A DNA stretch of 61,345 nucleotides from Candidatus Gastranaerophilales bacterium. Its GTDB lineage: Bacteria; Cyanobacteriota; Vampirovibrionia; Gastranaerophilales; Gastranaerophilaceae. Below are positions 1 to 61,345 of this stretch, piece by piece. A program made the translations under genes and the position numbers. Position 1 is the first letter of the stretch. Every line of letters starts with the position of its first letter. The stretch is from positions 1 to 61,345 of the forward strand of contig CALUPU010000010.1 in assembly GCA_944322725.1 (NCBI GenBank), given 5' to 3'. The notes under the pieces were generated by a model. It was not told the DNA's origin. It saw only the letters and a program-made list of their open reading frames with translations, and made no database searches.

Positions 1-860
1 CGTTCTGACATGTTGCTGTAAATCTTTTCTTTAATTTCTTCACGCACACCCTTCAAAGAAATCGCAAGGTCTTTTGTCTCAACTTCACGGATAATTCTTT
101 GAATAGCGTTGTCTTTAAGCTGCAAGATATCTTCGAATACGAACATCAACTCTCTTACACCTTCTGCAAGTTCAAGATTTTTGACTTCGAGATACTCGAG
201 TACATTCTTTTCGGTTGCACGGTCGGAACGGTTAAGGATACTTGCAAGAGCAGATACACCGCCGGCTTTTGAAAAGTCCTGTGCAACAACAGATGAAAAT
301 TTACTTTCAACAACTTTTTCAATTTCAGAAATAATCTCCGGATTTGTCGAACTCATATCCGCAATTTTAAATGCCACCTGAGCCTGCACCTCAGGAGGAA
401 GGCTGTTCAATACCTTTGCAGAGTTTTCAGGTTTCAAATAAGCAAGAATCAATGCAATAAGCTGCGGGTTTTCATTTTGAAACGATGTTGCAAGCTGTGA
501 CGGATCTGCATCATTAAAAAACTGAAAAGGGTTTGTAGTTAAAAGATTTACAAGACGTCCGAGCATATTCTGCGCCTGTTCTGCACCATATGCTTTTTCC
601 AGCAGTGTTCTGGCATACTGGGTACCGCCTGAAGAAAGATAATCACTCGCAAGAAAAAGTGAATGGAATTCCTCTAATACCTGATTTAATATCTCAGACG
701 GAACTTTGTTTAAACTCGCAATGTCAAAAGTTATTTGTTCAAGTATATCATCATCTTTTATATTTTTTAGAATTTCAGAAGCCGTAGACGGACCCAGCAC
801 AATCAAAAGCGCTGCGACTTTCTGTCTCTGGGTCATTGATTCGTATGTTAATTCCGTCAT
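1..860 (-). CDS. fliG: Flagellar motor switch protein FliG (3' end outside window)
   Basis: FliG sits on the cytoplasmic face of the MS ring, couples the stator to the rotor and forms part of the direction switch. The reading frame runs from ATG at 858-860 to the window edge, giving about 286 residues of the usual 330-340. The last ~50 residues are therefore outside the window. Visible parts are the N-terminal FliF-binding helices (TQRQKVAALLIVLG), the middle domain with the EHPQ-type patch, here E130-N-P-Q, a Gly-Gly linker (DFSKAGGVSAL) and the start of the C-terminal motor domain (SIQR/LKG-like segment IQRIIREVETKDLAISLKG). It starts 6 nt after the fliF stop, so the two are almost surely co-transcribed. 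The family assignment is secure. The His-to-Asn change in the EHPQ patch is seen directly. Confidence 0.95.
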   Translation of the reverse strand, partial: MTELTYESMTQRQKVAALLIVLGPSTASEILKNIKDDDILEQITFDIASLNKVPSEILNQVLEEFHSLFLASDYLSSGGTQYARTLLEKAYGAEQAQNMLGRLVNLLTTNPFQFFNDADPSQLATSFQNENPQLIALILAYLKPENSAKVLNSLPPEVQAQVAFKIADMSSTNPEIISEIEKVVESKFSSVVAQDFSKAGGVSALASILNRSDRATEKNVLEYLEVKNLELAEGVRELMFVFEDILQLKDNAIQRIIREVETKDLAISLKGVREEIKEKIYSNMSE

Positions 861-866
861 TTTTTA

Positions 867-2450
867 TTAATCCTTGATGTATGAAATAAGTATTTTTGCC
901 GCCTCTGACGGGTCTGACATAATTGTATCCGTCAAATCTGTTTTAAGTTTATCCAATTCAGGATTGAGTTTTGCCTCAATTTGAGGAAGAGCCTCAACTT
1001 CAAATTTTTCAATCAAATTGTCTGTAATAGTCTGCTGCTGCTCATTGAAAGCCTCTTCAAATTCATCTTTAGAATCTCCTGCCTTTCCAAAGAGTGAACG
1101 GAAGATGAATAATGCAGTCAATCCAAGAATCAATATAACCATCATAGGAACAAGCTTGTTAACAACAATCTCTTGAGTTCTCTGTGTTTTAAATTCTTTG
1201 GCTTCCTGCTCAACTGCAGCCTGTACATTGTCTTTTGCAGTAAACTCAAGACTTGTTACATTTATTACATCGCCTCTATTCAAATCAGCACCGCTTGCTG
1301 AAGCAATAAGATTTTTGAGTTCCTCTTTTTCTTCTGTTGTAAGAATTTTGTTTACTGCAACAGCTATAGTCATTCTTTTTACAGAACCGGGAGCATAAAT
1401 AATCTGTTTTATTTCTTTTGAAACGCTGTAATTTGCAGAAGTTTTTTCTTTTTGATAATTAAGATTTTTTGTTGTGTTATTCTGTGCGTTAACCGGAGGA
1501 GGGTTATTAGAACCTGTAAGCGCACCTGTTGTATTTGGATTAGGGTTTTCATAGTTTTCAGTTTCTGTCTGAGACGAAGTCAAAACACCCTGCTGGCTAT
1601 CACCTACAGGAAGATAGCTTTCAATTGTTGAACGTGTAGAATTGAAATCGATATCAGCACTAACCTGAACGGAAGCATTATCAGCTCCCACTATTTTATC
1701 AAGCACAGATTGAATTTTCTTTGCAGTCTGTGTTTCAAAATTATTTTTATAGCTTTCAATATCATTAGAATTTTTTTCAATATCATCAGAAAGGTTGTTG
1801 CCGCTTTGGTCTGTAAGGAAAACCTTTTCCGGTGTAAGTCTTGGAATAGCATAAGCAACAAGATTTTTAATAGCTTTAACCTGAGAGGTTTTGAGTTTAT
1901 ATCCGGGCTCTAAAATCAACATAACAGAAGCGGTAGGTGCTTCATCACGTTCCTGAAAAACAGAACGTTCAGGGTCTGCTATCTGCACTCTTGCTTTTCT
2001 TACACCGCTCATTCTTTCTATAGAACGAGTAAGTTCACCCTGATAGATTCTTTGTTTTGTAAGCTTATTTTTAAAATCCGTTGAACCAAGCTGCATCTCA
2101 TCAAGCAGTTCAAACCCCGGAGAAGAGTCTTGAATAAGGTCATTTTCCGCAACAAATATTCTTAACTCATCCTGCATTTCCTGAGGAACAAGTACTGACT
2201 TTTTATCGGCAGACAGTTTAAAAGGATATCCGCTTTTTTTCAAACTTTCAGAAACAGCAGCAGCATCCTGAGGCGACAGGTCAGAATATAAAACCGACCA
2301 GTTAGGCTCCATGGATTTCATGATAAAAAATGCACCCGCCATCAGGGTAATTGCGCTCAATACCACTATACCCATCTTTTGCCCTGTTTCTAAACCATTC
2401 CAGAGTTTTGATAAATCATCTATAAAGAGTTTGAAATAATTATTTTCCAA
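867..2450 (-). CDS. fliF: Flagellar MS-ring protein FliF
   Basis: FliF forms the membrane/supramembrane ring that is the base of the flagellar motor. The 527-residue length is normal for the family. A transmembrane helix lies near residues 27-46. It is followed by the ring-building motifs typical of FliF (VLYSDLSPQDAAAV, the SPGFELLDE region, RSIERMSGVRKARVQIA). A long Asn/Thr-rich loop covers about residues 290-335, a second transmembrane helix about 430-452, and an acidic C-terminal tail binds FliG. The start is followed by an acidic N-terminus typical of the family. FliG follows directly on the same strand. Together they imply a flagellated cell. A TATAAT hexamer at 2480-2485 (minus) lies ahead of the gene but has no good -35, so the promoter is uncertain. 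Confidence 0.96.
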   Translation of the reverse strand: MENNYFKLFIDDLSKLWNGLETGQKMGIVVLSAITLMAGAFFIMKSMEPNWSVLYSDLSPQDAAAVSESLKKSGYPFKLSADKKSVLVPQEMQDELRIFVAENDLIQDSSPGFELLDEMQLGSTDFKNKLTKQRIYQGELTRSIERMSGVRKARVQIADPERSVFQERDEAPTASVMLILEPGYKLKTSQVKAIKNLVAYAIPRLTPEKVFLTDQSGNNLSDDIEKNSNDIESYKNNFETQTAKKIQSVLDKIVGADNASVQVSADIDFNSTRSTIESYLPVGDSQQGVLTSSQTETENYENPNPNTTGALTGSNNPPPVNAQNNTTKNLNYQKEKTSANYSVSKEIKQIIYAPGSVKRMTIAVAVNKILTTEEKEELKNLIASASGADLNRGDVINVTSLEFTAKDNVQAAVEQEAKEFKTQRTQEIVVNKLVPMMVILILGLTALFIFRSLFGKAGDSKDEFEEAFNEQQQTITDNLIEKFEVEALPQIEAKLNPELDKLKTDLTDTIMSDPSEAAKILISYIKD

Positions 2451-2538
2451 AATTTCCCCTTTGTCTGCCTGTTTGTCTGATTATAAATCCGAATGCCATT
2501 GAATTTTCAGGTGAATGACAATCGTATAGTCACTATTT

Positions 2539-2559
2539 GTCTATATTAAAAATATAGAC
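2539..2559. promoter_or_regulatory. Perfect 8-bp inverted repeat upstream of fliF
   Basis: GTCTATAT at 2539-2546 and ATATAGAC at 2552-2559 are perfect inverted copies separated by TAAAA. It lies about 90 nt ahead of fliF and could be an operator or an RNA hairpin. The sequence shows the palindrome directly; a role is only inferred. Confidence 0.35.
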
Positions 2560-2728
2560 TATTTGCCGAACCAATTCAAATATGTTAATTTACGTTAATC
2601 TCCGCCCGTTCTTGACAAATTTTTACATTTCTTAAACCTTGCCAAATTACATGAAAACATGTGCTATGACATGGTTTACATGATGCCAAACCGCTCAAAG
2701 CATGTCATCATCTGAATTGCGGATTCTT

Positions 2729-2767
2729 AAAAACCGCCAAACTCCTGCTTTTCAAGGAATTTGGCGG
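2729..2767 (-). terminator. Intrinsic terminator-like hairpin on the minus strand without an obvious gene
   Basis: CCGCCAAA (2734-2741) plus TCC (2743-2745) pairs with GGA (2756-2758) plus TTTGGCGG (2760-2767), leaving one C/A mismatch and a 10-nt loop. Read on the minus strand the stem is followed by five T residues (2729-2733). There is no minus-strand gene immediately upstream. It may terminate a short unannotated transcript or act as an attenuator in front of fliF. Confidence 0.55.
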
Positions 2768-2801
2768 ATGAAATATAACTTAACAATTCCTCATGATTGG
2801 C

Positions 2802-2829
2802 TTGTAAAAAGGGTTTTTGTCTATATAAT
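2802..2829 (+). promoter_or_regulatory. Candidate sigma-70 promoter for the 2970 gene
   Basis: TTGTAA (2802-2807) and a perfect TATAAT (2824-2829) are separated by 16 nt. Transcription would start near 2836 and give a leader of about 135 nt to the GTG start at 2970. The leader contains a CCCGTT/AACGGG inverted repeat at 2909-2939. Confidence 0.5.
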
Positions 2830-2969
2830 AGAGAAAAGAAAGTTATTCATGCCTGCCACGGTTGAGTTTGCGGACATGATAGCATGGTTTTAAAAGATAG
2901 GGATGGAACCCGTTCTTTAAAAAAAATACCCAAAACGGGATTTAGGGGACAACTTCGGGAGGAAAATAA

Positions 2970-3188
2970 GTGCTAAGAAGCAGAGACATGGGTAGATCTA
3001 TAGCTGTAAGAAGATGGACAAATACGGCTCTGGAATGTTACAAAAGAGGCTGTGTGTGCGAAGGCTGTTTTTATACGGACTTTTTTAACGGTACTTCACA
3101 AAAATGCCAGATGAAAGCGTCGGTTCTGGAACTTGTAAGAGTACTGGGCAAGCCTGATATTGATATTCCGCAGGTTTTATCCGAATAA
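2970..3188 (+). CDS. Small conserved-looking Cys-rich protein, function unknown
   Basis: This 72-residue protein has no family I can name with certainty. The start is GTG at 2970, chosen because GGGAGG ends 7 nt before it; the later ATG at 2988 has no ribosome site. It is basic at the N-terminus (RRWTNTALECYKRG) and carries a cysteine cluster C-x4-C-x-C-x2-C with a fifth cysteine ~16 residues on (QKCQMK), which suggests metal binding. The C-terminus is a short amphipathic helix (ELVRVLGKP). It is soluble, with no signal peptide. It stands alone between the flagellar genes and another small Cys protein. The strong ribosome site and coding-like composition make it a real gene; a nucleic-acid or zinc-binding role would be a guess. 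Confidence 0.75.
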   Translation: MLRSRDMGRSIAVRRWTNTALECYKRGCVCEGCFYTDFFNGTSQKCQMKASVLELVRVLGKPDIDIPQVLSE

Positions 3189-3270
3189 TTTCGGACAAAC
3201 TCATACAAATGCCTGAATTTTCAGGTTTCTAAGAAAAAAAGTTGTATAATAGTTATAGAAACATTTTTAT

Positions 3271-3296
3271 TTTAATTAATAAGTTTAATTAATAAG
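3271..3296 (+). repeat. Perfect 13-bp tandem direct repeat in a leader
   Basis: TTTAATTAATAAG occurs twice head to tail (3271-3283 and 3284-3296), directly between a TATAAT box (3245-3250) and the ribosome site of the 3307 gene. It may be a recent duplication or a doubled operator. Confidence 0.7.
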
Positions 3297-3306
3297 GTGT
3301 AAGACT

Positions 3307-3492
3307 ATGTACAACAATCCGTCAACAAAAAATTTCGTAGGTGTAATGTTTACCTGCTGCGGTGTTTACGGCAGGGTGTATAAAAATAAAGAAGGTACCG
3401 CATACGTAGGACGCTGCCCTAAATGCCTTAAATCTATAAGGATGAAAATAGGCGAAGGCGGCTGCAATTCAAGATTCTTTTATGCCGGATAA
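3307..3492 (+). CDS. Small zinc-ribbon-like protein, function unknown
   Basis: A 61-residue basic protein with two cysteine knuckles, TCCGVYG near residue 16 and RCPKC near residue 37, spaced like a mini zinc ribbon. A further cysteine lies near the C-terminus. AAGGTG ends 7 nt before the ATG, and a TATAAT at 3245-3250 lies upstream, so it seems to be expressed on its own. I do not recognise the family. The cysteine spacing suggests a structural zinc site as in small RNA- or protein-binding ribbons; that is inference. A TTTTTATCAG/CTGATAAAAA hairpin (3496-3528) follows the stop and may end the transcript. Confidence 0.75.
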   Translation: MYNNPSTKNFVGVMFTCCGVYGRVYKNKEGTAYVGRCPKCLKSIRMKIGEGGCNSRFFYAG

Positions 3493-3495
3493 AAT

Positions 3496-3528
3496 TTTTT
3501 ATCAGCATATTTAACTGCCTGATAAAAA
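3496..3528. terminator. AT-rich hairpin after the small zinc-ribbon gene
   Basis: TTTTTATCAG (3496-3505) pairs with CTGATAAAAA (3519-3528). The stem is AT-rich and not followed by a clean T-run on the plus strand, so termination is possible but weakly supported. Confidence 0.35.
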
Positions 3529-3659
3529 TATTAAGTTTTGTCACCCTTAAAACCACTTGTGACCTTTTCTGCTATATTATTTTACTATATACTTTTGTAA
3601 GAAGCTGATGAAATTTGTATGGACATCAGGGATTATAGATAGGTCAGGAGTTAGTATTT

Positions 3660-5117
3660 ATGGCAGTAAGCAACATCTATGCGGTAATTTTAGCAGGCGG
3701 TTCGGGCAGCAGGCTCTGGCCTTTGAGCAGAGAACTCCACCCCAAGCAGCTTATGAAAATTGAGGATAACTACACCTTGTTCCAGTCTGCTTTTATCAGG
3801 CTTGTTAATTGCGTAGATGACAAAAATATTTTGAGTATTACAAACACAAAACTCGAAAGCCAGGTAAAAACACAGCTTCTTGAAATGCAGGAAAAGTTCT
3901 GCAGAAATTCAACTTACCGTATTATAACGGAACCCGAATGCAAAAATACAGCACCTGCAATTGCTCTGGCTATCAAATATATTGAAAAACTTCAAAAAGA
4001 CAAAAATATTACAGATGACGCAATCATAGTTGCAGTGCCGTCAGACAACCTTATTACAGACAACGAAAAATACTGCCATGCCGTGAGTGAGGGTATAAAG
4101 CTTGCTCAGGAAAACTACATTGTTACCTTTGGCGTAAGACCTGACCGCACAGATGTAGGCATGGGCTATATCAGAGCAAAAAACAACAGAAAAATCAAAA
4201 CAGTTGTGCCTCAGGCTCTGAAAGTAGAGTCTTTTATTGAAAAACCCGACCTTGAAACGGCAAAAGAATTTGTGGAGTCCGACAAATACTACTGGAACAG
4301 CGGAATGTTTGTGTTCAAGGCATCTGTCATGCTTGCGGAACTCAAAAAATATCAGCGTGAAATATTTAATATAATCAAAAATTCGGATATTTCGTCACAA
4401 ACACCGTCTATTGCCTATCAGGATTACAAAGACATGCCTGATATCTCCATAGACTACGCTGTAATGGAAAATTCCAAAAAGCTTGCAATGATTCCTCTTG
4501 AGTGCGAATGGAAAGACGTAGGCTCCTGGGAAGCGGTGTATGACATTTCAACGCTCGATGACAACGGCAATTATTTGATGGGTAATGTACTTGATTTGGA
4601 CAGCAAAGATTCACTTGTTTATTCAACATCAAAACTCATTACTACAATAGGATTAAAAGACACTGTTGTTGTTGAAACGGAAGACGCAATACTTGTGTGC
4701 GACAGAAACAGATCTCAAGAGGTCAAAAAAATAGTAAGCCACCTGAAAGAAAGACAAGATTCCGTTCAATATGACCATAAAACAGTATACAGACCGTGGG
4801 GTTACTACACAGTGCTAAACGAAGGCGAAGGCTTCCTGACAAAATGTATTCATGTCAACCCCGAAGCAAAATTGAGCATACAGCTTCACCACCACAGAAA
4901 AGAACACTGGGCAGTACTCGAAGGCAGAGCGCTTGTCTTAAAAGGTGAAGAATATATTGAACTCGGAAAAGGCGACAGCATTGATATAGAAGTTGAAGAA
5001 AAACACTCTATACAAAACCCGTATGACGAACCGTTAAAAATTCTGGAAATCCAGCAGGGCGATGTGCTGGATGAAAACGATATTGTACGCTTTGAGGACA
5101 TGTACGGCAGAGTATAA
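3660..5117 (+). CDS. manC: Mannose-1-phosphate guanylyltransferase / mannose-6-phosphate isomerase (bifunctional)
   Basis: The enzyme makes GDP-mannose from mannose-1-phosphate and GTP for surface polysaccharides and, in the bifunctional form, also interconverts fructose-6- and mannose-6-phosphate. Residues ~5-290 form the nucleotidyltransferase with the signature GGSGSRLWPLSR near residue 13 and the HPKQ motif just after. FIEKP lies near residue 197. The C-terminal ~120 residues form the type II isomerase cupin, with RPWGYY, an HHHRKEHW metal cluster at 410-417 and QNPYDEPLKILEIQ. The length (485) matches full AlgA/ManC proteins. AGGAG lies 9 nt before the ATG. The gene is monocistronic, ended by the terminator at 5168-5199. 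It fits with the glycosyltransferases elsewhere in the window. Confidence 0.95.
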   Translation: MAVSNIYAVILAGGSGSRLWPLSRELHPKQLMKIEDNYTLFQSAFIRLVNCVDDKNILSITNTKLESQVKTQLLEMQEKFCRNSTYRIITEPECKNTAPAIALAIKYIEKLQKDKNITDDAIIVAVPSDNLITDNEKYCHAVSEGIKLAQENYIVTFGVRPDRTDVGMGYIRAKNNRKIKTVVPQALKVESFIEKPDLETAKEFVESDKYYWNSGMFVFKASVMLAELKKYQREIFNIIKNSDISSQTPSIAYQDYKDMPDISIDYAVMENSKKLAMIPLECEWKDVGSWEAVYDISTLDDNGNYLMGNVLDLDSKDSLVYSTSKLITTIGLKDTVVVETEDAILVCDRNRSQEVKKIVSHLKERQDSVQYDHKTVYRPWGYYTVLNEGEGFLTKCIHVNPEAKLSIQLHHHRKEHWAVLEGRALVLKGEEYIELGKGDSIDIEVEEKHSIQNPYDEPLKILEIQQGDVLDENDIVRFEDMYGRV

Positions 5118-5167
5118 AGCCTGTAAAAATTAATACGATTGTCACTGCTGCCTCGATATATATACCA

Positions 5168-5199
5168 AAAAAGACTCCGAAAAATCGGAGTCTTTTTTT
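5168..5199. terminator. Bidirectional terminator between manC and rpmE
   Basis: GACTCCGA (5173-5180) pairs with TCGGAGTC (5185-5192) over an AAAA loop, flanked by A5 on one side and T7 on the other. It can end both convergent transcripts. Confidence 0.92.
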
Positions 5200-5215
5200 A
5201 AATTTGTTTTGATAC

Positions 5216-5416
5216 TTATTTGTTTTCGTATCTTTTTTTGAATCTTTCAACTCTGCCTTCTGTATCCATGATTTTTTGGTTGCCTGTGTAGAACGGATGG
5301 CATTTGTTGCAAATTTCAACAGTGATGTTTTCTTCGATAGAACCTGTTTCAATTTCGTTTCCGCAAACGCATTTGATTTTCATTTTTTTATATTCCGGAT
5401 GAATACCTTGTTTCAT
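5216..5416 (-). CDS. rpmE: 50S ribosomal protein L31
   Basis: This 66-residue protein is the zinc-binding form of L31, a small protein at the subunit interface. MKQGIHPEY is the classical N-terminus, and a CVC pair plus CNKC supply the four zinc ligands, followed by HPFYTG. The start at 5416 is chosen over an upstream ATG at 5425 because AGAAGGG ends only 1-2 nt before the upstream ATG but about 10 nt before this one. A good promoter (5456-5484) precedes it. It is transcribed alone, divergent from proS. Confidence 0.95.
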
Positions 5417-5455
5417 TTTTTTCATTCCCTTCTGTAAAAATTATTTAGTACTACA

Positions 5456-5484
5456 ATTTTAGACTGCTGAAAAATTATTATCAA
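5456..5484 (-). promoter_or_regulatory. Sigma-70-type promoter for rpmE
   Basis: On the minus strand TTGATA (5479-5484) and TAAAAT (5456-5461) are spaced by exactly 17 nt, about 40 nt ahead of the start codon. Confidence 0.65.
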
Positions 5485-5489
5485 GACTT

Positions 5490-5518
5490 TTGTGGTAACA
5501 TTAAAGAAAACGTAATAT
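5490..5518 (+). promoter_or_regulatory. Sigma-70-type promoter for proS
   Basis: TTGTGG (5490-5495) and TAATAT (5513-5518) are 17 nt apart. The site lies back to back with the rpmE promoter, and AGAGG follows before the proS ATG. Confidence 0.55.
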
Positions 5519-5536
5519 AAAGAGGATTTATATATT

Positions 5537-7303
5537 ATGAAAATGTCGAAACTTTTTGTACAAACACTTAGAGAATTCCCCTCGGACGCAGAGGTTATGA
5601 GCCATAAACTGCTTGTGAGAGCAGGCTATATAAGAAAACTTGCACAGGGCGTATACAATTATATGCCTTTGATGTGGAGAGTTTTAAAAAAAGTTGAAAA
5701 TATTGTAAGAGAAGAAATGGACGCAGCCGGAGCACAGGAACTTCTTATGCCATTTGTTCAGCCTGAGGAACTCTGGCAGGAATCCGGCAGATGGAATGTG
5801 TACGGCAAAGAATTGATGAGGCTGAAAGACCGCCACGGACGCGGAATGTGCCTCGGGCCTACTCATGAAGAGGTTATTACTTCCATTGCACGAGAAGGCA
5901 TAAAATCTTATAAACAGCTGCCAGTAAACTTGTACCAGATACAATCAAAATTCCGTGACGAAGTCCGACCCAGATACGGCCTTTTAAGAGGACGTGAATT
6001 CATCATGAAAGACGCGTACAGCTTTGACTCTTCTCAGGAAGGGCTGGAAAAATCGTATGCTGATATGGCAAAAGCTTATTACAAAATATTTGAGCGCTGC
6101 GGTCTTGAAACAAAAGCAGTACAATCAGACTCAGGTGCTATAGGCGGTGCTGTTTCTCACGAATATATGGTTTTGATTGACGATACGGAAAACAATGCCG
6201 GTGAAAACGATGTTTTCTTCTGCAAAAACAAAAACTGCGGATACGCTGCAAACGCAAACCATGCAGTTTCTGTGCTTGAGCCTGTAGAAGTTGACGGGAC
6301 AAAATATTTCAGCGAATTCAAAAAAGTTGATACACCTAACACAACAACCATTGAAGAGCTGGCAGATTTCTTAAAAATACCTCAAACAATAATTTTAAAA
6401 TCCATGATTTACGTTGCAGACAACAAAATTGTTATGGCATTAATCAGAGCAGACAAAACTTTTGAAGAAACAAAGGTTATGAATGCAGTCGGCGCAAACG
6501 AAATCAGAAGCGCTGCACCGTCAGAATTGGAAGCAATTTTTGGTGCAAGCAAAGGTTTTGTAGGGCCTAAAGATATTGAACAGGTTAAAATACCTGAAGA
6601 ATACGAAGGCGACAAAATCACAGTTGTTGCTGACCTTACAGCCAAAGAAATGAAAAACTTTGTAATCGGTGCTAATGAAACTGACAAGCACTTTGCGGGT
6701 GTAAACCTTTCAGACTTTGCAGAACCGATTTTTGCAGACATAAGACTTGTTGAAGCAGGCGAAAAATGCCCGGATTGCGGAGAACCTTTGTATGTTACAA
6801 AAGGCATTGAAGTGGGCAACATTTTCCAGCTTGGAACAAAGTACTCCAAAGCAATGAATGCAGTTTATCTTGATGAAAACGGAAAAACACAGCCGTTTAT
6901 TATGGGCTGCTATGGAATCGGTATCTCCAGAACAGCCGCAGCAGCAGTTGAGCGCCACCACGATGAACACGGTATCAAATGGCCTGTTTCAATAGCGCCG
7001 TATCACGTTGATATCGTGCCTGTCAATATTCAAGACGGATTGCAGATGAAAGTTGCAAATGAACTTTACGAAAAACTCTCTAAAGCCGGAGTTGAAGTTG
7101 TCTTAGATGACAGAGACGAACGCGCAGGGGTTAAGTTTAAAGACTCTGAACTTATAGGCTTCCCGTACAGAATCACTGTGGGCAAAACAATCAACGAAGG
7201 GCTTGTTGAGTTTAAAATCCGTGAAACTGGTGAAACCTTCACAGCTAAACCGGAAGAAGCGGTTGAAAAAGTTATTGAATATGTAAAACCTTATATAAAA
7301 TAG
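5537..7303 (+). CDS. proS: Prolyl-tRNA synthetase (bacterial type)
   Basis: Charges tRNA-Pro. The 588-residue protein is a class II synthetase with motif 1 around GAQELLMPFVQPEELWQESG, motif 2 around FRDEVRPRYGLLRGREF and motif 3 around GCYGIGISRTAAAA. A YbaK-type cis-editing insertion that clears Ala-tRNA-Pro lies at about residues 235-400, as in E. coli ProS. The C-terminal anticodon domain begins near residue 490 (APYHVDIVPVN). AGAGG lies ahead of the start. An in-frame ATG two codons later is an equally possible start. It is followed 14 nt later by a secreted hydrolase that may be co-transcribed. Confidence 0.97.
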   Translation: MKMSKLFVQTLREFPSDAEVMSHKLLVRAGYIRKLAQGVYNYMPLMWRVLKKVENIVREEMDAAGAQELLMPFVQPEELWQESGRWNVYGKELMRLKDRHGRGMCLGPTHEEVITSIAREGIKSYKQLPVNLYQIQSKFRDEVRPRYGLLRGREFIMKDAYSFDSSQEGLEKSYADMAKAYYKIFERCGLETKAVQSDSGAIGGAVSHEYMVLIDDTENNAGENDVFFCKNKNCGYAANANHAVSVLEPVEVDGTKYFSEFKKVDTPNTTTIEELADFLKIPQTIILKSMIYVADNKIVMALIRADKTFEETKVMNAVGANEIRSAAPSELEAIFGASKGFVGPKDIEQVKIPEEYEGDKITVVADLTAKEMKNFVIGANETDKHFAGVNLSDFAEPIFADIRLVEAGEKCPDCGEPLYVTKGIEVGNIFQLGTKYSKAMNAVYLDENGKTQPFIMGCYGIGISRTAAAAVERHHDEHGIKWPVSIAPYHVDIVPVNIQDGLQMKVANELYEKLSKAGVEVVLDDRDERAGVKFKDSELIGFPYRITVGKTINEGLVEFKIRETGETFTAKPEEAVEKVIEYVKPYIK

Positions 7304-7317
7304 TTGGAATTTAAAAG

Positions 7318-8499
7318 ATGAATTATATTAAAAGGCTTTTGTTAACGCTGATTATAACGGCGATAATACCTTTAACAGCTTTCGCGGCAGACAAACAACA
7401 ACTGCCTGTATGTAGTAATGCAAAACCTGTTGATATTATATATATTCACGGTGCATACGAGACTAGAGAAGCTTTTAATAAGTCAGTAAGAAATGTGCAT
7501 GCTGATATGGTCAAACAAATACAAAACGACCCTTTTATGTATAAAAACCTTCTTGAGAATGGCAAAAAAAGAATCGGCACAAAGCCTGTTATATTTTTCT
7601 GGGCGGATAAAACCGAAGAAAATTTGAAAACTCTTGATAAAGCACTTGAATATGTAAAAAATGTGGGCTCAAAAATAGCCCGTTTCGGCAGAAAAACACT
7701 GTCACACCTGCTTCATGATGCAATCTGGATAAGCAAACCCGTTAATTCTACACCGCTTTTAAATGACTTAAACAAGGTGGTAAAGCAGGAATATTCGCAG
7801 GGCAATCAGGTTATTTTATACGGATACAGCGCAGGCAGTCTTCTTGCTGCTTCATATATGACGCAAAAATTGCCGGTTATTAATATAAACGAAATTAAAC
7901 ATAGTGATGATAATTCTTACATTGGCAAATATTTTGCAAAAACTATAAAAAACCATAAATTTAAGCCGACATGCCTGGATGCATTAAAAGAAAGCAAAAT
8001 CCTTTTTTATACGGATAACGATGAATTTGTAACCAATCCTGACATAAATTATTTGAAAAAGGAATTCCCGAATCTGGACAACTATACAGATATGTACTGC
8101 TCGCCAAAAGATGCAGTGAAGGGGTTTGTGGTTTTCGGAGCGCCTTTAACAATATTCGACTCCTCTGCCTCAAAACAAGGCTCATCAAGCAATCAATTAT
8201 TTTTGCTTGCCATAAAATATCTTGTTGAAAATGATATTTTCTTTCTGGTGGTAAACTACGAAAATGACTTTATAGGTATGCCTCTTGCAGGCAAACCGAC
8301 ATTTAAAGATTTACAGGAATACCAAATGCCTGATGTTATAACTCCAAACGGCGGTTTCTTGTATGACGCGTCAGGCGTACCATGCAGGAGTAATGTTTTT
8401 TCCTCTCATATGGCATACTGGTCTAACGGAAAAAGGTTTGCTAAGAGTATTGTTAAATCCTATAATGACGGATATAAATACTTTTATTCAACCAAATAA
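7318..8499 (+). CDS. Secreted alpha/beta-hydrolase-like (lipase-type) protein
   Basis: A 393-residue exported protein. Residues 1-23 are a classical signal peptide with an AFAA cleavage site. Early in the mature part VDIIYIHGAYE resembles the strand plus HG oxyanion loop of alpha/beta hydrolases. YGYSAGSLLAASY near residue 167 is a G-x-S-x-G nucleophile elbow. A late SSHMAYW may supply the catalytic His. The acid residue is not certain. The substrate is unknown; lipids or esters of envelope or host origin are possible. It lies 14 nt after proS and ends at a strong terminator, so it may be read through from proS. I do not recognise a named subfamily. Confidence 0.75.
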   Translation: MNYIKRLLLTLIITAIIPLTAFAADKQQLPVCSNAKPVDIIYIHGAYETREAFNKSVRNVHADMVKQIQNDPFMYKNLLENGKKRIGTKPVIFFWADKTEENLKTLDKALEYVKNVGSKIARFGRKTLSHLLHDAIWISKPVNSTPLLNDLNKVVKQEYSQGNQVILYGYSAGSLLAASYMTQKLPVININEIKHSDDNSYIGKYFAKTIKNHKFKPTCLDALKESKILFYTDNDEFVTNPDINYLKKEFPNLDNYTDMYCSPKDAVKGFVVFGAPLTIFDSSASKQGSSSNQLFLLAIKYLVENDIFFLVVNYENDFIGMPLAGKPTFKDLQEYQMPDVITPNGGFLYDASGVPCRSNVFSSHMAYWSNGKRFAKSIVKSYNDGYKYFYSTK

Positions 8500-8502
8500 C
8501 TT

Positions 8503-8535
8503 AAAAAACCCTGCCTCAAAAAGACAGGGTTTTTT
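8503..8535. terminator. Bidirectional terminator between hydrolase and hsp20 genes
   Basis: AAAAAACCCTG (8503-8513) pairs with CAGGGTTTTTT (8525-8535), giving A- and T-runs on both sides for two convergent genes. Confidence 0.9.
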
Positions 8536-8551
8536 AAATATAAAAGCAAAA

Positions 8552-9007
8552 TTAATCTACAAGCAATTTTTTACTCTTTGCATTTTCTTTTGCCATCTTA
8601 GGTGCTTCTATTTTCAAAACACCGTGTTCAAGTTTTGCTTTTGTGTTTTCTGTATCAATATCTTCAGAAAAGTATACTGTTCTAGAAAATTCACCATACT
8701 GAAATTCTGATTTTTTATAGGTTTTGGTATTTTCTTCCTTTTCTTCTTCTTTTCTGGCGTTTATTGTAATGTAAGATTTTTCCATATCAATATCCAAATC
8801 TTCTTTTTTTACACCCGGAAGTTCTGCTTTAATTTCAAAACAGTTTTCTTTTTCCTTAATTTCCACAGGCATAATCAGCTTATCCGCATCTTCGGCAAAT
8901 CCATAATCAGGATACAAGTTGTCAAAATTTCTGCTTAAAATTGAACTGATTTCATCATTTACGGATTTTAAAAATCTGTCCGGTGTTTTCTTTATTAAAA
9001 ATCTCAT
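8552..9007 (-). CDS. Small heat-shock protein (Hsp20 / alpha-crystallin family)
   Basis: An ATP-independent holdase that keeps unfolding proteins soluble. The 151-residue length is typical. The alpha-crystallin domain covers about residues 45-140, with AELPGVKKEDLDI, FSRTVYF and the GVLKIEAPK strand. The C-terminal tail is short and Lys-rich; a classical I-x-I/V motif is not obvious, although KLLVD ends the protein. AAAGGAG lies 7 nt before the ATG. No CIRCE element (the HrcA operator) is seen in the 250 nt upstream. It is monocistronic. Confidence 0.93.
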   Translation of the reverse strand: MRFLIKKTPDRFLKSVNDEISSILSRNFDNLYPDYGFAEDADKLIMPVEIKEKENCFEIKAELPGVKKEDLDIDMEKSYITINARKEEEKEENTKTYKKSEFQYGEFSRTVYFSEDIDTENTKAKLEHGVLKIEAPKMAKENAKSKKLLVD

Positions 9008-9212
9008 AACAATCTCCTTTCAATTTCCTGTTGCTTATCCTTTCAACACATACATTATTGCTCTATTTTTATTGAATTTTTATTTTTTTAACTAAAATTT
9101 AACAATTGATTATTAGTATAATCAGAATAATTGTAATAATTTCTTTACCAAATCTTTTGTAAATGCCATGAAAAATACTTTTTTATGGTAGAGTGGTTGT
9201 GTGTGCCTTTTT

Positions 9213-9250
9213 GTTTTTACAACAGGTAAAAACAGGATAAACACGGATTA
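9213..9250 (+). promoter_or_regulatory. Palindrome plus 10-nt phased direct repeats ahead of the phosphate-uptake pair
   Basis: GTTTTTAC (9213-9220) and GTAAAAAC (9226-9233) form a perfect palindrome. Overlapping it, AACAGGTAAA (9221-9230), AACAGGATAA (9231-9240) and ACACGGATTA (9241-9250) are degenerate copies in 10-nt phase. Tandem phased repeats are how PhoB-type regulators recognise DNA, but these repeats do not match a known Pho box closely. Regulation by phosphate is inference. Confidence 0.4.
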
Positions 9251-9265
9251 GTGAAAGGAATTAAG

Positions 9266-9907
9266 ATGAGTAAATTCAATTTGTTATCCTACATTCTGCC
9301 TCCAGAGGAAAAAGTTTTTTATACTCTTTTTGAAGAGAGCGCACAGGTTTGCCGTGATGTTGCAGACCTTTACAGACAAATCGTTACGACAGAAATGAAC
9401 GAGGATCATGCTATCAATGCAAAACGTCTTAAACACAAGAGCAATGACCTTTTGAAAGAAACTCTGCACCAGTTGAATGTTACTCTGATTACGCCTATTG
9501 ACCGTGAGGATATTCAGGCAATTGCTTCGCTTTTGAACAAAATTACAAAAAGAATCGTAAAAGCTTCTTTGAACCTTAAAGTGTACAGACTTGAAAACTT
9601 TACTGAAAACATGAAAAAACAGGCAGAGACTCTGTATCAGGCAACAGAAGAATTGAAAATTATTATTCATAATTTTAAAAAATCCTGCTCTATAAAAGAA
9701 ATGACAGAAACAAACCTCATAATGAAAGAGATTGAATCTCACGGGGATGAAATACATTATCACGCTGTTGACGAACTGTTCTCGGGCAAATATGACGCTC
9801 TTACTGTTATCAAATTGAGAGATATTCACAAAGATATTGAGAATGCGCTAGATGCCTGTTTCTCGGTTTCTGATGCGGTTGTTAATGTTGTTTTAAAACA
9901 AAGTTAA
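9266..9907 (+). CDS. DUF47 (PhoU-like) accessory protein of the Pit transporter
   Basis: A 213-residue all-helical cytoplasmic protein of the DUF47/PhoU-like family, which are paired with Pit phosphate permeases and likely tune their activity. Family signs are the N-terminal FYTLFEESA, the long helical bundle with repeated E/D-x3-H patterns (RLKHKSNDL, IHKDIENALDAC), and the genetic pairing. The ATG at 9266 is taken because AAGGAA precedes it by about 5 nt; the GTG 15 nt upstream has no ribosome site. It is followed 14 nt later by the permease, so the two form an operon. Confidence 0.9.
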   Translation: MSKFNLLSYILPPEEKVFYTLFEESAQVCRDVADLYRQIVTTEMNEDHAINAKRLKHKSNDLLKETLHQLNVTLITPIDREDIQAIASLLNKITKRIVKASLNLKVYRLENFTENMKKQAETLYQATEELKIIIHNFKKSCSIKEMTETNLIMKEIESHGDEIHYHAVDELFSGKYDALTVIKLRDIHKDIENALDACFSVSDAVVNVVLKQS

Positions 9908-9921
9908 GGAAAAATATTTAT

Positions 9922-10938
9922 ATGACAGTTTCAATAGTATTGTTAGTTTTGGTAGTAGTCGGGGCACTGGTTTTTGAATATATTAACGGCTTTCACGATG
10001 CGGCAAACGCTATTGCAACGGTTGTTTCAACAAAAGTTTTGACTCCCCGTCAGGCAGTAGTCTACGGCGCAACTCTGGAATTTACAGGTGCTTTAACAGG
10101 TACACATGTTGCAAAAACAATCGGTGCAGGTATTGTAGACCCCTCAACCATTACTTTGCATGTTATATTCTGTGCACTCTGCGCAGCAATAATCTGGAAC
10201 CTTATAACCTGGTTTTTTGGTCTGCCCTCAAGTTCCTCTCATGCTCTTATCGGCGGTCTTATAGGTGCTGCGGTTGTAAATGCCGGCTGGGGCTGTGTAA
10301 GAATTATGGAACTTGTGGACAAAGTTATCGCTCCTATGTTCATGGCGCCTGTTATAGGCTTTTGTACGGGTCTTATTGTCATGGCTGTACTGCTTCGCAT
10401 ATTCTACAAATGCAACCCCGACAAAATTAACAGAAGATTTCGCAGATGCCAGATATTCTCGGCAGGGCTTATGGCATTGAGCCACGGCTCTAACGATGCA
10501 CAAAAAACAATGGGTATTATTACACTTGCTCTTCTTGCAGGCGGTATTGTACAGCACAATGCCCAAGGCAGCTTTGATATTCCGATATATGTAATTCTGT
10601 CTTGCGCTACTGTAATGAGTTTAGGCGTTATGTCCGGCGGCTGGAAAATTATCCGTACAATGGGCAGCAAAATCATTAAACTCAAACCCATCAACGGTTT
10701 TGCAGCAGAAACATCTGCAGCATCCATTATCCTTGCTGCTTCACACTTCGGCGTTCCGCTGAGCACAACTCACGTAATTTCTACGGCAATTATGGGTGTC
10801 GGTACAACTTACAAAGCTCATGCCGTTAAATGGGGCGTAATCGGAAACATTGTCTGGGCATGGGTTTTGACAATTCCGATTTGTATAATGATTTCAGGTA
10901 CAATTTTCTTTTTGTACAGAACTTTTATAATTAATTAA
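9922..10938 (+). CDS. pit: Inorganic phosphate transporter, PiT family
   Basis: A 338-residue membrane protein that imports metal-phosphate with H+ or Na+. Two inverted PiT signatures are visible, NGFHDAANAIATVVSTK in the N-terminal half and MALSHGSNDAQKTMG in the C-terminal half, with about ten hydrophobic helices. The paired SSSHALIGG and LSTTHVIS motifs complete the family pattern. AAGGAA precedes the ATG. It is co-transcribed with the DUF47 gene. Its stop overlaps the stop of the convergent uvrC by 4 nt within TTAATTAA. The natural substrate (phosphate versus sulfate) cannot be settled by sequence alone, but the DUF47 partner favours phosphate. Confidence 0.95.
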   Translation: MTVSIVLLVLVVVGALVFEYINGFHDAANAIATVVSTKVLTPRQAVVYGATLEFTGALTGTHVAKTIGAGIVDPSTITLHVIFCALCAAIIWNLITWFFGLPSSSSHALIGGLIGAAVVNAGWGCVRIMELVDKVIAPMFMAPVIGFCTGLIVMAVLLRIFYKCNPDKINRRFRRCQIFSAGLMALSHGSNDAQKTMGIITLALLAGGIVQHNAQGSFDIPIYVILSCATVMSLGVMSGGWKIIRTMGSKIIKLKPINGFAAETSAASIILAASHFGVPLSTTHVISTAIMGVGTTYKAHAVKWGVIGNIVWAWVLTIPICIMISGTIFFLYRTFIIN

Positions 10939-12788
10939 TCTATCTGTACATTGGGATTAAAGAAATTATAAACCGCCTTTGCAGCGCGCTTAGGTATAAC
11001 ATTGCACAGAGTTTCGTACTCTGCTTTTGAAATCTTTGTTATGTCTTTGAATTCATTCATAAGCAGTTCTTTGCTTGATTTTGACAGACCTTTGATTTCA
11101 TCCAGCACGGATTCTGTTGCTTTTTTCCCGCGGAGTTTTCTGTGATAAGTTATAGCAAACCTGTGTGCCTCGTCTCTTATTCTCTGGAAGAAATATAAAG
11201 CAGGCGAGTTAATAGGGAAAATAACAGGCTGAGACTGATGAGGCTTAAAAACCTCCTCCAGTCTTTTTGCCAGAGACACAACATCAGGTTCAAACCCTTT
11301 TGACTCAAATATCTCCATAACCGATGACAGCTGTCCTTTACCGCCGTCAATTATTACTAAATCAGGCATGGGCAGAGTCTCCGACAGCTTACCGTAATAG
11401 CGCCTTTCTATGACCTCCTGCAAAGATTTAAAGTCATCGGGTTTGGACTCTGTAGAGCGGACCTTGAACTTGCGGTATCTGGACTTTTTGGGCAGTCCGT
11501 TTTCAAAAGTAACCATGGACGCTACCGTATTTGTACCCTGAATATGCGAAATATCAAAACATTCCACAACATAAGGAAACTTTGACAGACCGAGTTTTTC
11601 TTGAATATAGCTGCCGACCTCGTTGTAATCCCGCTGAATTTCAGTCAATTTTTCAAGTTTAACCTTTTCAAAGTAGAATTTTGCATTCTTCTGTGCAAGG
11701 TTCAAGAGTTCAATATTGCGCTTTGTTGAAGAGTCTGTAATTTTAACTTTTTTCTGTGCCTGTGCAGCAAGCCATTTTGTATAGAGTTCTATATCCTGCT
11801 GTTCAAGAACTTTTGGCAGAACAATTGTATTAGGTATTTCCGACTCCGACGCCATTGTATAGTATTCTTTTAAAAACGTTGTCAAAACCTCGTATTCGCT
11901 TGAAAGATTGAGGTTCGAGAATTGAAAATCCTTTTTATCAATAAGCCTGCCCTGTCTGATTTGCAAAAGCGAGACAACAAACAAATTTCCCTCATAATAA
12001 ACGGAAATAATATCCTGATTGATATTCGTATTTTCAAACACAACCTTCTGATGCTCCATTGTCTTTTGCACATCAAGCCAGCTGTCACGGTATCTTGCAG
12101 CTTTTTCAAAATCCTCTTTTGCTGCGTATTTTTCCATTTCTTTTTTGAGTGCGTCAACAAGTTCCTTCTGCTTACCTGTCAAAAAAAGTTCTACATTTTT
12201 AAGAATTTTTTTGTACTCATCAGATGAAATCATTCTTTGGCAAGGTGCCATGCAGCGTCCTATATGAAAATACAGACAGGGACGGTCTTTAAACTTGGGG
12301 TTTTTGCACTGTTTGAGCGGAAAAAGTTTTTTTATCAAATCAAGAGTTGCATACATTGCTCTGGAATCCGTATAAGGCCCGAAGTATTTACCCTTGATTC
12401 TATTCTTGTTTGCCTTTCTTGCCACGATTATACGAGGATATTCCTCTTCTGTGATGACAAAATACGGAAACTTCTTGTCATCCTTTAAAAGCACGTTATA
12501 CTTTGGCTTGTGCTTTTTGATAAGATGAGATTCCAGAATCAGAGCCTCTACCTCGCTGTCCGTAACAATAAACTGAATTTTTGCAATCTGAGGCACCATA
12601 ACACGGAGTTTTGGCGAGTCGTGGTGTTTGTTAAAATAGCTGAATACACGCTTTTTAAGGTTCTTTGCCTTGCCGACATAGATAATCTCGCCGTCCTTAT
12701 CAAAATACTGATAAGAACCGCTCAATTCGGGCAATATGCTCAATGTTTGTTTAACTTCCTGCGGAAGGTTTGCGTTTTGTGTAGCCAT
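10935..12788 (-). CDS. uvrC: UvrABC excinuclease subunit C
   Basis: Makes both incisions in nucleotide excision repair. The 617-residue length is full. The N-terminal GIY-YIG domain spans about 20-105 (GSYQYFD, IIYVGKAKNLKKRV). A Cys-cluster region follows (KQCKNPKFKDRPCLYFHIGR, CMAPC), then the UVR helix pair that binds UvrB (KEDFEKAARYRD), an RNase H-like 5' nuclease (ECFDISHIQGTNTVASMV), and a C-terminal helix-hairpin-helix region. No clear Shine-Dalgarno precedes the ATG; the gene follows the Bax-inhibitor-like gene by 17 nt and may be translated by coupling. Confidence 0.97.
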   Translation of the reverse strand: MATQNANLPQEVKQTLSILPELSGSYQYFDKDGEIIYVGKAKNLKKRVFSYFNKHHDSPKLRVMVPQIAKIQFIVTDSEVEALILESHLIKKHKPKYNVLLKDDKKFPYFVITEEEYPRIIVARKANKNRIKGKYFGPYTDSRAMYATLDLIKKLFPLKQCKNPKFKDRPCLYFHIGRCMAPCQRMISSDEYKKILKNVELFLTGKQKELVDALKKEMEKYAAKEDFEKAARYRDSWLDVQKTMEHQKVVFENTNINQDIISVYYEGNLFVVSLLQIRQGRLIDKKDFQFSNLNLSSEYEVLTTFLKEYYTMASESEIPNTIVLPKVLEQQDIELYTKWLAAQAQKKVKITDSSTKRNIELLNLAQKNAKFYFEKVKLEKLTEIQRDYNEVGSYIQEKLGLSKFPYVVECFDISHIQGTNTVASMVTFENGLPKKSRYRKFKVRSTESKPDDFKSLQEVIERRYYGKLSETLPMPDLVIIDGGKGQLSSVMEIFESKGFEPDVVSLAKRLEEVFKPHQSQPVIFPINSPALYFFQRIRDEAHRFAITYHRKLRGKKATESVLDEIKGLSKSSKELLMNEFKDITKISKAEYETLCNVIPKRAAKAVYNFFNPNVQID

Positions 12789-12805
12789 AGCTACAGTATA
12801 TCACA

Positions 12806-13543
12806 TTAGTCGTTTCTTAATTTTGAAAGAAGGTTAAGAATTTCGATATACAGCCATACCAGCGTTACAAGAAGTCCGAAAGAGCCGTACCATTCATAAT
12901 CTTTTGGCAGAAGATTCTTAGAACCCTGTTCAATAAAATCAAAATCCAGTATAAGGCTCAAAGAAGCAACCACAACAATAATTCCGCTAACAAGAATGCT
13001 TACGGGCGAAGAACCTGTCAAAAACGGTATTTGAAAATTAAAAAACGAACCCACTATATTAATGAGATACAATACAAGTATTGTAAGCAAAGCAGACATA
13101 ATTGTTGCTCTAAATTTTTCTGTTGCACGGATTGCGCCGACTCTGTATAAGAAAAGCATCACAAAAAACGCAACAAATGTGCCGGTCACAGCCTGAAAAG
13201 CAATACCCGGAAACTGTGTCTCAGCAATAAGAGTGATTGCAGCAAGAAGTGCACCCTCTGCAAAAGCATATACGGGTGCAAGATACTTGGCAAGCTTCGG
13301 TACAAAAGCAGTGACAAGCCCTGTAATCAATCCGCCGAACAGTGCAATAGTCATAATTGTCATAACTTTGTCAGCATAGCCCATCATTGCCTCATACACT
13401 ACGGCAGAAGCTGAAATTGCCGCTACCAGAAGCAGCACAAAGGTCTTACCGATGGTACCGGACACGGTCATCGGTCTGCCTTCCAGCATTTGCTCATTTA
13501 TATTATCCATTTTTGACAAAATGGGGTTTGAACTCTTAAACAT
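12806..13543 (-). CDS. Bax inhibitor-1 / YccA family membrane protein
   Basis: A 245-residue polytopic membrane protein with seven predicted helices after a polar N-terminus. It resembles the Bax1-I/YccA family by the GRPMTVSGTIGKTFVLL start, by AGALxA-like small-residue helices and by the C-terminal DFDFIEQG and EWYGSFGLLVTLVWLYIEIL segments with acidic residues inside the membrane region. Homologues act as Ca2+ leak channels or modulate the FtsH protease; which of these applies here is unknown. AAGGAG lies 6 nt before the ATG. It is likely co-transcribed with uvrC 17 nt downstream. Confidence 0.88.
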   Translation of the reverse strand: MFKSSNPILSKMDNINEQMLEGRPMTVSGTIGKTFVLLLVAAISASAVVYEAMMGYADKVMTIMTIALFGGLITGLVTAFVPKLAKYLAPVYAFAEGALLAAITLIAETQFPGIAFQAVTGTFVAFFVMLFLYRVGAIRATEKFRATIMSALLTILVLYLINIVGSFFNFQIPFLTGSSPVSILVSGIIVVVASLSLILDFDFIEQGSKNLLPKDYEWYGSFGLLVTLVWLYIEILNLLSKLRND

Positions 13544-13639
13544 ATAAATCTCCTTATTTTATTTTCATCTATATTGATTAAATAGCACATTTTTACAAAT
13601 AATTCAATCATCGCAATACTTACGGCGCTAAATATAATC

Positions 13640-14221
13640 CTATTCAAATAAAAAAAGCAAAGGTCTTTTAAATACGGTTTCAAAAAGGTCTTTTTTCTTT
13701 TCAGCCATTTTCAAATTCGGCTTAAAACCTATTGTTTTCATATACAGTTCAATAGCTTTATCTGTCTGCACTGCACGCATGCGCAGAATAAGATTCTTAT
13801 GCGGCTTGTCCAGCCCGTCTGCTATCTTTAGAATCGCAGCAAGTCCGGACACTGTTTGTTTATCCTCATCAGACAGCGCTGCATAGCATTCATGGCGTGA
13901 CTCATCAGGCAGACTGCCCCTGTGATAACGTGCAATATTGGCAATAATCGCGATTTCTTCTTTGCTATAGCCTTCAAGTCCTTCATCTAAAATCATCTTC
14001 ATAGAATGTTTGTGATGAGATTTTTTCCCCACAAAATAACCTATATCATGCAGTTTTGCAGCCTGCACAAGATACTCTTTTTCTCTGTCGGAAAATTTAC
14101 ACACAGATTCGTTTAATGCATCAAATATCATAACCGCGTATTTTGCTACTTCTGCAGCGTGTTCTTTGTCAGAGCAGTATTTCTCGAGCATTTTATCGGT
14201 TGTTGTCTGTGCTTTATTCAT
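13640..14221 (-). CDS. HD-domain protein resembling the C-terminal domain of Ppx/GppA
   Basis: A 193-residue stand-alone HD phosphohydrolase-type domain. KLHDIGYFVGKKSHHKHS carries the His-Asp pair and the following His residues, and IIANIARYHRGSLP matches the equivalent stretch in the C-terminal domain of exopolyphosphatase/ppGpp hydrolase Ppx/GppA. The N-terminal actin-like catalytic half of Ppx is absent. Its start overlaps the end of cheA by 8 nt, so the two are translated together. A role in nucleotide (ppGpp or cyclic) signalling linked to the CheA pathway is plausible but is inference. Confidence 0.82.
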   Translation of the reverse strand: MNKAQTTTDKMLEKYCSDKEHAAEVAKYAVMIFDALNESVCKFSDREKEYLVQAAKLHDIGYFVGKKSHHKHSMKMILDEGLEGYSKEEIAIIANIARYHRGSLPDESRHECYAALSDEDKQTVSGLAAILKIADGLDKPHKNLILRMRAVQTDKAIELYMKTIGFKPNLKMAEKKKDLFETVFKRPLLFLFE

Positions 14222-17200
14222 ATTTTAGAAGTTTTTCTATTGTGTCCAGAAGATAGTCCTGATTGAACTTAGATTTTTTAATAAATGCTTCTACACCGGG
14301 CATTTCTTTAATAACATCCTCAGTCTCGTAAGACGAAATAATGACCACCGGAATGTCCTTAAACAGCTTGTGGTTTTTGAGTTCCTGTACAAACATTTGA
14401 CCGTCCATTTCAGGCATTTCAAGGTCAGACAATATCAAATCAAATTCATCTTTATAAAGCATGTCAAAGGCTTCTTTAGGGTTTGTAGCTGTTTCAAAAC
14501 GATAACCCCAGTGAACGAGTATATTTTTAAGAAGTTCTCTTGTAGTCATTGAGTCGTCCACAATAAGGATTTTGAAATCTTTGTTGGTTTTTTTGTTAAT
14601 GCGGTGTTTCTGCAAAGAAATCAACGGCTGTTCCAAAGGTACATAAGTGGATTTGTAAAGTTCGGGAAGGTTGAGTATCATGCAAACTTCGCCGCTAGCA
14701 AGAGTAGTTATGCCGGCGATATTCTTGAGTTTCATTATCGGAGGCTCAAGTTTTTTCTGCAAAATATTCTGGTCTCCGAGAATCCTGTCAACAATAATAC
14801 CCATCATACTGTTTTCTATCTCAATCAGGATAACTGTTTTTTTGACTTCATTTCTTACGGTATCAGTGAGAGGAAGGTTCATTAATTCGCTCAAATAAAA
14901 GAGATTTACCGATTTCCCATCCAGAAGAATGGATTTTGTATCGTTTCGAAAATAAATATCAGGTTCATTTACCCACATTACATTTTTAATTGCATTCATA
15001 GGCATTGCAAAATACTGCCCCGCAGCCTCTACAATAAACGCCTTTAACGTAGACATAGAGATGGGCAGTTCAATAGAAATCCTTGTCCCCTGTCCGGGAA
15101 CGGAAAATACTTTTACCGTGCCGTTAAGCTGTGAAATTTTGGTCTGTACAATATCAAGACCCACACCCCGTCCGGAAATCTCTGTCACCACCTGTTCTGT
15201 AGAAAACCCCGGCCAGAAAATAATATTCATAATTTGTTCTGCTGAAAGATATTCGGATTCTTTTTGTGTAATCATGCCTTTTTCCAGAGCACGATTGACA
15301 ATTTTTTTCAAATCAATACCCCTGCCGTCATCATGTATCTCTATAATAATTTTGTTTTGCACGCTTCTTGCAATAAGATAAATCTTGCCCTTTGGGGACT
15401 TGCCCGCAGCAATACGCTCCTGAGGAGTTTCTATCCCGTGGTCAATAGAATTTCTGATAATATGCATCAAAGGGGCTTTGATTTCTTCTATGACTTTTTT
15501 ATCGGCACTGGTTTCGCTTCCGGAGATAAGAAGTTCGATTTCTTTACCCGTGTCTTTTGAAATGTCTCGAATCATCCTCGGAAACATGTGAAAGATGGTT
15601 GCAAGAGGCAATACTCGAATGTTTTTAATCATTTCTTCAAGCTGGTTTGTGATGATATTCATCTTGGTATCTTCTTCATCCACAGATTTTTGAAGATTAA
15701 TAATTTTGTTATTGAGTTTGATAATTTTTGAAGAATTTTCCTGAAAAATAGAAAATATTTGCTTGATAAACACTGACAGGGTCGAATAATCAATATTTGT
15801 ATCCGCATTAAGATATTTTCTGTCATAGTATTTGATAAAACTCTGGGATTTGTGGTTAAAGTTTCTCCATTCCGAAAGGTCAGAGAGAATATTCTCAAGT
15901 TCCGTTATATTCTTCTTATGCTTAATCCTGCCGATAATCAACTCACCCATCTGATTAACAAGTCTGTCGAGTTTTTTTGAATCAACACGCAGTGTCTTGA
16001 TAGATGTGGATTCAAAAGAATTGAAAAAATCCTGCGCTTTTTTAACCGGAAGAGAGGATTCATCAAGCGTAAGATTTATGTTCGTAAGCGGATTGACTGT
16101 CCTGTTGATATCCAGCATCTGTTTGATAATATCCAGACGCTGAAGAACAAGCGAAATATCCTCCTGCTCATCTTTTGTATCAAGAGTCATCTGCTCAACA
16201 GAAGATAGACTCTGTTTCAAAATATTTATAATCTCTTTTTCGGGAAGTGTATTGCTGTTTTTAACAACATCAAGAATCTCTTCAATTTTGTGCGAAATAT
16301 CAGCAACCTCTTTTTTCTTGCTGATTTCGACAATTATATCAAGAGCATCATGCAATGCGGGAATCTGTGTTAGATTTGTCTCCAGATTGTTAAAGCCTGT
16401 TTTTACAAATTCAATTTTTTCTATAAAGTCTTTTATAACGGAATTTTCTTCATGAGGAGAATCTTCGCTTTCATCCGGGAGTGAAGGTTTGTTATTTTCT
16501 GTTTTTTGCGCAACCTTTTCAAGCAGATTAAATTTTTCGATACCTGTTTCTTCATATACTTTGTTCAAAGAGTTGACCGAGTTAATGATTTTATCGCCGA
16601 TATCCTTTATCTCGTCATCTGTCAGAATATTGGAATTATGAATAACAAAAGCTACTTTGTCCTCAATGTTTTTAAGTTCATTTTTAATATCGTAATAGCC
16701 TGTGGGTGCAAATTTTTCATTCAGCTGTTTGATTACATCTTCAAAAGTATCAAGATAAGACGAGCCTTCCTCTCCTTTCATGTTTTTTAATAAAAGATAA
16801 GCCTCTGAAAGCAAAGCATTTATGGTAATTGCAGTCTTTTCAAACTCAATTTCTTTTTCTTTTTTTTCGGTTTGTTTTGGCAAAGAATGCGGCTGTTCTG
16901 TGTCTGCGGGTTTTGCATCTTCAATTTGATATTTAGCAGTCAAGCCGTCAATATAGTCAATAAGCTTTTGAATATTATCCGTATAGTATTCTTTTTTTAT
17001 TTTGACGGATTCTTGAATAAGGTCAGATAACAAGTCAGTAGCTTTGTAGAGAGCATCTGAAATTTCCCTGTTTATTACTATCTTATTTTCTTTGGCAAGT
17101 CCGAGAACATCCTCTATCTTGTGTGCAAGACGCTGGATATTGTTGAAGCCTATCATTCTTGCGGCACCTTTGAGAGAATGTGCGTCACGGAAAAGGTACA

Positions 17201-17330
17201 CAAGCAGTTCCTTGTTAGAGGGAGCAGTTTCAAGCTGCAGAAGATTATTGTTCATTTTTTGGATGATTTCTTCTGTTTCACCCCTGAAAATATTTAAAAT
17301 TTCTTCAAACTCTTCCGGCAGAAAATCCAT
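14214..17330 (-). CDS. cheA: Hybrid chemotaxis histidine kinase CheA with C-terminal receiver
   Basis: A 1038-residue kinase of the CheA family. An Hpt domain at ~1-105 contains the phospho-accepting H51 in AHSLKGAARM. A long, poorly conserved linker covers ~140-440. The dimerisation helix begins near LRVDSKKLDRLVNQMGEL. The ATPase has the N-box HIIRNSIDHGIETP and G-box DDGRGID and SGRGVGLDIV. A CheW-like regulatory domain follows. A receiver domain ends the protein (ILIVDDSMTTRELL, phospho-Asp about 969 in ILSDLEMPEMDG). CheA-CheY fusions are common in cyanobacterial and type IV pilus systems (PixL/PilL-like). It lies between the HD gene (8-nt overlap) and the MCP gene (23-nt gap). No cheR, cheB or separate cheY is seen in the window. 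Confidence 0.95.
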   Translation of the reverse strand: MDFLPEEFEEILNIFRGETEEIIQKMNNNLLQLETAPSNKELLVYLFRDAHSLKGAARMIGFNNIQRLAHKIEDVLGLAKENKIVINREISDALYKATDLLSDLIQESVKIKKEYYTDNIQKLIDYIDGLTAKYQIEDAKPADTEQPHSLPKQTEKKEKEIEFEKTAITINALLSEAYLLLKNMKGEEGSSYLDTFEDVIKQLNEKFAPTGYYDIKNELKNIEDKVAFVIHNSNILTDDEIKDIGDKIINSVNSLNKVYEETGIEKFNLLEKVAQKTENNKPSLPDESEDSPHEENSVIKDFIEKIEFVKTGFNNLETNLTQIPALHDALDIIVEISKKKEVADISHKIEEILDVVKNSNTLPEKEIINILKQSLSSVEQMTLDTKDEQEDISLVLQRLDIIKQMLDINRTVNPLTNINLTLDESSLPVKKAQDFFNSFESTSIKTLRVDSKKLDRLVNQMGELIIGRIKHKKNITELENILSDLSEWRNFNHKSQSFIKYYDRKYLNADTNIDYSTLSVFIKQIFSIFQENSSKIIKLNNKIINLQKSVDEEDTKMNIITNQLEEMIKNIRVLPLATIFHMFPRMIRDISKDTGKEIELLISGSETSADKKVIEEIKAPLMHIIRNSIDHGIETPQERIAAGKSPKGKIYLIARSVQNKIIIEIHDDGRGIDLKKIVNRALEKGMITQKESEYLSAEQIMNIIFWPGFSTEQVVTEISGRGVGLDIVQTKISQLNGTVKVFSVPGQGTRISIELPISMSTLKAFIVEAAGQYFAMPMNAIKNVMWVNEPDIYFRNDTKSILLDGKSVNLFYLSELMNLPLTDTVRNEVKKTVILIEIENSMMGIIVDRILGDQNILQKKLEPPIMKLKNIAGITTLASGEVCMILNLPELYKSTYVPLEQPLISLQKHRINKKTNKDFKILIVDDSMTTRELLKNILVHWGYRFETATNPKEAFDMLYKDEFDLILSDLEMPEMDGQMFVQELKNHKLFKDIPVVIISSYETEDVIKEMPGVEAFIKKSKFNQDYLLDTIEKLLKYE

Positions 17331-17353
17331 TTATTTTTGCACCACATTAAATT

Positions 17354-18364
17354 TTATACGTTTTTTAAGTTGTTTATGTTTTCAATATTGGTATTGATAA
17401 TATTGAGAATTTCCGCCATATCCGAGGTATTTTCTTTTAAACTTCCCAGCACTTCGGCAGAAAGCTTTTCCTGATTTTCGCAGTTAAATGAGACGCTTTC
17501 TATAAACTTCATCAGATTTGTCATTGCTTCGTTGAGAACTTTGAAATTGTCATCAATATTACCGGCAAGCCTTACACCTGATTCAATCTCTTTGCTGCCT
17601 TCTTCTGTAGCCATAACCGTAGAGTTGGTTGTGTGCTGAATATCATTAATAAGAGATGAAATTTTAGTCGTAGCCTGTTTTGATTCATCGGCAAGTTTTC
17701 TGATTTCGCCTGCAACTACGGCAAATCCTTTACCGTGCTCACCCGCTCTTGCTGCTTCAACAGCAGCGTTCAGCGCCAGCATGTTAGTTTGTTCCGCAAT
17801 ATCTTCTACAAGCCCGATAATAGAGCCTATCTGCTGAATATATTCGCTCAGCTCGAGGATAAGTTCCGCAATAATCTGTATACGCTGTTTTAATACAATC
17901 ATTTTGTCTATGTTTGCCTGAACGGGCTTTTGCTCAATTTCAGCATTTTTCAATGATTCCGAGACTTTGTAGAGTATTTCTTTGGAATTTTGTTTTACCG
18001 CATAAGCAAGGGATTTCATTTTTTCAATATTATTGGCAGCAGCAGAAAAAGAATCTTCGTATTTAACGAGTGCATTTTTCTGTGTAAAAGTCAAATCAAG
18101 AATACGAGACGCAGAGTCAGAGGATTTCTTTTCTTTTTCACGCATTTCTTTTCTCAGTTCTCTTAAGAGCCATTCTCTTGTCAGAATGTACTGCCCCAGA
18201 TATGCAATAAACATAAAAGATACACCGGCAATAACAGCAGGATACCAGGCATTCTCGAGTGTGACAGCCAGCACTGTTATAAGCAGTATTACAAGAAAAA
18301 TTACATCAAGAACAAACTTGATATCTGACTTTTTTTTATAGTTTAATTCTCCGCTGCTGCTCAT
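17354..18364 (-). CDS. Methyl-accepting chemotaxis protein without a periplasmic sensor domain
   Basis: A 336-residue receptor. Two transmembrane helices lie close together (about 17-36 and 41-61) with only a few residues between them, so there is no room for a ligand-binding periplasmic domain. The cytoplasmic part is a coiled coil with the signalling tip [37 protein letters not shown]. It may sense membrane state, or signal passed by a partner. Two copies of AAGAGGATTT lie just upstream of the ATG; the nearer one acts as ribosome site. It precedes cheA in one operon and is divergent from the tandem CheW gene. Confidence 0.93.
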
Positions 18365-18371
18365 AATTTTG

Positions 18372-18396
18372 AAATCCTCTTGTTTAAAATCCTCTT
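18372..18396 (-). promoter_or_regulatory. Duplicated Shine-Dalgarno-like sequence before the MCP gene
   Basis: AAGAGGATTT occurs twice on the minus strand (18387-18396 and 18372-18381), 15 nt apart. Only the nearer copy is at a useful distance from the ATG. The farther copy may be a ribosome standby site or chance. Confidence 0.4.
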
Positions 18397-18492
18397 AATC
18401 AAACCGCTTGTTATTTTTAGCCAAAATGCAATATAATTATTTTATTACAAATTTGCGTTTGCGACAAATGTTAAGCAGTAAACTAAAGGATT

Positions 18493-19542
18493 ATGACAGT
18501 GGAATTTAACAAACATCTCATAACTACGGACGACCCTGATAATCTGCATCTTTGTTTTACGCTGGACAGCCGCACCTATGCCGTAAATGCAAAGAATGTT
18601 CTTGAAGTTACAACACTTCCGCTTATTAACGCACCGCAGAAACTTCCCGAATATATTGTCGGGATACTCGACTACAATGACCTTTTCATCAATGTCATTG
18701 ATATAAGAAAGGTGTTTAATCTTCCGGAAAAAAAATACGAACTCACTAATAAAATAATAATTCTAAAAGGTGAAGAGTCGCTATTTGCAATAATTGCAGA
18801 TGCCGTAACCAACTTTTTTACGGCTTCGCCTTCTCAAATGCAGCGTGTAATGGGTGAGTCTGCCGGGAATATAATAAAAGTTTTTTATAAACTCGATGAA
18901 AACATTGTAAACATCATTGATATTGCCTCAATTGAGGATTCCGTAAAAAAAGTTCATTCGCAGGAAAATAAAACTGATTACTCGCTTTTGTTCCCGCAGG
19001 ATGAAGAATCCGTATGCATCCTGCAGCGAAGAAGAAATGAAATCGCAAAAACACCTGCGCTTCATATGGAAGCCGACATATACAGCAAAGACCAGTATGT
19101 AGTCTTTCGTCTCGGCGAGCATATGTATTGCCTTTACTTTTATTATATTAAGGAACTGATTAATTTAAAAAACTATTCTCTGACAAAAATACCTTATGCT
19201 CCCGAATATATTGTCGGCATAATCAACCTCAAAGGCAGTTTTTACTCGGTGCTCGACCTTAAAAAGTTCATAGGATTGCAAACAAAAGACGAAAACAGAA
19301 ATCTTGATGAAGGCAGGGTTATAGTGCTGGAATCCACAGAACTTAAACTCGCTTTGTGGGTGGATGACATTCTTGATATTGTAAATATTGCAAAAGAAAA
19401 TATAGAAACAAAAAACGATCAAAGACTTGATTCTCTTTTTATAAAATCCGAAGCATATATAGACAGAGAAATTTATAACATACTTAACCTTGATAAACTC
19501 ATAAACGATGAGAGATTGTATATAGACACCTCTAATCAATAA
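18493..19542 (+). CDS. Tandem CheW-domain adaptor protein
   Basis: A 349-residue protein made of two CheW-like domains. Domain 1 (~15-155) has LHLCFTLDSRTYAVNAKNV and PEYIVGILDYNDLFINVIDI. Domain 2 (~195-340) has YVVFRLGEHMYCLYFYYIKE and PEYIVGIINLKGSFYSVLDL. The two share the core PEYIVGI-x-N/D and LFINVIDIRK / FYSVLDLKK patterns. CheW domains dock receptors to CheA; a double CheW could bridge two receptors or kinases. AAAGGA lies just before the ATG. It is transcribed divergently from the MCP/CheA operon, so the 18365-18492 gap must hold both promoters. Confidence 0.92.
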   Translation: MTVEFNKHLITTDDPDNLHLCFTLDSRTYAVNAKNVLEVTTLPLINAPQKLPEYIVGILDYNDLFINVIDIRKVFNLPEKKYELTNKIIILKGEESLFAIIADAVTNFFTASPSQMQRVMGESAGNIIKVFYKLDENIVNIIDIASIEDSVKKVHSQENKTDYSLLFPQDEESVCILQRRRNEIAKTPALHMEADIYSKDQYVVFRLGEHMYCLYFYYIKELINLKNYSLTKIPYAPEYIVGIINLKGSFYSVLDLKKFIGLQTKDENRNLDEGRVIVLESTELKLALWVDDILDIVNIAKENIETKNDQRLDSLFIKSEAYIDREIYNILNLDKLINDERLYIDTSNQ

Positions 19543-19588
19543 AAAAAACCGTCGGTTGATACCGGCGGCCGTAAAGTAAACAGTTTAC
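19541..19588 (-). terminator. Minus-strand terminator-like hairpin next to a 13-bp palindrome
   Basis: CCGTCGGT (19549-19556) pairs with ACCGGCGG (19561-19568) over TGAT, one pair being G-U. On the minus strand it is followed by eight T residues (19541-19548). On the plus strand, where the neighbouring genes lie, there is no T-run. GTAAACAGTTTAC (19576-19588) beside it is a perfect 13-bp palindrome around a central A. No minus-strand gene is visible upstream, so a short antisense transcript or a plus-strand hairpin function are both possible. Confidence 0.5.
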
Positions 19589-19716
19589 GAGTGAGAGTGG
19601 AATATGCACAGTTTTATATTATTAAATTATATGAAAGACTTGAATTACCCGATTGTATAAACATAATGGTTATTTGGGATATAATTTTTTTATAGAAAGT
19701 ATAATGGAGTAGAATA

Positions 19717-21903
19717 ATGCAGTTTTTGCTTTTTGGCATATCGTTTTTGATGGTTTTTACATCCTCGTACCTTATGGCATCATGTTTTTCGCCAAAAGAT
19801 GAAAACAACCGTCCTGTAAGCGTATACCCGTTTTTATATACGCTGCTGATTGTATTTGCACAGGCTGTATTGAGCATGGAACTTCTTTCTTTATTCAGCG
19901 CAATTAACTCCGTGAATTTTCTTGTAATAAATTTTCTCGTGCTGATTTTGAGTGCTTGCCTTTGGAACAAAAACAATCGCCCGTTGTATGTTCCAAAAAT
20001 CAAACAAACATTAAAAAAAATTCTCTATGCACTAAAAAGAGACAAAATCCTTATGCTTATGGCATTCGGATTTGTATTTTTTATAATAACTGCAATTGTC
20101 CTTGACATATTCCTGCCCGTAAACGGCGGAGATGCACTGACATATCACCTGAACAGAGCCTCTTTTTGGATGACACAGGGCAATCTCAATCACTTTGTGA
20201 TTTCCGATGACAGAAACCTTGTTATGCCGATAAACTCAGAGATTCTGTATTTGTGGAATCTGCTGTTTTTTAAAAATGACATCGGTTTATTTTTAGTATC
20301 ATTAACAGGTTTTGCAGGAATTATCTATTGTATTTACAATATTCTTGAGTATTTCGGCTTTACACAAAGAAGAATACTCTGGTCAATTTTTATCATGTCT
20401 TCTTTTGCCTCTGTAATGGCACAGGTATCAAGCCTTGAAACAGATGTGCTTATTGCGGGGCTTGTGCTTGCGTCCGTAACGCTGTTTTTGTATGCGTTAA
20501 AAGACAAAAAAAACAGTGCAATTTATTTTTCTTCTCTTGCCTATGCACTTGCAATCGGAACAAAATCTCCTGCAGTGATTGTTTTTCCGGGTGTATTTCT
20601 TCTTCTTGCATACTTTTCATACAGAAGTGAAAAAAAAGAATTTTATAAGCCTTTGCTGTCTTTTCTCGGATTTTTATTTTTAAACTTTATAATTTTTTCA
20701 AGCTATAACTATATCCTGAACTATATCGACTACAAAAACCCGCTCGGAAGCGAATCCGCAAGAGCAATCCACGGATTTCGAGGCGGAATCAAAGCTTTTA
20801 TCGCAAACTATATCCGCTACATCTTTATGATGTTTGACTTCTCGGGATTCAGATACAGCGAATACGTCGGAGAACATATACTAAATGCCAAATTTGCCTT
20901 ATTTGACCTTCTTCACATCCCTCATGAATGGGGCGTTGAAATGTCTGATGACAACCTTATCAACAACCGTTTTGTCAACGTAAAAGTCGGAACGGGTCTT
21001 TTGGGATTTCTGGTATTTTTACCGTCCGTAATTACCGCTTCGATTCTCGGATTCATAAAAAAATCAAACAAAAAAGTTTCTGCATTGCGTGCTTTTGGCT
21101 GGATGTTTTTTATAAACATTGCATGTCTGTCAGGTGCGCTTGCATATATGGTCTTCAGTGTAAGGTTTGTAACTTTTATAGTGATTTTGTCATGCCCTGT
21201 GCTGGCTCTGTCTTACATAAAAAAGACCAATATCATAAAGCTTTTGATTCTGTTTTTTGTAATGTCATATTTCCTTATTATGAGCGTAAATATGGCAGGA
21301 AGACAGCACATGGAAATTGCAAAAGTCATCCTGCAGTCCTCTTCAATACACCAAGCAAGAGAACACATAAGATGTGCACTTTATACGGGTTTTGATGGAA
21401 AACGACCTTTCTGTTATATAAAAGATTACATTGAAGAACTGCCCCGTGGTATCACAATCGGCGTATTTCCGAGTGCAAACGATGAATTTTACATAATAAA
21501 CATGCTAAATGCTCACGGTTACAGGCTTGAAACACTTCTGCCGGAAAAAGCACCAACATATAATCTGGACAAATATGATTATGTTATGACAACAAACAGA
21601 ATCCTTATAAGCACTGTGCTCCTCACCGATACAGAACACACAAAAGTCGAATATACGATAGATAAAAACGGCAATGCCTACTACCCTTCATACAGACCAT
21701 TTTCCTGCGTATATGAAACAACGGGAAAAGATTTTTACCACAAAGGAATGAAAGACGCGGTTGTCATGGATTCGAGGTGTTTTATTGATGTGCCGTTCTT
21801 TGAGCAAAAGGGGTTTGAACTAATTAAAGTATTTAATTTTGAATCAGTAATCAATGAACATGCCCGCTATGTCTCTATTTACAAAAATAAAAAGAAAAGT
21901 TAA
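19717..21903 (+). CDS. GT-C-fold membrane glycosyltransferase-like protein
   Basis: A 728-residue polytopic protein with roughly twelve hydrophobic helices in the first ~520 residues and a soluble C-terminal part of about 190 residues. The segment GGDALTYHLNRASFWMTQGN after the third to fourth helix fits the first extracytoplasmic loop of GT39-type enzymes, where an Asp acts as catalytic residue. NLVMPINSEIL continues that loop. Such enzymes transfer sugars from lipid-linked donors onto lipids or proteins outside the membrane. The acceptor is unknown. GGAG lies 8 nt before the ATG. It stands alone and is followed by the riboswitch-like RNA. Confidence 0.8.
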   Translation: MQFLLFGISFLMVFTSSYLMASCFSPKDENNRPVSVYPFLYTLLIVFAQAVLSMELLSLFSAINSVNFLVINFLVLILSACLWNKNNRPLYVPKIKQTLKKILYALKRDKILMLMAFGFVFFIITAIVLDIFLPVNGGDALTYHLNRASFWMTQGNLNHFVISDDRNLVMPINSEILYLWNLLFFKNDIGLFLVSLTGFAGIIYCIYNILEYFGFTQRRILWSIFIMSSFASVMAQVSSLETDVLIAGLVLASVTLFLYALKDKKNSAIYFSSLAYALAIGTKSPAVIVFPGVFLLLAYFSYRSEKKEFYKPLLSFLGFLFLNFIIFSSYNYILNYIDYKNPLGSESARAIHGFRGGIKAFIANYIRYIFMMFDFSGFRYSEYVGEHILNAKFALFDLLHIPHEWGVEMSDDNLINNRFVNVKVGTGLLGFLVFLPSVITASILGFIKKSNKKVSALRAFGWMFFINIACLSGALAYMVFSVRFVTFIVILSCPVLALSYIKKTNIIKLLILFFVMSYFLIMSVNMAGRQHMEIAKVILQSSSIHQAREHIRCALYTGFDGKRPFCYIKDYIEELPRGITIGVFPSANDEFYIINMLNAHGYRLETLLPEKAPTYNLDKYDYVMTTNRILISTVLLTDTEHTKVEYTIDKNGNAYYPSYRPFSCVYETTGKDFYHKGMKDAVVMDSRCFIDVPFFEQKGFELIKVFNFESVINEHARYVSIYKNKKKS

Positions 21904-21907
21904 ATTC

Positions 21908-22144
21908 ATGCCTGTTTAAATTGACAGTGATTTTTGTGAAAAGTAAAATTAATAAATGAAGGAAACGGGGTGAAACTCCTCGGCTGAGCCGCAGCCGTAT
22001 AGCCGGAACGCTTCTGGAGTCATTATTGGCTCAAAATATTACCATTGCTTCGGGCATCAGGCATGGGACTCATATTCCGGTTTACCGTTATATCCGTGTT
22101 CTTGTCCGACCAGCATAAAAGATAAGGAATTAAGAACAGGGATA
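21908..22144 (+). promoter_or_regulatory. Cobalamin-riboswitch-like leader RNA with a hairpin over the ribosome site
   Basis: GGAAACGGGGTGAAACTCC (21961-21979) followed by GCTGAGCCGCAGCCGTA (21983-21999) follows the cobalamin aptamer core GGAA..GGTGxAAxTCC..CTGxCCCGCAGCTGT, with one base of the CCCGC loop changed. CATGCCTG (21908-21915) is exactly complementary to CAGGCATG (22057-22064), giving an 8-bp closing helix in the right place. CCATTGCTTCGGGCATCAGG (22042-22061) resembles the CCACTG..GG arm. Downstream, TATCC-G-TGTTCTT (22091-22103) pairs with AAGAACA-G-GGATA (22132-22144): 12 bp around one G/G mismatch. This covers the AGGGA ribosome site of the next gene and is followed by T6. It could act as a terminator or a translation lock. 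The class is inferred; the helices are seen directly. Confidence 0.75.
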
Positions 22145-22153
22145 ATTTTTTAT

Positions 22154-22855
22154 ATGGCAGCAACCGTCGCAAAAGGCTCAAATAACAGAATAGGCACATG
22201 CCCGCACGGGCTTCCTATGGGTGCATGCCCTATCTGTAACGGCATGGGCGGAGGCGGAGGTGTCAAAAAAGACAACAAACCCCGTGAAATGACGTGGAAC
22301 GAGTGCTACGCAATAGGTCAAATGCTAAAAGCCCAAAAGCTTGCACGCCAGAACACGCAAAAAATGTTTGCTGCACAGGACTTAAACACATACCTCAACA
22401 GACTCCAAACACAAATAAATAATCTTAAACTCGCAGTTCTAAACTCCTTGCTGCCAAAACCCGCTGCCAAAGCTGTTGCACTGCTTGCAGACGCAGTTCT
22501 CATGCCTGCCGTCAAGCTTGTACAAACAATAACAAACACCCTTCAAACAGTTGTTTCTGCGATGACAAAGGCTGTTAACAACATAAAACAGTTCACTGCC
22601 GACATAATGGACAAACTCACGGCAATATTCGGCGAAGCAAAAGCAGCTATACAGAAAAAAATTGATGAAAAATTCAAAGATGTTAAAAAGAAAATCTTTA
22701 ATCTTTTTGGTATTTCAGAACCTGAAAACGAAGAAGACGAGGAAATAAAAAGGATTGAAGAAGAAAAAATGATGCAGGAAGAGCAGAAAATCTTTGAATC
22801 AGACCTAAGAGAACAAAGAATCCCCGTAAAAGAAACAATTGAAAGCGAAGAATAA
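22154..22855 (+). CDS. Unrecognised protein with CPHGLPMGACPIC motif, first gene behind the riboswitch
   Basis: A 233-residue protein that I cannot assign. The N-terminus has a cysteine/histidine cluster C-P-H-x6-C-P-I-C near residues 15-26, followed by a glycine run, suggesting a small metal-binding knob. Residues ~60-190 are predicted helical and amphipathic, with Leu/Ala/Val-rich stretches (LLPKPAAKAVALLADAVLM) but no clear transmembrane segment, and several Lys-rich turns. The tail of ~35 residues is very acidic. No signal peptide is present. The AGGGA ribosome site 11 nt upstream is inside the riboswitch hairpin. The stop overlaps the next ATG (TAATG), so it is coupled to the 497-residue membrane protein. 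Confidence 0.8.
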   Translation: MAATVAKGSNNRIGTCPHGLPMGACPICNGMGGGGGVKKDNKPREMTWNECYAIGQMLKAQKLARQNTQKMFAAQDLNTYLNRLQTQINNLKLAVLNSLLPKPAAKAVALLADAVLMPAVKLVQTITNTLQTVVSAMTKAVNNIKQFTADIMDKLTAIFGEAKAAIQKKIDEKFKDVKKKIFNLFGISEPENEEDEEIKRIEEEKMMQEEQKIFESDLREQRIPVKETIESEE

Positions 22856-24348
22856 TGAGCATCATAAAACCGTATCAAGACCTCGAAACCCAGCGCCAAT
22901 ACAGAAACCACACCCAAACGCAGAAAAAAAACATCTCGGAGATGAAAGAAGGCGTGGTAGTAAACACATTGATAAAAGACAAAGACTGCTGCCCGAATAT
23001 CGAAAGCATGTACGACAGCCTTGTCATACCTGACAAAACCGTTAAACCTGACAGCTTTGAAAGAATTGACTTTCATCACCGCACAAAAAAAGAAAAAACT
23101 TCTGATAAATCACTTGCACCGCTTCTGGGTACAACAATAGGTATATTCGGGGTTCTTGCAGGGATTACGGCACTTCTTTCCCGCGCAGCAACACACAAAA
23201 AAGTTCTGCCTGACTGGAAAACTCTTCCCGAAATCCCCAAAAACGTTGCAATCAACAGCGAACCTCACTTTGTCACATACCTTATGATAAGAGACCCTAA
23301 CATGAGAAATATTCTCGGTGCCGTGGGCGTATTTGTACTGAGTGCAGTCGGTTTAGCCGGCAAGAATTTTGTTGACGGTGTAAAAGAAATCTGGGTGCGC
23401 AAAAAACAGGCAGATGTACAAAGAGATTTGCAGGAAAAACTTATTGCAGTTGAAACACAGAGCTTCTCAGGAAAAATGCAAATATTAAGGAACATGCTTT
23501 CCGAAAAAGCAAGAGAACTGGATTCCATACTGCACAGAGAAAATATAGGTAATGAAAAAACTACATTCAAGAAGTTTATTTCGTTCAAAAAATCTGATGA
23601 ACAAACTCCTCAAAGAAAAAATCTCACGGGATATGCAGCAGTGGGACTGACTACGGCAGCAATAACGGCTCTCGGTTTTCTTGCCTTCAGAAACATACAA
23701 AAAACAGCAAAAGTCTATGAAAAATACGCAAAAGGCATGGAATCAAAGGTCAAAGAACTTGTGGACAAACAGCAGACATGGGATAAAGAGTGCCTTGATA
23801 AAGTAAAAAATATCTGTGTGTCTATGAACTATTCCTCACGCAAGATAGAAGAAACCTTCAAAGATGCAAAAAATCTGCCCGAAGGATTTGTTAATTTGGT
23901 TAAAAAAGAAGCGGAAAAAGTTACACAGGAAGGTGCGGAAGCAATTGCAGGCAAACCCGGGACAAAGCCTTCTTTATACTCTCACACCGATGATGACAGA
24001 GCGCATTTGTACAACATGATTGTTAACTGGGAAAATCCGCTTTTAAAAATTCTTTTTGCGGGGCTTTCCACAGTAACTGCAGTTGGTTATGCAGGCACAG
24101 CCGTTATAGAGGCAATTAAAGAAGCACAGGTCATAAAAGAAAATGCAAAAACAGAACTAGACCTTCAAAAACGCCTTGTAAACGTAGAAATGAATAACTT
24201 TGAATCAAAGAAAAGAAGCGTAATAGAGCCTATGATGAATGAATTCAGGGTTCAGGCAATGAACGGCAAAGACAAAAACGAACTCAAAACAAGAGCGGAA
24301 AATATTCTGTACGAAATCAAAAACGGTCCTCCGTTTGTATATTCATAA
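22855..24348 (+). CDS. Unrecognised membrane protein with an internal duplication
   Basis: A 497-residue protein. Four hydrophobic helices are seen near residues 85-107, 150-172, 262-281 and 395-418. The two halves look duplicated: each has a first helix, a loop, a second helix, then a long charged helix. The best match is LGAVGVFVLSAVGLAG..VKEI..DLQEKLIAVETQSF in the first half against LFAGLSTVTAVGYAG..IKEA..DLQKRLVNVEMNNF in the second. The N-terminal ~80 residues are soluble and include a Cys-Cys pair (DCCPN). No enzyme motif is visible. Translation is coupled to the upstream gene by a 1-nt overlap, and the downstream gene begins 9 nt after its stop. A membrane scaffold or transporter-like role is possible but unproven. 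Confidence 0.8.
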   Translation: MSIIKPYQDLETQRQYRNHTQTQKKNISEMKEGVVVNTLIKDKDCCPNIESMYDSLVIPDKTVKPDSFERIDFHHRTKKEKTSDKSLAPLLGTTIGIFGVLAGITALLSRAATHKKVLPDWKTLPEIPKNVAINSEPHFVTYLMIRDPNMRNILGAVGVFVLSAVGLAGKNFVDGVKEIWVRKKQADVQRDLQEKLIAVETQSFSGKMQILRNMLSEKARELDSILHRENIGNEKTTFKKFISFKKSDEQTPQRKNLTGYAAVGLTTAAITALGFLAFRNIQKTAKVYEKYAKGMESKVKELVDKQQTWDKECLDKVKNICVSMNYSSRKIEETFKDAKNLPEGFVNLVKKEAEKVTQEGAEAIAGKPGTKPSLYSHTDDDRAHLYNMIVNWENPLLKILFAGLSTVTAVGYAGTAVIEAIKEAQVIKENAKTELDLQKRLVNVEMNNFESKKRSVIEPMMNEFRVQAMNGKDKNELKTRAENILYEIKNGPPFVYS

Positions 24349-24357
24349 GGAGTTTCA

Positions 24358-24894
24358 ATGCATATTCTGCCAGTAACATTCAAACAGTTTAACATCACAC
24401 AATCCGTACCTGTACAAAAACCTGACACACAGTGCGAACTTGTGCAGGCATTTTGTGAAAATTTCAAACTGCCTGATGAACGGAAAAATCATGCACAGTT
24501 TGACGAATCACTTGTAAAAAAAATAGCCTCATACAAAGAACGTGCCGTCAAACCGGTTGTTGACATGCTTAAAACAGCACAAAGCGAAAAAGACATAACA
24601 GCAGGGCTGTTTTTGCTCAACAGAATCATTGACGCAGGAGCAAAAGGTGTGGAAAACACATATCCCGTAATCTCTCGTTTTAATTACAGCGAGTCTCACA
24701 ACGTACAGGTCATGCTTGCGGGAATTTACAGAAAAACACTTCTCCCGGACGCTTTCGGCCCGCTTGTTACAATGTTTATGAAAAACTCGCAAAAACCCGT
24801 TCAGATTCCTTTTGACCCTAACGAAGAAGTCGGAGGCGCAATACTTGAATATTTGAGAAGTAAAGCTTCCGTTAATAATTATTCAAAAAATTGA
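24358..24894 (+). CDS. Unrecognised soluble helical protein, third gene of the cassette
   Basis: A 178-residue protein without signal peptide or membrane helix. The N-terminus (LPVTFKQFN) is followed by predicted helices with a repeat-like feel (VVDMLKTAQSEKDITAGLFL, VMLAGIYRKTLLPDAFGPLV) that may form a small HEAT-like solenoid; this is a weak inference. AAGGAG lies 6 nt before the ATG, a strong ribosome site. It follows the membrane protein by 9 nt, so it belongs to the same transcript that starts behind the riboswitch. I know no family for it. Confidence 0.72.
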   Translation: MHILPVTFKQFNITQSVPVQKPDTQCELVQAFCENFKLPDERKNHAQFDESLVKKIASYKERAVKPVVDMLKTAQSEKDITAGLFLLNRIIDAGAKGVENTYPVISRFNYSESHNVQVMLAGIYRKTLLPDAFGPLVTMFMKNSQKPVQIPFDPNEEVGGAILEYLRSKASVNNYSKN

Positions 24895-24946
24895 TAAAAT
24901 ATAGCAAAAATATTTTTGTTCAAGATTTTTACTTTATACACAGCAA

Positions 24947-25399
24947 ATGAGAAACTCTATGATAAATAAATTAAATAACATTTCATTCAAAAGCGCATTT
25001 GTAAACAGAGACCTTGAAAATAAACTGAGCCGGGAAAACTATGAAAAGGTCAATCTGGCTGCAAATATGGTAGATGAACTATATTCTCAGACGGATGTGT
25101 TCTTTTATTCCGACAAAAACGGTAATGTGGCTTACGCTGTCCAAAAAGGCGACCCATGCAGATTAATGCTTCAATCGGAAATATTGAAAAAACTCAAAAT
25201 GAATGCCCAAGAAATGGTAGACCTGATTAACCTCAAAACATATCTGGAATGTGCTCATAATGAAATATGGGGAATAAAAAAACCTTTTATTGAGGGAAAA
25301 ATAGAAAATATTGATGAAATGGATGAATTTGACCTTGCCTGTGAAGTAAACAGCACCATCAGGCTCTTTAACAAAATTCAAGAAGAAACTCTTAACTAA
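24947..25399 (+). CDS. Unrecognised small protein with NISFKSAF N-terminus
   Basis: A 150-residue soluble protein, acidic and mostly helical. Two in-frame ATG codons at 24947 and 24959 are possible and neither has a good ribosome site; the second gives an N-terminus MINKLNNISFKSAF that looks like other small proteins of this lineage. It includes a beta-like stretch FFYSDKNGNVAYAVQKGD and a C-terminal helix. It lies 52 nt after the third cassette gene and could be the fourth member or separately expressed. Function is unknown. Confidence 0.6.
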   Translation: MRNSMINKLNNISFKSAFVNRDLENKLSRENYEKVNLAANMVDELYSQTDVFFYSDKNGNVAYAVQKGDPCRLMLQSEILKKLKMNAQEMVDLINLKTYLECAHNEIWGIKKPFIEGKIENIDEMDEFDLACEVNSTIRLFNKIQEETLN

Positions 25400-25401
25400 A
25401 A

Positions 25402-27124
25402 TTACTTTGCTTGGAAATTCTTTCTTATTTCAGACTCGGAAAGTTTTATGATATTTTTTTCAATTTCTGCAAAATTTGTACTATGCATATCTGAATAGAC
25501 ATAGTTGTATTCATCACTTTTGTCCGGGAAAGAAGTATCGAAAACCTCATTAGAAAAAGTTATAAAAAAGTTTATGAGACTTTTTTTTTGTCTTATATTT
25601 TTCGTAATTTCCTGACGGGGAATAATAAGCAAGAAAAGTGTTAAAAAATGAATTTATTGTGTTTTTTTCATTAAATAGAACTTGAATATGATCTCTTTCG
25701 TTATAAAAGAAATAATGAAGTCTTAAACCATGGTCTCCAAGTATTATTATACGAGCATTACCTCCTGTTTTTTCAAAAATTTTATCAACTGTTTCAAGAG
25801 TTTTATTATTTGTATAAATCAGATAATCAATACACGGTTCTTTATTTACAAGGTATTCCTGTTTTTGACCGTCTACAAGAATATCTTCGTAATACACGTT
25901 ATTCCCGTTCCTATCTTTTACATAAGGAAAATGCGGTGCAAGTAAATGTGCAAATAACAACTCCGGTTTTTTAGTCCTGTGCTCAACTATATAGTCAACA
26001 GTTTCCCAGAAACAACTATAATTTGCCCTGTATTTATTTATAAACCCGAACAAATACCAATAAAGAGTATTAGAAAAAAATGTATCATTTATATTTAAAA
26101 TGTTATACTCCTCACTCAAGTCAATATAATTATTTATGTAATTGTCCGAAATCGAAAAACTTCGAAACGTATTAATATAGCTGACATTATAACCTGACTC
26201 GGCAGCTGTCTTAAACAACATTGCATCACTGATTTGTCCGGAGGAATCTGTATGGTCAAAACTTTCCAGATATTCAAAGTTTAAAAAAGATGAAACAGAA
26301 GCATGAGTTTTCGTATAATTACTGAAAATAGATTCGTATATGAAAAAACCTTTGTTCTTAAGTTTGTCTATAAATTGTTTATTATCAAAATTAAACTCCT
26401 GTTTCAAAATTTCATTAGAAGGATAAGAATCCAAAAGAATTATATAAATATCCTCCATCTCCTTTTTATTGTTTCTCTTTGAATCCGGCACCGGATTCAT
26501 AAAAGCAGAATGTCTGGCGGTAATATTCATTTTTGCCAAAACTGTGTACAATGAATAAATATTCATCAAAAATATAGAACAAGCAAAAAACATTAGTATT
26601 TTAAAAACAAATTTAGTATTTGTTTTAAGTATAACCAGACACAAAAATAACAAAAGACTTATAAATAAAAATTTGTCAAAAAATAATGTAAAATATCCGT
26701 ATTGATAGAAAAAAACTGTTATTGCCACAGTAATTATACAACTCTTTTCATTATCATTAATCAGATACAGTAAAGTAAAAAAAAGAAATACACTAAATCC
26801 GACAACACTACAAAGGCTAATTATCATACCCCACAAAGGAACCAATTGGAGATTTAAAAAATAAATATGTAATACAGGATATGAACTAAAAATTAAAACA
26901 GGAAAAAGAGAAAATAAGATACTTGTTTTTTTTAGATAAAATTGTGACGGAAGTTTGTAAATTCGATACATATCCGCATAAAAAAATATCCATAATAAAG
27001 GTATAAATAAATAACTTATAACATACATTATATTTTTATTAAAATAAAAGGGATAGATATTTCTTACATAAATCAAAAAAATAAGACCTATCAATATAAA
27101 AAGTAAACTTCGTATATTACGCAT
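25402..27124 (-). CDS. Membrane sulfatase/alkaline-phosphatase-superfamily protein, frameshifted near its 3' end
   Basis: The first frame (27124 down to 25550) gives 524 residues: about six membrane helices, then a sulfatase-type domain (DIYIILLDSYPSNEIL, SNYTKTHASVSSFLN with a likely Thr/Ser nucleophile, HLLAPHFPYVKD, RIIILGDHGLRLH). It then ends abruptly in KKSHKLFYNFF. The second frame (25632 down to 25402) continues with the expected family tail (KKSLINFFITFSNEVFDTSFPDKS). Removing one A from the A9 run (T9 at 25581-25589 on the plus strand) joins them into about 573 residues. It may be a homopolymer sequencing error, a true mutation or transcriptional slippage. LTA-synthase-like relatives modify envelope polymers, for example by phosphoethanolamine or glycerolphosphate transfer. 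The start overlaps the methyltransferase stop by 1 nt. Confidence 0.8.
25581..25589 (-). other. A9/T9 homopolymer at the frameshift point
   Basis: Nine T residues on the plus strand (AAAAAAAAA in the message) sit exactly where the two frames of the sulfatase-like gene must be joined. A run of eight would restore one continuous frame. Such runs are known sites of polymerase slippage and of sequencing error. Confidence 0.75.
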
Positions 27125-28485
27125 TACTTTTTCCTCATCAGATACAAAATTCTTTTTGTATCTGTAATAGGTTGCCTGTCTATTATTTCAAAGAAAATTT
27201 TAAAGCTGTCTTCAAAATTTTGCTGAGTATAGTCAAAAAAGATGTCTTCTCTGTTTTTTAAAAGTTTTTGAACCTGACTGTCATTTTTTTCTACAAATTC
27301 AATTATTAAATATTCGGTTAAAAAACTGAAAGTCTGTGCGATTTTTTCAAAAGGGAGATTTTTCCCGATAGTTAGATGATGTATAAGAGCAAGTGCAAGA
27401 ATAGTATCAATATTTTTTATTCTTTCAAAAAGCGAAAACCTTTCGCAATTTGCCCAGCCTATAGCGGGAGAAGGGTTGCAAATATCAACTAACAAAGGCA
27501 ATATGTTTGTCTCATTTACATCTTTGACCTGCATATAATTCTTTTCAACAGCTTCATTGTCTATATCACAGGCAAGAATAATCTCCGCTTTGTCTTTAAA
27601 TATTCGTGAAAATCTTCCGCTGTTTGCACCAAAGTCAGCAATTCTGCTGCACGGTATTTTTTGTTTGTAGTTTTCAAGTATACGTATTTTTTCTGCAAAC
27701 GAATCAGGACTGTAATTTGTATTGCCGTAATATTCGCCCCATTCGCTCTTTTGCTTCTGCATTTTTATGTTTAAAATCGTTTTTTGTAAATCGCTGATGA
27801 GAAACTCCATTTGAAGTTTTGAAAAATTAATATTTATCTTTTGTTTGGTATCTGAATATTGATTTTGAAAAAAAGAATGAAGATGAATATGTTTGAATAA
27901 CGATAAATCAAAAAATGTTCTGCGCGGCAAAAGCTTTGATGCAAGTTTAAGATTAATACCGTCAATATCTTTTAAAAATAAAGAAGATAACCCAATATCG
28001 ACTTTCGACATAAGAGCAAGCGGTGCTGCAAACTGACAACAAAACTGATTGTATGCATACCATACAGTATTATCTTTATATCTTTCAAAAGATGTTGTAT
28101 CTATAAAAATCGGATTGCCTTTAAAAAATTGAACATTAAACGCATTTGCATCTTTCAGGCTCATGTTATACTTCATAGCTGTTTGTTGAATTTTAAGAGT
28201 CAAAAGCGCTGCATCTTTTAACTGTGAAAAACACCATTCATAAGGGTAAGTGATAAAAACCTTCTGAGGCTTTATCGTTTTATAACAATCCGTAAAATTT
28301 TCTGTCTCCTGATGACTGATTAAATATCCTTTTTGGACAAGTTCTTCATACAACCCGCTGTTCATAAGCATTTCATAGTCATCAGCACCTGTTTCGTAAA
28401 TTATCCTGTAGATATCATCATTGTTTATGACAACCTGTGCAGTTCTGTCTTTAAAAGAAGAGGTTTGATTTATTATTGTTTCCAT
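27124..28485 (-). CDS. Class I SAM-dependent methyltransferase, NoeA-like
   Basis: A 453-residue protein with a long N-terminal extension (~270 residues) and a C-terminal Rossmann methyltransferase. ADFGANSGRFSRIF is the SAM-binding motif I, CDIDNEAVEKNY supplies the acidic ribose-binding position, and VDICNPSPAIGWANCER, ALALIHHLTIGKNLPFEKIA and IIEFVEKNDSQVQKLL are hallmarks of the NoeA (host-specific nodulation) type. The acceptor is not known; surface glycans or lipids are likely from the context. It sits between a YLDPGTGS small membrane protein (1 nt gap) and the sulfatase-like protein (1-nt overlap), a gene set that recurs in other bacteria as far as I recall. Confidence 0.87.
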   Translation of the reverse strand: METIINQTSSFKDRTAQVVINNDDIYRIIYETGADDYEMLMNSGLYEELVQKGYLISHQETENFTDCYKTIKPQKVFITYPYEWCFSQLKDAALLTLKIQQTAMKYNMSLKDANAFNVQFFKGNPIFIDTTSFERYKDNTVWYAYNQFCCQFAAPLALMSKVDIGLSSLFLKDIDGINLKLASKLLPRRTFFDLSLFKHIHLHSFFQNQYSDTKQKININFSKLQMEFLISDLQKTILNIKMQKQKSEWGEYYGNTNYSPDSFAEKIRILENYKQKIPCSRIADFGANSGRFSRIFKDKAEIILACDIDNEAVEKNYMQVKDVNETNILPLLVDICNPSPAIGWANCERFSLFERIKNIDTILALALIHHLTIGKNLPFEKIAQTFSFLTEYLIIEFVEKNDSQVQKLLKNREDIFFDYTQQNFEDSFKIFFEIIDRQPITDTKRILYLMRKK

Positions 28486-28486
28486 A

Positions 28487-28702
28487 TTACTTTTTAAGTT
28501 TATTGATAAATCTTTTGGTAAATTCTTTTATCTTTTTTCTGAATAAAACAGCACCATATCCTATACTGCCGAACGCTGCTATCATAACCTGAGCAATCAT
28601 GCTGCCCGTGCCGGGGTCAAGATATGCAAATGCTTTTTCCGGCATCAAAAAAATAGGAATAATTAATATGAGTGAATATTTAATTTTCTGATTTATATAC
28701 AT
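28487..28702 (-). CDS. Small membrane protein with YLDPGTGS motif
   Basis: A 71-residue protein. The N-terminal hydrophobic stretch with AFA may be a signal peptide (residues ~8-26). AYLDPGTGSMIAQVMIAAF follows, and then a second hydrophobic helix and a Lys-rich cytoplasmic tail. The LDPGTGS motif is typical of small proteins encoded beside sulfatase-like and NoeA-like genes. Function is unknown, possibly a membrane partner of the two. No good ribosome site precedes the ATG. Confidence 0.75.
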   Translation of the reverse strand: MYINQKIKYSLILIIPIFLMPEKAFAYLDPGTGSMIAQVMIAAFGSIGYGAVLFRKKIKEFTKRFINKLKK

Positions 28703-28831
28703 AAAAAGAACATTCTTGTTGATAACAAAAAGATTATAGTACTCAATATTACTTATGCAATGATTTTGTAATATTCATTGTTGTTTATTTGGGAACATAA
28801 ATTGTCTATGTTAATCATAGTGGTAACAAAT

Positions 28832-29164
28832 ATGTCTTATACAAATAAAAAAATAATCGGTTCAAAAATTAAACAACAGAGAAAAAGGCTGGGTCTCACC
28901 CAATTTGACCTTGCGGAGAAAGTCGGTCTGCATGAAAAACAAATCTCAAGAATTGAATCGGGTTTAAATTATCCTACCTTTGAAAACTTCGTAAATATTA
29001 TTAATGCATTAGAACTTAATATGAGCGATTTTAGCCCGGAAAATGTATCAGAGAACAATGAATTAAAGGATGAATTGTTTTTTATAATTAAAAATTCATC
29101 TGTTTATGAATTAAAAATGTATCTTGATGTTATTAACGCTGTCAAAAAAAATATGAAAAATTAA
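28832..29164 (+). CDS. XRE-family helix-turn-helix transcriptional regulator
   Basis: A 110-residue DNA-binding protein. Residues ~8-65 form the Cro/CI-type domain: IGSKIKQQRKRLGLTQFDLA, then EKVGLHEKQISRIESG with the recognition helix, then PTFENFVNIINAL. The remaining part is a short helical dimerisation region. Longer in-frame starts exist at 28778 and 28808, but the conserved domain begins just after 28832 and the extra residues are hydrophobic and unlike the family. Ribosome sites are weak for all starts. It is flanked by the divergent envelope trio and might control it; that is inference. Confidence 0.88.
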   Translation: MSYTNKKIIGSKIKQQRKRLGLTQFDLAEKVGLHEKQISRIESGLNYPTFENFVNIINALELNMSDFSPENVSENNELKDELFFIIKNSSVYELKMYLDVINAVKKNMKN

Positions 29165-29198
29165 AAAACGGCTTCAATAAACTTAAAGCCGTTTTTTT
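29163..29198. terminator. Bidirectional terminator between the XRE gene and fprA
   Basis: AAAAAACGGCTT (29163-29174) pairs with AAGCCGTTTTTTT (29186-29198). A- and T-runs on both sides serve convergent genes. Confidence 0.92.
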
Positions 29199-29216
29199 AA
29201 TAAGTAAGAATTTTAT

Positions 29217-30398
29217 TTACAAACTTTTATGTTTTTCAATAATCTGTGCAGCAAGAGCATCGATTCTTTCAAAATCTGCCTGTCTTGGCTGACCTTTTAC
29301 TACGACATAATCCAGTTTTTCAGGCTTGATTATTGTAAACATTTTTTCTATCGTACCTTCGAGATTGCCGCCCCATCCGTAAGAACCGATTATAGAGTAG
29401 TATCTCAATTTGGGTCTTAGAGCATTTACAAGATATGCTGCAGTAACAGCAGCAGGGTGTGGTCCTGCAAGCACCATCGACGAACCAAGTACTACAGTCG
29501 CACAATCTACTAGTTCCATAGAAAGAGCACCTTCATCACAGTGCACAAGGTCAAAAAGTTTTACATCTATGCCGGCTTCTGTTAGTTTTTTGTTTAATCT
29601 GTCCACAAGCATTGTTGTGCTGTCATACATAGAAACGTAAGGAATAACCACCTTATTTTCTACTCTGTCTGATGTCCAGTCAGCGTACAGGTCTAAAATC
29701 CATTCAGGCTTATCATATACGGGTCCGTGGCTCGGAAGGATAATATCAACATCCATTTCTTTTACTCTGTCAGTATATTTTTTGGCAAAGCTTCTGAAAG
29801 GCATGATAATTTCCGCATAGTATCTTTTTGCTGCCTCAACAAGATTTTCTGTATAATCAGCAAAAAGATCATGTTTTGTATAGTGCGCACCCAAAAAATC
29901 GCATGTGAAGAGCATTTTATCTTCTTTTAAATAAGAAAACATTGTATCGGGCCAGTGAACAAACGGTGCAAGTATGAATTGGAAAGTCTTGTCACCTAAG
30001 GACAACTCATCACCGTCATTGATAACAATAAACTTGTCCTCTTCAACGTGAAGCATGTTCATCACATTCTCTTTAACTTTAGCATTTGTCACGACTTTAG
30101 CATCAGGAAACATTTCCAAAAGCATGGGTATTCCGCCCGAGTGATCCTGTTCTGCGTGGTTTGAGATAATGTAATCTACGTGGTCAATGTTATTTTCCTG
30201 AAGTCTCTTTTTATATTCTTCAAGCTTTTTCGGATAGTCTGTATCTACAATTGCAGTTTTCTCACTGCCTTTAACAAGGTAAGAGTTGTAAGTCGTGCCC
30301 TGAGGAAGCGGTACAAGCTGGTCAAAAAGCTGTCTGTTTGCATCTTTAGAACCAATGTAGAATACATTGTTTTTTATAGGTTTAATTTTTAAATCCAT
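29217..30398 (-). CDS. fprA: Flavodiiron protein (FprA family A-type flavoprotein)
   Basis: A 393-residue O2/NO reductase. The N-terminal metallo-beta-lactamase-like domain carries the diiron ligands NHAEQDHSGG (H-x-E-x-D-H), with further ligands in FVHWPD, TCDFLGAH and SHGPVY. The C-terminal flavodoxin domain (~255-393) has VIPYVSMYDSTTMLVDRL and SYGWGGN for FMN. The ATG at 30398 is used because AAGGAG precedes it; a 45-residue in-frame extension upstream overlaps the rubredoxin gene in another frame and is not real. It follows rubredoxin by 64 nt, its usual electron donor, so the pair forms an oxidative/nitrosative defence operon of an anaerobe. Confidence 0.96.
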   Translation of the reverse strand: MDLKIKPIKNNVFYIGSKDANRQLFDQLVPLPQGTTYNSYLVKGSEKTAIVDTDYPKKLEEYKKRLQENNIDHVDYIISNHAEQDHSGGIPMLLEMFPDAKVVTNAKVKENVMNMLHVEEDKFIVINDGDELSLGDKTFQFILAPFVHWPDTMFSYLKEDKMLFTCDFLGAHYTKHDLFADYTENLVEAAKRYYAEIIMPFRSFAKKYTDRVKEMDVDIILPSHGPVYDKPEWILDLYADWTSDRVENKVVIPYVSMYDSTTMLVDRLNKKLTEAGIDVKLFDLVHCDEGALSMELVDCATVVLGSSMVLAGPHPAAVTAAYLVNALRPKLRYYSIIGSYGWGGNLEGTIEKMFTIIKPEKLDYVVVKGQPRQADFERIDALAAQIIEKHKSL

Positions 30399-30462
30399 GG
30401 AGTTCTCCTTATTCTTAAGGGGATTCCACTGCCAAAAATCCTTTGTCATATCAAGTTGATTG

Positions 30463-30600
30463 TTATACTTTTGTAAACTGGTCTTTGCCGACGCCGCATA
30501 CAGGGCATATCCAATCAGCGGGTAAATCCTCAAAAGCTACATTATCATTCTCGACCGGGTCATATATATAACCGCATACAAGACATAAATATTTATCCAT
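30463..30600 (-). CDS. Rubredoxin (short, 45 residues)
   Basis: Found by reading the minus strand: ATG at 30600, TAA at 30463. [11 protein letters not shown] and [13 protein letters not shown] give the two C-x2-C pairs that bind one iron. Aromatic residues at the standard positions (Y4, Y11, Y13, W30, F42) are kept. At 45 residues it is shorter than the usual 52-54: the spacing between the two CxxC knuckles is reduced. AAGGAG lies 8 nt before the ATG. It is transcribed with fprA and would pass electrons to it. Confidence 0.95.
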
Positions 30601-30698
30601 TGTGCTGCTCCTTACAGTTGTTTACCCGGGCAGTATAAATAATTATGAGACAAAAATAAATTGCCGTACAGGCTAGATTAAAGATTGTAAATATTTCA

Positions 30699-33197
30699 TC
30701 ATGACTTAAGATAAAAGCCGAGATTTTCAATATATTCTGCGGGTTTAACAGAAGCATAAGGCTCAAAACTCAAAACATTCAGATATTTCTTGGCACGGCT
30801 CACGGCAACATAAAAAAGTCTCAAAGCTTCGTTTGTCTCTCTTGGCTTTTGCCATAATTGTTTGTACAAAAGGGCTTTTGGAGTCGGTTTTCCTTTAAAT
30901 TTACCCGCAATAACGCCAAAACCCGGTTTGTCACCGTACTGCATATCAAAAATTATACCTGAACTATCCGCACTGCGCGAAGCACCGGCAATGCTCAAAA
31001 CAAACACATACGGATACTCCAGCCCCTTTGACGCATGGATTGTGAGTATGGAAACAGCGTCTATATCATCGTTATCAGAAGCAGGCAGTTCAAAATTCCT
31101 GTCGTCTTTGATTTTTTCAAGATAATCAATCAGACTGTTTATGCTCAAATAGTTTTCGTTCTGCACAAAATCATCAATAATTTTCTCAAGCACATTCAAA
31201 TTCGCACATGCCTGCTTGTCCTGAGTTTCATTGAAAGCAATATAAAGAGGCAGGTGTGCTCTGATTTTTTCAAAAATCTGTATCAAAGTCATACTGTTTC
31301 TGTTTTGCCTGATTTCATTCACTGTTTGATAGATTGATTCAATACAGTTCTGTGCGTACGTATCGTGACAAAAACCGTCTGCATGAAGAGTCAAATACTT
31401 TTGCGCCAGATTAAGCCGTTTCACTTCATCAGAAGAAAGTGTTTCGTACAATTTTTTATCAAAAGATTTCTTCATATCAAAAATCATTGAATCGGACAAT
31501 TTGACCTTAAGCAGCCTAAAAAGCGCCTGTTCGTCATGAGAATTTTTAACGAGTTTTAGGGCAGAAATCATGTTTTTTATAACAGGCTCGTCAAAAAAAC
31601 CGGTATTTACCTTTTTAACAGAGGGAATATTTTTCTTTTTAAGTTCTTTTTCCACAATATCAGCCTGCGAGTGAGATTTCACAAGAACAGCAAAATCTTT
31701 AAAATGCGCATTATCGCGTTTTATAAGACTTTCAACTTCCTGTGCAATGTAGTACGCCTCTTTGATTTTCTGTTCGTAAGCGTTTTCAAACCCGTCTATG
31801 ACCGTAACCTTGATATCTTTGGATGTGTCAGGATATGTAAGGTTCGGATTGGCACTCAAATTCTCGTCTGAAAGCCCGAGTTCGTTTTGCGTAACGTAAT
31901 TAACGGCATTCAAGACTTGGGGTGTTGAGCGGTAATTTATGGAAAGATTTACAGGTTCAAATTTCTTTTTGTAGCGCTTTTCGACATTCTGATGAAGCAC
32001 CTCGAGATTTTCCATCTGCGCATATCGAAAAGCATAGATAGACTGCTTTCTGTCCCCTACAAATGTCAAATCAGCATGCGAGGGGTCAAGCAAAAGTTCT
32101 ATGAGTTCCAGCTGTGCCCCGTTTGTATCCTGAAACTCGTCTACAATTATCTGCTTAAAATACTGTTGATAATATGTGCGCACAGCCTCATTCTGTTTAA
32201 AAATCCCTATAGTTTTGTTTATCAAATCGTCAAAATCCGCAATATCCTGATTTTCAAGTTCTGCCTGATAAAGCAAGTAAACAGCCGCAATGACCTTTGT
32301 CAGCATAATCTCCAACTCGTTTACAGGTGCGATATTTTCGGGAAATCCCTGCGCCATGCCGTACTCTATTGCTTTTCTCTTTCCAAATTTATCCAGAATC
32401 AGCTTTTCTTTTGCAATCGAGTCAAAAGCCTTTTCATCCAGCACGAAAGAATCGTCAGTATATTTTTTAAAGTGCTCCCGCCAGTTAAAAGCGTAATCTT
32501 CTTTTGTCTCAAACTTAAACGGAGTGCCCTCAACGCACTCTGAAAAATTCTCAACCGCACGCAAAGACTTTTTTAAAAACTCATCAGGCGTAAGACCCAG
32601 CGATTTTATTTTTTTTATCACATTATAAATATCTTCAAAAACAGAATCTAAATCCCCGATTTTATTGAGTTTTGCAAGATTTTCCACACTCAGTACCGAA
32701 AGTTCGAGTCCACTATGGCATGCCAAAGGAGACGAAGTTCGAACCGAATCAATCTCCCCGTATTTAATTCTTTTAATCAGGTTGTCGTAAATTTCTTTAA
32801 GCTGTTTTTCCTCGGCAATTTTAAAAGACGGCGACAAACCTGCTTCTATTGAATATTTTTTCAAAATCCTTATACAAAAACTGTGAAAAGTCGAAATCCA
32901 CAATTCCTGTGCGCTGCAGTCAAAACCGTTTTCTTCAAGTTCGGCAAGGATTCTGCCCTTCATTTCATTTGCAGCTTTGTCCGTAAACGTAATAACAAGG
33001 ATTTTTTCCTGCGGATTTTCTATGCCTTGAGAAGCAAAATCCATAACCAGTTTTAAAAATCGCTTTGAAATAATCTTTGTCTTGCCTGTACCTGCTCCGG
33101 CAACGATTTTCGTACAGGTGTCAAAAGGATTCAAAACAGCCTGCGCCTGCGCTTCGTTCAAACCTGCAGCAATATTTTGAAGCGTGTCACTCATCAT
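30699..33197 (-). CDS. UvrD/AddA-type ATP-dependent DNA helicase
   Basis: A superfamily 1A helicase of ~832 residues. AGAGTGKTKII is the Walker A motif, WISTFHSFCIRIL motif Ia/Ib, VDEFQDTN motif II, FVGDRKQSIYAFRYA motif III, NYRSTPQVL motif IV, LTIHASKGLEYPYVFV motif V and RLFYVAVSRAKK motif VI. There is no nuclease domain at the C-terminus. The start is set at 33197 (or the next ATG at 33194) because GGAGGTGAT, a near-perfect Shine-Dalgarno, lies just upstream; it overlaps the end of the nuclease gene. Together they likely form an AddAB/RecBCD-like enzyme for double-strand break repair, with helicase and nuclease on separate chains. Confidence 0.92.
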   Translation of the reverse strand: MMSDTLQNIAAGLNEAQAQAVLNPFDTCTKIVAGAGTGKTKIISKRFLKLVMDFASQGIENPQEKILVITFTDKAANEMKGRILAELEENGFDCSAQELWISTFHSFCIRILKKYSIEAGLSPSFKIAEEKQLKEIYDNLIKRIKYGEIDSVRTSSPLACHSGLELSVLSVENLAKLNKIGDLDSVFEDIYNVIKKIKSLGLTPDEFLKKSLRAVENFSECVEGTPFKFETKEDYAFNWREHFKKYTDDSFVLDEKAFDSIAKEKLILDKFGKRKAIEYGMAQGFPENIAPVNELEIMLTKVIAAVYLLYQAELENQDIADFDDLINKTIGIFKQNEAVRTYYQQYFKQIIVDEFQDTNGAQLELIELLLDPSHADLTFVGDRKQSIYAFRYAQMENLEVLHQNVEKRYKKKFEPVNLSINYRSTPQVLNAVNYVTQNELGLSDENLSANPNLTYPDTSKDIKVTVIDGFENAYEQKIKEAYYIAQEVESLIKRDNAHFKDFAVLVKSHSQADIVEKELKKKNIPSVKKVNTGFFDEPVIKNMISALKLVKNSHDEQALFRLLKVKLSDSMIFDMKKSFDKKLYETLSSDEVKRLNLAQKYLTLHADGFCHDTYAQNCIESIYQTVNEIRQNRNSMTLIQIFEKIRAHLPLYIAFNETQDKQACANLNVLEKIIDDFVQNENYLSINSLIDYLEKIKDDRNFELPASDNDDIDAVSILTIHASKGLEYPYVFVLSIAGASRSADSSGIIFDMQYGDKPGFGVIAGKFKGKPTPKALLYKQLWQKPRETNEALRLFYVAVSRAKKYLNVLSFEPYASVKPAEYIENLGFYLKS

Positions 33198-35718
33198 TAT
33201 CACCTCCATCGCACAGGAATTTGTATGCACAGTTGTCACAGGCAAAAGTTTTGTTCTGCTTAAATTCTGTTTCGTTCACAATTTTGTCAATCACTGTTTC
33301 TTTAAGGTTTTGTATGATTTTGTCTTTAAAAAATTCTATTTTCCGCGCGCTTATTAAGTCCTCATCACAGCCGTTGTCCTTGCTCTTTGGTCTGATATAC
33401 ACAAGCCCGAGATTGGAAACTTTGTCTTTAAACTCTGCCAACTCCTTGCTGTTTTGACAGGCAAGATAATAAAGAGGAATCTGGTAATCATAGGCGTTTT
33501 GAAGAGTTTCTACATTTGCAGGGTCTTTACCGGTACGTGATTTGAAGTTCACCCCGTATTCGCTTACTGCATAATCAAGAGTATTTGTCTTGTTCCTGCC
33601 TGTTTTATAGTCTATGACACTGACATTACCTTCTTTGTCCGTAAGTATTGCGTCTATCCGACCGTCAAAAACAACCTGCGGAAGTTCATCCGGCACAAAA
33701 GTAAACTGCTGCTCGCAAACCGCACTCACAGGCGGATTGTCAAACCCTCCGGACAGTGAAAAATCCTCTGCTGCTTCAGAAAAATTGTCCTTCATTTCCG
33801 CAAGAGAAAGCCTGTCTGCAGCTTTCACAAGTTCTATATCGGTTTCCTTAAACCCTGCTTTTATTGCATTTTCAGGTTCTGAAACAGAATTGAACAAAAC
33901 ATTTGCGAGTTCAAGCGCGGTTTCTTTGTTGTAAGAGTCAAGGAATCTCCTGTTCATCACCTCAAAAACCGCATGAACAATACTTCCGTAGCTTGCAGAA
34001 AATGTATACGGCTCTTTGAGATTCAAAAGATTCTTGTAATAATACTTTCTGGGGCAGTTTTGAAAAGTGCTTATTGCCGAAGCATTTAACCTTAATATAT
34101 CAGAATCCGCAATAATTTTATCCTGAACCTGCGCCTTATCGGCAGAAAACGCAGTTTCCTCACGCACACTGTCAAAAATCTGCGGTTCAACTTTTTTGTA
34201 CTTTGTTTTGTCCGTCGCTGCCGCTTTTGTAAAAACAGAGGACGGCTGAACAGTTTTTTTTGCCTCATAAGAATGAGAAGCAAGCGTGATTTTGCACTCT
34301 GCCCTTCCCAGAATATCAAACAGGCACGTCATTCTCGCGGCATTGTAGCACTCATCAGTTTTCAAAAATCCGTCATAATCGGAGTTTAGTTTTTGCAATT
34401 CACGGGTCAAAATCCGGTTCCCATTATCGGAAATAAAGGGATAGGAACTGTTTGCCCCGGGGAAATTATTCTGCGTAAGACCTGCTACGTATATATATTT
34501 AAAGGTTTTTAAAGGATTTTTTAAAATACTTATAGGTTCAAGGGTTATTGCATTTTTTTCAAAAGTCCTGTCTATTCCTATCCATTCTGTGATTTGTGTA
34601 AATGCATCAAAATCCGGCGGGGATTTGAGCACACTGTCATAAAGCTGCTGCAAGGCTTCAAGGCTCACGAGTTTTTTTGCTGCGGTGTCCTTTATTTCCT
34701 GCTGTACAAATATGCCCATAGAATTTTTTATCAAAACCCCGATAGCTTTTGCATAGTTTCTTTGGATATAAAATTCGTAAAACCTTGCCAGAAGAGCAAG
34801 TTCTTTATTAAGATTTTCCCTGTCCTTTTCATTAAGACGCAAAATACATCCAAACAACGACTCTGTAAAAGATTTTTTCCCTTCGGAAGCAAAAATTCCG
34901 TCAAAAGCCGAAATATCCTCAACCGTCTGTGTAACAAGGGTTTTTATATGTTCGTCAGCCTGAGCAAAAAATATCTCTCTGTCTGCTTTTGATTGGATTT
35001 TCGGGTTTTTAATACTTTGAGAAGAAAACTCCTCAATCCCGAGATTCTCAAAAACACTGCAAATCTTATGATACAGAGAAATTTTGTATTTAAGATTTTC
35101 ATACTGCTCATTGTAAATACTTGTGATAACAGGCAAATCATCTGTTTTTAGCATATCAAGAATTTTCTGCCTCATCTGCGACCTGTCCGCAAAAATTGCA
35201 AAATCAGAGTAATTGAGTGCGCCGTCACTGTTTTGCACGGTGTTTTTTATCTCTTGCGTAATATAAAGACATTCGTCCTGCACATCAGCAAATCCGATAC
35301 ACCCGTAATCATTTACCGCAGAAAGCTTTTGTTTAAGGTTCTTTTCAATAGCGTTTTCGTCTGTTCGTACAGCTTTGTAAGCAGGAATTTTATAGGCATT
35401 TTCGTCCATGATTTTTAAATACACGCCAAAAAGCCTTGCACACAGCAAAAGTCTCTGTTTGTCAGTATCCGAAAATTCCGCATTCTCAACGATTTCAAAA
35501 AATTTTTCAGGCGCAATCCCGTATTGATACAACCCGTTAAAAGTGTTCAACAGGTCTTTTAAAAACATATCAGACTTTGTAAGACAAAAAAGTGCGCGGT
35601 CAGTTTTGAATATATCTTTTGCCCAGGATTTTAAAATATTAAAAGCAAAAAAACCGTGGTTTTTGGTTTCCGCATCAAATTCAAAATCAGAGTCAATAAG
35701 CGTAATATCAGGCTCCAT
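33187..35718 (-). CDS. AddB-like PD-(D/E)XK nuclease with Fe-S cysteines, N-terminal Walker A absent
   Basis: An 843-residue protein. The C-terminal ~300 residues are a RecB-family nuclease: SIVHAVFEVMNRR supplies the motif I His, FDGRIDAIL the Asp, VIDYKTG the D-x-K, and QIPLYYLAC the Q-x3-Y. FQNCPRKYYY plus CDNCAYKFLC give four cysteines in the AddB pattern that binds a 4Fe-4S cluster. The middle part keeps inactive-helicase-like blocks (YIYVAGLTQNNFPG). The usual AddB N-terminus with Walker A is missing, and there is no room for it: the GT9 stop is 9 nt upstream. It overlaps the helicase gene downstream by 11 nt and is surely its partner. Confidence 0.87.
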   Translation of the reverse strand: MEPDITLIDSDFEFDAETKNHGFFAFNILKSWAKDIFKTDRALFCLTKSDMFLKDLLNTFNGLYQYGIAPEKFFEIVENAEFSDTDKQRLLLCARLFGVYLKIMDENAYKIPAYKAVRTDENAIEKNLKQKLSAVNDYGCIGFADVQDECLYITQEIKNTVQNSDGALNYSDFAIFADRSQMRQKILDMLKTDDLPVITSIYNEQYENLKYKISLYHKICSVFENLGIEEFSSQSIKNPKIQSKADREIFFAQADEHIKTLVTQTVEDISAFDGIFASEGKKSFTESLFGCILRLNEKDRENLNKELALLARFYEFYIQRNYAKAIGVLIKNSMGIFVQQEIKDTAAKKLVSLEALQQLYDSVLKSPPDFDAFTQITEWIGIDRTFEKNAITLEPISILKNPLKTFKYIYVAGLTQNNFPGANSSYPFISDNGNRILTRELQKLNSDYDGFLKTDECYNAARMTCLFDILGRAECKITLASHSYEAKKTVQPSSVFTKAAATDKTKYKKVEPQIFDSVREETAFSADKAQVQDKIIADSDILRLNASAISTFQNCPRKYYYKNLLNLKEPYTFSASYGSIVHAVFEVMNRRFLDSYNKETALELANVLFNSVSEPENAIKAGFKETDIELVKAADRLSLAEMKDNFSEAAEDFSLSGGFDNPPVSAVCEQQFTFVPDELPQVVFDGRIDAILTDKEGNVSVIDYKTGRNKTNTLDYAVSEYGVNFKSRTGKDPANVETLQNAYDYQIPLYYLACQNSKELAEFKDKVSNLGLVYIRPKSKDNGCDEDLISARKIEFFKDKIIQNLKETVIDKIVNETEFKQNKTFACDNCAYKFLCDGGDNDE

Positions 35719-35727
35719 AACCGCTCC

Positions 35728-36702
35728 TTATGCAAGCAAATCATTGTCAGTAATCACACGAAGCACATGCTCGGGCTTGAGAGCTGCCATACACGGGTTT
35801 ATTCCGGTGTTTTCATGGTCTTTAAACTTGCACTTTCTTCTGTCGCAGGGGATACAGGGCAAATCAGCACTGAGCGCAAAATGATTTACACCCCACGGTC
35901 CTGTCCTGCCGACACTTGCCGCACCGTAAAGCCCTATACAGAAAGGTTTTTTAACAGCAGTAGCAATATGCAGAGGCCCTGTGTCAGAAGACACAAACAC
36001 ATCCGCAAGCGAAAAAACCGCTGCAGATTCAAGAATATTGTACTTACCCGCGATTACATGAATATTCGGGTGCAGGTTCTCATAGCACTGCACATCTTTT
36101 ACATCCTCTTTTGAACCCGGGATAAGAATTGTACAGTCAAAACGGTCAATCAAAGAAAAAGCAAGTTCTTTAAAATACTCATACGGCCATTTTCTGCCCT
36201 GACGGGTAAGGCTTGTCTGTGTATTCAGGATAACTATTTTTTTATCTGCCGGAATATCCTTTTTCACCTTTTCCACAACCTTCTGCGGAATTTCAAGTTC
36301 AATATTATCAAAGTTTTCAAGGTCTTTGATTTTTTTCTTTGCAGTTTCAAGAAAATTCTCTACAGCATGATAGCGGAAACTTTTCCTGTAAATAACCGAA
36401 CTCTTAGGATTGATGACAAAAGTCAAATATCTGTATCTCAATGAGGGCTGGAGATTAATAACAATGTCATATTTTTCTTTTCGCAGCCGCAAACCCAGCT
36501 TTGTAAGATATTTGTAGTCTTTGCCCTCGAGTTTGTATACGTTATCAAGCCGTGAGTCATTTTCAATCAGCTGTGCGGGAATTTTACCCGTAAGGTAATC
36601 CACAATTGCATCAGGGTGTTTCGCTTTTATAGAGCGAAAGATGTTTGATGTATGTACAACGTCTCCTATTGCGCCTTCTCGTATGATGAGTATTTTTTTC
36701 AT
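35728..36702 (-). CDS. Glycosyltransferase family 9 (heptosyltransferase-like)
   Basis: A 324-residue GT-B enzyme. ILIIREGAIGDVVHT is the N-terminal signature of the ADP-heptose:LPS heptosyltransferases. In the C-terminal half VILNTQTSLTRQGRKWP, SLADVFVSSDTGPLHIATAV and YGAASVGRTGPWG form the nucleotide-sugar site. CIPCDRRKCKFKDHEN near the end is the usual Cys cluster of this family. It would add a heptose or related sugar to lipopolysaccharide core or another surface glycan. It lies between the GNAT gene (11 nt) and the AddB-like gene (9 nt) in one operon. Confidence 0.92.
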   Translation of the reverse strand: MKKILIIREGAIGDVVHTSNIFRSIKAKHPDAIVDYLTGKIPAQLIENDSRLDNVYKLEGKDYKYLTKLGLRLRKEKYDIVINLQPSLRYRYLTFVINPKSSVIYRKSFRYHAVENFLETAKKKIKDLENFDNIELEIPQKVVEKVKKDIPADKKIVILNTQTSLTRQGRKWPYEYFKELAFSLIDRFDCTILIPGSKEDVKDVQCYENLHPNIHVIAGKYNILESAAVFSLADVFVSSDTGPLHIATAVKKPFCIGLYGAASVGRTGPWGVNHFALSADLPCIPCDRRKCKFKDHENTGINPCMAALKPEHVLRVITDNDLLA

Positions 36703-36713
36703 TGATTTTCCTG

Positions 36714-37211
36714 TTATAGAGTATATTCGTATATGTAATCGTCCATTACATAGCCGTTTCCGATGTCGGTTTCAACATCGCATGTTCTGTCAAAGCCCAG
36801 CTTTTCATATACCATAATTGAAGCAAAGTTATATTTATTGACAGTCAGGGTGATTTTAGGAAGTTCAAATTCCTGTGCCAGCGGGATTATTGCGTTAACA
36901 AAAGCCTTTCTGGCATAGCCCTTTCCTCTGTAATCTTTTTTGATATAAATTTTTGAGAGAAAAAGGCTGTCGCTTTTTCTTTGCACCGCAAAGTAGCCTA
37001 TGTTTTCTCCGTCTTCTTCCAGAAAAAAGTACTGGTAGCGCTGAAAATTTATTTGACCTTTTACAACCTGCTCGGATTGAAATTTTTCGAGCATGTAATC
37101 TATCTGCTCCTGCGAAATAAAGCAGATAGAATACTCGTTCCAAATCTCTTTTGCCAACGCGCAGAGTTCTTTTATTTGTTCATCAGTTTCTACTTTTGTC
37201 CAGTCGAACAT
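36714..37211 (-). CDS. GNAT-family N-acetyltransferase
   Basis: A 165-residue protein with the GNAT fold. FLSKIYIKKDYRGKGYARKAF contains the acetyl-CoA pyrophosphate loop R-G-K-G-Y-A, followed by ITLTVNKYNFASIMVYEKLGF, a typical motif B with N and Y residues. The N-terminal part is helical. The substrate (protein N-terminus, amine antibiotic or polyamine) cannot be deduced. It is first in the operon with the GT9, AddB-like and helicase genes. The ribosome site is weak (AGAAAGAAA). Confidence 0.9.
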   Translation of the reverse strand: MFDWTKVETDEQIKELCALAKEIWNEYSICFISQEQIDYMLEKFQSEQVVKGQINFQRYQYFFLEEDGENIGYFAVQRKSDSLFLSKIYIKKDYRGKGYARKAFVNAIIPLAQEFELPKITLTVNKYNFASIMVYEKLGFDRTCDVETDIGNGYVMDDYIYEYTL

Positions 37212-37448
37212 ATTTTTCTTTCTTTTTATTATTAAAGTATTTTAGCATGAGTTTTTGAAAATTGACCTGATGCTTCGTTCAAACAGAATATAATTTAAAC
37301 CCTTCTCGGCAACTCGGGCTGTAAAACTGTCCCAATATTTTATGCCTAAAGCAAAACATAAAAAAATAATTCCCCAGCCCTCGAACATTACCTCGTTTGC
37401 AGTTGTTTAAATAATATTCTGTAATTCACTTCGCAAAGGTCTTTTTTC

Positions 37449-37485
37449 AAAAACTCATGCGAATTAATTTAATTCTAATTCGCAT
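37449..37485 (-). terminator. Intrinsic terminator of recA
   Basis: ATGCGAATTA (37457-37466) and TAATTCGCAT (37476-37485) are perfect 10-bp inverted repeats with a 9-nt loop. On the minus strand the stem is followed by GAGTTTTT. It lies 20 nt after the recA stop. Confidence 0.82.
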
Positions 37486-37504
37486 AAGCTTTATAAAAAT
37501 ACTA

Positions 37505-38533
37505 TTACCTGTCCGCAGCCAGTTTTTCTCTGACCTTAGCCTCAACTTCTTCAAGAACCTCGGGGTGAGCCTCAAAGTATTCTTTGGCTTTTTCGCGTCC
37601 CTGACCGAGTTTTTCCTCGTTGTAGCTGAACCACGCACCTGCTTTTTTAACAATGTCCATGCTGACAGCAACATCAAGGATACAGCCGAGTTTGCAAATA
37701 CCCTTGCCGAAAATAATATCAAACTCGCAGTTCTTAAACGGAGGTGCAACTTTGTTTTTAACAACTTTTACTCTTACTCTGTTACCGATGTCCTTGTCGT
37801 CTTTTTTGATAGAGTCGCATCTTCTTATGTCAAGACGTACGGAAGAGTAGTATTTAAGAGCGTTGCCGCCTGTAGTTGTCTCGGGGTTGCCGTACATAAC
37901 ACCGATTTTTTGTCTTAACTGGTTGATAAAAATAACGGTTGTGTTTGTCTTGCCTACAATACCCGTAAGCTTTCTCAACGCCTTGCTCATCAAACGAGCC
38001 TGCAAGCCCATCTGCTGGTCTTCCATAGCACCTTCGATTTCTGCCTTTGGAACAAGTGCCGCTACAGAGTCGATTACAACAACATCCACAGCAGAAGAGC
38101 GAACAAGTTCTTCTGCAATTTCCAATGCCTGCTCGCCTGTGTCGGGCTGAGAAATCAAGAGTTCATCAACATTTACGCCGAGTGCACGTGCATACTCGGG
38201 GTCAAGTGCGTGTTCTGCGTCAACAAACGCAGCAATACCGCCTTTTTTCTGGCATTCTGCAACTATGTGTTGTGCAAGCGTTGTTTTACCTGATGATTCC
38301 GGTCCGTAAATCTCTATTACACGACCTCTTGGCACACCGCCTATACCCAGCGCCAAATCCAGTGCCAGTGCGCCTGTAGGAATAGCATCGCAGGCAACTG
38401 TTGTTTTGTCGCCGAGTTTCATGATTGAGCCTTTGCCGAAATCTTTTTCGATTTTTTCAATAGCAAGCTTTAAGGCTTTATTTTTTTCTTCGGAAACAGC
38501 AACAGTTTCTGTATCTTTTTCTTTTACTGCCAT
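37505..38533 (-). CDS. recA: Recombinase RecA
   Basis: A 342-residue strand-exchange protein that forms filaments on single-stranded DNA and triggers the SOS response. Walker A is GPESSGKT, Walker B VVVIDSV, with the MAW-like region [18 protein letters not shown] and loop L2 close by. The C-terminal tail is acidic and basic mixed as usual. The ATG at 38533 is preferred; GGGGAG lies about 11 nt upstream. A TTG 18 nt earlier overlaps that ribosome site and is unlikely. A promoter with a palindrome inside its spacer lies at 38577-38605, and a terminator follows the gene, so it is monocistronic. Confidence 0.98.
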
Positions 38534-38576
38534 TAGTTTATTTCTCCCCAAATTCTATAATTGTATCAATAATGCT

Positions 38577-38605
38577 ATTTTACAGTATATCTGTCTTTTA
38601 TACAA
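38577..38605 (-). promoter_or_regulatory. recA promoter with an ACAG-N5-CTGT palindrome in the spacer
   Basis: On the minus strand TTGTAT (38600-38605) and TAAAAT (38577-38582) are 17 nt apart. ACAGTATATCTGT (38582-38594) lies between them, with perfect ACAG/CTGT arms. A repressor bound there would block RNA polymerase, so it is a candidate SOS operator. It matches no LexA box I know exactly. Confidence 0.5.
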
Positions 38606-38772
38606 ATAGTTATTTTTGCGGGGCTGCAGTGTAGATTTCGTCTATGCAGTCAAGGTATTTGTCATTTTCATATGTTCGTCTTAATATTTTTCAATTATTA
38701 ATTTAAAATTAATTTTATTAAAAAACAGTAATTTTTATAAGTGTCACCTGCAGCTATAAAAATCCCAAAATT

Positions 38773-40455
38773 TCACGACGGAATCTCAATCATAAACTCC
38801 GTACCCTCACCCTTACTGCTCTCAAAACTTATCCTGCCATGGTGTTTTTCCACAATCTTCTGCGAAATCGCAAGCCCGAGTCCTGTGCCTATTCCAATCT
38901 GCTTCGTGGTCGTACCCGCAGTAAAAATCTTATCTTTTATACTCTCATCAATTCCGCAGCCCGTGTCTTTTATCCTTACAATAAGCATGTTATCGGCATA
39001 TTCTGTCGAAATCGTTATTACGCCCTGATTCTCTATACTCTGGCAGGCGTTTATCAGGATATTCATAAAAACCTGATTGAGCATGTTCGGATAACACTTT
39101 ATCTCAGGGATTTGGGAATAATTTTTCACAATCTTGATTCTGTTTTTGGTCTCATGTTTTATCAACTCAAGAGTCAAATCCAGTTCCTTGTTGATATCAG
39201 CAAGCTGTAAATCAGACTCATCAAGACGCACAAACTTTTTGAGGCTCTGCACAATACTGCTGATACGCCTTATTGCCTCTTTATCGATTTTGTTGATATT
39301 CTCGATATTTTCAACAATCACGGGATTCAGACAATCAGCCGGAAGTTTTTTAATAAGTTTGGCAAGCATGTCATTATTTGCATTGATTGACCCGAGAGGC
39401 GTGTTGATTTCGTGCGCAACACCCGCAACCAGCTGGCCGAGAGACGCCATTTTTTCCGAATTGATAAGCTGAATCTGTGTTTCTTTCAATTCTTTCAGTG
39501 TATTTTCGAGTTCTTCATTTTTTTCCTTTACCTGTGCAAACAACGAAGCCTGAACTATTGCCGATGCCACCTGTGCAGCAATGGACTGGAGAACATCATT
39601 TTGAGACTCGTCAAAAATCTTTTGCCCCGTATATATAATCAAAACCCCCAGAATCTCCTGTACTTTGGACACAGGAATAATAATCCTTGTAACAGGCGCA
39701 GGATAAATTTTTTCATGGTCAAAGCAGTCTTTTATACTCGAGGTTGTTCTGATTTCTTTAAGTCGTACGGTTTTTTTCGTGTCCGCAGAAAGTTCCGCCT
39801 TTGCTCCTGCACAGCCCTTGCCTCCTGACGGGTAAACCTCCTGCGCAATAAAATTCATCCCCTCTGCTCTTGCATAATACACCTTTATCGCGCCGAAAAG
39901 GTTGTAGAGTTCTTTCAAAGCAGCATTTAATATGCCGGAAATATCCATGGACTCTCTTATGACACTGGAAATCCTGTGCATTAATGCAAGTTTTACAGTC
40001 TGTGCCTGCGCGCTCTGCTGCAGGCTTGCAAAATGTTTTAATTCCTCAGTAAGGGTAAGGTACTGCTGACGCATAAAAGCGTACTTTTTCTCGGTTTCTT
40101 CGTACAGAATCTCGGTTGTATTGTTTTTAAACAGCACAACTCTATATCCGTCTGTCTCAAAAGACGTAATCAGATAATAATAAAACTGCTCTTTAGACTT
40201 TTGATAAACTGCGTTTGCACAAAAGCTTTCCTTTGAATCTATGGCAAAGTTAACGGGATTTGCGCTTAAGAGGTTCTCAGCATCCAGCACGCAGATATCA
40301 AAAGAAAAATAATTCGAAAACTTTTCCAGATTTTTTACGCTGCCAAAATTCCTTATAAACTGCAGGTTTTTGAACACAATCCTTCTCTCGCTGTCCAGGA
40401 TCAAAACAGCAGTAGGAAAATTATTGTAAATACTGAAATTAGGATACTCACTCAT
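38773..40455 (-). CDS. Cytoplasmic sensor histidine kinase with PAS-like and GAF domains
   Basis: A 560-residue kinase without membrane helices. A PAS-like domain covers ~1-120, a coiled coil ~120-155, and a GAF domain ~160-305 (LMHRISSVIRESMDISGIL, ILGVLIIYTG). After a second coiled coil, the kinase core has the H-box MASLGQLVAGVAHEINTPLG (the phospho-accepting His is in HEINTP), N-box NQVFMNILINACQSI, G1 DTGCGID and G2 GTGLGLAISQKIVEKHHG. It resembles redox- or ligand-sensing cytoplasmic kinases. No response regulator is adjacent. It is the last gene of the rsgA-ispA-DUF212 series, 17 nt behind DUF212. Confidence 0.92.
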   Translation of the reverse strand: MSEYPNFSIYNNFPTAVLILDSERRIVFKNLQFIRNFGSVKNLEKFSNYFSFDICVLDAENLLSANPVNFAIDSKESFCANAVYQKSKEQFYYYLITSFETDGYRVVLFKNNTTEILYEETEKKYAFMRQQYLTLTEELKHFASLQQSAQAQTVKLALMHRISSVIRESMDISGILNAALKELYNLFGAIKVYYARAEGMNFIAQEVYPSGGKGCAGAKAELSADTKKTVRLKEIRTTSSIKDCFDHEKIYPAPVTRIIIPVSKVQEILGVLIIYTGQKIFDESQNDVLQSIAAQVASAIVQASLFAQVKEKNEELENTLKELKETQIQLINSEKMASLGQLVAGVAHEINTPLGSINANNDMLAKLIKKLPADCLNPVIVENIENINKIDKEAIRRISSIVQSLKKFVRLDESDLQLADINKELDLTLELIKHETKNRIKIVKNYSQIPEIKCYPNMLNQVFMNILINACQSIENQGVITISTEYADNMLIVRIKDTGCGIDESIKDKIFTAGTTTKQIGIGTGLGLAISQKIVEKHHGRISFESSKGEGTEFMIEIPS

Positions 40456-40472
40456 AAAAATATTTTAGCATT

Positions 40473-40928
40473 TTATTGAAGAATCATAAAATGTATAATA
40501 TAAGAAACTACAATACCAAGTATAGCACCCATGAAAACTTCAAAAGGGGTATGTCCCAACAATTCTTTTAACTTTTCTCCAGCCGCAGATGGTCTGTGAG
40601 AATAAAATTCTTCCATAACCCTATTCATTGTTGCCGCAATCTTACCAGCAGAACGTCTTATTCCTGCAGCATCATACATAACAACAAGAGCATAACCTAA
40701 GGCAATAGCAAAAGGGATAGAATTTAAACCTTCATTATAACCAACCGTCATAGAAAGACCTATTACACCAGCGCTGTGAGAACTAGGCATACCTCCAGTA
40801 GTTGTAAATATTTTAAAATTAACTTTTTTGTGCACAATCAAAAAATAAATAAACTTTAATATCTGCGCCAATATTGCAGAAATACATGCGTTACCCAACA
40901 CTTCTACAGCTGTACCTATTTGATACAT
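40473..40928 (-). CDS. Divergent PAP2 / DUF212 family membrane protein
   Basis: A 151-residue membrane protein with about four helices. TTGGMPSSHSAGVIGLS holds the SSHSA phosphatase-like motif, YDAAGIRRSAGKIAATMN follows, and ELLGHTPFEVFMGAILGI ends the conserved region. These fit DUF212, a relative of acid phosphatase/VanZ-type PAP2 enzymes seen in cyanobacteria and plants. It may act on prenyl or other lipid phosphates, consistent with its 1-nt overlap with the prenyl diphosphate synthase gene; this is inference. Confidence 0.9.
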   Translation of the reverse strand: MYQIGTAVEVLGNACISAILAQILKFIYFLIVHKKVNFKIFTTTGGMPSSHSAGVIGLSMTVGYNEGLNSIPFAIALGYALVVMYDAAGIRRSAGKIAATMNRVMEEFYSHRPSAAGEKLKELLGHTPFEVFMGAILGIVVSYIIHFMILQ

Positions 40929-41815
40929 TAATTAACCCTTTCTTTGATACTGTTAGTTATATAACTCAAAACAGCAGATTTTATATCACTCTTCTCTAAT
41001 ATATCACAAGCTTCTTTACAAAGGGAAGAAAGTTGCTTTTTAGATTCTTCCACACCATAAAAACTTACATATGTAACCTTACCTTCTTGCACATCTTTAC
41101 CTGGAGTTTTCCCAAGTTCTTCAAGCGTGGAAGTGACATCAAGAATATCATCCATTATCTGAAAAGCCAGTCCGAGTTTTTCCGCATATTGTGTCAGAGC
41201 CTCGAGTTTTTGTTCATCTGCTCCGCCCAGTATTGCACCTGTTCTCAAAGACAGCTTGAACAGTGCGCCCGTTTTGTTTTCGTGTATGTAATTCAGTGTA
41301 TCTTTGTCAATCTGTTTGCCCTCAGAATCAATATCAACGACCTGACCTGCAATGAGTTTTTCAGCACCTGCATTTACAACAAACTCTTCAAGAACCCTCA
41401 AAAGTATACCGGGGTCTGTTCTTTTATCTGTTTTCTGGATAATTACCTGTGGTGCAAAAGACAAAAGAGCATCACCTGCAAGCACTGCTGTAGATTCGCC
41501 AAATACCTTGTGGTTTGTAAGTTTGCCGCGTCTGTAATCATCGTTGTCCATACAGGGCAAATCATCATGGATAAGGCTTTGCGAGTGAAGCATCTCTATA
41601 GCGCAAGCTGCAGATATTGCATTTTCATAGCTTCCCGAAATCACTCTGCACGCCTCAAGACAAAGAATAGGGCGCAGTCTTTTACCACCTGCAAGTACAG
41701 AATATCTCATTGATTCCCAGATTTTTTCGGGATACTGCACGGGAAGGTACTCGTCGAGTTTCTGTTCTATCAATTTTTTATAATCATCAAGCTGTTGTTT
41801 TACAAGTTGTTCCAT
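40928..41815 (-). CDS. ispA: Polyprenyl (farnesyl/geranylgeranyl) diphosphate synthase
   Basis: A 295-residue all-alpha synthase that condenses isopentenyl diphosphate with allylic primers for isoprenoid and undecaprenyl synthesis. LIHDDLPCMDNDDYRRG carries the first Asp-rich motif (D-D-x4-D) and FQIMDDILD the second. GGKRLRP near residue 45 binds diphosphate. Product chain length (C15 or C20) cannot be fixed from sequence alone. It is coupled on both sides by 1-nt TAATG overlaps: rsgA upstream and DUF212 downstream. Confidence 0.94.
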   Translation of the reverse strand: MEQLVKQQLDDYKKLIEQKLDEYLPVQYPEKIWESMRYSVLAGGKRLRPILCLEACRVISGSYENAISAACAIEMLHSQSLIHDDLPCMDNDDYRRGKLTNHKVFGESTAVLAGDALLSFAPQVIIQKTDKRTDPGILLRVLEEFVVNAGAEKLIAGQVVDIDSEGKQIDKDTLNYIHENKTGALFKLSLRTGAILGGADEQKLEALTQYAEKLGLAFQIMDDILDVTSTLEELGKTPGKDVQEGKVTYVSFYGVEESKKQLSSLCKEACDILEKSDIKSAVLSYITNSIKERVN

Positions 41816-42831
41816 TATTCATTCAGTTCCTTATCTATGTCCTGATTGCTTTTGCGTCTTGAGATTTGGCGCTTTTTGCTGCTTATTTTTGTTATTTGTT
41901 TGTTGTGTACAAACTTTGATTTACTTTCTGTTTTTGTACCGCTGTATGTGACCTGTTTTTTGTATTCTTTTGCTTCTTTTACAAATTGAAGATAGCTTTG
42001 ATACCTTGTTTCATCAATCATTTCAGGGTGTTCCTGAATTTTGCAGCCTGTCTCGTGCTCGTGGATGCAGTCAGAAAATTTGCACACACCGTATTGTTTT
42101 TGAATTTCCACAATTTCTCTAAACAAAAGTCCCACATCAGCAGGCATTAAAAAATCAAATTTTAGCTGGCTAAACCCCGGTGTGTCTACAATTCTCGAGT
42201 CGTTTTCAATGGTAATAATTTCGCAGTGTCTGGTAGTGTGAGTGCCTCGTTCGGTTTTTTCAGAGACCTGTTTTGTTTTAAGGTTTAAATCGGGACGAAT
42301 AGCATTTATCAAAGATGATTTGCCCACACCCGAAGACCCGCACAACACTGTAATTTTACCTTTTAAAAGCGCTTTAAACTCTTCTATGCCGTTGCCCTCG
42401 AGCGCAGAGGTAAAGACAATTTCGTAGTTTAAAGGTTCATAAATTCTTTTGATTTGCGCGATGATTTCTTCTTCACCTTCAAGGTCGTTTTTATTAAAAC
42501 ACAACACAGGATGCAGACTGTAATACTCGCAAAAAGACAAGTATCTGTTCAGCTGTTCAAAGTCTAAGTCCGGTTCTTTCAGGGCAGAAACAATAATTAC
42601 CTGATTTACGTTAGCGACTTTAGGACGGGGGATAAAACTCTCGCGCTCAAATACTTTTGAGACAAAAGCCTGTTTAGAGTTTTCGTTCGGCTGTTCAAGT
42701 TCAACAAAGTCGCCTGTAACAATTGTGTCTTTTCTTTTTTTTAGCACATCACGGACTTTGCACTCATACTCGCCCTGCCGGGTATGAACATAGTAAAAGT
42801 CCGAATGTATTTTAAAAATCTGCCCTTTCAT
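41815..42831 (-). CDS. rsgA: Ribosome small subunit-dependent GTPase RsgA
   Basis: A 338-residue circularly permuted GTPase that aids late 30S maturation. An N-terminal OB fold (~1-65) is followed by the permuted G domain with FNKNDL (G4) before GSSGVGKSSLIN (G1) and DTPGF (G3). The C-terminal zinc knuckle is CKFSDCIHEHETGC. A basic, Lys/Arg-rich tail extends the protein. The ATG has no ribosome site, and a consensus-like promoter ends only 7 nt before it, so the message is probably leaderless. It is followed by ispA with 1-nt overlap. Confidence 0.95.
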   Translation of the reverse strand: MKGQIFKIHSDFYYVHTRQGEYECKVRDVLKKRKDTIVTGDFVELEQPNENSKQAFVSKVFERESFIPRPKVANVNQVIIVSALKEPDLDFEQLNRYLSFCEYYSLHPVLCFNKNDLEGEEEIIAQIKRIYEPLNYEIVFTSALEGNGIEEFKALLKGKITVLCGSSGVGKSSLINAIRPDLNLKTKQVSEKTERGTHTTRHCEIITIENDSRIVDTPGFSQLKFDFLMPADVGLLFREIVEIQKQYGVCKFSDCIHEHETGCKIQEHPEMIDETRYQSYLQFVKEAKEYKKQVTYSGTKTESKSKFVHNKQITKISSKKRQISRRKSNQDIDKELNE

Positions 42832-42838
42832 GCATTAA

Positions 42839-42867
42839 ATTATAGCCCAATAAGGGTTTCGGGTAAA
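42839..42867 (-). promoter_or_regulatory. Promoter placing the rsgA transcript start at its ATG
   Basis: TTTACC (42862-42867) and a perfect TATAAT (42839-42844) on the minus strand are 17 nt apart. Seven nucleotides separate TATAAT from ATG, so transcription should begin at 42831-42832, at the first base of the start codon or one before it. Confidence 0.65.
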
Positions 42868-42888
42868 TAATTATTACAAAACAATCTA

Positions 42889-43296
42889 TTATTTATCCAC
42901 AACAATCTTTTTAAACAGATTATTCTTAGGGACACTGTTGCCCATTTTTACAATTTTTTCAAATGCAAATTTCAAAGGATTACACTTTTTTGAAGACTCA
43001 ATTATTGTAACCTTAGTCAATTGATAATCGTCTGCATTCATCGGGACTAACACACTTTTTTTAGGATTAAATCTTGAAAAAGTCAAAAAAGGAAAACCTT
43101 TATCATTAACGCCCATATCAAATCTGACTCTGGTCTGAAGGTACGCACCCTCAATATTTTTCCTTGCCTGATTGAGTTTATCGAACTTTCTGTTGTCAAC
43201 AGCATAGTCTGCAACCTGCTTTAATGACTCACTGTGCAGAAATTTTGCACCGAATTTAGGGCTATGAGCGTACGTACAGTTTTGTTTTATTTGCAT
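42889..43296 (-). CDS. Unrecognised basic protein with SPKFGAKF N-terminus
   Basis: A 135-residue basic protein of unknown function. No signal peptide or membrane helix is present. The N-terminal HSPKFGAKF stretch resembles N-termini of other small proteins of this window (SFKSAF, TFKQF). It then has a helical region (SESLKQVADYAVDNRKFDKL), a beta-rich centre (FPFLTFSRFNPKKSVLV) and a Lys-rich tail. AAGGAAAG lies 5 nt before the ATG, a good site. It follows the MmcQ-like gene by 58 nt, likely in the valS transcript, and stops just before the rsgA promoter. Confidence 0.7.
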   Translation of the reverse strand: MQIKQNCTYAHSPKFGAKFLHSESLKQVADYAVDNRKFDKLNQARKNIEGAYLQTRVRFDMGVNDKGFPFLTFSRFNPKKSVLVPMNADDYQLTKVTIIESSKKCNPLKFAFEKIVKMGNSVPKNNLFKKIVVDK

Positions 43297-43354
43297 AATC
43301 TTTCCTTCACCTCTTTGTAAAAATACAAATCATGTGAAAAAAATTTTTTGCGTA

Positions 43355-43699
43355 TTATTTTTTAGATTTTGGTGCTGTCAGTTCAAAGCTGTTTTTTATA
43401 ATCCTATCAAGCACATCGGACGGTGTTTTTTCAGGGTCAGCTTTTATCCAGTGTTTTTTGTTCATGTGCCATCCGGGGGTTATGGACGGATATTGCATAC
43501 GAAGCAATGCCCCGATTTCAGGCTCTGTTTTGAGATTGATATAGAGTTTTTTATCAAGGTAAAACACAAGCGCAAACCACTTGTCATTGCTTTTGTGGCG
43601 CATGACACATGTATCTTTGTACTCATCGCGCCCGAAAGGATAAGTTTCTATCGCGTCATCCGAAATCAAACAACGCTGTATCAGTTCCTGTTTTTTCAT
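43355..43699 (-). CDS. MmcQ/YjbR family protein
   Basis: A 114-residue protein of the MmcQ/YjbR family, which has a CyaY-like double-wing fold thought to bind DNA. Family marks are AIETYPFGRDEY, ALVFYLDKKLYINLKTEPE and the C-terminal TPGWHMNKKHWIKADPE. The cellular role of the family is not settled. It starts 6 nt after the valS stop without its own clear ribosome site, so translation is probably coupled to valS. Confidence 0.9.
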   Translation of the reverse strand: MKKQELIQRCLISDDAIETYPFGRDEYKDTCVMRHKSNDKWFALVFYLDKKLYINLKTEPEIGALLRMQYPSITPGWHMNKKHWIKADPEKTPSDVLDRIIKNSFELTAPKSKK

Positions 43700-43705
43700 A
43701 TGCTG

Positions 43706-46360
43706 TTATTTAAGAGTTTCAATAAGTTCTTTTATCGCATTAATTTGAGCATTCAACTCGTCCGCGCGGGCTTGAGTTTCTTCAATCAACTCTTTGGGCG
43801 CCTTTTCAACAAAGTTTTTGTTTTTAAGTCTGCCCTCAAGGCTCATTTTTTCTTTGTCGAGTTTTTCAATTTTCTTGTTCTGACGTGCGATTTCCTCGTC
43901 AAAATCAATCAAACCTTCAAGCGGGATTATGATTTTTGAATTGCCTACAACCGCAGACGCTGATTTCTTGGGCATTTGAGTGTCCTCACCCTTAAACTCT
44001 ACGCTTTCGATTCTTGCAAGACGTTTGAGGTAAGGCACAACAGCTTCAAACACCGGTTTCTCAGCAGCACTTGCAAGAACAGTAATATCCATTTGTGCAC
44101 TCAACGGAATGTTCAAGCCCTGACGAACATTTCTCAAAGACTTAATTGTTTCAAAAACAAGTTCCATTTCTTTGTTTTCCGTTTCAAAAACAAATTCTTT
44201 TTTATAAGTCGGGAACTCTGCTTTGATGATACCGATTGTTTCCTTTTCCTGCGGTATTAACTGCCAGATGGCTTCTGTGATATGCGGCATAATCGGGTGG
44301 AGCATTCTTAAAGCCATATCAAGAACATATCTCAAAACCCTTTGAGTATTGGCTTTTTGAGCCTCATCCTGCAATTGAATTTTTGCAATCTCAACATACC
44401 AGTCGCAATACTCGTTCCAGAAGAAGTCATACAAAACATGTGCAGTTTCGCCTATTCTGAAGGATTCCATGTTTTCGTTAACGAGTTTTGCAGTTTCGTT
44501 GAGTCTGTGCAAAATCCATCTGTCAGCGATTGTAAGATTGTCCGTATCAATTGCTTTGTTGTCAACGCCTTCGAGATTCATAAGCACAAATCTTGAAGCG
44601 TTCCAGATTTTGTTGGCAAAGTTTCTGCCGTATTCAAATTTGTCTTCGCTGACTTTAATATCCTGACCGCCGTATGTACACATCGAAGTCATAGTAAATC
44701 TCAATGCGTCACAGCCGTATTTGTCAATAATGATAACTGGGTCAACCGTGTTACCTTTGGATTTTGACATTTTCTGACCTTTTTCATCACGTATTAAACC
44801 GTGAATGTAAACAGTAGAAAACGGTGCTTTACCGGTAAATTCCAGCCCCATGGTAATCATTCTGGCAACCCAGAAGAAAATAATATCAAAACCTGTTACA
44901 AGAGTTGTAGTCGGATAGAATTTTTTGAAATCCTCAGCATCCGTATTTGGCCAGCCCATTGTAGAAAACGGCCACAAGCCTGATGAAAACCATGTATCAA
45001 GAACATCGGTTTCTTGAGTGTAATTTTCAGGGTCAGGATTTTCCTTTGCTACAACAATTTCGCCTGTCGTGTTGTGGATGTAAGCGGGAATCTGATGTCC
45101 CCACCACAATTGACGCGAAATACACCAGTCGCGGATATTTTCCATCCAGCCGAGGTAATTCTTTTCCCATTTTTCAGGCACAAATTTGATTTCGCCTGTT
45201 TTTACTGCCTTAATTGCAGCTTCTGCAAGAGGTTTCATTTTTACAAACCACTGTTCGGAAAGCAGCGGCTCGATTGTTGTGTGGCAGCGCTGACACTTGC
45301 CAACATTGTGCTCAAGGTCAGTTATTCTCACCAAATCATTGTGATAACGAAGCATATCAACGGTTTTCTTACGTGCTTCGTCTCTGTCAAGACCGTGAAG
45401 TTCTTCCGGCACTTCGGCGCATGCTTTCATCTTACCCTCGCCGTCAATAACCCAGATGGGTTTTAGGTTGTGGCGTTTAGAGATTTCATAGTCGTTGGGG
45501 TCGTGCGCAGGAGTAATTTTCAACGCGCCTGTACCGAATTTTTTATCAACATATTCATCGGCAATGATAGGAATTTCTCTGCCCGTAAGCGGAATAACAA
45601 CTGTTTTGCCGATTAAGTCTTTATATTTGTAATCTGTCGGATTGACGGCTATCGCAGCGTCACCAAACATTGTTTCGGGTCTTGTTGTCGCAATTACGAT
45701 TGCGCCGGGTTCATCTTTTAAAGAGTAGCTTATTTCCCAGAGGTGGCTTGCCTCGGTTTCGTATTCCGTTTCAACATCAGAAATAGCTGACTGACAGCGA
45801 GGGCACCAGTTTACGATATAAGAGCCTTTGTAGATTAAGCCTTTTTCGTATAATTTTATAAAAACTTCTTTAACTGCTTCAGAGCAGCCTTTGTCTAAGG
45901 TGAATCTTTCTCTTGAACGGTCAAAAGAGGCACCAAGGCGTTTACACTGGTCTAAAATGGCGCTTTTGTGCTCGTTAGCCCAATCCCATGTGCGCGCAAG
46001 GAATTTTTCTCTGCCGAGTTCGTGACGGTTTGTGCCTTCGGCTCTCAATTGTTTTTCCACAACATTTTGTGTAGCAATACCTGCGTGGTCAGTACCCGGA
46101 ACCCAGAGAGTTTCATATCCTGACATTCTGTGGTAGCGCACAAGAATATCCTGCAAAGTTTCATCAATAGCGTGACCCATATGAAGAACGCCTGTAACAT
46201 TTGGAGGAGGAATAACAATAGAAAAAGGTTTTTTAGGAGATTTTGCATCAGCTTTAAAGCACTCATTGTCTTCCCAAAACTTATAAATTCTTTCTTCAGT
46301 AGCTTTTGCATCATAAGTTGTAGGCAAATCGCTAAAATTAACAGTCTTTGTATTTTCCAT
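43706..46360 (-). CDS. valS: Valyl-tRNA synthetase
   Basis: An 884-residue class I synthetase that charges tRNA-Val. The HIGH-type motif is PPPNVTGVLHMGHA and the KMSKS motif GQKMSKSKGNTVDP. The CP1 editing domain (~190-340) includes TTRPETMFGDAAIAV and GTGALKITPAHDPND. The C-terminus has the anticodon-binding helical domain and the ValS-specific coiled-coil arm (last ~70 residues, Lys/Glu-rich). AGAGG lies about 12 nt before the ATG. Length and motif order are normal. Confidence 0.98.
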   Translation of the reverse strand: MENTKTVNFSDLPTTYDAKATEERIYKFWEDNECFKADAKSPKKPFSIVIPPPNVTGVLHMGHAIDETLQDILVRYHRMSGYETLWVPGTDHAGIATQNVVEKQLRAEGTNRHELGREKFLARTWDWANEHKSAILDQCKRLGASFDRSRERFTLDKGCSEAVKEVFIKLYEKGLIYKGSYIVNWCPRCQSAISDVETEYETEASHLWEISYSLKDEPGAIVIATTRPETMFGDAAIAVNPTDYKYKDLIGKTVVIPLTGREIPIIADEYVDKKFGTGALKITPAHDPNDYEISKRHNLKPIWVIDGEGKMKACAEVPEELHGLDRDEARKKTVDMLRYHNDLVRITDLEHNVGKCQRCHTTIEPLLSEQWFVKMKPLAEAAIKAVKTGEIKFVPEKWEKNYLGWMENIRDWCISRQLWWGHQIPAYIHNTTGEIVVAKENPDPENYTQETDVLDTWFSSGLWPFSTMGWPNTDAEDFKKFYPTTTLVTGFDIIFFWVARMITMGLEFTGKAPFSTVYIHGLIRDEKGQKMSKSKGNTVDPVIIIDKYGCDALRFTMTSMCTYGGQDIKVSEDKFEYGRNFANKIWNASRFVLMNLEGVDNKAIDTDNLTIADRWILHRLNETAKLVNENMESFRIGETAHVLYDFFWNEYCDWYVEIAKIQLQDEAQKANTQRVLRYVLDMALRMLHPIMPHITEAIWQLIPQEKETIGIIKAEFPTYKKEFVFETENKEMELVFETIKSLRNVRQGLNIPLSAQMDITVLASAAEKPVFEAVVPYLKRLARIESVEFKGEDTQMPKKSASAVVGNSKIIIPLEGLIDFDEEIARQNKKIEKLDKEKMSLEGRLKNKNFVEKAPKELIEETQARADELNAQINAIKELIETLK

Positions 46361-46435
46361 GGTTCAATACGCCTCTTAAATATTTCAGATATTCTTAAAA
46401 ATAGCACAAAGAAAGTGAAATATCTATTTATATAT

Positions 46436-46470
46436 AAAAAAACTGCTCCGAGTAATCCCGAAGCAGTTTT
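46436..46470 (-). terminator. Intrinsic terminator of tuf
   Basis: AAACTGCT (46440-46447) pairs with AGCAGTTTT (46462-46470); on the minus strand a run of T residues (46436-46442) follows the stem. It lies about 26 nt beyond the tuf stop. Confidence 0.85.
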
Positions 46471-46495
46471 AAGTTTATGTGTGTTACAAAATTAA

Positions 46496-47704
46496 TTAAG
46501 CGATAATTTTGTCAACAACACCCGCACCAACTGTACGTCCGCCTTCTCTGATAGCAAATCTCATACCTTGTTCAATAGCTACAGGAGCAATCAATTCAAC
46601 GTCCATAACAACGTTGTCGCCAGGCATAACCATTTCGCCGTCAAATTTGATAGAACCGGTTACGTCAGTAGTTCTGATGTAGAACTGAGGTCTGTATCCG
46701 GGGAAGAAAGGAGTGTGACGTCCGCCTTCTTCTTTTGTCAAAACGTAAACGTTAGCTGTAAATTTAGTGTGAGGTGTGATAGAACCGGGAGCAGCCAATA
46801 CTTGACCTCTTTGGATTTCAGTTTTATCGATACCACGAAGCAATGCACCGATGTTGTCGCCTGCAAGACCTTCGTCTAACAGTTTTCTGAACATTTCAAC
46901 ACCTGTAACTGTTGTTTTCTTAGTTTCGCCAAAACCAACGATTTCAACTTCTTGACCAACTTTAACTTTACCTCTTTCAACACGGCCTGTAGCAACAGTA
47001 CCACGACCTGTAATAGAGAATACGTCTTCAACAGGCATCAAGAAAGGTTTGTCAAGATCACGTTCAGGAGTAGGAACATAAGAATCAACAGCATCCATAA
47101 GTTCCCAAATTTTGTCAACCCATTTATCTTCGCCTCTTTTGATAGAAGGATTAGCTTGAACTGCTTCTAAAGCTTTCAGAGCAGAACCTTTGATAATAGG
47201 AATATTATCACCATCAAATTCGTAAGAAGATAACAATTCTCTTGTTTCCATTTCAACAAGGTCAAGAAGTTCTTCATCATCAACCATGTCACATTTATTC
47301 AAGAATACAACCAATTTAGGTACACCAACCTGTCTTGCCAAGAGAATGTGTTCTCTTGTCTGAGGCATAGGACCATCTGTAGCAGCGATAACCAAGATAC
47401 CGCCGTCCATTTGAGCTGCACCTGTAATCATGTTTTTAACATAGTCAGCGTGGCCTGGGCAGTCAACGTGAGCATAGTGTCTGTCTGCTGTTTCATATTC
47501 TACGTGAGCAGTAGAGATAGTAATACCTCTTGCTTTTTCTTCCGGAGCAGCATCGATTTCATCGAATTTTTTAGCTTGTGCTTGACCAGCTGCTGCCAAT
47601 ACAGAAGTAATTGCTGCTGTCAATGTAGTTTTACCGTGGTCAACGTGGCCTACTGTACCAATGTTAACGTGCGGTTTCGTACGTTCATACTTTTCGCGTG
47701 CCAT
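46496..47704 (-). CDS. tuf: Elongation factor Tu
   Basis: A 402-residue GTPase that carries aminoacyl-tRNA to the ribosome. G1 is GHVDHGKT, G2 includes [12 protein letters not shown]3 DCPGHADY, G4 NKCDMVD and G5 GSALKALE. Domains 2 and 3 follow with the classical C-terminal [17 protein letters not shown] precedes the ATG. It stands alone with its own terminator and is not beside fusA or rps genes here, so the str operon is either split or a second copy exists elsewhere. Confidence 0.99.
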
Positions 47705-47793
47705 GAGATTAATCTCCTTTTTAGTTCAATATCTACTACTTTTCTATTGTCTTTCAAATAGTCACCGAGTCAGGCACATAATATGCCCAGCCC

Positions 47794-47829
47794 ATTATAC
47801 AATCTTATATGCTCATTTAATTTTGTCAA
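47794..47829 (-). promoter_or_regulatory. Candidate tuf promoter elements
   Basis: On the minus strand a perfect TTGACA (47824-47829), TATAAG (47804-47809) and TATAAT (47794-47799) lie upstream of tuf. Spacers of 14 and 24 nt are both non-ideal, so the exact promoter is uncertain. Confidence 0.35.
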
Positions 47830-47933
47830 CATGCAATTTTCAGGCATTTGTACACTGTAAAAGAATTTATTTGACTTTTTTAAAATCGTTATTAAATTCT
47901 AACAGAAAACCCGTGTTATAAAAGGATTAAATA

Positions 47934-48305
47934 GTGTTTTTTCAAAGAAAAAAAGAATGCACACACTCAAAAGTTACCCCCGACAAGGATGCTTGTTATT
48001 GTCCTGACTGTGGTAAATACATAGAAAACAAATGGTATCTCACACGTTGTAGTTGTTGTAACGTAAAACGGAAAAGTATAATTAAATTTGGACAAGTCAT
48101 ACCTGAAACAAAATTCTGCCCCAACTGTGGGTCTGAAAACTTTTACATAGAACCTGTTCAAAATATTAATTTTATTGACATTAATTTTGCTGTGTTAATC
48201 AAAGAAATTAACGAGGGAAAATCGCATAACAGAACTCAAAGTTGGTTGGAAAGAGAAAATAACGAACCAATAAAACTTCTGGGACTCAATTTGAGTTTTA
48301 ATTAA
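47934..48305 (+). CDS. Zinc-ribbon-type protein, function unknown
   Basis: A 123-residue protein. The start is GTG at 47934, with AAAGGA 8 nt upstream. Cysteine pairs in CYCPDC (near residue 22), RCSCC (near 38) and FCPNC (near 60) suggest two small zinc-binding units within the first 65 residues. The C-terminal half is polar and contains a likely amphipathic helix. No family is recognised. It is divergent from tuf and precedes another unknown gene. Confidence 0.72.
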   Translation: MFFQRKKECTHSKVTPDKDACYCPDCGKYIENKWYLTRCSCCNVKRKSIIKFGQVIPETKFCPNCGSENFYIEPVQNINFIDINFAVLIKEINEGKSHNRTQSWLERENNEPIKLLGLNLSFN

Positions 48306-48395
48306 GTTTTGTAAAATTCCCTTCGTATTTTGTAAATAAAATTTTTTCATCCTTTTTATAATTAGAGCAAAGTGTAGAAGAAAAGGATGTACAAA

Positions 48396-48899
48396 ATGAA
48401 AGTTCCGGCATTAAGAACATTTACAAGACCATTTTTAGATTTAAATGACCATAAAAGCTATGTAAAGCGCATGGAAGAACATTACAGACCCAAACACCTG
48501 TTAAGAGACATGGTTGCCAATCCTGATTTTGAAGGATTCAAAGCTTTAAACCAAAGGGCAGCCGGCGGTGATGTTCGTTTCCATTTTGTTTTTCCACAGG
48601 ACATACCGGACAAAATCATTCTGGACATGGCAGACAGAAAAAATCCCACGCTTGATGACATGGTAACAGCTTTTAAAAATATTTTTAAAGCTAAAAGCAA
48701 AAAGCAGCCTTTGCCTACTATGACAGCTAAAGAACTGAGAGGCTTTATAAAAGATTCCATCAAGGGCGTTTTCTTCCCGGCCGAAGTCGGAAATTATCCT
48801 GTAAAATCCGTAACTTTTGACCCGAAAAAGCCTTATATAGAAGAAATGAAAACAGCATTAAGAGAACTTGCCAACGAAAGACTTTTCGGAGCAAAATAA
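48396..48899 (+). CDS. Unrecognised basic protein upstream of tpiA
   Basis: A 167-residue basic protein. The ATG at 48396 is favoured because AAAAGG lies 9 nt upstream; an ATG at 48387 directly touches that ribosome site. There is no signal peptide or membrane helix. It looks mixed alpha/beta, with GGDVRFHFVFPQDIPDK, a helix DDMVTAFKNIFKAKSKK and a C-terminal helix EEMKTALRELANERLF. No known motif is seen. The tpiA gene starts 75 nt after its stop behind its own strong ribosome site. Confidence 0.7.
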   Translation: MKVPALRTFTRPFLDLNDHKSYVKRMEEHYRPKHLLRDMVANPDFEGFKALNQRAAGGDVRFHFVFPQDIPDKIILDMADRKNPTLDDMVTAFKNIFKAKSKKQPLPTMTAKELRGFIKDSIKGVFFPAEVGNYPVKSVTFDPKKPYIEEMKTALRELANERLFGAK

Positions 48900-48974
48900 A
48901 TAATATTTCTTGATAAATCTCCTTGTTTTGTCTACGATTCAATTGTTAATCGGCACAAGATAAGGAGATTTATT

Positions 48975-49751
48975 ATGTCAAGAAGACCCGTTATCGCAGG
49001 TAACTGGAAAATGCACAAATTGCAGTCAGAATCTGCGCAATTAGTTAACGACTTAATGAAAGAATTAAAAGACATGGATAAAGCAGCAATGCCTGAAGTT
49101 GTTGTTGCACCCGTGTTTACATCACTTTATGCAGTAAACAAAGCGATGACAGATTGCGGATGTGGCAGAGTAAAACTTGCTTGCCAAAACTGCTACTTTG
49201 AAACTCAAGGCGCTTTCACAGGCGAAGTATCTGTAGAAATGGCTAAAGATGCAGGCTGCGAATATATAATCATCGGTCACTCAGAAAGAAGACAATACTT
49301 TGGCGAAACTGATGAAATGGTTAATAAAAAAGCTAAAAAAATCCTCGCAGAAGGTCTTGTACCTATCATCTGCTGCGGCGAGTCTCTTGAACAAAGAGAA
49401 GAAGGCGTTACAGATTCTCATATCGCTTCTCAAATCAAAGCTGCCCTTGAAGGATTAAGCGCAGAAGAAGTTGCTAAATCAATCATTGCTTACGAACCTA
49501 TCTGGGCTATCGGTACAGGCAAAACCTGCGATTCTGTCGAAGCAAACAGAGTAATTGCTATGATTAGAAATGTTGTAAAAGAAGTTGCAGGCGCGCAAGC
49601 CTCTGACGCTATCAGAATCCTTTACGGCGGAAGCGTAAAACCTGAAACTATTGAAGAACAAATGGCTCAATCTGACATCGACGGCGCATTAGTTGGCGGT
49701 GCAAGCTTGAAAGCTGACAGTTTCGCTAAAATTGTTAAAGGCGCTATGTAA
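48975..49751 (+). CDS. tpiA: Triosephosphate isomerase
   Basis: A 258-residue TIM barrel that interconverts dihydroxyacetone phosphate and glyceraldehyde-3-phosphate in glycolysis. The N-terminal AGNWKMHK supplies the Asn and Lys of the active site, IIGHSERR the catalytic His, and AYEPIWAIGTGKT the catalytic Glu followed by the flexible loop. LYGGSVKPE and LVGGASL bind phosphate. AAGGAG precedes the ATG. The gene is followed by a hairpin-rich tail and a terminator at 49937-49968. Confidence 0.98.
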   Translation: MSRRPVIAGNWKMHKLQSESAQLVNDLMKELKDMDKAAMPEVVVAPVFTSLYAVNKAMTDCGCGRVKLACQNCYFETQGAFTGEVSVEMAKDAGCEYIIIGHSERRQYFGETDEMVNKKAKKILAEGLVPIICCGESLEQREEGVTDSHIASQIKAALEGLSAEEVAKSIIAYEPIWAIGTGKTCDSVEANRVIAMIRNVVKEVAGAQASDAIRILYGGSVKPETIEEQMAQSDIDGALVGGASLKADSFAKIVKGAM

Positions 49752-49936
49752 ATTAAAATAAGTGGAGCTGTTTGACGGTCACGAAGGTGACTGGCAATCA
49801 GCGTAACTGTCCTATAGCGACGTTACGGAGAAAACGAAGTTTTCGAAGTGAACAAATCTTTGATTTGACAGGAGCCGGAAAAACTAAGTGTGTGAAACCC
49901 GTCGGGGTTCGATGCATTTAGATAACGCTAAAAATT
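49752..49936 (+). repeat. Hairpin-rich tail after tpiA (five short perfect stems)
   Basis: The 3' region between the tpiA stop and its terminator contains five perfect small inverted repeats in a row: GTCAC-GAAG-GTGAC (49778-49791), CGTAAC/GTTACG (49802-49827), GAAAAC-GAA-GTTTTC (49830-49844), CAAATC-TTT-GATTTG (49853-49867) and AACCC-GTCG-GGGTT (49896-49909). There is no open reading frame. GTTACG and GAAAAC/GTTTTC elements recur in the atpD-atpC gap. It is either a structured 3' UTR or a repeat family; function unknown. Confidence 0.55.
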
Positions 49937-49968
49937 AAAAAGCCTCTATATAACAATAGAGGCTTTTT
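49937..49968 (+). terminator. Terminator after tpiA
   Basis: AAAAAGCCTCTAT (49937-49949) and ATAGAGGCTTTTT (49956-49968) are perfect inverted repeats with a 6-nt loop, ending in T5. Confidence 0.93.
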
Positions 49969-50195
49969 GTTATAAAATGAATTAATTTAGTTAATATAAA
50001 TTTGTATTCTTCGTTACACAATCAACTATATCAAATTTTTATATTTTCTTTCTTCTTTCTATTTTTTAGATTCAATAGAGTAAAACATGTAAAAATAAAA
50101 AATTACTATATATTTCTTCATTTATCTTAATAATAGCCTGTTGCTTTGTTTTTGTTAAAATTGAAAAAAGTGCACAAGGATTTGGAACAGAAATT
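49969..50195. other. AT-rich gap ahead of dedA
   Basis: No gene or clear structured element is seen. The sequence is very AT-rich and should contain the dedA promoter, but no pair of -35 and -10 boxes stands out. Confidence 0.4.
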
Positions 50196-50813
50196 ATGCT
50201 TGATACAATATTAGGACATTTGATAAGCTTTATAGAACACATTATTACTGCCATGGGACCTTTTGGCATAAGCCTTTTGATGGCAATAGAGTCGTGTAAT
50301 ATCCCTTTGCCCAGTGAAGCTATCTTGCCTTTTGCGGGTTACATGGTTTCAAAAGGAATCTTTAATTTCCACGTTGCAGCGTGGGCAGGGGCTTTCGGCT
50401 GTGTGCTGGGGTCAATTCCTTCATATTATCTGGGGTATTTTGGCGGACGTACATTTGTTGAAAAATACGGTAAATACTTTTTGGTCAGCAAAAAAGACCT
50501 TGAAGACGCTGACAAATGGGTAGCAAAATACGGAGACTGGGCATTTTTCATTTGCAGAATGCTGCCTGTAATAAGAACCTTCATCTCTTTACCTGCAGGT
50601 ATTTTGAGAGCAAAAAAAAGATTTTTTTTCACATTTACGTTTCTTGGCTCTCTTGTGTGGAGTTATCTGCTAGTATATGTCGGTGTGAAAATGGGTCAGA
50701 ACATGGAAGCTTTCAAACATATCTGGCACAAATTTGACATAGCAATAGTAGCCGTTTGTTTTGTTCTGGGTATTGCATATCTTTACAAACACTTCAAACA
50801 TTTAAACGACTAA
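50196..50813 (+). CDS. DedA-family membrane protein
   Basis: A 205-residue polytopic protein of the DedA/VTT family, implicated in recycling undecaprenyl phosphate and phospholipids across the membrane and in maintaining the proton motive force. Family signs are ESCNIPLPSEAILPFAGYM (E-x5-P-x-P-x-E), the long loop with YYLGYFGGRTFVEKYG and FICRMLPVIRTFISLPAGIL with the conserved Arg residues. About five hydrophobic stretches are present. GGAA is 8-10 nt before the ATG. It stands alone between the tpiA terminator and a small convergent gene. Confidence 0.93.
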   Translation: MLDTILGHLISFIEHIITAMGPFGISLLMAIESCNIPLPSEAILPFAGYMVSKGIFNFHVAAWAGAFGCVLGSIPSYYLGYFGGRTFVEKYGKYFLVSKKDLEDADKWVAKYGDWAFFICRMLPVIRTFISLPAGILRAKKRFFFTFTFLGSLVWSYLLVYVGVKMGQNMEAFKHIWHKFDIAIVAVCFVLGIAYLYKHFKHLND

Positions 50814-50835
50814 AATATTGCTAAAATTTATGATT

Positions 50836-51012
50836 TTATTCAATAAGAAGAATATCGTGCCCCGGTATTCTTTCGAGTGTATTATTCCCTCTCAGCGGTG
50901 TGGACAATCTTTCCGTTAAACCTTTTCTAAAAGATGAAAATTTTTCCTTTTTGCTTTCATCAGCAGCAGAAACTGTTTTTCTGAAAACATTTTTTCCGTT
51001 TACATTATTCAT
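50836..51012 (-). CDS. Possible small basic protein of 58 residues
   Basis: A short minus-strand frame beginning at ATG 51012 with GAGGT 6 nt upstream. A longer frame up to 51150 has an unlikely Cys/Tyr-rich N-terminus and no ribosome site. The product is polar and basic (ESKKEKFSSFRKGLTERLS) and ends in ERIPGHDILLIE. No family is recognised. It converges on dedA with a 22-nt gap. Coding potential is moderate only. Confidence 0.45.
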   Translation of the reverse strand: MNNVNGKNVFRKTVSAADESKKEKFSSFRKGLTERLSTPLRGNNTLERIPGHDILLIE

Positions 51013-51164
51013 GCAAGACCTCGACTCTCTGCAATTTAGTAAATTAATAAACACATAAATATATAAGACCAATATTATTATGCAATGTTTTTCCGTTTTT
51101 GAAAAGAGTTTACAAGACTGACAAGCAAAATCGTTACATAACAAGTACACTGCTATAGGGTAGT

Positions 51165-51193
51165 TTGTAAAAATATGGACATTCTCGTATGTT
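51165..51193 (+). promoter_or_regulatory. Candidate promoter of fabI
   Basis: TTGTAA (51165-51170) and TATGTT (51188-51193) are 17 nt apart, about 40 nt before the fabI ATG. Confidence 0.45.
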
Positions 51194-51233
51194 GATACTA
51201 AGATACAGTTATATCATTTAAGGAGAATTTTTT

Positions 51234-52052
51234 ATGAAATTAATGGAAGGCAAAAAAGGTATTATTTTCGGCGTTTCTAACGCAAGAGGAATTGCTTACG
51301 CTATTGCTAAACAAATCCACGAAGCAGGCGGTGAAATAGCTTTCACTTACGCTAACGAAGCTATGGAATCACGTGTACGCCCGCTCGCAGAAGAAATGAA
51401 TTCCAAATTAATCATCGAATGCGATGTAACTAATGAAGAACAGGTGAAAAAAGTTTTTGCCGAATATGAAAAAACTTACGGCAAATTGGATTTTGTAATC
51501 CATGCGGTAGCTTTTGCACAAAAAGAAGACCTTATGGGTGACTTTATCGATACATCAAAAGCCGGTTGGGACACTGCTCTTGGGGTAAGTGCTTATTCAC
51601 TGGTAACTCTGGCAAGAAACGCAAAACCGTTGATGAACGAAGGCGGTGCTATTCTGGCGTTAACTTACCTCGGTTCCGAGTTTGTAGTTGCAAACTACAA
51701 CGTAATGGGTGTTGCAAAAGCAGCTCTCGAATCTTCTGCAAGATACCTCGCAGACAACCTCGGTTCTATCGGCGTAAGAGTAAACTGCCTGTCAGCAGGT
51801 GCTGTTAAAACTCTTGCTGCAAAAGGTATTTCAGGCTTCGACAGAATGCTCAAAGCAGCTATCTTAAAAGCACCTTTAAAAAGAAATGTTTCTCTTGAAG
51901 ACGTCGGTAAAACCGGATTGTACCTCGTTTCTGACCTTTCTTCAGGCGTAACAGGCGAAATTGTTCACGTTGACTGCGGATGCCACGCTGTATACGCTTC
52001 GATGGAAGAAATGGAAGCTACTTACGCTTATCAAAAAGAACATCAGCATTAG
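51234..52052 (+). CDS. fabI: Enoyl-[acyl-carrier-protein] reductase (NADH), FabI type
   Basis: A 272-residue short-chain dehydrogenase-like enzyme that performs the last reduction in each fatty-acid elongation cycle. The N-terminal GVSNARGIAYAIAK is the FabI version of the dinucleotide-binding loop. The catalytic pair Y-x6-K is in YNVMGVAKAALE, and the Tyr upstream of it is in ALTYLGSE. Also typical are CDVTNEEQV and the substrate-loop region AGAVKTLAAKGISGF. AAGGAG precedes the ATG. It lies ahead of pyk with a structured 180-nt gap and no terminator. Confidence 0.96.
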   Translation: MKLMEGKKGIIFGVSNARGIAYAIAKQIHEAGGEIAFTYANEAMESRVRPLAEEMNSKLIIECDVTNEEQVKKVFAEYEKTYGKLDFVIHAVAFAQKEDLMGDFIDTSKAGWDTALGVSAYSLVTLARNAKPLMNEGGAILALTYLGSEFVVANYNVMGVAKAALESSARYLADNLGSIGVRVNCLSAGAVKTLAAKGISGFDRMLKAAILKAPLKRNVSLEDVGKTGLYLVSDLSSGVTGEIVHVDCGCHAVYASMEEMEATYAYQKEHQH

Positions 52053-52053
52053 C

Positions 52054-52182
52054 GAATTTCGTGCGTGGCTGACCGAAGGGAACTGCCACATGTGAGGCAC
52101 CGGGTAGGGACATTTTCTTTAACTCGACTTTGTCTCGTTAAGAAAAGAAGTCAAACCACGCTTTTGCCGAACGCCGAAATTC
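52054..52182 (+). ncRNA. Structured RNA-like element between fabI and pyk
   Basis: GAATTTCG (52054-52061) pairs with CGAAATTC (52175-52182) and GCGTGG (52063-52068) with CCACGC (52156-52161), two nested helices enclosing about 87 nt. Inside, TTTTCTTTAAC pairs with GTTAAGAAAA at about 52113-52146 with one bulge, and ACCGAAGGGAACTGCC and GGCACCGGGTAGGGAC form a conserved-looking core. No open frame or T-run is present. It may be a leader of pyk, a processed small RNA, or a repeat. I do not recognise a known RNA class. Confidence 0.55.
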
Positions 52183-52232
52183 AAGACCGAATAATTTACA
52201 CTAACCGAAATCATTAATAAGGACGCAGAAAA

Positions 52233-53666
52233 ATGATTATGAAAAAAAACAAAACAAAAATCGTTGCGACTCTGGGACCTGCAAGCCGCGATGAAAACAC
52301 TATTGAAGAACTTGTGTTATCCGGTGCGACAATGTTTCGTATAAACACTTCTCACAACACTCCGGAAGACCACGCAGCAGCCATCGAAAAAATCAGAAAT
52401 GTTGAAAAAAGATTAAAAACATACATTCCGGTTCTTGTTGACCTTCAAGGACCTAAAATCAGGGTGGGCAACCTTATAGAGCCTGTTCCGATTGAACCCG
52501 GAAAAGAATTAATACTTGAATACGGTCTTGAACAAACAGACCCAAACATCATTCCCGTTGATTACAAAGGTGTTGCAGAAGACGTACACGAAGGTGAAAG
52601 CATTCTTCTTGACGACGGTAAAATCGAAATTCAGGTTACCAAAAAAGAAGGCTCAAGAGTACACGTTAAAGTTATCCATGGTGAACTTCTCAAACCGAGA
52701 AAAGGTATAAACATCCCGGGCGGAACAAAAAGTGTTTCAGCTATAACGGAAAGAGATGTTGAGTTCATCAAATTTGCAGTAGACAACAATGCTGACTACC
52801 TTGCTCTGTCTTTTGTAAGAGACAAAGACGATGTTATGCTTGCGAAAAAATATTTGAGCCACTTCGGTGCTGATATTCCTATTGTTGCAAAAATTGAAAA
52901 GCCCGAAGCAGTTAAAAACATCGAATCAATTCTTGATGTTGTAGACGCTGTAATGGTTGCAAGAGGCGATCTCGGTATCGAACTTGCTCCGGAAAAAGTT
53001 CCCATGGTTCAAAAACAAATCGTAGACGCAGCATTTGCTCACAGAAAAACCTGTATCGTAGCAACTCAAATGCTTGAATCTATGATAGAAGAACCGATTC
53101 CGACAAGAGCGGAAGCTTCTGACGTAGCAAACGCTATTCTTGACGGTGCAGACGCAGTAATGCTTTCCGGAGAAACCGCAGCAGGCAAATACCCTGTTGA
53201 AGCTGTTAAAATGATGGCTATGATTGCACATGACGTTGAGCAGAGCAACTTTGTAAGCTACAACCTTGACCTGCCGATGAATCCGAACTATGAACCAACT
53301 CCTCAGGCTGTTGCAGCTGCTGCAGTAAAAATGGCTAAAGATTTGGATGCAAAAGCAATTCTCGCATTTACGCATTCAGGCTACACTCCAAAGCTGCTCT
53401 CAAAATTGAGACCGTCTGTACCTGTACTTGCTATTTCAGACAATGACAAAACCTGCAGAAAGTTGAATCTGTTCTGGGATATGCACCCGTACAAAAAAGA
53501 CTGGGACGTTGTATTGAACGATGATTTGCTCAAAAAAATCGACAAACTGCTCTTAGAAAAAACAGAGTACAAAAAAGACGACAGAGTAATCATCATTGGC
53601 TCAATTCCAAAACTTATTACAGGCAGAACAAACTTTGTACGTGTTCACAGAATGTGTGCATTTTAA
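52233..53666 (+). CDS. pyk: Pyruvate kinase
   Basis: A 477-residue enzyme converting phosphoenolpyruvate and ADP to pyruvate and ATP. The N-terminal TKIVATLGPAS and FRINTSHN are typical, as are VDLQGPKIRVG, the active-site IVAKIEKPEAV and ARGDLGIE, and the signature MLSGETAAGKYP. The C-terminal allosteric domain is present but there is no extra PEP-utiliser-like extension. AAGGA precedes the ATG. A second ATG two codons on is possible. The gene ends at the terminator at 53688-53717. Confidence 0.98.
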   Translation: MIMKKNKTKIVATLGPASRDENTIEELVLSGATMFRINTSHNTPEDHAAAIEKIRNVEKRLKTYIPVLVDLQGPKIRVGNLIEPVPIEPGKELILEYGLEQTDPNIIPVDYKGVAEDVHEGESILLDDGKIEIQVTKKEGSRVHVKVIHGELLKPRKGINIPGGTKSVSAITERDVEFIKFAVDNNADYLALSFVRDKDDVMLAKKYLSHFGADIPIVAKIEKPEAVKNIESILDVVDAVMVARGDLGIELAPEKVPMVQKQIVDAAFAHRKTCIVATQMLESMIEEPIPTRAEASDVANAILDGADAVMLSGETAAGKYPVEAVKMMAMIAHDVEQSNFVSYNLDLPMNPNYEPTPQAVAAAAVKMAKDLDAKAILAFTHSGYTPKLLSKLRPSVPVLAISDNDKTCRKLNLFWDMHPYKKDWDVVLNDDLLKKIDKLLLEKTEYKKDDRVIIIGSIPKLITGRTNFVRVHRMCAF

Positions 53667-53687
53667 TCTGTAAAGTTTATAAAAAGC

Positions 53688-53717
53688 AAAAACCGGCGAT
53701 TTAGCGCCGGTTTTTTT
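53688..53717. terminator. Bidirectional terminator between pyk and atpC
   Basis: AAAAACCGGCG (53688-53698) pairs with CGCCGGTTTTTTT (53705-53717). A- and T-runs allow function in both directions for two convergent genes. Confidence 0.94.
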
Positions 53718-53745
53718 ATGGTAATTAAAATGTAAAAGGTATACT

Positions 53746-54150
53746 TTACTTCTGACCCGCTGCTTTGAGCCTTGCCATTGCTTTTGCGAGTGCAATCTGT
53801 GCTCTGGCGTTATCAATTTCCACCTCATGAGAGCCGAGTCTGGCTTCTGCTCTGTCTTTAGCGGATTTTGCACGGGTTACGTCAATATCTGAACCGCATT
53901 CTGCGAGGTCTGTAAGTATCAGGGCTTCGTTATCTTTAAATTGGAAGATTCCGCCCATTGTGGTGAAATGTTCCATTTTACCTTCGTTTTCAGCCCTTGT
54001 AACACCTATATCAAGAGCAGCCATAAACGGCTGGTGGTCAGGCAGAATACCAAATTCGCCCTCAACGCTCTTTGAATAAACAGCGTCCACGCGGTCGTTA
54101 AAGACTTCTTTTTCGTGTGTTATTATTTTTAAGTTTATTTTTTTTGACAT
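53746..54150 (-). CDS. atpC: F0F1 ATP synthase epsilon subunit
   Basis: A 134-residue central-stalk subunit that links the gamma shaft to the c-ring and can inhibit ATP hydrolysis. The N-terminal beta-sandwich has FGILPDHQPFMAALDIGV and GGIFQFKDNEALILTDLAE. The C-terminal helix pair is the DVTRAKSAKDRAEARL part and the Ala-rich end. AACAGGAG precedes the ATG by about 6 nt. It follows atpD by 95 nt containing a nested hairpin. Confidence 0.95.
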   Translation of the reverse strand: MSKKINLKIITHEKEVFNDRVDAVYSKSVEGEFGILPDHQPFMAALDIGVTRAENEGKMEHFTTMGGIFQFKDNEALILTDLAECGSDIDVTRAKSAKDRAEARLGSHEVEIDNARAQIALAKAMARLKAAGQK

Positions 54151-54186
54151 AAATAACTCCTGTTGAGTTTATTTCATAAACTCTTA

Positions 54187-55691
<1,505 letters not shown>

Positions 55692-55693
55692 TT

Positions 55694-55719
55694 ATTATAC
55701 ATTTTTAATCATCATTATA
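55694..55719 (-). promoter_or_regulatory. Two TATAAT boxes in the atpD leader
   Basis: TGTATAAT occurs twice on the minus strand, with TATAAT at 55694-55699 and 55714-55719, 20 nt apart. Neither has a good -35. One or both may drive the atpDC operon. Confidence 0.4.
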
Positions 55720-55788
55720 CAAATATATTTATTTGCAATGATTCAAAAGGATGAAATATTTTAGGCTAAATCCGTGCCAAAAATCACG

Positions 55789-56667
55789 TTAAATTCCGCT
55801 TTTGAGTTCGCTTTTAAGTTTTTTGTCCGTTTTCTTTCTTGCGCTGCTGTACTTAAACTCGGCAAAAACTCTTCCCCAATCCCTAAAATAAGGGTAAGTG
55901 AAAGAAATTGAATCCGGTGTTTTGTCTCTGAAATACGGAACTTTTCTTATATAAATGTTAGAAAAATCAGATTCAAAATCCTTCAATTCTTTTGACAACT
56001 TATCCTCTTCTACTATAACAACCATATCAAAGTTGTCGTTGCAGAGTGTAAAATAAGAGTACAGTTCTTTCAGAAATTCAATATCCTCTGATACATTCTC
56101 AATATTATAAGTAAAAATATACAGCTTCTTTTCATGAGAGTGATAATATTTGTCATTTTTATCAATAAGATAATGAATCTTATTTATAACAGCTTCACGT
56201 TCTTTGTCGCGTTTTTCGGGAATGATAACGCCATTTTTATCCATTAAATCTTCCGGCTGTGAATTTCCGTGGAAAAGATTGGTGGTAGCCATACATCGCC
56301 ATGTATTGTGCTCTTCGCCGAAAGATATTTCCCCTGAACAAATATTCTCCGGATGTTTAATCCCCTCAATAAAAGCTCTTTTATCGATATATGCTGACCA
56401 GTTATACAGTGTTGCGTCCATCATTGCAGAGAAAAAGTATTTGTAATTGGTAGCAAGTTCACAGTCTTTGCCGAGCGGAATTACAATCTCATACTTTCTG
56501 GTCTTTATATTTTTATCAAAAAAAGCGGATAATTTGGAATATATTATGTACAGTCTTCTTTTTAAAACATCAAAACGGTTTTTCTTTACGGAGATTTTAA
56601 GTTTAATACCGAAAAATACAAGCTTAATCTTATTGTTCGGTGTCAATTCACAGGAAAAAAGTTTCAT
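55789..56667 (-). CDS. DUF1796-like protein
   Basis: A 292-residue protein that weakly resembles the DUF1796 group of putative papain-like cysteine proteins: YEIVIPLGKDCELATNYKY has the LG-x2-C pattern, followed by a Trp-containing YNWSAYI, then FGEEHNTWRC. A Lys-rich C-terminus ends it. Many DUF1796-like genes lie in surface-polysaccharide loci, but here it is behind thrB by 6 nt, using GGAGTAG (overlapping the thrB stop) as ribosome site. Function is unknown; the family call is tentative. Confidence 0.6.
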   Translation of the reverse strand: MKLFSCELTPNNKIKLVFFGIKLKISVKKNRFDVLKRRLYIIYSKLSAFFDKNIKTRKYEIVIPLGKDCELATNYKYFFSAMMDATLYNWSAYIDKRAFIEGIKHPENICSGEISFGEEHNTWRCMATTNLFHGNSQPEDLMDKNGVIIPEKRDKEREAVINKIHYLIDKNDKYYHSHEKKLYIFTYNIENVSEDIEFLKELYSYFTLCNDNFDMVVIVEEDKLSKELKDFESDFSNIYIRKVPYFRDKTPDSISFTYPYFRDWGRVFAEFKYSSARKKTDKKLKSELKSGI

Positions 56668-56673
56668 GAATAT

Positions 56674-57603
56674 CTACTCCACTACTTTAGCGCCTTCTTG
56701 TTCAACTTTCAGAGTAAGAATTTTGGACTTAACGTTTAAGTCCAGCCATACTTTAGAAACAGTTTCTCTGATTTTATCAAGGTTGTTGCCGTATGAAATA
56801 ACGAGAATAGACGGCCCTGCACCGCTTATTACAACACCCATGACATTTTCTTCGTGTTTTAGAGCTTCTTTGATTTCCTTCAAGCCCGGGATAAGTTTCT
56901 CTCTGTACTGCTGATGAAGCCTGTCATCCAGTGCGGATTTCATAAGTTTTTCATCATGCGTGTTTACAGCCTGAACAAGCATAGCAGCATGCTTGAGGTT
57001 AAAAATAGCGTCCTTCATAGGGACTTCGGCAGGAAGCACTGAACGTGCAATGCTCGTAGAAAGTTCGTAATCGGGGATACAAACCGTAATGTTCCAATCC
57101 TTTGGCCAATTGATTTTCGAGTAAACAACCGTGCCGTCATCTTCGAGAGACGAAACAACAAATCCGCCCACAACAGCAGGAGTAATGTTGTCGGGATGGT
57201 TTTCGATTTCCGTTGCAATAGAAAGAAGCGCAGCTTCATCAGCAGGTCTGCCGAGTAACTCGTTTGCGGCAATCAATCCGCCCACAATAACCGCAGCAGA
57301 ACTTCCCAGCCCGCGTGCTATAGGAATCTGTGTCTTTATTGTAATTTTAAGTTCACTCGGTGTCTGCCCTATAGAGTTATACAAGAGTTCTATTGCCTTG
57401 TATACAATATTATTTTCGTCCGTAGGAATAGAAATTATATCCTGCTCGTTTGTTTCGTCAATAATGTTTATTTCTATGCCTGTACCGGGCATAATTGTCT
57501 CTTCTACCGTAATTGTGTTAAAAATCGGAAGAGCAAGCCCCAGAGAATCGAATCCGGGTCCGAGATTTGCCGTAGTGGCAGGTACTTTTACACTTACTTT
57601 CAT
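56674..57603 (-). CDS. thrB: Homoserine kinase
   Basis: A 309-residue GHMP kinase that phosphorylates homoserine in threonine synthesis. VKVPATTANLGPGFDSLGLA is the N-terminal motif, IARGLGSSAAVIVGGLIA the ATP-binding phosphate loop and VVISGAGPSILVISYG the C-terminal motif. The length is typical. Neither thrA nor thrC is adjacent. It stands between glgA (58 nt) and the DUF1796-like gene (6 nt). Confidence 0.96.
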   Translation of the reverse strand: MKVSVKVPATTANLGPGFDSLGLALPIFNTITVEETIMPGTGIEINIIDETNEQDIISIPTDENNIVYKAIELLYNSIGQTPSELKITIKTQIPIARGLGSSAAVIVGGLIAANELLGRPADEAALLSIATEIENHPDNITPAVVGGFVVSSLEDDGTVVYSKINWPKDWNITVCIPDYELSTSIARSVLPAEVPMKDAIFNLKHAAMLVQAVNTHDEKLMKSALDDRLHQQYREKLIPGLKEIKEALKHEENVMGVVISGAGPSILVISYGNNLDKIRETVSKVWLDLNVKSKILTLKVEQEGAKVVE

Positions 57604-57661
57604 ACTTTATCCGCTAAATCTTATTTCAAAAAGATTATAGCACAAGCATAAATTATACAAC

Positions 57662-59113
57662 TCAGTTATTTAATGCTTCTTTATAAGCATCTACATAAGC
57701 CTGAGCACTCTTATCCCAGCTAAAGTCAGCGTTCATGGCATTTTTGACAATCTGCGCCCAGTCTTTTTTATCTTTGTAAATATCAAGCGCATATCTGATA
57801 CAATCCATCATGGCATACGGACTGTAATTCCAAAACTTGAAACCGTCACCGCCGTCCATCGGATAACCGACAATTGTGTCTTCAAGACCGCCTGTTGCTC
57901 GCACTATAGGAACAGTACCGTATTTAAGAGAAATCAACTGGCTCAATCCGCAGGGCTCAAAAGCTGAAGGCATAAGAAACATGTCCGCACCCGCATACAT
58001 TCTGTTGCTCAAGTCTGCACAAAAGTCTATTTTTGCTCTTATATTGCTGCTTGTACCGCTCAGGTATCTGAACATATCTTCGTAATGCTGAGCACCGGTA
58101 CCTAGGATAATAAAATCCGCATTAAGCCCTTTCATTTCTTCACATACAGGACCGAACAGGTCAAAGCCTTTTTGTTCCACAAGCCTTGATACCACGGAAA
58201 TAAGGGGTTTTCCTTCCGTATAAGGCAGTCCGAATTCTTCAAGCACAGCCTTTTTGTTTTCTTCTTTTGCCTGAATATTGTTAATACCGTAATTTTTTAC
58301 GATATGCTTGTCAGTCTCAGGGTTGTAAACACTGTAATCTACACCGTTTAAAATACCGATAAGCTTGTGAGCATTGTGGTTAAGGGTCCAATCCAGCCCC
58401 TTGCCGCCTTCGTAAGTTTTGATTTCGTTAGCATAGTTTGGAGAAACCACAACAACCTTATCAGCGTAGTTTATTGCACCTTTCATCCAGTTGAGCATGC
58501 CAAAATGCTCCAATCCCCAGCAATTCCACACATCTCTGTGGTCTAGCTGTGCAAAATAGAGCAAATCATCAAACCACTGCCCCTGATATGCAATATTGTG
58601 TATGGAGAAGAAGTTTTTTGTATCTTTAAAGAAAGCATCGTTTTTGTAGTTAACTTTCATATAAACCGGTATCATCGCAGTATGCCAGTCGTTAGAATGG
58701 ATAATATCCGGTTTGAAGTTCAAAAGGCGTGCATATTCAATAGCTGCATGAGAAAAGGCTATAAAGCGCTCATGTTCATATCTTGTATCAATATATCTGG
58801 GGTAAACCTCATGGAACGGTGCAAAATACTTGCTGTTATCGAGAAAAAACACGTTAACATTCTTTGTGCCGGGCAGTTTTGCCATTTTGAGGTTAAAGTA
58901 ATACTGTCCGTAGCTGTAATCTATGGTCAGTTTAGAATTTTCAAGTTCAGTAATACCGTATTTCTGCCGGTCAATACAGCCGTGAAGCGGTGTAAAGATT
59001 GCAACTTCATGTCCCATTTTCTCCAGAACCTTCGGCAGGCTTCCAACAACATCAGCCAGACCTCCAACCTTGGAAAAAGGTGCCACCTCTGCAGATACGA
59101 ACATTATCTTCAT
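57662..59113 (-). CDS. glgA: Glycogen synthase (ADP-glucose type)
   Basis: A 483-residue GT5 enzyme elongating glycogen from ADP-glucose. The N-terminal EVAPFSKVGGLADVVGSLPK holds the K-x-G-G-L motif. HSNDWHTAMIP, SIHNIAYQG and ILNGVDYSVYNP follow. The C-terminal domain has SRLVEQKGFDL and the acidic EPCGLSQLISLKYG motif. ATG 59113 has AAAGGG upstream; an in-frame ATG at 59155 adds 14 residues with no ribosome site. Glycogen storage by this organism is inferred. Confidence 0.97.
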   Translation of the reverse strand: MKIMFVSAEVAPFSKVGGLADVVGSLPKVLEKMGHEVAIFTPLHGCIDRQKYGITELENSKLTIDYSYGQYYFNLKMAKLPGTKNVNVFFLDNSKYFAPFHEVYPRYIDTRYEHERFIAFSHAAIEYARLLNFKPDIIHSNDWHTAMIPVYMKVNYKNDAFFKDTKNFFSIHNIAYQGQWFDDLLYFAQLDHRDVWNCWGLEHFGMLNWMKGAINYADKVVVVSPNYANEIKTYEGGKGLDWTLNHNAHKLIGILNGVDYSVYNPETDKHIVKNYGINNIQAKEENKKAVLEEFGLPYTEGKPLISVVSRLVEQKGFDLFGPVCEEMKGLNADFIILGTGAQHYEDMFRYLSGTSSNIRAKIDFCADLSNRMYAGADMFLMPSAFEPCGLSQLISLKYGTVPIVRATGGLEDTIVGYPMDGGDGFKFWNYSPYAMMDCIRYALDIYKDKKDWAQIVKNAMNADFSWDKSAQAYVDAYKEALNN

Positions 59114-59174
59114 AATACTAACCCTTTGAAATTTGAAATACTTTTTATAGAACAATTATAACATCTGACAATTT

Positions 59175-59203
59175 AAAGAAAAGACCCTTGCAATACAAGG
59201 GTC
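59175..59203 (-). terminator. Terminator of the giant prepilin gene
   Basis: GACCCTTG (59183-59190) and CAAGGGTC (59196-59203) form a perfect 8-bp stem over a 5-nt loop. On the minus strand TTTTCTTT follows. Confidence 0.85.
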
Positions 59204-59269
59204 ACGTTAATTAATCTAAATACATTTTGGTTTTTAATTCTATATAAGGATTGTATTTAGAAGACTTTT

Positions 59270-61291
59270 TTACCATTCGATTATTACCGCACCGGGGGCG
59301 CCTCTGCCGCCAGGTCCGCTTAAGCCAATTGTATTAGAAGAGCCGCCGCCGCCTCCTCCGGCACCAAAGTATGTACCGTTTCCGCCCGGGTCACAATGTG
59401 CAGGTGTATATTCATATTTATAATACTTATACTCTTCTGTGTGTCTTCTGTAATACAAACACTGGATATCGCCATCATCTATTGAAGGTGCTGTAACACC
59501 TCCGTTTGATTGGACTTCATCAGGTCTGTACCCCATAAGACTTGGACTTGTAGAATCCCAGACTTTTACATACATAGTTCCGGCAGTACGTTCTAAATCA
59601 CTGAAAGTAAATATATCATTGTTATCATAAGGATCTACCTGGCGTAATCGCTCTATCATTCTCATATAGGAAGTTGCACCAGCATTATTAAAATAAGGTA
59701 CATTCGGCTTTGCAAATTTACAATTAACATCAAAACAACCTGTACAAAGTCCTTTAGGTAGTGTTGAAGAGCTTAATGGACACAGATAAGCTGATGTACC
59801 TCCACCTACCGGATACTTTCTAACTGGTCCTATATTCAAATACGCTACTTCACATATCTCCTTACCGGAACTGTCTGTATCGTATACAATCATTTTTCCG
59901 GTCTTTTCAACATTTTTAGTCTGATCTTTTTGGCATTTGCCCGGTAGTCCGCCTCCCTGGCTATTCCACATAGACATTTGGCCTGATTCACCATCAATTA
60001 TTTCTGAATTCTTGTTATTACTAAAACCGCCTGTTCTTACAGTCCCTATCGTGCTATACAAAGTTTTATCAATTTTACCCTGTAAATTATATATATATGC
60101 ATGAGTCATTTTACCGTCTTCGTTGGCATTTCCACCCTCGCCGACAACAACTTTAACTTTACCCTTTATTGTCGGTAAAGGTATGGTAGTAAGGGCAGAA
60201 GCCCCGCCGCCGAGTCCGGCTTTTTGGATAACACGCCAAACTAAAACATGTCCTCTATCTCCGGAAAGCCCTGTAGAACCGCCGCGAGCTTGATATAAAG
60301 CACCTTTGCCTCCCCAGCCGTAATAATTAGGATTAATCCCGCCCCATAAATCTGTAGGAATAGTTCTTCCATGTACCTCCGGGGCATAACCTCTATATAT
60401 ATTACTTACGTCTTGCGATCGAGAGATAGGTTCTCCATAAGCATCTCTGCAATACTTTTGGATTCTGTTTGTACGACCTGTCTGACCGTTAGAACTAACA
60501 ACCAAACCTGCCGTATATGTAGAAAGATAACTTGATGTTACAATAGTCCCTCCCGATCCTCCATCACCACAACGCGGAGGCTCGCCACCTCTATTTCCTG
60601 TAGACCTACCGCTGGCACCTGTTCCTGCAGATATAAGCGCTGCACCGTTTGCATATAAAGTTGTCCAACCAGAATCCTTATCATATGCATTTTTACAGTT
60701 TTTATCACCATCATAAGCACCAGAGCCGGAAGGTGCTACTTCTGTCCTAACCTGGTCACCCTTTCTAAAACTCATTTTGCCTATATAATATCCACCGGCA
60801 CCCCCCTGTCCTCCAATACCAAAATTGGTTCCATTACTGCCATCATGGTCGTCAGAGCCGTGACCTCCGCCTCCGGCACCAAAAACAGCCACATTATAAA
60901 CACCATCTTCAGGTATCTCTATTATTTTAGAAGTATCATCCGCTTTTATATATTCTTTGCGTTCTGACACTCCGTCAGCACCCCCGCCGCCTCCGCCTAT
61001 AAGTGTAATTGCAAAGTTTTTAGCTTTCATCGGCGGTACAAATACACATGAGGTTCCGTCTCCTGACACCATCCATGTATCAGGTTTTGTAATATCCTGT
61101 TCCGAGGTTTGGGAGTTCCAGTACACATGCTGTCCCTGACTATTCATGGTACATATCCATTTACCTGAGCCGGTATCAACTGTATCTCTTTTCTTCTTAG
61201 TCAATACAGGTACTGTTGCGAGTGTTATCAAGCATACGATTAACAGTGTTATCAGTGCTTCTGCAAGTGAAAATCCGAATTTCTTTTTCAT
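59270..61291 (-). CDS. Very large glycine-rich type IV prepilin-like protein
   Basis: A 673-residue secreted protein. The N-terminus is a class III prepilin leader: positively charged KKKFG, cleavage after the Gly, then FSLAEALITLLIVC forming the pilin helix with the Glu at +5. The rest is not a normal pilin. It is extracellular, rich in glycine with repeated GGGGGG-type blocks near residues 95, 135 and 650, and several Cys residues. It ends in a short GGRGAPGAVIIEW, a type of C-terminal end I associate with glycine-rich phage tail tip adhesins. AAGGAG precedes the ATG inside a possible hairpin. A minor pilin or fibre tip adhesin is the best guess. Confidence 0.88.
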   Translation of the reverse strand: MKKKFGFSLAEALITLLIVCLITLATVPVLTKKKRDTVDTGSGKWICTMNSQGQHVYWNSQTSEQDITKPDTWMVSGDGTSCVFVPPMKAKNFAITLIGGGGGGADGVSERKEYIKADDTSKIIEIPEDGVYNVAVFGAGGGGHGSDDHDGSNGTNFGIGGQGGAGGYYIGKMSFRKGDQVRTEVAPSGSGAYDGDKNCKNAYDKDSGWTTLYANGAALISAGTGASGRSTGNRGGEPPRCGDGGSGGTIVTSSYLSTYTAGLVVSSNGQTGRTNRIQKYCRDAYGEPISRSQDVSNIYRGYAPEVHGRTIPTDLWGGINPNYYGWGGKGALYQARGGSTGLSGDRGHVLVWRVIQKAGLGGGASALTTIPLPTIKGKVKVVVGEGGNANEDGKMTHAYIYNLQGKIDKTLYSTIGTVRTGGFSNNKNSEIIDGESGQMSMWNSQGGGLPGKCQKDQTKNVEKTGKMIVYDTDSSGKEICEVAYLNIGPVRKYPVGGGTSAYLCPLSSSTLPKGLCTGCFDVNCKFAKPNVPYFNNAGATSYMRMIERLRQVDPYDNNDIFTFSDLERTAGTMYVKVWDSTSPSLMGYRPDEVQSNGGVTAPSIDDGDIQCLYYRRHTEEYKYYKYEYTPAHCDPGGNGTYFGAGGGGGGSSNTIGLSGPGGRGAPGAVIIEW

Positions 61292-61345
61292 GCTGTCTCC
61301 TTATATAGATATACTCATCATATAGATATTTTCGACAGCTTTCAC
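61292..61345 (-). promoter_or_regulatory. Leader of the prepilin gene with a stem over its ribosome-site/start region
   Basis: On the minus strand GCTGTC (complement at 61334-61339) is complementary to GACAGC (61292-61297), which lies between the AAGGAG ribosome site and the ATG. Between them, TATCTATAT occurs twice. Pairing would occlude the start region. The window ends here, so upstream context is missing. Confidence 0.45.

Follow-up and report, generated by a model that had tools for sequence, protein, structure and literature searches.

A cobalamin riboswitch of the AdoCbl-II type, with a promoter-like sequence of its own, heads an operon of three genes (P1, P2 and P3) that is kept as a unit across the Gastranaerophilales, a common, uncultured order of non-photosynthetic gut bacteria related to Cyanobacteria. 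The copy described here lies in a stretch of 61,345 nucleotides (hereafter the window), which is one contig of a genome (G000) of 1.9 Mb and 96% completeness. The riboswitch is of a known kind, the novelty being the unrecognised operon under its control, and a search of one literature library found no paper on cobalamin riboswitches of Gastranaerophilales or Melainabacteria. To the best overall explanation, i.e., an AdoCbl-repressed, order-specific operon for B12 acquisition, we give slightly better than even chances.

The aptamer core spans positions 21946-22020 (forward strand, like the promoter, hairpins and three genes described below) and was identified from a match to RF01689 (AdoCbl-II), a held-out covariance model and covariation. 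When the segment 21850-22200 (351 nt) was searched alone, RF01689 matched the core with 35.0 bits, which is significant (E 9.2e-7) but falls 1.5 bits short of the curated gathering threshold of 36.5 bits; accordingly, Rfam at gathering threshold yields no match over the whole window, and RF00174 yields none in the window's own genome. At face value, this shortfall might speak for a degenerate motif or a chance resemblance, a reading that we regard as extremely improbable and that appears in effect to be refuted by conservation. Indeed, RF01689 matches are present in 176 of the 191 genomes of the host family (above the curated cut-off in 146 of the 191), and most of the relatives' RNAs located before the same operon exceed this cut-off. 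Moreover, a second covariance model (R1), trained solely on leaders from outside the window's genus so as to guard against circularity, recovers the window element (21955-22018) with 65.3 bits and an E-value of 4.5e-17, which places it far above chance. Its fixed position in front of the operon and the covariation detailed below argue in the same direction.

The paired regions of the core are P3 (21959-21961/22011-22013), P4 (21966-21970/21978-21982) and P5 (21983-21985/22001-22003). Across 56 leaders, 97.2% of the P3/P4/P5 cells are paired, against 20-52% in slid controls, and compensatory changes are abundant, with 92 cells changed on both sides versus a shuffled mean of 29.5, even though such counts overstate the number of events, the sequences being akin rather than independent. 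In the window, the L5 loop GAGC (21986-21989) is complementary to the L13 sequence GCTT (22047-22050), carried by the loop of a P13-like hairpin (22042-22066), and the two would form a kissing loop. The L5-L13 contact covaries as well: its variable position is Watson-Crick in 42 of 47 sequences (shuffled mean 22, maximum 36 in 10000), the pairing being AGC with GCU in 21 sequences and UGC with GCA in 21 others, each of them present in several genera. Core sequence, P3 and P4 helices and spacing are those of RF01689 (clan CL00101), while the L13 hairpin and the hairpin around the Shine-Dalgarno sequence (see below) fall outside its 81-nt model, and the window's RNA differs from that family in governing no known B12 operon. 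The initial annotation had proposed a cobalamin riboswitch from a GGAA/GGTGAAA/TCC core and a CTG-loop-CAG arm, both of which are present where claimed. Based on the covariance models, the covariation, the kissing loop and the canonical B12 targets found under the same RNA in the lineage, the window leader is almost certainly an AdoCbl-II riboswitch.

Directly upstream of the aptamer lies a sigma-70-type promoter (21921-21949), in which TTGACA (21921-21926) and TAAAAT (21944-21949) are separated by 17 bp; the corresponding TTGACA-17-TANAAT precedes the aptamer at a near-constant distance in the 20 nearest relatives. An exact 8-bp closing helix (21908-21915 with 22057-22064) had also been put forward, but its complement is missing in all 20 of these relatives, which identifies it as a chance pairing. 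As its 5' arm sits upstream of the conserved promoter-like sequence, this arm is probably not part of the aptamer's transcript. On the downstream side, the minimum-free-energy fold predicts an expression platform hairpin (22091-22144, pairing 22091-22107 with 22126-22144) that buries a Shine-Dalgarno-like AGGGA (22138-22142) before the ATG at 22154. In other genera, a hairpin of the form TCCTCT...AGAGGA-U(5-7)-ATG is found in 45 of 80 loci under a strict pattern, and the 5' P3 strand of the aptamer bears the same AGAGGA as this downstream hairpin, which suggests a switch whereby TCCTCT would alternate between the two partners. The simplest reading of the platform is translation control, termination at the U-tract being possible too. 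B12 switches normally repress functions needed at low AdoCbl (uptake, synthesis, B12-independent isozymes), and this one very probably represses its operon under B12 sufficiency. At high AdoCbl levels, the aptamer would bind its ligand and L5 would kiss L13; the downstream hairpin would then bury the ribosome-binding site and/or transcription would terminate at the U-tract, hence turning the operon off, whereas the operon would be on when AdoCbl is scarce.

The association between RNA and operon is fixed. For 110 of the best 150 RNA hits in the family, a P1 homologue lies 58-238 nt downstream on the same strand, and in the named collection, where the window's relatives are mostly 'Candidatus Gastranaerophilales bacterium' or Melainabacteria MAGs, the aptamer core is found 62-203 nt upstream of P1 in 80 of 80 Gastranaerophilales loci. 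In 77 of these 80 loci, P1 is followed by P2 and then P3, with overlaps or short gaps between the genes. The same arrangement recurs in 19 of the 21 genomes sampled, and P3 went unrecognised in the remaining two. The three genes form a single-copy, order-wide unit, of which the small helical third gene (24358-24894) is a part, and the linkage of the riboswitch to a cassette outside the known B12 families, as expected from the initial annotation, holds among the relatives.

The three reading frames were likewise located correctly in that annotation and belong to no recognised family. P1 (22154-22855, 233 aa) opens with an invariant Cys/His cluster, CPHGLP-x3-CPxC (C16, H18, C25, C28) plus C51, continues as an amphipathic, helical protein, and is present in 167 of the 191 family genomes. 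P2 (22855-24348, 497 aa) has an internal tandem duplication (hhalign probability 96%, E 3e-9), an invariant C-terminal KNG.P.VYS motif and no invariant cysteine. Family-averaged hydropathy bears out the four hydrophobic segments ascribed to it, which are G/A-rich and located at about 90-108, 152-170, 260-278 and 400-418; insertion into the membrane is predicted on this basis. No convincing match to P2 was found outside the order among 240 genomes of the class. AlphaFold models P2 poorly (pLDDT 61), so that the outcome of a Foldseek search with this low-confidence model is meaningless. P3 (24358-24894, 178 aa), with its highly conserved YRK..PDAFGPL and FDPNEEIGGAI motifs, is modelled as a confidently helical protein (pLDDT 86.5) and predicted to be a HEAT/ARM-like repeat; its best VIA-align score against such repeats is a Z of 12.8 (rmsd 5.7 over 152 residues), values below about 13 being common for helical repeats, and Foldseek gave no match at E < 0.001. 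None of the three proteins matches a family in Pfam, NCBIfam, PHROGs or PADLOC, profile searches of the PDB gave nothing significant, and we found neither an enzyme domain nor any similarity to known proteins, B12-binding ones included. Weak hits to pAdhesive_17, Cob_adeno_trans (E 0.042) and phage tail proteins were discarded as sub-cut-off and typical of helical or low-complexity matches. As far as these searches reach, P1, P2 and P3 appear to be three protein families with no relatives elsewhere.

The same RNA also controls recognisable B12 genes elsewhere in the lineage. Among 20 second copies, 16 precede nrdD-nrdG, two precede an operon encoding a TonB receptor, a FecCD permease, an ABC ATPase and a Peripla_BP_2 protein (btuB-C-D-F), one (genus g18) is on a short contig with BtuC as the next called gene, and one precedes an ORF of 94 aa of unknown function. 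In a fuller example from g18 (L209), the btu operon lies directly 3' of the RNA; riboswitch-led btuBCDF occurs in this genus, which has no cassette, and in part of g38. Both nrdDG, encoding the anaerobic, B12-independent isozyme of ribonucleotide reductase, and btuBCDF are canonical targets of cobalamin switches. In G006, nrdDG and the cassette diverge, with one RNA copy apiece. The RNA is also found in the nrdD leader of the window's own genome (E 2.5e-5), where the P4 loop contains an inserted hairpin. The cassette therefore shares its RNA with nrdDG within the same genomes, and with btuBCDF in g18 and part of g38, along with the expected off-when-B12-plentiful logic. It differs from the former in that P1-P3 have no enzyme domain, and from the latter in having no TonB receptor, FecCD permease, ABC ATPase or Peripla_BP_2 protein, judging from the Pfam searches of P1-P3.

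These other targets bear on the identity of the ligand. The class-II-like cobalamin RNAs, to which RF01689 belongs, include members with a preference for aquo- or methylcobalamin, and some cassette genomes are devoid of BtuR. Another corrinoid form of this kind might hence be the natural ligand, whichever of the operon's roles discussed below applies. We consider it unlikely, since the same RNA controls nrdDG beside an AdoCbl-dependent NrdJ, for which AdoCbl is the logical signal.

Turning to the need for B12, the window's genome encodes an AdoCbl-dependent NrdJ (C8:38172) and two BtuR adenosyltransferases, whereas no PduO-type adenosyltransferase was found above cut-off in 48 genomes. The BtuR neighbourhoods, considered as possible cobalamin biosynthesis clusters, contain housekeeping genes only. 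Synthesis and salvage were searched with a query joining NrdD with CobT, CobU and CobS of E. coli: it recovered NrdD in the window's genome and no Cob enzyme, and CobT/U/S were without match in 42 Gastranaerophilales genomes but found in four of six class outsiders. B12 synthesis and salvage genes are thus probably absent from the order, probably rather than certainly because single-sequence sensitivity is limited. As for import, FecCD/BtuC is missing from the window's genome and present in 11 of 78 genomes, while EcfT/CbiQ (PF02361) was found in none of 34 genomes, including that of the window, which sets the cassette apart from an ECF-type B12 importer. Most Gastranaerophilales would therefore seem to be B12 auxotrophs lacking BtuCDF.

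The distribution of the cassette follows that of NrdJ: in 78 genomes, it occurs in 50 of the 51 with NrdJ versus 13 of the 27 without it (Fisher p 2e-7, kinship being ignored), and it is present in 46 of the 47 that have NrdJ but no BtuC. Conversely, group g26 and genomes G016, G077 and G185 have neither cassette, RNA nor NrdJ, and neither BtuR nor BtuC where tested. Several observations run counter to acquisition. Thirteen cassette genomes have no NrdJ, and those tested have no BtuR either; G080, 99% complete, has NrdJ and BtuR without cassette or BtuC; and seven of the 63 cassette genomes possess BtuC, a FecCD permease, as well. To these are added the poor model of P2, the lack of any direct link between P1-P3 and corrinoids, and the outer-membrane step, which has no explanation in a model built on P1-P2-P3.

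The main rival to acquisition is that the operon, although B12-repressed, has a role other than uptake, such as an envelope or intracellular scaffold, a B12 store, a corrinoid chaperone or a B12-sparing process at low AdoCbl. This is a substantial possibility that we nevertheless rate clearly below even. It is consistent with the lack of transporter homology in P1-P3, the modelled adaptor-like repeat of P3, the combination of Cys/His cluster and amphipathic helix in P1, the persistence of the cassette in genomes lacking both NrdJ and BtuR, and the fact that B12 switches govern non-transport genes too, here nrdDG. The 'B12-controlled envelope system' of the initial annotation belongs under this heading: its B12 control is well supported, whereas an envelope role is backed by no Pfam, NCBIfam, PHROGs or PADLOC family, and the genome content (NrdJ and BtuR, no synthesis genes detected, no BtuC/EcfT) points to acquisition instead. 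On the other hand, a non-uptake role leaves NrdJ-dependent apparent auxotrophs without a known importer, has no enzyme domain to make the cassette a B12-independent isozyme, and must accommodate the cassette being the sole order-wide operon under this switch. It is the conjunction of these points, i.e., no enzyme domain, an order-wide switch target and auxotrophs without BtuC or ECF, that makes acquisition our leading hypothesis.

Taken by itself, the assignment of P1-P2-P3 to B12 (corrinoid) acquisition is evenly balanced in our judgement. More tentatively, and at slightly under even confidence, we propose that they make up an undescribed, Gastranaerophilales-specific acquisition machine that shares no kinship with BtuCDF, ECF or BtuM and that AdoCbl turns off via a class-II-like riboswitch. 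In this scheme, P2, with its internal two-fold repeat, would serve as the membrane component; P1, through its Cys/His residues, would act as a partner that binds a metal or corrinoid, and P3 as a HEAT-like adaptor. Together they would stand in for the BtuCDF system missing from most apparent B12 auxotrophs of the lineage. The operon provides a specific three-gene candidate for B12 import in bacteria without BtuCDF, whose membrane importers are a stated open question (PMC6072759). A precedent is BtuM: in Gram-negatives that have no BtuCDF, genome context gave the first prediction of it as a candidate importer (PMC6072759), as the cassette would be. BtuM is a single six-helix protein of ~22 kDa, whereas the cassette comprises three proteins, of which P2 has 497 aa and four hydrophobic segments, and no sequence similarity was found between BtuM and P1-P3. 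A likeness may nonetheless exist in an invariant cysteine that could ligate cobalt, Cys80 in BtuM, for which C16, C25, C28 and C51 are the candidates in P1.

The genome G080 (genus g17, 99% complete) is an exception to the pattern in which genomes encoding NrdJ, the AdoCbl-dependent reductase, nearly always carry the three-gene cassette: it possesses NrdJ and two BtuR adenosyltransferases, but neither the cassette nor a FecCD permease was found in the genome, nor any match to AdoCbl-II. Two BtuR-type genes per genome, separate from each other and from the other B12 genes, are present in many family members, those of the window's own genome (G000) lying at C26:7132-7653 and C1:307434-307961.

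An AdoCbl-II core is also found in the nrdD leader of G000 (L223:2517-2601, on contig C8), where the P4 (GUGAAA) loop is interrupted by an inserted hairpin; in the nrdD leaders of two congeners (G043 and G181), the insertion (about 63–67 nt) instead follows CCGU. The genome G006 has nrdDG and the cassette in divergent orientation (L065:6077-6343), with a single 385-bp intergenic region holding two riboswitches back-to-back on opposite strands. In G012 (L091:4668-5059), a strong copy of the AdoCbl-II-type RNA, scoring 69 bits, stands in front of a functionally uncharacterised 94-aa ORF, a further unrecognised target.

Upstream of the cassette, the window encodes a 728-aa glycosyltransferase-like membrane protein (19717-21903; weak PMT_2), of which locus L062 has two tandem copies at the corresponding site. 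Downstream lies a 150-aa ORF (24947-25399), common, within the sample, only to the window's genus; its N-terminal ISFKSAF motif is of a short type that seems recurrent among unknown proteins of the order Gastranaerophilales.
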